A stretch of DNA of 20,295 nt from a virus: the IMG/VR virus record IMGVR_UViG_3300037502_002221, positions 1-20,295 of that record; one strand, written 5' to 3'. Under the pieces are notes generated by a model, which had not been told where the DNA came from, searched no databases, and was given only the letters and a program-made list of their open reading frames with translations. Of this stretch, positions 1 through 20,295 are shown piece after piece. A program made the translations under genes and the position numbers. Position 1 is the first letter of the stretch. Each line of letters starts with the position of its first letter.

Positions 1-1211
1 TTCGACTTCCAACTGAAATTCACGCCCCGAACGACCTTATACCGCTGCTCTTTTAGGCGGTCAAGGATGCCGTACCCGAGGCCACCTTCGTCTAAGACCA
101 CCAGCGCCGGTTGAAACTCTTCGATGGCATCAATGACGCGACCAACCGTTGCCATCGTGTCTTCACCTTGGTAACGACGGATTGCCACCAGGTCGCGCCC
201 TTGTCGGACCACGATGACGGTGGAGTCGGCGCCGCTTCGCGCTGGATCGACTCCGACAACGCGTGGCGCAAGCTCGTCCTTGTAACGCCCTCGGGCAGCG
301 GCTGTATCAACCAAGGATGGCGCAATGAACTGGTCGTCCCCGTCGGAGGGGAACTGTCCGTAGACTTCGATTTTGGCTTGCGAGGACTCCGCGCCATATT
401 CGGCGATGATTTGCTCGTAGACGGCTTTGTCCGTGTCTTCGACTTCGCGGGCGTCGATGTTCTGCGTGGCCCAGAAGTTTCTTTTCGCATGGAATGCCTC
501 AAAGAAGTAGCCTTCGTTACGTCGCGGGTTACTGAACGCGCACCAGAATCGGTTTGGCGTGTTTTCGGTAAAGAAGCCCGCCGTGACCGACCAGATGGCA
601 TCCGGTATACCAGAGGCTTCATCGAATATCACCATCACGCCGTCGTGATTGTGTACGCCAGCGTAGGAGTCGGGGTTTTCTTCCGACCAGAGCCGGCCTT
701 CGACCGCCCAGTAACGGGTGCCTTTTTTAAGGTCGCGCTCAACAAGTTCAGCGAGCCATTTAGCGGGCATCACGCGGGTCGCCGACAACTCAAACCAATG
801 GCTGTTAATCAGCAGCGCCGCCCACTTGGTGATTTCGGCCCAAGTGACCGAGCGCAACTGCGCTTCGGAGTTCGCCGACACAATCGTCGTAGAACCGATC
901 CGCGTCGATAGCATCCAGAGGATCAGCCACGAGACGAGCGCGGACTTACCGATACCGCGCCCCGAAGCAGTCGCCATCCGCAGTACGTCATACGACGTAG
1001 CGTCTTTGTTCTTGGCGATATGGTCACGCACCTTGCGCAGCACTTCACGCTGCCACTTACGCGGGCCTTGGAAGTGTTCGAGCGGGGTGTTCTTCTGCCG
1101 CCACGGAAACACGAATAGCACGAAGGCTTCTGGGTCGTCCTTGATCGCAGGCGACCACAGTTTCGCCATCAGCGCCTGTTCGTCTTCGGGGCTATAGATC
1201 GGCAGTTGCAT
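1..1211 (-). CDS. terL: Terminase large subunit, TerL (partial, C-terminus beyond left edge)
   Basis: The packaging motor ATPase/nuclease that pumps phage DNA into the prohead. I translated 403 codons from the ATG at 1211; the frame stays open to the window edge. Visible motifs: a Walker A-like SGRGIGKS at residues 83-90, Walker B VMVIFDEA at 192-199 (catalytic Glu198), a coupling-motif-like SNPR at 227-230, and the start of the RNase H-like nuclease domain, VVGVDPARSGADS at about 318-330 (Asp322) and VVLDEGG at 371-377 (Asp374). Full-length relatives are usually about 450-550 residues, so the last part of the nuclease domain is missing here. The start overlaps the end of the upstream small-subunit-like gene by 20 bases, suggesting translational coupling. 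No strong Shine-Dalgarno is seen. Several open frames on the opposite strand are shadows of this gene. Confidence 0.96.
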   Translation of the reverse strand, partial: MQLPIYSPEDEQALMAKLWSPAIKDDPEAFVLFVFPWRQKNTPLEHFQGPRKWQREVLRKVRDHIAKNKDATSYDVLRMATASGRGIGKSALVSWLILWMLSTRIGSTTIVSANSEAQLRSVTWAEITKWAALLINSHWFELSATRVMPAKWLAELVERDLKKGTRYWAVEGRLWSEENPDSYAGVHNHDGVMVIFDEASGIPDAIWSVTAGFFTENTPNRFWCAFSNPRRNEGYFFEAFHAKRNFWATQNIDAREVEDTDKAVYEQIIAEYGAESSQAKIEVYGQFPSDGDDQFIAPSLVDTAAARGRYKDELAPRVVGVDPARSGADSTVIVVRQGRDLVAIRRYQGEDTMATVGRVIDAIEEFQPALVVLDEGGLGYGILDRLKEQRYKVVRGVNFSWKS

Positions 1212-1650
1212 GCGTGTCCACTTCTATATGCGGGATTAATGAAGGCGATGGACTTGGCAATATTCGGCCATTAAGCACGCGCGATTCCGCCTCTTGCAAC
1301 GCGGCAGTGATACTGATGCGTTGCTGTACGTCGATCTGCACTTGTTGCTTCGCCACCCAGCCGTGCACGTGAGTAAGAAGCGCCAGCGCCGCCTTAGCGT
1401 CGCCGCCCCGCGCTGCATCACGTAACTGCCCTGCGGCTTCCGCTTCGCCATCGGCGCGTCCCTTCTCTTCGGCCATTTGGGCTATTGGGTCAAGCTGCGT
1501 GAGTCGCCGGTACTCCACCGGCAACAAGCCCGCAGCCAGGGCCATCGAGTCGCCGCGCAACCCCAGGCGCGCCGCATCGTAAATGGCTTGTAGGGTTTTC
1601 TCAGTGGCTTTGATCTCGCGGGGCGAGAACGGCAAGGACTGAAAGCTCAT
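1192..1650 (-). CDS. Terminase small subunit-like protein
   Basis: A 152-residue protein directly upstream of and overlapping terL by 20 bases, the usual place for the DNA-recognition (small) terminase subunit. The N-terminal half is helical and contains a plausible helix-turn-helix region around residues 25-55 (LGLRGDSMALAAGLLPVEYR, then LTQLDPIAQ). A Glu/Ala-rich stretch at 60-95 could form the oligomerisation helices. The tail is proline- and acid-rich. The function is inferred mainly from position and length, since no decisive motif is visible. The ATG at 1650 has no recognisable Shine-Dalgarno (upstream minus-strand sequence CTCGCAAGCC), which is unusual beside the good sites elsewhere in the window. 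It is the first gene after the repeat-dense region at 1651-2286 and must be transcribed from a minus-strand promoter there. Confidence 0.7.
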   Translation of the reverse strand: MSFQSLPFSPREIKATEKTLQAIYDAARLGLRGDSMALAAGLLPVEYRRLTQLDPIAQMAEEKGRADGEAEAAGQLRDAARGGDAKAALALLTHVHGWVAKQQVQIDVQQRISITAALQEAESRVLNGRILPSPSPSLIPHIEVDTHATADL

Positions 1651-1664
1651 GGCTTGCGAGATTA

Positions 1665-1681
1665 CATGGGGCTTGGGGCTT
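1665..1681 (+). repeat. Left arm of 17-bp inverted repeat (CATGGGGCTTGGGGCTT)
   Basis: Exact reverse complement of 2112-2128. A direct near-copy (one mismatch over 18 bases) lies at 1951-1968. Each arm is itself a tandem of GGGGCTT. The two arms bracket the iteron array with 430 bases between them. Confidence 0.85.
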
Positions 1682-1825
1682 TTTGCAAAAAATTAAAAAT
1701 TTCTTGTGACCCCTACCGTAACTGTAATCGGGGGTCGCTCGGCCCTGTACCCCCACCCCCCCCCACCCCCAAGCCATCAGCCGAAAGCCCCGAGCCCCGA
1801 GCCCCCAGCTATCAGCCGGCGGGCT

Positions 1826-1982
1826 TGGGTCAGTTGGGTCATGGCTGGGTCATGACCCAAGTGACCCATGCCATGCAGCCATGCGGCCATGGGTCATTTG
1901 GGTCATGGCTGGGTCATGACCCAATTGACCCAAAAGCATGGGGCATGGGCCATGGGGCTGGGGGCTTTGGGTCATTGGGTCA
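1826..1982. repeat. TGGGTCA iteron array with two 14-bp palindromes
   Basis: TGGGTCA starts at 1826, 1835, 1846, 1890, 1899, 1910, 1968 and 1976; its complement TGACCCA starts at 1853, 1862, 1917 and 1926 (a thirteenth copy is at 2191). Copies 1846/1853 and 1910/1917 abut to form TGGGTCATGACCCA. Start-to-start distances of 9, 11, 7 and 9 occur twice, 64 bases apart, because the whole block is duplicated (1834-1868 versus 1898-1932, one mismatch in 35). Related TGACCTA copies lie at 2093 and 2102, and TAGGTCA at 2147. Spacing near one helical turn suggests co-operative protein binding. Confidence 0.85.
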
Positions 1983-2021
1983 TCTGGACAGCCTAATTTC
2001 AGTCGGTGGGCTGCAATCGTG

Positions 2022-2086
2022 CGCGCACGTGCGCGGCGTGACGGGTGTTATATAGTAACATATATTTTTGATTTTTAAGATAGAAA
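2022..2086. other. GC palindrome followed by AT-rich stretch (possible duplex-unwinding element)
   Basis: CGCGCACGTGCGCG at 2022-2035 is a perfect 14-bp palindrome. About ten bases later the sequence switches to a 40-base AT-rich segment starting with the inverted repeat TGTTA-TATAG-TAACA (2046-2060) and continuing with runs of T. The contrast with the very GC-rich flanks is strong. On the minus strand TGTTACTAT (2060-2052) resembles an extended -10 element that could serve the terminase genes, but no good -35 box accompanies it. Confidence 0.45.
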
Positions 2087-2111
2087 CCACCATGACCTAA
2101 TTGACCTAAAC

Positions 2112-2128
2112 AAGCCCCAAGCCCCATG
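2112..2128 (-). repeat. Right arm of 17-bp inverted repeat (AAGCCCCAAGCCCCATG)
   Basis: Exact reverse complement of 1665-1681. Flanking bases do not extend the match on either side. It lies between the AT-rich stretch and the clamp promoter. Confidence 0.85.
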
Positions 2129-2170
2129 CTTTCCAGCCCCGCGCACTAGGTCACATTCGCCAATCTCCGC

Positions 2171-2199
2171 GACCCAACGCGACCCAACCATGACCCAAC
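2171..2199 (+). promoter_or_regulatory. Three direct repeats GACCCAAC upstream of the clamp promoter
   Basis: GACCCAAC occurs at 2171-2178, 2181-2188 and 2192-2199, spacings 10 and 11 bases, that is on one face of the helix. The last copy ends 20 bases before the -35 box at 2220. This is a typical position for an activator or a co-operative operator. The repeats share the GACCCA core of the iteron array, so the same protein may bind both. Confidence 0.55.
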
Positions 2200-2219
2200 G
2201 ACAATCTGACAAATAATGT

Positions 2220-2248
2220 TTGACAAGTAGCGCGACGCGTGCGATGAT
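2220..2248 (+). promoter_or_regulatory. Sigma70-type promoter of the clamp operon
   Basis: TTGACA (2220-2225), a 17-base spacer, then GATGAT (2243-2248, four of six consensus positions). Transcription would start near 2255, giving a leader of about 30 bases before the ATG at 2287 with its own ribosome site. TGACAA is repeated at 2207-2212, fifteen bases upstream of the -35 copy. Confidence 0.65.
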
Positions 2249-2286
2249 AGCCCCGTCGAATAACTAAACACTTGGAGCAAACAGTT

Positions 2287-2442
2287 ATGCAAAGCAAACC
2301 TAATCGCGTGCTCGATGCCATCATCATCACGAGCGTCGGCGTGCTCTGCGCCGCTTTTGTGCTCGATCACTTGCCCCTCGGCATTGGCGCCGCGCTGATT
2401 GGCGGCGCGGCCGTGATTCTCGACGACATAACCCGCAATTAA
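2287..2442 (+). CDS. 51-residue membrane peptide
   Basis: First gene of the plus-strand operon, encoding 51 residues starting MQSKPNRVLDAIIITSVG. It has two hydrophobic segments, about residues 12-26 (IIITSVGVLCAAFVL) and 31-45 (LGIGAALIGGAAVIL), separated by DHLP, so it is probably a two-pass inner-membrane hairpin with both ends in the cytoplasm. A TTGGAGC ribosome site lies ahead of the ATG, and the gene ends with TAA only 16 bases before the clamp gene. I do not recognise the family. Such early phage membrane peptides can act in host takeover or superinfection exclusion, but nothing in the sequence proves that. The clean start, ribosome site, promoter and operon position support a real gene despite its size. 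Confidence 0.65.
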   Translation: MQSKPNRVLDAIIITSVGVLCAAFVLDHLPLGIGAALIGGAAVILDDITRN

Positions 2443-2458
2443 CTTGGAGTAGACGACA

Positions 2459-3175
2459 ATGAACTACACTCTCACGGTATCTCTCTCGACCCTGCGCGCT
2501 GCGCGCACGCATTCCGCCAACGGCGATATCCGTTACTATTTAAACGGCGTTTATCTCGACACTAAAACTGGCAAAGTCATCGCCACCGACGGCCATCGCA
2601 TGCTCTGCGCGACGGCGCGCGGCGTAAAGCGCGACGCGGCGCCGGTGGTGGTGCCCAATGAACTGATCGACGCCGCGCTGAAGCAATTCGGCGGCGAGTA
2701 CGCGCGCGGCAAAGCGCTGGGCGCTTGCGACGTGTCCATCACAATCGACGGCCGCGCGGTGACAATCGCCACGCCGACGGGTCAAGTGTCCGGGCTCACA
2801 ATTGACGGCGTATTCCCAGACTGGCGCCGCGTAGTGCCGCTGGGTGAGCCCGCCGTGCTCGATGGCGCGCCGGCGGTGCTCAATTCCGACTACGTAACCG
2901 ACGCGTGCGCGGCGTTCGCCATCGCGCGCAATATCCCAAAAGCAAAAAGCGGTATTCACGCGGTGCGCGTGCTCCAGCGCGGGAATGACTCGGCGATTGT
3001 GTGCGACACCGACCCGGATATGGTGGTCATCATCATGCCGCTGCGCGATCGCATGGCTAATGATGCGCCGCTGGCCGCATGCGCGATGGCGCATGTCGAC
3101 GCTATACCCTACAGCGACGAAACAGCCGAGCGCGTCGCGCTGGAAGCGGCCGCAGCGGTATCAAGCGCCGCTTGA
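2459..3175 (+). CDS. DNA polymerase sliding clamp (beta subunit)-like protein, shortened
   Basis: A 238-residue homologue of the bacterial DNA polymerase III beta clamp. The clearest matches are DIRYYLNGVYLD at 23-34 followed by ATDGHRM at 42-48, the hallmark of clamp domain 2; VVVPNELIDAALKQF at 63-77; GVFPDWRRVVP at 117-127 (FPDYRRVLP in E. coli, end of domain 2); and MVVIIMPLRD at 188-197, matching the clamp C-terminus (VVMPMRL). Domain 1 is absent. Between the FPDWRR and MPLR motifs there are only about 75 residues, against about 120 in E. coli, and the preserved part (LNSDYVTDACAAF, 141-153) resembles the second half of domain 3. A 40-residue Ala-rich tail follows. It could be a compact processivity clamp for the phage polymerase or a decoy for host clamp partners. 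A GGAG site precedes the ATG. Confidence 0.82.
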   Translation: MNYTLTVSLSTLRAARTHSANGDIRYYLNGVYLDTKTGKVIATDGHRMLCATARGVKRDAAPVVVPNELIDAALKQFGGEYARGKALGACDVSITIDGRAVTIATPTGQVSGLTIDGVFPDWRRVVPLGEPAVLDGAPAVLNSDYVTDACAAFAIARNIPKAKSGIHAVRVLQRGNDSAIVCDTDPDMVVIIMPLRDRMANDAPLAACAMAHVDAIPYSDETAERVALEAAAAVSSAA

Positions 3176-3189
3176 CCTTTGCTCCACTC

Positions 3190-3215
3190 GGGCGCCGCCC
3201 ATGGGCGCCCATTTT
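3190..3215 (+). terminator. GC hairpin with short T tract after the clamp gene
   Basis: GGGCGCC (3190-3196), a 7-base loop and GGCGCCC (3204-3210), followed by ATTTT. The stem is strong but the T tract is only four bases, so it is probably a partial (attenuating) terminator or an mRNA 3'-end stabiliser between the clamp gene and the small genes. Confidence 0.5.
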
Positions 3216-3237
3216 CTAACCTAAAGGACAATCAACC

Positions 3238-3525
3238 ATGCAAGCAATTAGAACTCGCTATTACGGCCCCACCAATACTCGCGGCTCACGCATTACTGCA
3301 AAGTGCGAAGCCGGCACGCTATCGCTGCCCTATAACTACGCTTTGAGCATCTGGCAGAACCACGCCACGGTCGCTGCGCAACTGCTCGAACGCTTGGGCT
3401 GGGGCAAGCCCTACGCGGGCGGCGAGTTTGGGCACGATTACTATTGGACCGCTGTAATCATTAATGAAGCGTGGAACGACACACTTGCCCGTGATTATTC
3501 CCAGCCCCGAAAGGTGGCCGCGTGA
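3238..3525 (+). CDS. Conserved phage protein of unknown function (95 aa)
   Basis: A 95-residue protein beginning MQAIRTRYYGPTNTRGSR. The opening, in which a basic/aromatic strand is followed by GPTNTRGSRI and then AKCEAG, is characteristic of a small family I have seen in many phages and plasmids of proteobacteria, with no assigned role. The middle (residues 36-57) looks helical, WQNHATVAAQLLERLGWGKP, and the second half contains GGEFGHDYYWTAVII, probably a beta strand. A good AAAGGA ribosome site sits ten or so bases before the ATG. Its stop codon overlaps the next start by four bases (GTGA), so the following gene is coupled to it. No membrane segment or catalytic motif is visible. Confidence 0.8.
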   Translation: MQAIRTRYYGPTNTRGSRITAKCEAGTLSLPYNYALSIWQNHATVAAQLLERLGWGKPYAGGEFGHDYYWTAVIINEAWNDTLARDYSQPRKVAA

Positions 3526-3737
3526 GCGCGCCACGCTGGGAGGTGCTGACCCGTATCGGCAACCATTGGGAAAATGTCTGGGAGATTGATGAACAGCCCG
3601 AGTTTTTTGGCAGCTATGACGACGCGTGCATAGCGTTAAATGAGCACCTAGCCGAATGCGAGGGGGCGGTACGCGCCGGGCACCTTGACAGCGCTCCCGA
3701 CGTTAGCGAGTTCCGCGTAGTCGAGGTGCCGCGATGA
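3522..3737 (+). CDS. Small acidic protein of unknown function (71 aa)
   Basis: Starts at a GTG that overlaps the TGA of the preceding gene and is preceded by AAAGGTGG, which decides the start. The 71-residue product (MSAPRWEVLTRIGNHWENVW...) is acidic and rich in aromatic residues near the N-terminus, with predicted order beta (WEVLTRI), beta (WENVWEI), helix (SYDDACIALNEHLAECEGAVRAG) and beta (EFRVVEV). This could be a compact alpha-beta fold. I do not recognise a named family. Its stop overlaps the next ATG (ATGA). It probably works in the cytoplasm early in infection, judging by its promoter and position. Confidence 0.7.
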   Translation: MSAPRWEVLTRIGNHWENVWEIDEQPEFFGSYDDACIALNEHLAECEGAVRAGHLDSAPDVSEFRVVEVPR

Positions 3738-3928
3738 GCGCCGCGACTCAGCCCCAAAGCCCGCAGGAAGCGCTCGCGCTCGCGCTCTGGCTGGCGCTGA
3801 CAGCCCCCAGCCCCGAGCGTGAAGCGCTCGCCGTCGAGCTCGCCGAGCAACTATCGGCGGGCTTGACAGCCGGCGACATGCGCGCCGCAAAGCGCGCCGC
3901 GCTGCGGCGCTGGCGGGGGCAGCTATGA
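3734..3928 (+). CDS. Small Ala/Leu-rich protein (64 aa)
   Basis: A 64-residue protein in the stop-start-overlapping chain (ATGA at both ends). It is about half Ala and Leu, with one long amphipathic helix predicted from residue 10 to 45 (EALALALWLALTAPSPEREA, then LAVELAEQLSAGL) and a basic C-terminus, AAKRAALRRWRGQL, that could contact nucleic acid or membrane phospholipid. Family unknown. Base composition is extremely GC-rich, so a fortuitous frame is possible, but the exact four-base overlaps with genes on both sides argue for real translation. Confidence 0.55.
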   Translation: MSAATQPQSPQEALALALWLALTAPSPEREALAVELAEQLSAGLTAGDMRAAKRAALRRWRGQL

Positions 3929-4122
3929 CCCGCGCCAACAGCCGGCCGCCGTGCCGGGGCTGCGACGGGTCGGGCTACGCGTGCGCCGAGATCGACGACG
4001 ACGGGCGCGCCGTCGACTGCCCGCGCTGCATGGGCGCGGGCGTCGACCCGTTTCTAGACTTGCTGCGCTCGCTGTTACTCAGCCCCGAGCAAATAGCCGA
4101 ACGGCGGGGGCGCTCACCATGA
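3925..4122 (+). CDS. Small DnaJ-type zinc-finger protein (65 aa)
   Basis: A 65-residue protein carrying two CxxCxGxG repeats, CRGCDGSG at residues 10-17 and CPRCMGAG at 32-39, the pair that forms a zinc site in the central domain of DnaJ and in several small phage proteins. The loop between them is acidic (EIDDDGRAVD). The C-terminal 25 residues form a probable helix (FLDLLRSLLLSPEQIAERRG). There is no J domain, so it is not a chaperone itself. It may bind a protein partner or DNA. Starts and stops overlap the neighbouring genes by four bases (ATGA). Confidence 0.65.
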   Translation: MTRANSRPPCRGCDGSGYACAEIDDDGRAVDCPRCMGAGVDPFLDLLRSLLLSPEQIAERRGRSP

Positions 4123-4241
4123 GCGCCCTGCGGCGCTGGGCTGCGGGCTGGCGCGCCGACGTGTGGCGCCACTGGGCGCACGTACCAGCGCCGAACTGGG
4201 CGTGCAGCCGGCGCAAGCACCCCCTCTCCGTTTATTGGTGA
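4119..4241 (+). CDS. 40-residue Trp-rich basic peptide
   Basis: MSALRRWAAGWRADVWRHWA then HVPAPNWACSRRKHPLSVYW: 40 residues with six tryptophans and many Arg/His, suggestive of an interfacial membrane or nucleic-acid binding peptide. The ATG overlaps the stop of the zinc-finger gene (ATGA). The same frame is open further upstream, but those codons lie inside the preceding gene and the coupled ATG is the natural start. Family unknown. Confidence 0.45.
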   Translation: MSALRRWAAGWRADVWRHWAHVPAPNWACSRRKHPLSVYW

Positions 4242-4244
4242 CGC

Positions 4245-4514
4245 ATGCCATACCTAACCGATGATGAACAGCGCAAGCTTTGGGAGCCCGAGGACACGCC
4301 CTGCGGGCCCGCCGCGCGCGCATGGGAGCCGCCCGAGATACGCGCCGCGCGCTATGAAAAAGCGCTGCGGGGCATACTGGCATGTGCCAGCCCCGAGCCC
4401 GTAGTCTGGATGCTGCAAAGCGTCGCGGCGACAGCGCTCGGATACGACGCGCTCGCCGACGACCTACTGCGGCGCGTTATGGCGCGGAGTAATGCGCCCG
4501 AGGGGGCGTCATGA
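4245..4514 (+). CDS. Protein of unknown function (89 aa)
   Basis: Begins three bases after the previous stop and encodes 89 residues starting MPYLTDDEQRKLWEPEDTPC. The second half is helical (ARYEKALRGILACASPEPVV, WMLQSVAATALGYDALADDLLRRVMAR). No known motif, no membrane segment; three cysteines but no zinc-site spacing. It ends in an ATGA overlap with the last small gene. The function is probably accessory, as for the rest of the chain. Confidence 0.6.
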   Translation: MPYLTDDEQRKLWEPEDTPCGPAARAWEPPEIRAARYEKALRGILACASPEPVVWMLQSVAATALGYDALADDLLRRVMARSNAPEGAS

Positions 4515-4579
4515 CCTGGGCGCTCATTTGTACTTGTATCGCTATACTGTTATCGATCATTTTTGACGATCGCGAGTGA
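4511..4579 (+). CDS. 22-residue hydrophobic peptide, last of the plus-strand chain
   Basis: MTWALICTCIAILLSIIFDDRE: a single hydrophobic segment followed by an acidic end, starting in an ATGA overlap with the preceding gene. Its last 30 bases overlap the 3' end of the convergent primase-helicase gene. It may be a real membrane micropeptide or a chance frame; the coupled start is the only support. Confidence 0.35.
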   Translation: MTWALICTCIAILLSIIFDDRE

Positions 4580-6859
4580 CGGGGCTTGCGGCGTCTCGAC
4601 CAATCGCCGCAGGTCCGACTTGCTGCGGCTATCCATATCGGGCGCGCAAAATAGGTGCTTCTTCGACGGGTAATCGCCCGACGCCACGCGGCCTTTGTCA
4701 ATCCAGCCGGCCTCGCGGAGCGCGTGCAAGAGCGCCGACTGCGGCACCTTGACGCCCGAGGGCATGGCGCCCGCGACCCTATCGCAAACAGCGTGGAACG
4801 GCGAGCCGACGACGCCGCGGGCAAACTCGCCAACGCGGGCGCGCATCATCTCGACAAGGTACGACTCGGCCGTGGACATGCCGGCGTCGATCATGATGGC
4901 CTTGGCCTCGGTCATGGGCGGCGTGCCGCCGGGCTGGAAAGCGGACACGTCATAAGAGGAAAGCCAACAGCCAATGGCCTCGAACCCGCCCGCCTTGTAC
5001 CAGCCCCAGAGCCGCTCGGCGTCGGCCTCGGGCAAGCGCTCGGCCTCGCTCCAGACGACAAACCAGCGCCGATCATCACTCGGCAAGCTGATCGCGGCGC
5101 GCTCATTCGAGAATGCAAGCACGAAAACGCGGTTCAAAGCGTCATAAGGGTGCAGCCCCTTGCGGTTGACGGGCAAAAGCTCGGGAGGCGCCGCGATGAT
5201 GGGCTTCAACTGATTTTCCAGCGCCCGCCGGTCCTTAGCCTCGGCTTGGCGCAATTCGTTGATGACCATGACCTCGGATTCGAGCGCATAGCCCCACTGG
5301 CTCGCGAGCTCCTCGTTGCGCACCAGCGCCACGTTCACGTTCATAGGCCCGCCAACAGCCCAGAGAAACGGCGACCAGAGCGTATCTTTGCCCGAGCCGG
5401 GGCGCCCAGCGTGCAGCACGGCGTGATTGATTTTGCGGTTTGGGTGCTGGACCTTATACGCCATGACGGCGAGCACGTGCGCCCGCTCGGCGGCGTCGGG
5501 AATCATGCGCTCGACGTGCGCAAGCCATAAGTCCACAGCGCCGGGGCGGGTCGCGGGCCGGGCGTTCCGCCAGCGGTTGCCGTACACCAGCCCCGAGCGC
5601 GAAACCAAAATATCCTCGCCGGCGGCGTAGGTGACGCCGATCAGCGAATGCGCGCCCTTCGCTTGGCGATGCTCGTCGTAACAGACCGACGCCTCGATGG
5701 CGCGCCCGGTGCGGATGGACTTGCAGGGTACATGCCGAAAGAGCGCGTTAAATGTACTGCGCGAGATTTCACGACGCTCGATCATGTCGAAGTACGCGTC
5801 GTCGTCCTGCAAGTACGCAAAGCGCTCGAACCATTCGGCTTTGGTAATCCGGCCAAGCTCGCGCCGCTCGACTTCCTCGATGACTTGTTGCGCGGCGTCG
5901 GGGTAGTCTTCGGTCGGCGTAAGTTTCGAGAGCGCCGATTCCATGGTGACGGCCAGTAGATCATCGCGCAGCCCGTAGCCCGCTTTGGGTCCGCCCTCGG
6001 CCTCGACCCAGCGCAGGAAGCGCTCGCTCGTCCAGTCGCCGCAATGCTCGTGGAAACAGTCATAGGCCCGGTGAACCGGGTGGTAGCGCCCCTCGGGGTT
6101 GTGGTCGGAGTGCTCGGCGTGGTTTGGGCAGACAACGCCCGCCCAGCCCTCGCCGTTCGGCGGCGCGAGCACCAGCCCTTGCTCGACAAGCCACGCCAAA
6201 ATGGCGTCGTTCCCGTCATCTTCGAGCGCGATATGCGGGTTGCGGGCCGTATCGGCGGCGGCGGGCGTAACGCCGAGTTGCTGGCAGAGAGAATCCAACA
6301 GGAAAAAACGCTCGGGGTGAAATTCTGTCAGCACGGCGGCAAACTGATCGCGCCCGGCCTTCAAGTTGATCGAGCCTGGGATGCGGAAGTTCCGCACGGC
6401 GTTAATCGCCCCTCGGTCGGTGTATCCAGCGTCCGCTATCGCCACAATCGCGGCCGTAAACTCGCCTTTTTTCGGCTGCTGGTCGTAATCGAAGACATAG
6501 CCCCACTGGAAATTACCGGGGCTGGTTTCGATCTTCCACGTGGGCTCGACGGGCGGCGTTTTGGACTTGGTGCCGATGTCATCGAGCACCATAAATGCGA
6601 CGTGCTCGGCGTAGCCGGCGCCTGCTGAGAGCTTGCCATCCTTGAATCGGTCCACGATATACACGGCCGTGTTGGCGTACCACGCGGCCCGCCGGGCCTC
6701 GTTGTACCGCTCGGGCAGACAGGGCACCCACGAATACTTCGGCGTGCCGTCGCCGTGCAGGGCGGGGCGCCCCTCATACGTCCGGGGCTTCTGCCGGACA
6801 ATTAAAATTGTCTCGCCTTCGGGGGCGGCCTGTGATAGAAAGTCGACGAACGTTTGCAT
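4550..6859 (-). CDS. Primase-helicase (AEP/RepB-like primase plus SF3-type helicase)
   Basis: A 769-residue replication protein. The N-terminal third resembles archaeo-eukaryotic-type (RepB-like) primase domains: FMVLDDIGTKS at 89-99 supplies the acidic metal site, and NAVRNFRIPGSIN at 153-165 is a typical later motif. Residues 244-273 hold a Cys/His cluster (CPNH...HRAYDCFHEHCGDW) that could bind zinc like the CHC2 finger of primases. The C-terminal half is a D5/SF3-like helicase: Walker A GRPGSGKDT at 485-493, Walker B VMVINELRQ at 530-538, a sensor-type FVLAFSNE at 579-586 and DDRRWFVV at 595-602. It would unwind DNA and prime synthesis for the adjacent polymerase. A strong AAGGAG precedes the ATG. 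The 3' end overlaps the convergent 22-aa frame by 30 bases. Confidence 0.88.
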   Translation of the reverse strand: MQTFVDFLSQAAPEGETILIVRQKPRTYEGRPALHGDGTPKYSWVPCLPERYNEARRAAWYANTAVYIVDRFKDGKLSAGAGYAEHVAFMVLDDIGTKSKTPPVEPTWKIETSPGNFQWGYVFDYDQQPKKGEFTAAIVAIADAGYTDRGAINAVRNFRIPGSINLKAGRDQFAAVLTEFHPERFFLLDSLCQQLGVTPAAADTARNPHIALEDDGNDAILAWLVEQGLVLAPPNGEGWAGVVCPNHAEHSDHNPEGRYHPVHRAYDCFHEHCGDWTSERFLRWVEAEGGPKAGYGLRDDLLAVTMESALSKLTPTEDYPDAAQQVIEEVERRELGRITKAEWFERFAYLQDDDAYFDMIERREISRSTFNALFRHVPCKSIRTGRAIEASVCYDEHRQAKGAHSLIGVTYAAGEDILVSRSGLVYGNRWRNARPATRPGAVDLWLAHVERMIPDAAERAHVLAVMAYKVQHPNRKINHAVLHAGRPGSGKDTLWSPFLWAVGGPMNVNVALVRNEELASQWGYALESEVMVINELRQAEAKDRRALENQLKPIIAAPPELLPVNRKGLHPYDALNRVFVLAFSNERAAISLPSDDRRWFVVWSEAERLPEADAERLWGWYKAGGFEAIGCWLSSYDVSAFQPGGTPPMTEAKAIMIDAGMSTAESYLVEMMRARVGEFARGVVGSPFHAVCDRVAGAMPSGVKVPQSALLHALREAGWIDKGRVASGDYPSKKHLFCAPDMDSRSKSDLRRLVETPQAPSLAIVKNDR

Positions 6860-6896
6860 TGACCTTTAGCTCCTTGAGAGACGATCTCACCTCTGG

Positions 6897-6923
6897 CCCC
6901 GGTCTAACCCACCGGGGTTTTTT
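6897..6923 (+). terminator. Rho-independent terminator, plus-strand orientation
   Basis: CCCCGGT (6897-6903), a 7-base loop, ACCGGGG (6911-6917), then TTTTTT (6918-6923). The T run follows the stem only when read on the plus strand, although both flanking genes are on the minus strand. On the minus strand the hairpin sits between the polymerase stop codon, which lies in the T tract, and the primase-helicase, and lacks a T run, so the replication operon can read through it. Confidence 0.75.
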
Positions 6924-8871
6924 ATTTGCCATACCGCTGCATGAATTTAGGTTCAGCCTTCAGCGGAAAGCCCGCCGCCCACTCGGGCGTCGCGCACATC
7001 AAAGATTCCAGCATGTCGGCGACCGTTTCCGCTTCGGACTCTGGGCATTCCACCACAATTTCATCGTGAATATGCAACGTCGTCGCCACGCGAGCGTCAA
7101 GTTCGCGCAGCGCATGACGTAACAAATCATTGGCCGTGGCCTGCGTGATATTTTCGCACGCCAAACCGCGCCACAAACGCGCACGCGGCCATTCGGTCGC
7201 ATCCTGCGCCGGCTTCCACGCGGCTTTCAAGTACGATACGCCATCCTCTTCGAGTCGTGCAAAGGGATAACAGAGCACGCGACCACTCGGCAGCATGTAC
7301 CATAAATGCAACTTGTCGTAGAGATACGTCACGCGGCCGGCGGTGAACTCACGGCCGGGGTTGCGCATGGCGCGCAGGTACGCGCTTTCAAGTGACTGCC
7401 AGTAGCGCACGGCCCACTGGTTCGCACGGCGCCACGCATCGACAATGCGCTGCGCGTCGGACTCGTGCATCGTGATGCCGTAGTTGCGGCCCATCGCTGC
7501 GAAGGCGCCGACACCGCCTGCGAAGCCTAAGCTCAGAATGGCGACCTTGCCGATCTGGCGCTGCTCGTCGGTGACTTCACTCGGCGCGCAGTGGTAAATG
7601 CCGGCGGCTTCACGCTTGTAGATATCTTCGCCGGCGCGAAATACATCGAGGACGCTATCGGCCTGCGGGTCGGCGGCCAGCCACGGCGTCGCGCGGGCTT
7701 CTATCGCTGACCAGTCGGCCACGACGAAAATGTGACCTCGGGCGGGAATGATAGCTGGTCGCAGCATTCCTCGAAGGACATCTGTAACCCGTTTGCCGTA
7801 GGCTGGAACAATACTGTGACCTCGGACCATTGAATGACGGGCGGCATCAGCGTCTCTAAGAGTGCGACGCGTGAAGTTATGGACTTGAGCCCCGTAGCTT
7901 GAAGCGCGCCCCGTGGCACTTCCACCAGCAAATACAAACGCTCCTCGGACACGATCATCCTCCCCGGCTAACTGGGCGAGCCGTTGGAATTTAGCGACCG
8001 ACGAAGCCCAGAGATCATCGGCGCATTGGATTACGTCCGCAACGTGCGGCGGGACTTGTTCGGGATCGGTGAGCGCGAGCAAATTGGCGCGCACGGACTT
8101 ATCAATCGAAGTCTTGGCCTCGCCGTCCTTGTAGACGGTCATGAGCTTGCGGGCTTCGGGCCCGAGCCGCTCGGCCACCCACTCGCGCATACGCGGTGAG
8201 CGAACGGAAGTCAGCGCGCCCTCGGTGATCTCGATGACAAGCTGCTCGATGTCTTTCAGTTCCTGCTCGGCATACGCGACCGCCGCCTTGCAAAGCGGCA
8301 CATCCACGCGCACGCCCCGGTCGTTGATGCGTTCGTTGACGTGGTAATCTTTGAGTTCAATGTCAGAGAGTTCCCGCATGGCGGCACTCGCCGCGCGCAT
8401 GGTGCGCACGTCCTGCTCGCAATACGCAATCATCTCGGCCATCAATTCGGGGTCGTCGCGGAATGTGCCGTCGGCCTTCGGAATTGAAAGCTGGCGGATC
8501 AGCGCCGCGCCTCGGTGGTCCTTGCGCATGCTGGCGCCGAGCGCCCGGCCCAAGTCTTCAAGGCTGCCAGGCAGGCAGTTGGCGCGCGCCTGCGCGGCGG
8601 TGCAGTAGAACTGCGTGAGCTCAAAAGGTATGTCGAGCACGTGCCAAAAGATCAACCGCTCGAAGGCGGCGTTGTGGGCGCGTATCTGGCCCTTGAAGTT
8701 GGCGACGCGCTCGGGGAACGGATGCGACGGGCGCCACGTCTGCACCTCGTCGTTGTCGAACGCGTAGGACATGCAGAGCACCTCGGTGCTCGGGTCGCGG
8801 GCGTAGTTGTACACGCCGCCTGTCTTCAGCCCGTATCGGCTGCGCGTTTCAAAGTCGAGCCAAAGGATCAC
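6922..8871 (-). CDS. Family A DNA polymerase with 3'-5' exonuclease
   Basis: The 649-residue replicative polymerase of the phage. The exonuclease domain shows LDFETRS at 5-11 (Asp6, Glu8), AHNAAFE at 65-71 and YCEQD at 150-154 (Tyr-x3-Asp). The polymerase domain has motif A FVVADWSAIEAR at 382-393 (Asp386), motif B RQIGKVAILSLGF at 438-450 and motif C LHIHDEIVVE at 599-608 (Asp603). Length and order match the short phage polymerases that travel with DUF2800, VRR-NUC and SNF2 genes. In motif B the tyrosine found eight residues after the lysine in Pol I is Phe450. The start is a GTG two bases after the upstream stop, preceded by AGAGG; no in-frame ATG lies nearby. Processivity partner unknown; see the clamp-like gene at 2459. 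Confidence 0.95.
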   Translation of the reverse strand: MILWLDFETRSRYGLKTGGVYNYARDPSTEVLCMSYAFDNDEVQTWRPSHPFPERVANFKGQIRAHNAAFERLIFWHVLDIPFELTQFYCTAAQARANCLPGSLEDLGRALGASMRKDHRGAALIRQLSIPKADGTFRDDPELMAEMIAYCEQDVRTMRAASAAMRELSDIELKDYHVNERINDRGVRVDVPLCKAAVAYAEQELKDIEQLVIEITEGALTSVRSPRMREWVAERLGPEARKLMTVYKDGEAKTSIDKSVRANLLALTDPEQVPPHVADVIQCADDLWASSVAKFQRLAQLAGEDDRVRGAFVFAGGSATGRASSYGAQVHNFTRRTLRDADAARHSMVRGHSIVPAYGKRVTDVLRGMLRPAIIPARGHIFVVADWSAIEARATPWLAADPQADSVLDVFRAGEDIYKREAAGIYHCAPSEVTDEQRQIGKVAILSLGFAGGVGAFAAMGRNYGITMHESDAQRIVDAWRRANQWAVRYWQSLESAYLRAMRNPGREFTAGRVTYLYDKLHLWYMLPSGRVLCYPFARLEEDGVSYLKAAWKPAQDATEWPRARLWRGLACENITQATANDLLRHALRELDARVATTLHIHDEIVVECPESEAETVADMLESLMCATPEWAAGFPLKAEPKFMQRYGK

Positions 8872-8873
8872 GG

Positions 8874-9089
8874 TTACGCCTCTCGTGCTTCATCTATCAA
8901 CGCGCCAAGCTCACGTATCCAGTACCGCACAAAGCGGTGCTTGGGCGCCGTGCGCTCGTGCAGTTCACGGCGGCGAGCGTGGTAGCCGCAGGTGCGACCG
9001 GGCGTTGTCTCCACGCCGCAGATGGGACAGTTATATCGGGCCAAGATCGGGGGCTTACTCACGGAGCGAGTGGGTGGGGATGAACGCAT
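8874..9089 (-). CDS. Small zinc-ribbon protein (71 aa)
   Basis: A 71-residue protein with a treble-clef/zinc-ribbon pattern CPIC at 21-24 and CGYH at 34-37. After it comes a basic helix (ARRRELHERTAPKHRFVRYW). This size and position between the SSB-slot gene and the polymerase are common in such modules. It may bind DNA or recruit a replication partner, which is inference. The ATG at 9089 lies about 14 bases after an AGAGGGGG sequence. An internal GTG (codon 10) is a possible alternative start that would keep the zinc site. The stop TAA is two bases from the polymerase GTG, so the two are coupled. Confidence 0.7.
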   Translation of the reverse strand: MRSSPPTRSVSKPPILARYNCPICGVETTPGRTCGYHARRRELHERTAPKHRFVRYWIRELGALIDEAREA

Positions 9090-9110
9090 CCGCTTTCAGC
9101 CCCCTCTCTT

Positions 9111-9758
9111 TTAGCCTACGCGCCGACGGCGGCCAGCGGGGGCTGACGCCGGGGCTTCTTCGGCAGGCGTCTCAGCCGGCGCAACGTCGCCGTCCATCGA
9201 CACCCAGCGCACGACCTCGAACACGGGCGTATAGATACGGCCGTAGCTCTTGTGCTGGTAGTGCTCCTTGCCCAGTCTCACGACGGGCACGGGCTTGGTC
9301 GAATCCTTCTCGACCTGCTCGGCGATGGCGACCGCGAGCGCTTGGACGCTACGCTTACCGCCCACTGACGTGGTGGTGTAGCGCACATCAAGCCCCGTGT
9401 CCTCGCCTGTCAAGCACTTGAGCCCCAAGCCCACTTGCTTCTCCCAGCCCTTGCGGGCCTGCGGCGGTGCGGGCTGCGGCTCGGGCAGGGGCTGCGCGAC
9501 CGACACCATGCTCTCGCCGAGCACTTCGCCGTCGCCCCAGGCGATATAGCCGTGGACGAAGCTGAACGGGTTGACGGCCCATTCGCTCGCGTCCTCGACC
9601 TCCGTTTGATCCGCGCCGTAGACCCAGTGACCGGTCTTGTCCATCTTGAGGATGGCTGAACCGAGCGGGCCCACGTCGCTGTCAATGCTGCGCAGCGCAG
9701 TGGAGAGGGTGGACACAGCCGGCAAGCCGGCGGAACTGAACTTTACGATACCTGTCAT
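9111..9758 (-). CDS. Conserved replication-module protein in the usual SSB position (215 aa)
   Basis: A 215-residue protein beginning MTGIVKFSSAGLPAVSTLST. I do not see the opening typical of DUF2815 single-strand binding proteins, but the gene sits exactly where that protein normally lies, between the DUF2800 nuclease and the polymerase. Many short beta-prone stretches (AILKMDKTGHWVYGA, FVHGYIAWGDGEVLG, YGRIYTPVFEVVRWVSM at about 173-189) fit an OB-like barrel, and a low-complexity Pro/Ala/Glu linker leads to the basic tail GRRRRVG. Bacterial SSBs instead end in an acidic tip. It probably binds DNA or the polymerase, but this is positional inference. TAAGGAG, overlapping the nuclease stop codon, is a strong ribosome site. 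Confidence 0.6.
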   Translation of the reverse strand: MTGIVKFSSAGLPAVSTLSTALRSIDSDVGPLGSAILKMDKTGHWVYGADQTEVEDASEWAVNPFSFVHGYIAWGDGEVLGESMVSVAQPLPEPQPAPPQARKGWEKQVGLGLKCLTGEDTGLDVRYTTTSVGGKRSVQALAVAIAEQVEKDSTKPVPVVRLGKEHYQHKSYGRIYTPVFEVVRWVSMDGDVAPAETPAEEAPASAPAGRRRRVG

Positions 9759-9771
9759 TTGACTCTACTCC

Positions 9772-10899
9772 TTACACAAGTTTAGAAAGGGCCGCAGTCA
9801 ACTGCTGCCCGATTTGTACAACGGCTGGCCGTGGGTCATCCACGGGCGCAATCGTTGTCCCCGAAGACACAGAGTGGCAGATGCCTTCCGGCAACTGCTT
9901 CTTCTGTTTCTTCAAGACTTTCTCGATGGTCGCAGGGCTCGCCATCGACTGTTCAATAATTTGCTCATCGGTGAGGCCGAGCCCACGCAGCGCGCGCTGG
10001 GCTTCGCCTTCATCAATCCATTTGCGCGTGCCGCGCTTGGCAACCAGCTTGTAGCCTGGCACCTGTCCGCCCGTTTCGAGCGCCGTGAACGCCAGCGCAC
10101 GCAAATCTTTGATCCAATCTTCGAGCAAATCGGCCTTTACCAGCATCTGCCCAAGCTGCACGGCGTCGAGCTCCTTGACCTGCTTAGCCAGCGCCCGATC
10201 CGCAGCGCCCGTCATCTCGGGGCAAATGGGCTTGGCGGCGCACCAGCGGCAGTGGTCCCCAATCCGCAGCGGCGGCGTCTGCTTCTCGGCCTGCTTGAGC
10301 GCAAAGGCCAACTCACGCTCGAACTGCCGCACGCGGTCAAAACTGGTGACCCAGCGCTTGACGCTGGGCGGCTGCACGATCACGCATTCGATTTCTTTGG
10401 CGCCGTCGAACACCCAATCCAAGCCCGACGTGCGCATGGCGGCAGCGGTGTAGAACAGCAACTGCGGATTGTCCTCTACCTCGACCGCCACGCCGTCGCC
10501 AAATTTCCAATCCAGTACAACGGCAGTATCACCAAGACGGCCAATAAGATCACAGCTACCAAACACGCCCGGAAGAAAGTCTCCGAAGCTGACATGTGAT
10601 TCGACGGCATATTCGAGCGCCTCGTTCGGGTCGATGTCATTAAGCGCCTGCAACGCAGGCACGATCTTGTCTTCAAACAGTTCTTCATCCAACGTCTGAT
10701 CGTTGTACGTCATGCCAAGAATGCTGCTGGCGTCGCTGTTCGACCCCAGCAAAATAGCCATGGCGTTATGAAGTAACGTGCCTCGGTCGGCATCGGAACT
10801 AGAGGGGCGGGGCGGCACCTGCTGGCAGAGCTTGACGCTGCCGGGACACATGATGACGCGTTTGGCGGTGGACCCGCCGACGATAGTGCTATGACTCAC
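9772..10899 (-). CDS. DUF2800-type PD-(D/E)XK nuclease, Cas4/RecB-like
   Basis: A 375-residue exonuclease-type protein, the first gene of the replication operon. The nuclease core shows DRGTLLH at 38-44 (His44), GSCDLIGRL at 114-122 (Asp117), VVLDWKFG at 127-134 (Asp130-x-Lys132) and NPQLLFYTAA at 144-153 (Gln146), the order expected for the RecB family. One N-terminal cysteine (Cys18) and a C-terminal trio Cys217, Cys220 and Cys226 (CRWCAAKPIC) match the four-cysteine iron-sulphur cluster of Cas4/AddB-type nucleases. It probably processes DNA ends during phage recombination-dependent replication. The start is GTG at 10899, fixed by a strong AAAGGAG about nine bases upstream. The C-terminal 130 residues are helical and lysine-rich. 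Confidence 0.85.
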   Translation of the reverse strand: MSHSTIVGGSTAKRVIMCPGSVKLCQQVPPRPSSSDADRGTLLHNAMAILLGSNSDASSILGMTYNDQTLDEELFEDKIVPALQALNDIDPNEALEYAVESHVSFGDFLPGVFGSCDLIGRLGDTAVVLDWKFGDGVAVEVEDNPQLLFYTAAAMRTSGLDWVFDGAKEIECVIVQPPSVKRWVTSFDRVRQFERELAFALKQAEKQTPPLRIGDHCRWCAAKPICPEMTGAADRALAKQVKELDAVQLGQMLVKADLLEDWIKDLRALAFTALETGGQVPGYKLVAKRGTRKWIDEGEAQRALRGLGLTDEQIIEQSMASPATIEKVLKKQKKQLPEGICHSVSSGTTIAPVDDPRPAVVQIGQQLTAALSKLV

Positions 10900-10928
10900 A
10901 GTGGACTCTCCTTTACGACGTTTGCCGC

Positions 10929-10957
10929 AGTCTGCCGCGCGGCTTTTCGCTTGTCAA
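10929..10957 (-). promoter_or_regulatory. Promoter of the replication operon (minus strand)
   Basis: Read on the minus strand: TTGACA (10957-10952), a 17-base spacer, CAGACT (10934-10929, three of six consensus positions). The -35 is perfect and the -10 weak, so an activator may be needed. The spacer holds the palindrome GCCGCGCGGC (10934-10943). Transcription would start near 10922, ahead of the AAAGGAG site and GTG at 10899. Confidence 0.5.
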
Positions 10958-10960
10958 GCG
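10948..10960. promoter_or_regulatory. 13-bp palindrome holding both -35 boxes
   Basis: CGCTTGTCAAGCG is a perfect inverted repeat around one central base. It contains TTGTCA on the plus strand and TTGACA on the minus strand, offset by one base, so two divergent promoters use the same DNA for their -35 contacts. It could also be a repressor operator. Confidence 0.6.
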
Positions 10961-10979
10961 TTCATTGATAAATTATGAT
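10951..10979 (+). promoter_or_regulatory. Promoter of the nuclease-helicase operon (plus strand)
   Basis: TTGTCA (10951-10956), a 17-base spacer, TATGAT (10974-10979). Both boxes match the sigma70 consensus at five of six positions. The predicted start of transcription, 6-8 bases after the -10, coincides with the ATG at 10986, so the mRNA would have little or no leader. Confidence 0.7.
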
Positions 10980-10985
10980 TTGGCG

Positions 10986-11273
10986 ATGAAAGAGAAAGAC
11001 ATCGAAGCCTATTTGGTCTGGGCCGTCGAGATGCAGGGCGGGGCGGCGTACAAGTTCCGCTCGCCGAGTAATCGCGGCGTTGCGGATCGGATTGTCTGCC
11101 TGCCCGACGGGCAGACGTGGTTTGTCGAGATGAAGACGCAGCGCGGGCGCTTGGCGCCGCTGCAAAAGGTGTTTGCCTTCGAGATGGAAACCCTCAAACA
11201 GAACTATGTCGTGCTTTGGAGCACGGAGCAGGTCGATGCTTTCGTTGCGCGCATATCAAGAAAAAGCCGCTGA
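10986..11273 (+). CDS. VRR-NUC domain nuclease (95 aa)
   Basis: A small stand-alone nuclease of the PD-(D/E)XK fold. From the ATG at 10986 the protein is 95 residues: EKDIEAYL near the N-terminus (Glu7), the diagnostic NRGVADRIV at 29-37 (Asp34), FVEMKTQRG at 46-54 (Glu48-x-Lys50) and LAPLQ (Gln60). These are the metal-binding and structural residues of the family, which cuts branched or structured DNA. The usual N-terminus of the family begins at this methionine. A TTG at 10965 would add seven residues but lies inside the promoter. No Shine-Dalgarno is present, consistent with a leaderless transcript. The gene overlaps the next one by 38 bases. Confidence 0.9.
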   Translation: MKEKDIEAYLVWAVEMQGGAAYKFRSPSNRGVADRIVCLPDGQTWFVEMKTQRGRLAPLQKVFAFEMETLKQNYVVLWSTEQVDAFVARISRKSR

Positions 11274-12579
11274 TTTCTTGTTCGAGCGCGACCGGGCGAT
11301 GGTGCTCGCGCCGATGGGCGCGGGCAAGACGGCGCTCACGCTGGTTGCCATGCAAGACGCGCTCGCGCAGAGCGTTGTGCGCCGCTGGCTGGTGCTGGCC
11401 CCCAAACGCGTTTGCGAGTTGGTGTGGCCCGTGGAGCAGGCCAAGTGGACGCCTGCGCTGACGCTGGCGGTTGCGCTCGGCTCACCCGCCGAACGGAACG
11501 CGGCGCTGCGCTCGAAGGCGCAGGTTGTCGTCACGAATTACGACAACTTGCAGTGGCTGTCCGAGCAAACGCTCGACTTTGACGGCGTGGTGTTTGATGA
11601 ACTGACGCGGCTTAAAAACCCCAGCGGCAAGCGCTTCAAGGCGTTCGAGAAGGTCGTCGAGCCCATGACGCTGCGCTGGGGCTTGACGGGATCGTTCACG
11701 TCTAACGGGCTTGAAGACGTATTTGGGCAGTGCAAGATCGTGGACCAGGCGCTGCTTGGCCGCAGCAAGGGCGCGTTCTTGCAGCAGTATTTTGTCTGCA
11801 TCAACCGCGAGTACGGCGAGTGGGCGCCGCGCAAAGGCGCGCTCGAACAGGTTATGGCGCGCCTTAAACCTGCGACCTTTTTGTTGGAGCCTGGCGAGTA
11901 CAAAGACAAGCTGCCGCCGCTCCACGTCACCGAAGTGCGCTGCGACATGCCAGACCGCGAGCCCTATGAAAAGATGAAGCGCAATTTTCTGTACGACTTC
12001 CCCGACGCCCGCGCCATGGCCATGAGCGCCGGGGCTGTGACCAGCAAGCTACAGCAGATGGCGGCGGGGTTCGTTTATATTTCGGACAGCAAGCCCGACC
12101 CTGCGCGGCCGGGTAAGTTTGCAACATCGCAAACGCCCGTGTGGTTTTCGAGCCACAAGTTTGAATTGTTGGACGAGGTGCTGGAAGGCAACCAACGCGC
12201 CAACACCATCGTCGCGTATACATTCGTCGAGGAACTGGCCGAGCTACGCCGCCGATACCCCCAGGCTGTGACGATTGATGATCCGCAAGCCGTCGAGCGC
12301 TGGAATGCGGGCAAGGTCGAGTTGTTGCTGATCCACCCCAAGTCCGCCGGCCACGGCTTGAACTTGCAGCACGGCGGTTGCCGTATGGTATTCCTGTCGC
12401 TGCCGTGGTCGCTCGAAGAGTACGAGCAGACCATGGGCCGCATTCACCGCAGCGGGCAGACGCAGGATGTTTGGGTCTATGTGTTGCTTACTAACAACAC
12501 GATTGATGAACGCATTTGGGCGGCGTTGCACGACAAGCGCGCCCTCTCCGATATTGCACTAGAGGAATTGAAATCATGA
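11236..12579 (+). CDS. SNF2-family DNA helicase/translocase
   Basis: A 447-residue superfamily 2 ATPase. Start chosen at ATG 11236 (MLSLRAYQEKAADFLF), which has GGAG seven bases upstream and opens with the usual Q-motif-like RxYQ; an upstream in-frame ATG at 11173 lies deep in the VRR-NUC gene and would add 21 unrelated residues. Motif I is APMGAGKT at 25-32, motif II FDELTRLKN at 120-128 (DELT instead of DEAH, common in phage members), motif III GLTGSF at 149-154, and motif VI QTMGRIHRSGQ at 398-408, the SNF2 signature. It probably works with the VRR-NUC nuclease in recombination or fork remodelling. The two genes overlap and are commonly paired in phages. Confidence 0.92.
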   Translation: MLSLRAYQEKAADFLFERDRAMVLAPMGAGKTALTLVAMQDALAQSVVRRWLVLAPKRVCELVWPVEQAKWTPALTLAVALGSPAERNAALRSKAQVVVTNYDNLQWLSEQTLDFDGVVFDELTRLKNPSGKRFKAFEKVVEPMTLRWGLTGSFTSNGLEDVFGQCKIVDQALLGRSKGAFLQQYFVCINREYGEWAPRKGALEQVMARLKPATFLLEPGEYKDKLPPLHVTEVRCDMPDREPYEKMKRNFLYDFPDARAMAMSAGAVTSKLQQMAAGFVYISDSKPDPARPGKFATSQTPVWFSSHKFELLDEVLEGNQRANTIVAYTFVEELAELRRRYPQAVTIDDPQAVERWNAGKVELLLIHPKSAGHGLNLQHGGCRMVFLSLPWSLEEYEQTMGRIHRSGQTQDVWVYVLLTNNTIDERIWAALHDKRALSDIALEELKS

Positions 12580-12755
12580 ACTGGCACGAAATCAACGAAG
12601 CGCTGCGTGAGATGGGCGAGGAAGAGGTCAAAGCGTTGCTGCAGCACGAGAAACACCGCGACCGACCGCGCCCGACGTATTTGATCCGTTTGCACCAGCG
12701 CTACTGCGCGCTGCGGGATGCACGCGAGCGGCGGGAACTGCTGACCGGGCTTTAG
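12576..12755 (+). CDS. Small charged protein after the SNF2 helicase (59 aa)
   Basis: Begins at an ATG overlapping the helicase stop (ATGA), with GAGG just upstream. The 59 residues (MNWHEINEALREMGEEEVKA...) are almost all charged helix: an acidic N-terminal half and a basic C-terminal half (HRDRPRPTYLIRLHQRYCAL). It has the look of a helicase accessory or DNA-bound adaptor, but the family is not recognised. A longer frame from 12516 is rejected because it lies inside the helicase gene. Its stop codon overlaps the stop codon of the convergent lysozyme gene. Confidence 0.65.
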   Translation: MNWHEINEALREMGEEEVKALLQHEKHRDRPRPTYLIRLHQRYCALRDARERRELLTGL

Positions 12756-12772
12756 CTTAAAAACAAAGCCCG
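12746..12772. terminator. Hairpin spanning the two convergent stop codons
   Basis: CGGGCTTT (12746-12753), an 11-base A-rich loop and AAAGCCCG (12765-12772), a perfect 8-bp stem. It covers the stop codons of both the plus-strand 59-aa gene and the minus-strand lysozyme gene. Neither side has a long T run beyond the stem, so it is probably a weak bidirectional terminator or 3'-end protector. Confidence 0.5.
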
Positions 12773-13231
12773 TTCATCATTACGGCGTTTAACCAATCCC
12801 GGCAACACGCGACCCGCCGCCTTGGTCCATTTCATAAATTCTTCGGCGGCGTCTTCTAAATCACCGCGATTGATCTTCATGCGAAGACTGGACCGCTGCA
12901 AATTGCCTAGCCCAACATTGAAAGCAAAGCTGACCAGTGCGTCGAATTGGCCTTGATTACTAACGCTACCAGGGCAAAGTCGGGCAACGCCGCGCTCAAA
13001 TTTCGCAAGGTCTTGAGCAAGGAGAGCATCCACCTCTCCCATCGAGAGGACGCGATCCCAACCCGACGGTATCGGTAAACTTTTACGGTCCTCATATTTC
13101 ACCCCAATATGAGATGGGTCTATGACATGGCCGACGCCAACGGTCCACAGCAGCGCAGGGCACCGATAAGGGCGCAGTCTTACGCCCTCATGGTGCTTAA
13201 TCATGCGGATAGCCGCTTCGGATACCTTCAC
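12752..13231 (-). CDS. Endolysin, T4-type lysozyme (glycoside hydrolase family 24)
   Basis: A 159-residue muramidase that cleaves peptidoglycan at the end of infection. Glu15 (HHEG), position 24 and Thr30 (LLWTVGVGH) have exactly the spacing of Glu11-Asp20-Thr26 of T4 lysozyme, but the middle residue is Cys24, as in some other phage endolysins. Later conserved parts are NQGQFDALVSFAFNVGLG (92-109) and the C-terminal GLVKRRNDERALF (145-157). No signal peptide or signal-arrest-release segment is visible, so it should need a holin to reach the wall. The start is GTG, overlapping the stop of the upstream holin-like gene by four bases. It is the last gene of the late operon in this window. Confidence 0.93.
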   Translation of the reverse strand: MKVSEAAIRMIKHHEGVRLRPYRCPALLWTVGVGHVIDPSHIGVKYEDRKSLPIPSGWDRVLSMGEVDALLAQDLAKFERGVARLCPGSVSNQGQFDALVSFAFNVGLGNLQRSSLRMKINRGDLEDAAEEFMKWTKAAGRVLPGLVKRRNDERALFLS

Positions 13232-13713
13232 TTTTTGCCAAAAGCCTGCGTACCAAACCAGAAGGCGATGATGCTGCTCAGAATGAGCATTTCGTCTTCA
13301 GAGAATACGTTTTCCAACGCAATCGCAAACGGCACGCCTTGGTTCCACGCGTACCACATACCAGCGATGTTGATGATGACTAGCTCTAGCACAAAAATGT
13401 ACGTCACCACCGGGCGCACCGAGGCACGCAGGTTAATCATCCATTGGCTTGCGCCTTTGCCGATCTCTACGTCGTGGCTGTAAAGCGCCTGCCGTTCTTC
13501 AGCAGCGGTTTGCGTCTGGATTTGCTCCAGTTTGATTTCCTCAACCCGCGCCTGTGCGATAAAGCCGCGTTCAGCGAGCGCTAGTTCCCGCTCCTTCTGT
13601 GCGGCAACCAACGCCAGTTCGTGCTTCTTGTCCTGCCGGTCTTGGAAGATTTGCAAAATCTTGGGCAGGCCGCCGGCCAAGAACGATAGGAAGGTGCTAA
13701 CCATCGTCATCAT
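13228..13713 (-). CDS. Holin-like membrane protein (3TM-holin / GTA-holin type)
   Basis: A 161-residue protein directly upstream of the lysozyme, overlapping it by GTGA. It starts with a hydrophobic segment (MMTMVSTFLSFLAGGLPKIL), then a long charged coiled coil (about 20-75), then WMINLRASVRPVVTYIFVLE at about 91-110, a hydrophobic IINIAGMWYAW segment and a final hydrophobic stretch ending WFGTQAFGKK. The Arg-Pro before a membrane segment and the closing aromatic/Gly pattern are typical of the three-membrane-span holins found beside endolysins and in gene-transfer agents. It would permeabilise the inner membrane to release the lysozyme. It starts with ATGATG in a four-base overlap with the upstream gene. 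Confidence 0.7.
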   Translation of the reverse strand: MMTMVSTFLSFLAGGLPKILQIFQDRQDKKHELALVAAQKERELALAERGFIAQARVEEIKLEQIQTQTAAEERQALYSHDVEIGKGASQWMINLRASVRPVVTYIFVLELVIINIAGMWYAWNQGVPFAIALENVFSEDEMLILSSIIAFWFGTQAFGKK

Positions 13714-14123
13714 TTGGAAGCCCTCACAACATCATCGCCTTTGGTCACGGTTACGTGGTCGCCTTCTACGTCCACGCGCATCGGCTGCTCCTTGCGATCC
13801 AGCCGGTCAAGTTTGCTAATGAGTTCCTTAATCACCGCGAACTCTGGCTTCTCTTCCTTCTCGACCGTTCCAGCGATGCCGTTCAGCATGGAGATCAACG
13901 CAGTCAGCGAGGCGCCGAGCAAGCCCATGACGGCGGCAATCTTGTCGTTGTCCAGAAACAGGCTAGAGACGACGCCGATTACCACGATAGCCGTAATGTA
14001 CTTGAGGCCGTCCTTGCCAATGGCCTTGCCTGCTACGGTCTTCGCAGAGGCTTTCGCCTCGAGGCGATTGAGTTCAGCCTGGACCTGTGCCTTAAAGAGT
14101 TCGATGTCTACTGGCTCGCTCAT
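13710..14123 (-). CDS. Membrane protein of the lysis region (137 aa)
   Basis: A 137-residue protein with a helical N-terminus (ELFKAQVQAELNRLEAKASA), two adjacent hydrophobic segments (about 42-57, YITAIVVIGVVSSLFL, and 63-86, AAVMGLLGASLTALISMLNG) and a charged coiled-coil C-terminus (AVIKELISKLDRLDRKE) ending in a short beta-prone tail. Two membrane spans with both ends in the cytoplasm would fit a class II holin or an antiholin. Four-base overlaps with both neighbours put it in the lysis cluster. I cannot say which of the three small membrane proteins is the true holin. Confidence 0.65.
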   Translation of the reverse strand: MSEPVDIELFKAQVQAELNRLEAKASAKTVAGKAIGKDGLKYITAIVVIGVVSSLFLDNDKIAAVMGLLGASLTALISMLNGIAGTVEKEEKPEFAVIKELISKLDRLDRKEQPMRVDVEGDHVTVTKGDDVVRASK

Positions 14124-14344
14124 TTGTCCACCTTGGTGTCGAGCTTGTCGAATATCTTGCCGAGCATATCTTTAATCTCGTTGATGTCCTGCCGGTAATC
14201 AGCACGGCTGACATACGTGAGCGGCATCTGGCGAACATCTTTATCCAGACGCTCGATGCTGCGGGTTAGGTTGTTAACCATCCACCCACCGAAGAACGCC
14301 GCTACGCCAAGAATGATGTTGAATAACACTTGATACTCGTTCAC
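14120..14344 (-). CDS. Small single-span membrane protein with coiled coil (74 aa)
   Basis: A 74-residue protein, MNEYQVLFNIILGVAAFFGG..., with one N-terminal membrane span (about 6-23) followed by a conserved-looking charged part (NLTRSIERLDKDVRQMPLTY, then SRADYRQDINEIKDMLGKIF). Proteins of this shape occur near holins and at the end of morphogenesis clusters in many phages, without proven function. An Rz-like spanin is possible but the segment after the membrane span is short. The start is GTG one base after the TGA of the large upstream gene, with GAGG about nine bases before it; the stop overlaps the next ATG by four bases. Confidence 0.7.
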   Translation of the reverse strand: MNEYQVLFNIILGVAAFFGGWMVNNLTRSIERLDKDVRQMPLTYVSRADYRQDINEIKDMLGKIFDKLDTKVDK

Positions 14345-14345
14345 G

Positions 14346-16583
14346 TCATGGCCTCAAGGCGTTAGTAGGAACAGGCTCTGCCGTTTGCGTGGTTGCATAC
14401 GTGCGGGCAGCGTTCGCCACCTGCGTGCTAAAGCGACTCCACGATTCGGCATTCTTGAACTGCGCAAGGAAAGCGTTACGCTCTCTGGTTGGCAACGCAT
14501 CCAACACGCGATTAAAGTCGCGGCCCGACTGTGCGGCGCGAATTAATACGTCAAGCGTCTCTGCTTTAATCTTTTGCTCAAGCCCTGCCACCACTTCGTT
14601 AACAGCAGTAGAGGCTCGAGTGAAGAAGGGAAAGCGCAACCGTGCGCTCGTCTTGCGCTGCGCTTCGGTAAGCGCTGCACGACCGGCAGCAGCTTGCTGC
14701 ACTGCCTTGAGATCAGCGCCAACGGTGTCCGCGATGCGCCGCAGCAGCGGCATATCCTTCGCCATTTCTTCGCTAATTTTGTAGCGACCGGAACCGAACA
14801 GGTCTTCGATGACATCGGGCGACTCGCCTGCGATAAGGTCAACGATCTGTTGCTTCTGGCCTTCCTTGTACATCGTGCGGATCTTGTCGGCGAGTTCCAT
14901 GCCGCGAATGTCCGACATCCCTCGCTCAAACGTCGTGAGGTAATCCTTAAACCCTTTGCCGCCCGCCTTTTCGATGGCCTCGTCAAACAGCGGCTTGACC
15001 TTGGTCAGCACACTTGCGGCAAGTCGATCCTGCGATTTGGCGTCCATGCCGGGGTTCAGTTCGCGGATTACGCCTGCGACGCCGTTCTTGCGGATGGCGT
15101 ACAACGCTTCCGGCGTCACAACGCCGAACTCGTTAGTCCAATCGCCGAGCATCTCGTTGATGCGCGTCAGTGCCGCAGAGGCTTCGCGGTTCGTGGCAAT
15201 GTCGGGATTGCGCAACTGACGGCTAATCGGGCCGGTCAAGTCTGCGGCCGTGATCGGTTTCAATCCACGGTCTTTCATGCTTTGCAACGTTGATTCTGCG
15301 GCTCGAGCGCGAGCGCCAGCACGCTGTGATTCCTCTGCTGCACGGCTAATCCCGCGTGCTACTGCGCCGCCTTCTTCAATTACTTGACGCTCAAAAGGAC
15401 CGCCAATGGTACGAGCGCGACCGGAAGCGGCAAGTTGTCCGGGGAATGTCGTTGTCGCTTCTACGCGGCCCGGTAACCGAACGCCAGGTTCGCCCACGCC
15501 TCTGCGTGCAAACCATGAACTTGCCCAATCGTCGGCTTTGTTAACGGCATTGCTGACGCGGCGAACGGTGTCCGCCGCTTGCTTCGCGGCTGTCCGTGCT
15601 TCGGTGGCAATCGTTTCTAGTTTCGGCATCACTCTGCCCGTAAGGGCGGCGGCCTCAAAAGCCCCTTCGCGCATCGGCGCGGTGACGGCGGTGAGCGTGC
15701 CTTTTGCCGACTCTCGAGCAGCACGCGCCGTCTCAGCAGTCGGGCCTCCCGCAATACGCGACAACTCGTTAATTGTGTCCTGCGCCTCGCGTTGCCGGAA
15801 CGCATTGACAACGCCACGCGGGTCTTTCTTTTCCGCTTCGGCGAGCAACGCTTGCAATACGGGCAAATCAAGGTCTGCCGCAGCGCGACTCGCCGGAACG
15901 TCTGGTTGCGCGGTCATCGCGGCACGCAGCGCATTGACTTCATCGTTTGCCGCAAGGCGAATCAGTTGGTTTGCTCGAACATCGGCGGTACGGCCTGCCA
16001 AAGCGTCAACAACAGCGCCGCCGCCCTTGGCGACAATCCGCGCTACCGGAGGCGCAAGCAATGCCACGCCCGTGCCAATCGCTGCGCCTGTCGCAGCCTC
16101 TTCCGGCGACATAACGGCGCCTGTAATTGCGCCCGGAACCGCGCCGCCCGCAACTCGAGCAGTGACTCGGGCAGCAGCAGGCGTCGTTCGCGTCAAGCCT
16201 GTCTGGATGCCGCCGGTTTCAAAAGCGGTCGCAAGCGGCGTAGTAGCGCGTTGAATTGCCGGCAATGCAGCGCCTGCGGCGCGAGTAGCTGCGCCAAGTA
16301 CCGGGCCTGCTGCCAAACCAACGGCGACTGGAATGATGCCGCGTACTGCCGCTTGTCGTTCTTGGGGCGTCATGCCCGTTGCTTCGACTTGTGCGCGGAA
16401 GCCCGTTGCACGGTCGCCGATGTCGGCAAGTGATGGGCCTCGGCGTGCGGCAGGTATTTCTGGCGCAGGCGCAGGCGCAGGCGCAGGAGCGCCGCGAATA
16501 GACGCGCCTATGTAGTCAATTTCTTCTTCGGTCAGCGGCTTTTCAGCGCGTACCTTTTTTCCTTCGATAAGGTAAGTAGGCAC
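14346..16583 (-). CDS. Large internal virion / DNA-ejection-type protein (745 aa)
   Basis: A large Ala/Arg-rich protein. Start chosen at GTG 16583 (MPTYLIEGKKVRAEKPLTEE), which has GAGGAG seven bases upstream, inside the last codons of the preceding gene; a TTG five codons earlier has no such site. After a Pro-Ala repeat linker (about 33-43) comes a glycine-zipper-like hydrophobic region (about 80-185: GIIPVAVGLAAGPVLGAATR and further GxxxG/AxxxA segments), then long predicted helices to the end. Large proteins of this type following smaller ejection proteins in podovirus late operons form the internal core or trans-envelope channel (compare P22 gp16/gp20, T7 gp15/gp16). No lytic transglycosylase or protease motif is seen. 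The assignment rests on composition and order. Confidence 0.6.
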   Translation of the reverse strand: MPTYLIEGKKVRAEKPLTEEEIDYIGASIRGAPAPAPAPAPEIPAARRGPSLADIGDRATGFRAQVEATGMTPQERQAAVRGIIPVAVGLAAGPVLGAATRAAGAALPAIQRATTPLATAFETGGIQTGLTRTTPAAARVTARVAGGAVPGAITGAVMSPEEAATGAAIGTGVALLAPPVARIVAKGGGAVVDALAGRTADVRANQLIRLAANDEVNALRAAMTAQPDVPASRAAADLDLPVLQALLAEAEKKDPRGVVNAFRQREAQDTINELSRIAGGPTAETARAARESAKGTLTAVTAPMREGAFEAAALTGRVMPKLETIATEARTAAKQAADTVRRVSNAVNKADDWASSWFARRGVGEPGVRLPGRVEATTTFPGQLAASGRARTIGGPFERQVIEEGGAVARGISRAAEESQRAGARARAAESTLQSMKDRGLKPITAADLTGPISRQLRNPDIATNREASAALTRINEMLGDWTNEFGVVTPEALYAIRKNGVAGVIRELNPGMDAKSQDRLAASVLTKVKPLFDEAIEKAGGKGFKDYLTTFERGMSDIRGMELADKIRTMYKEGQKQQIVDLIAGESPDVIEDLFGSGRYKISEEMAKDMPLLRRIADTVGADLKAVQQAAAGRAALTEAQRKTSARLRFPFFTRASTAVNEVVAGLEQKIKAETLDVLIRAAQSGRDFNRVLDALPTRERNAFLAQFKNAESWSRFSTQVANAARTYATTQTAEPVPTNALRP
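16462..16485 (-). repeat. Hexanucleotide tandem repeat (GGCGCA)x4
   Basis: Four exact GGCGCA units on the plus strand, encoding the Pro-Ala linker APAPAPAP near the N-terminus of the large internal virion protein. Length changes by slippage would keep the reading frame. Confidence 0.8.
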
Positions 16584-16587
16584 GCCA

Positions 16588-17766
16588 TTACTCCTCAATG
16601 ATTGAGTAACTGGTGCCAGCGGGCGTTACTGTACCTCGGGCGCCTTGGCCGCGCTTTGACGGATCGCCGCGTCGGCCTCGGCGCGGAGCAGCGTCTTCTC
16701 GATAATTGAAGTCATCCGCAAAAGCAGTATCAAGATTGTTAGTAGACCGCTGCAATTCTTCTATGGCGCGGTCAATCGCCTTTTGAAAACTTGCCACGCT
16801 TTGTTTCGTGCCAAGCTGCGCAAACGCGTTTTGCAACGCTTGAATTTCAAAGTTCGACACGTTACCCAAGGCGCCGCCCGTGGGCGAGTTGTTGCGCATC
16901 TCTTGCAGTTCTCGGAACTGGCCTCGAGCCAAGATAGTATCCAATTTGGCTTCTGCGTCCGCAGTTGCTTGGCTAAAGGTCGGCAATCGACTTTCAATCG
17001 GGCCGAGCATATCTGGCAACGCAGGGTCTTCGCGCAACTCTGAAAGCAGCGTTACAAGATCGGTCGTTTTGTTTTTGTGCGCTCGCAGAGATTGCTCTAC
17101 CTTTGGATACGAGGCTTCTCGTTTGGCGCGTTCGCGGGCGTCAATCTTGGTACCTTCGGTGCCGCCAATGACGTTCGGGTCTTTCGGACCACCAGGGATG
17201 TACTCAAGGTCGTTGTTTGCCGTCCAACGGTAACCTTCTGGTGCTTTTGGCGGCTTAATTGCAGCGCCTGCCGGCTGACGACTTAACCGCGCTTCTTGCC
17301 GTGCGGCGGTTTCCGCTTGCGTTTCTTGTACGCCAACAGTGCGCTCGCGCACGCCAAGTTCTCGGCCTCTCAACTCAGCATCAATACGCTGCGCTTCGGT
17401 CAACGCGGCGCGACGCTGTTGCGCCACAAATTTCGGATCAAAGCTAGGCGGGAGCCGAGACGTGTCTACGCCCAAACCTTGCAGATTGCGCAGCACCTCT
17501 TGGTATGACGGCTCATCAACGGCAGCCGATGCAAAGTCGGCAATCATCTGATGGCCTTTAAGCGCGGCTTCAAGTTCGGCGTTTCGGCGAGTCGCTTGTT
17601 TCGCGGCAATGTCTTCCGCAAAACGCGCCTCTTCCATTTCGCCTTGACGCGCCAAGCGTTGTTGTTCGGCTTGTGCCAAACGATTAGCGCGGCCCATCTC
17701 AAGGCCTTGGACATACGATCCAAGGATGTTGACCGGCTGAAGTTCAGTTGCTCCGATGACTGCCAT
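16588..17766 (-). CDS. Internal virion / DNA-injection-type protein (392 aa)
   Basis: A 392-residue protein with a helical, Gln/Arg/Ala-rich first half (EMGRANRLAQAEQQRLARQG, residues 23-42, and 115-165) likely to form coiled coils, a Pro/Gly linker with PPKAPEGYRWTANNDLEYIP around 172-191, and a second helical domain (about 220-350) carrying SPTGGALGNVSNFEIQALQN followed by FAQLGTKQSVASFQKAIDRA, a stretch I associate with internal proteins of many podo- and siphophages. The C-terminus is basic and disordered (APRRGRRGDPSKRGQGARG). It probably packages inside the capsid and is ejected with DNA. The start ATG is preceded by TAGGTGAT, whose TAG is the stop of the upstream gene. Confidence 0.65.
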   Translation of the reverse strand: MAVIGATELQPVNILGSYVQGLEMGRANRLAQAEQQRLARQGEMEEARFAEDIAAKQATRRNAELEAALKGHQMIADFASAAVDEPSYQEVLRNLQGLGVDTSRLPPSFDPKFVAQQRRAALTEAQRIDAELRGRELGVRERTVGVQETQAETAARQEARLSRQPAGAAIKPPKAPEGYRWTANNDLEYIPGGPKDPNVIGGTEGTKIDARERAKREASYPKVEQSLRAHKNKTTDLVTLLSELREDPALPDMLGPIESRLPTFSQATADAEAKLDTILARGQFRELQEMRNNSPTGGALGNVSNFEIQALQNAFAQLGTKQSVASFQKAIDRAIEELQRSTNNLDTAFADDFNYREDAAPRRGRRGDPSKRGQGARGTVTPAGTSYSIIEE

Positions 17767-17773
17767 ACATCAC

Positions 17774-18508
17774 CTATGCGTTGTAGCCGCGCATATACGA
17801 AGGCGGCGCTACGCCTAAGTTGGCGCCACCACCCGGCGTTACGCTTGATGGTCCAAAATACCCGCCGCGATACATTCCATATCCCATCGCGCCTTGTCCA
17901 AGCGCTTGCGCAAGCGCATTGGCTTGCCCGAGATAGCCCGATGCGCGGGCCTGCCCAGCGCCCATTTGAAGGTTGGCAAGATTGCTGCCGGTCTGCCCAA
18001 TCGCGCCCGCCGCAGACGATGCGAGCGAAGGGCCAAACCCGCCGATCCCAAGCAGGGCGTTCGTGACATCGGCCCGTTGCTGTCTAGCGCGAGCAAACGC
18101 ATTCTGAAATTCTTGTGAGGCCAGTTCCTGTCCGAAGCGCTGCGTGCCTTTTAGCATGGAGCCAGAGAGCAAGCCGCCGCGAGCCGCTGCCGAGCGCTCA
18201 AGCGCCTTCATTCCCTCGCCCATGCGAAACCCGTAACCGGGGTCCATCTGGATTTCTTCCATGCCGGGAGCGCGAGCGTAGGCGCCTTCCGGGCCGTACA
18301 GCGCGGCTAGACGATTCAGTTGCTCAAGCGACAGTTGGCGGAACGGCGCTGTTTCGGCAAGCTGCCGCTCCAGCATCCGCTCTTCCGTGGCGGCTGCGGT
18401 TTGCGCGGCCTGCTGCTGTGCGCGGGCGGCCTTACTTGCGCCACGCGAGGCGACTGCGCCGCCTACGACTGCGCTGCCTAAAATTGCTGCTGCTGTTCCG
18501 ATAGCCAT
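17774..18508 (-). CDS. DNA transfer (ejection) protein, P22 gp7-like position (244 aa)
   Basis: A 244-residue Ala/Gly-rich protein. Residues 1-22 (IGTAAAILGSAVVGGAVASR) form a hydrophobic small-residue helix of glycine-zipper type, followed by a coiled coil (30-70) and then the recognisable motif QMDPGYGFRMGEGMKALERS with AAARGGLLSGSMLKGTQRFG and QEFQNAFARARQQRAD (about 86-145), conserved in phage proteins annotated as DNA transfer or injection proteins. The C-terminal 70 residues are Gly/Ala/Gln-rich. The gene's ATG follows the acetyltransferase stop with no gap (TAAATG), so it is coupled. Cell role: a minor capsid-internal protein entering the host envelope during DNA entry. Confidence 0.72.
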   Translation of the reverse strand: MAIGTAAAILGSAVVGGAVASRGASKAARAQQQAAQTAAATEERMLERQLAETAPFRQLSLEQLNRLAALYGPEGAYARAPGMEEIQMDPGYGFRMGEGMKALERSAAARGGLLSGSMLKGTQRFGQELASQEFQNAFARARQQRADVTNALLGIGGFGPSLASSAAGAIGQTGSNLANLQMGAGQARASGYLGQANALAQALGQGAMGYGMYRGGYFGPSSVTPGGGANLGVAPPSYMRGYNA

Positions 18509-18967
18509 TTACGCAACCTCTTTAAAGAACGTCCGCTCCATCGGCTTAAAGCCTTGGCGCGAATACAACTTTTCCATCGCGGGCGACCGTTCGTCCTCTA
18601 GGGCTATCATAAACAAGGCGGTCGCACCTTGCTCTTTCGCCCACGACTCTATCGCATCGTACATTTGTTTGCCTACGCCCGAACCACGGGCTTCCGGGGT
18701 TAGATACCACCAGACTTCTTGCACCACCCGATGTGAGGGGCTGAAGTACATGGGGTAACACAAAGCGCCCGCCACGCCGACTGCTTTGCCGTCCTTTTCA
18801 GCAATCCATACACCCATCGTCGGGTTGCTGACAGCCGCTAGATAAAAGTTAGTGAACCCTTCGTAGTCGAATGGCATGGCGTTATGCACCGGGGTCGCGT
18901 TATGAAACGCCGCCCCCAGTTTTAGGTACTGGTCTAGGTCTTCAGCGGTGGCGCGTCGGACGGTCAC
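18509..18967 (-). CDS. GNAT-family N-acetyltransferase (152 aa)
   Basis: A 152-residue acetyl-CoA-dependent acetyltransferase. MTVRRATAEDLDQYLKLGAA is the usual first strand and helix; EVWWYLTPEARGSGVGKQMY (about 84-103) is the strand-beta4/motif A with the RGSGVG pyrophosphate-binding loop; MIALEDERSPAMEKLYSRQG (about 119-138) ends the fold with the typical LY.R.GF. The substrate is unknown; host or virion proteins, small molecules or aminoglycosides are all possible. It lies in the late structural operon between tail/virion genes, where such acetyltransferases recur in many phages. The start is GTG with GGGAGA upstream, overlapping the previous stop (GTGA). Confidence 0.9.
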   Translation of the reverse strand: MTVRRATAEDLDQYLKLGAAFHNATPVHNAMPFDYEGFTNFYLAAVSNPTMGVWIAEKDGKAVGVAGALCYPMYFSPSHRVVQEVWWYLTPEARGSGVGKQMYDAIESWAKEQGATALFMIALEDERSPAMEKLYSRQGFKPMERTFFKEVA

Positions 18968-19299
18968 GAAATCTCCCGACCCGACGCTCGGATGTTGATG
19001 GACGTGGCCGTGGAGGCAATCGTTGAGATAAAGCCCCCAGGCGCTAGCACCTGCCCCACGATCTCGGGGAACGTATAGGTTTCCGAGGGCAGCAGGGTCT
19101 TAGCCTTGATAACAAGGTTTTGGTTGCCGGACGTGTCCAAGGCGGTCACGAGGTTAATTGAGATCGTTCGGGCAGACGTGTCGTAGTTCGTCGCCGTGAA
19201 CTTGTCGATAATCGTCGTCACGTTAGTCGCCGTGTACTGCGTGGTCTGCGAGGACTCCGCAATTTTGGACGGGACTAGGACTCTGACTTGAACTGCCAT
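18964..19299 (-). CDS. Small beta-rich virion-associated protein of unknown function (111 aa)
   Basis: A 111-residue protein starting MAVQVRVLVPSKIAESSQTT. The ATG at 19299 was chosen because GAGG lies six bases before it; the frame is open further upstream but those codons overlap the glycine-rich gene. The sequence is Thr/Ser/Ile/Val-rich with alternating strands (QYTATNVTTIIDKFTATNYD, ARTISINLVTAL, NLVIKAKTLLPSETYTFPEI), a likely beta sandwich. Its position behind the fibre genes suggests a tail or head decoration role, but I recognise no named family. It ends in a GTGA overlap with the acetyltransferase. Confidence 0.7.
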   Translation of the reverse strand: MAVQVRVLVPSKIAESSQTTQYTATNVTTIIDKFTATNYDTSARTISINLVTALDTSGNQNLVIKAKTLLPSETYTFPEIVGQVLAPGGFISTIASTATSINIRASGREIS

Positions 19300-19306
19300 A
19301 ATGACC

Positions 19307-19978
19307 TCAGCTAAATACGAATCTGACGCGGCCGTTAAGTCCCGGCTGGCCGTCATTGCCGCCGAATATCGGATCGCCGCCGTCGCCGCCACCGCCCGCT
19401 GTCAAGTTTGCGACACCGAGGACACTTGCCGCACCGGCCTGCTCTTGCACCGCACCGCCGTTACCATCGGTATTGGTCGTAGCGCCGCCCGAAGCCGTGC
19501 CACCCGCGCCTTGGTTGCCGCCGTTGACACCGAACGCGCCGCCACCGCCTGCGCCTCCGGTACTAATCATTGCGGCAATAGTAAACGTGCCAGAGGAAAC
19601 CGTCGATGTTCCGCCCGCATAGCCCGTGGCATTGCCTGCAACGCCATTAGCGCCTGCTGCGCCAACCGCCCAAACCAAGGTCTTGTCGGTGTCGCCACCG
19701 ACCACAGCGACTACGGTTTTGGTATACGCGCCCGAGCCGCCGCCGCCGCCGGGGTTAGACTGGGTTTCGATGCCGCCGCCGTCTAAAAAGATGATGCTTT
19801 CGATGCCCCACCCGCCACCGCCTCCGCCGCCCCATGCCTCGATGGTCAGCGTCGTAAAGCTAAGTGCCGTGATGTCGGGGAACACCAGCGTGCCCGACCC
19901 TTGGGAATAGTCGTAGACGCCCGCTCCGGTACCTCCGGTCGTGCCTGCAATCGCGGCTGCGAGCGTAGCGCCGCCCAT
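19307..19978 (-). CDS. Glycine-rich tail tip / adhesin-like protein (223 aa)
   Basis: Translating from the ATG at 19978, which overlaps the upstream TAA (TAATG), gives 223 residues, about 30 per cent glycine by count. A GTG at 20008 would add ten residues but lies within the upstream gene. After a short N-terminus and a beta strand (TLVFPDITALSFTTLTIEAW, about 30-49) come WGGGGGGGWG and further glycine runs (GGGGG, GGAGGGG, AGGGGDGG) alternating with short hydrophobic strands. Glycine-rich domains of this kind occur at phage fibre tips, and polyglycine-II bundles are known from the T-even-like S16 adhesin gp38. It may recognise the host surface, or cap the upstream fibre. The low-complexity DNA makes it a likely recombination target. 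Confidence 0.72.
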   Translation of the reverse strand: MGGATLAAAIAGTTGGTGAGVYDYSQGSGTLVFPDITALSFTTLTIEAWGGGGGGGWGIESIIFLDGGGIETQSNPGGGGGSGAYTKTVVAVVGGDTDKTLVWAVGAAGANGVAGNATGYAGGTSTVSSGTFTIAAMISTGGAGGGGAFGVNGGNQGAGGTASGGATTNTDGNGGAVQEQAGAASVLGVANLTAGGGGDGGDPIFGGNDGQPGLNGRVRFVFS

Positions 19979-20295
19979 TAGGTCAACCCCGCTCCGCTGA
20001 TCAGCCACGAGGTCGCCGCAATCTTGACGCAGGTGGCAATACCGTTTTGCGCGAGCGTGCGGGTGCCGGTCGTCGTGCTGTTGGCAAGCGTCAGCGTGTC
20101 GGTCGTAATCGCAATCGACAGCGCCGATGAGTTGATATTGACGACAATAAACACCGTGCCCACAGGGAACGCGACCGCGCTGTTAGCCGGAATGGTCAGC
20201 GTCTTGCTAGTGCCGTTCATCAGAATCGACTTGCCGCGATCCGACAGCGCCAGCGTGTAACTGTCCGTATGGGAGTTCTGCGGGGCGTCTCGATA
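19978..20295 (-). CDS. Tail fibre / virion protein, C-terminal part (runs off the right edge)
   Basis: The minus-strand frame is open from the right edge to TAA at 19978-19980; 105 residues are in the window. The methionine at 20220 is internal, since the codons before it (YRDAPQNSHTDSYTLALSDR, then GKSIL) continue the same domain. The sequence, with YTLALSDRGKSILMNG, TLTIPANSAVAFPVGTVFIV, TLANSTTTGTRTLAQNGIAT and a closing WLISGAGL, is a beta-rich repeat found at the C-terminus of many phage fibre or tail proteins. It is followed by, and overlaps by one base (TAATG), the glycine-rich protein, an arrangement like fibre plus tip adhesin. Confidence 0.75.
   Translation of the reverse strand, partial: YRDAPQNSHTDSYTLALSDRGKSILMNGTSKTLTIPANSAVAFPVGTVFIVVNINSSALSIAITTDTLTLANSTTTGTRTLAQNGIATCVKIAATSWLISGAGLT

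Follow-up and report, generated by a model that had tools for sequence, protein, structure and literature searches.

The 636 bp gap at positions 1651–2286 of the window (the whole 20.3 kb virus record analysed here, from a freshwater phage) is very probably the site at which DNA copying starts, and comparison with related sequences indicates that its initiator is most probably a primase-helicase encoded in the same window (4550–6859). The interpretation that we favour, and hold with considerable confidence, is that this gap serves a P22-like podovirus as its replication origin and that the reader would be the primase-helicase of the phage itself, acting by way of the wing of a C-terminal winged-helix domain. 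A sequence-only reading of this DNA had proposed either a replication origin or a master control site. It was right in part, as the conserved array and the paired iterons flanking an AT-rich element make an origin the best-supported choice. Its further statement that the window encodes no recognisable iteron-binding initiator is very probably wrong, since the wing encoded within 4550–6859 covaries with the iteron.

The window also encodes TerL (phrog_2), a family-A polymerase, an exonuclease, a VRR-type nuclease, an SNF2 helicase and an endolysin. A complete related record is annotated as Podoviridae and has P22-like coat and portal proteins, and the genomes of close relatives are near 39 kb. 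Relatives were recovered in contigs binned into freshwater beta-proteobacterial MAGs, although the binning may be wrong. The gap is bounded exactly by the start of terS at 1650 and by the first rightward open reading frame at 2287, which confirms the limits given earlier for a 636-base segment between divergent operons, with terS on the minus strand and the clamp operon on the plus strand. The small terminase subunit gene terS (1192–1650, minus strand) was called from its position before TerL. The clamp-like protein (2459–3175, plus strand) matches DNA_pol3_beta_2 (1.3e-5, below the Pfam cut-off), phrog_3007 and phrog_947. We note that phrog_3007, its best PHROG match, is named RusA-like resolvase, whereas Pfam and another PHROG give a beta clamp; the PHROG name may be wrong.

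Within the gap there are 13 exact copies of TGGGTCA, three of TAGGTCA and two of TGGGTCG, or 18 heptamers in all, compared with an average of about 0.15 and a largest value of 3 in 1000 first-order Markov simulations of the region. Just three more copies of TGGGTCA occur across the other 19.7 kb of the window. The earlier count of about 18 TGRGTCA-type heptamers is therefore correct, because the two TGGGTCG copies add to the 13 and three of the other forms, but the variable position is the second letter (TRGGTCA) and not the third. Beyond what had been described, the array is partly inverted, and the repeats are really 9-mers, with the sequence TTGGGTCAT in close relatives, often arranged as tandem pairs. 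A duplicated block was also correctly recognised, but it is 50 nt long rather than 35 bp, its copies (1819–1868 and 1883–1932) being 92% identical and offset by 64 bp. Iteron block 1 (1825–1869) has three direct and two inverted TGGGTCA sites including the palindrome TGGGTCATGACCCA, and iteron block 2 (1889–1933) is a near-copy 64 bp downstream.

A left tandem iteron pair (1967–1983, plus strand), with homologous pairs in loci L001, L003 and L009, precedes the AT-rich element; its period is 8 bp in the window versus 9 bp in most relatives. The AT-rich stretch of about 40 bases reported previously was found at 2048–2087, where 34 of 40 positions are A or T, and is a candidate unwinding element. 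It is followed by an inverted tandem pair, ATGACCTAA TTGACCTAA (2092–2109, minus strand), which is degenerate in the window and intact in relatives, and by a lone forward TAGGTCA (2147–2153, plus strand) identified from word counts and from reading the loci side by side. Three inverted sites, CGACCCAA, CGACCCAA and ATGACCCAA (2170–2198, minus strand), lie immediately upstream of the sigma-70-like promoter of the clamp operon (2220–2248, plus strand). This promoter, which had been anticipated as that of a clamp-like gene, reads TTGACA-17-GATGAT, with ten of 12 matches and a TG preceding the second hexamer. No DnaA box (TTWTNCACA) occurs in the window, and an Rfam search found no RNA element.

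Relatives were gathered first with clamp and TerL queries; two primase queries then gave 143 non-redundant loci. A per-locus EM motif search collapsed onto base composition and was replaced by word counts and a geometry scan. A search of related genomes for TGGGTCA arrays between terS and the clamp gene had been suggested, and every close relative (L001, L003–L007, L009 and L050–L052) keeps such an array in that position. More distant relatives carry other 9-mers there, for example GTGGACAAT, GTGGGCAAT, GTTGGCTAT and GTTAGTCAT, and words in the gap of other relatives include GTGGGCA, GTGGACA and TTAGTCA. When the loci are placed side by side a common frame is seen: a tandem 9-mer pair, a spacer with an AT-rich end, an inverted tandem pair, a single forward site, inverted sites and the promoter. 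The spacer between the tandem pair and the inverted pair is about 106 bp in many relatives. The 9-mers thus differ between lineages, many of which retain this geometry, so that the sites change together within a stable layout.

The geometry scan assumes only this layout and no sequence. It gave scores of 31–36 for the TTGGGTCAT, GTGGGCAAT, GTGGACAAT, GTTAGTCAT and other classes, compared with a maximum of 25 among 614 shuffled 1500-mers used as controls. Distances between pair starts peak at 124–125 and 115–116 bp, with additional minor peaks, and over 63 loci the spacer's 30-mer with the highest A/T content is on average 77% A/T and mostly abuts the inverted pair. The window's own layout, with its 8 bp left pair and TAGGTCA right pair, scores 25, equal to the best shuffles. 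Its array nevertheless matches those of L001, L003 and L009 site for site, and we regard it as a worn version of the common layout.

The genome of G002, a complete relative, is 39 721 bp long and has a 127 bp terminal repeat; its 11 exact copies of TTGGGTCAT are all confined to about 365 bp, and there is no second iteron cluster in that genome. The more distant relatives MW202483 and OR003940 are without TTGGGTCAT, DNA searches against cultured phages gave no match, and a search of IMG/VR for an exact longer pattern found none. Cumulative GC skew, suggested earlier as a check, is weakly consistent with an origin at the array but too weak to decide: both G002 and G004 have their minimum some 2 kb away from the array, its amplitude is small and gene orientation confounds it.

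Several variations on the common array were noted. Loci L068, L122, L215 and L153 have mixed arrays, in which, for example, GTTGGCTAT occupies one side while the other has GTGGGTCAT or GTAGGCAAT, and GTGGGTCAT is a minor site in many loci. L026 and L039 have a shorter primase-helicase (about 446 residues) and GTTAGTA repeats; their wings have Q or M at position 726 and resemble those of the GTTAGTCAT class. In one clade (L061, L062, L069, L070 and L075) a second repeat family, CACTAAC/GTTAGTG, occurs between terS and the 9-mer array, approximately 95–200 bp from terS.

An array between divergent genes, containing the palindromic TGGGTCATGACCCA and three inverted sites immediately upstream of a good sigma-70-like promoter, could also be explained by transcription control. 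In that case the repeats would be operators for the divergent terS and clamp-operon promoters, the regulator would possibly be the primase-helicase and replication would start elsewhere. We consider this improbable: ten or more tandem sites arranged around an AT-rich spacer of fixed spacing are more than an operator needs, the protein that covaries with the sites is a helicase-primase and not a repressor, and the complete relative has no other such cluster.

The proposed initiator (4550–6859, minus strand) is a PrimPol/DUF5906 SF3 primase-helicase of 769 residues. It matches Pfam DUF5906 (4.3e-9), the primase family phrog_1156 (1e-25) and, by profile, the NrS-1 primase-polymerase (4.7e-10), and its primase half has a weak match to RepB_primase (Pfam). 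Foldseek places NrS-1 polymerase, through its C-terminal region, and SaPI5 PriRep1 as the closest solved proteins, with E of about 1e-8 for the helicase part against 7ola. AlphaFold2 models and fold comparison suggest a C-terminal winged-helix domain at residues 651–757 (4589–4909, minus strand). This domain has no match in Pfam, and none of confidence either by sequence in the PDB or, taken in isolation, by Foldseek; a fold search with it retrieved generic winged helices with Z up to 6.6 and the C-terminus of NrS-1 with Z of 4.7, and the origin-binding domain of P4 alpha was not among the matches listed. The wing hairpin IDKGRVASGDYPSKKHLFC (residues 720–738; 4646–4702, minus strand) is the proposed iteron reader, with Ala726, Gly728 and Pro731 as key residues. 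In L052 the primase frame has an in-frame stop near the C-terminal part, where close relatives are open; this reflects either an error in the sequencing or a damaged gene copy.

The first clue that the wing might read the iteron came from L061 and L062, whose wings are nearly identical and whose iterons are the same while their helicase segments differ strongly; L062 and L069 have the N-terminal half in common and differ in wing and iteron. A 9-mer was assigned in 101 of the 143 loci (at least three copies, using a template built on the first 9-mer classes seen), leaving about 40 loci without a class. When some 760 primase columns are ordered by their partial correlation with the iteron, controlling for overall identity, Pro731, Ala726 and Gly728 rank first, third and fifth, respectively; every one of the best 12-residue windows begins at residues 719–726. 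In a partial Mantel test the wing correlates with the iteron given the rest of the primase (r = 0.31, p = 0.0005, a value which is optimistic because the loci are related), compared with r = −0.06 for the rest given the wing. Identical wings nearly always have one common iteron. In primase pairs with at least 88% identity, residue 726 differs in 82% of those with iterons that differ by at least two letters and in 2% of those with the same iteron.

In our view, minimal pairs and a blind test weigh more than these p-values. The blind test comprised 55 new non-redundant loci with primases less than 97% identical to any training case. The nearest wing (residues 724–738) predicted the iteron exactly in 63%, with a mean of 0.58 letters wrong, compared with 37% and 1.66 letters for the rest of the primase. 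Exact predictions from the other sources were fewer: 27% from TerS, 22% from TerL, 22% from the polymerase and 24% from the majority class. One minimal pair is L397 and L390, in which TerS is identical and the primases are 95% identical over residues 1–639, but L397 has the wing ASGDFQS and iteron TTGGGTCAT, whereas L390 has KSREFDS and GTGGACAAT. Their DNA is largely unrelated from just past the primase to about 130 bp short of terS. The primases of L071 and L172 are 97% identical, with six of their 19 differences in the wing, and their iterons differ. A distant lineage, with a primase about 60% identical to that of the window, combines an ASGD[F/C][P/Q]S wing with TTGGGTCAT arrays and is nearest to the GTGGACAAT phages everywhere outside the wing and array. 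There are exceptions. L068 has a wing of the GTTGGCTAT class and mostly GTGGGTCAT sites, and L237, L153 and L328 are further misfits to the rule. Some wings are also common to GTAAGCAAT, GTAGGTAAT and GTAAGTCAT loci, and others to GTGAGTCAT and GTGGGTCAT loci. Overall, across the loci compared, residues 724–738 track the 9-mer better than any other part of the primase, and better than TerS, TerL or the polymerase.

The array adjoins terS, which is the usual position of a packaging site in many phages, and a pac or cos site read by the adjoining TerS was therefore considered. This explanation is strongly disfavoured. Besides L397 and L390, in which the iterons differ under an identical TerS, the iteron differs in 38 of the 83 locus pairs whose TerS proteins are at least 95% identical; on these grounds, and on its 27% prediction of new iterons, TerS was rejected as the iteron reader. 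A better packaging candidate appears to be a separate conserved element beside terS, consisting of an A/T-tract (1687–1708) and then a C-tract (1750–1770). The two tracts occur in this order in 122 of 143 loci, compared with none of 143 for a control stretch, and they stay with terS where the array differs: the terS-side DNA of L397 and L390 is 95.5% identical despite their different arrays. This element (1687–1770) is possibly a packaging site or the terS promoter.

TerL, the polymerase and the operon genes are likewise disfavoured as iteron readers by pair comparisons, the blind test and a homologue search. Among pairs at least 95% identical, 272 of 390 for TerL and 45 of 96 for the polymerase differ in the iteron. 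The small operon proteins of the window and the clamp have no homologue (E < 1e-3) in the distant TTGGGTCAT lineage and are therefore poor candidates for a shared reader; the earlier suggestion that proteins of the 2287–4579 operon be tried for binding looks misdirected. It might still be argued that the array is an origin read by another phage or host protein, with a gene linked to the C-terminus of the primase. Because the wing and array seem to travel together on one genome segment, a neighbouring gene could hitch-hike with them. We think this quite unlikely, given the absence of those operon and clamp homologues and a signal centred on the wing and not on the whole primase; the change of iterons among closely related phages makes a host protein unlikely.

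The array, its conservation, its geometry and the wing–iteron covariation, which includes out-of-sample prediction, were all computed, and a mechanism may be proposed around them. The C-terminal winged helix, chiefly wing residues 724–738, would bind tandem TTGGGTCAT-type 9-mers. By analogy with SaPI and P4, we infer that rings would load on the left tandem pair and the right inverted pair, facing one another with about 106 bp between them, and would melt the AT-rich element, after which the primase-helicase itself would unwind and prime, with the family-A polymerase, the clamp-like protein and SSB extending. Through the inverted sites that precede the TTGACA promoter, the initiator may in addition control the clamp operon.

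We further suggest, tentatively and with rather less than even confidence, that the wing and 9-mer form an exchangeable lock-and-key code which sorts the phages into groups of different replication specificity. Wing and 9-mer would move together as a segment comprising the array and the 3′ end of the primase gene. The rapid turnover of the pair would result from conflict among co-infecting phages or satellites, each of which could otherwise exploit the initiator of another. The findings suggest that specificity can switch through the exchange of one genome segment. Few uncultured phages have an identified origin and initiator; here sequence alone names a candidate for each. The more than 150 natural variants (about 150 related phages compared) provide a recognition series for one short loop and one 9-mer, which makes the origin-recognition code of SF3 primase-helicases directly testable.

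A self-loading primase-helicase acting on an iteron origin is a known kind of system, although we found no earlier report in the open-access literature of one in this phage group or of a wing–iteron series. Published work assigns the recognition of origin iterons by SaPI Rep helicases, apparently in the form of two hexamers, to the C-terminal domain; that domain of the related Cch2 likewise mediates binding to the putative Cch2 origin (PMC7581432). SaPI5 PriRep1 is a fused primase and helicase, as is predicted for the window protein, in which the primase half is weakly matched and whose predicted structure matches that of PriRep1, although a profile search gave no sequence-level match between the two. 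The systems differ in that SaPI is a satellite, whereas the window element is a lytic-type podovirus with an origin about 2.3 kb past the 3′ end of the initiator gene, with small genes between, and with iterons that are 9-mers in fixed tandem pairs.

In phage P4 a further iteron cluster, crr, lies apart from ori, whereas no crr-like second cluster is present in the complete relative G002. The winged helix of P4 alpha binds origin repeats, as proposed here, but its primase is of the Toprim type (PMC4234260), in contrast to the AEP/RepB-like primase (a weak match) of the window. NrS-1 polymerase is the closest solved protein by both profile and fold, and its C-terminal region has a similar domain; two genomic copies of its 8 nt recognition sequence have been reported (PMC7102993), compared with the many-repeat array of the window phage. 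In geminivirus Rep a few residues covary with iteron letters and recombination swaps the pair (PMC2974675). This covariation resembles that of wing and iteron in the phages described here, but the geminivirus protein is an unrelated rolling-circle Rep of single-stranded DNA viruses, whereas the reader proposed here is the wing of a primase-helicase from double-stranded DNA phages.
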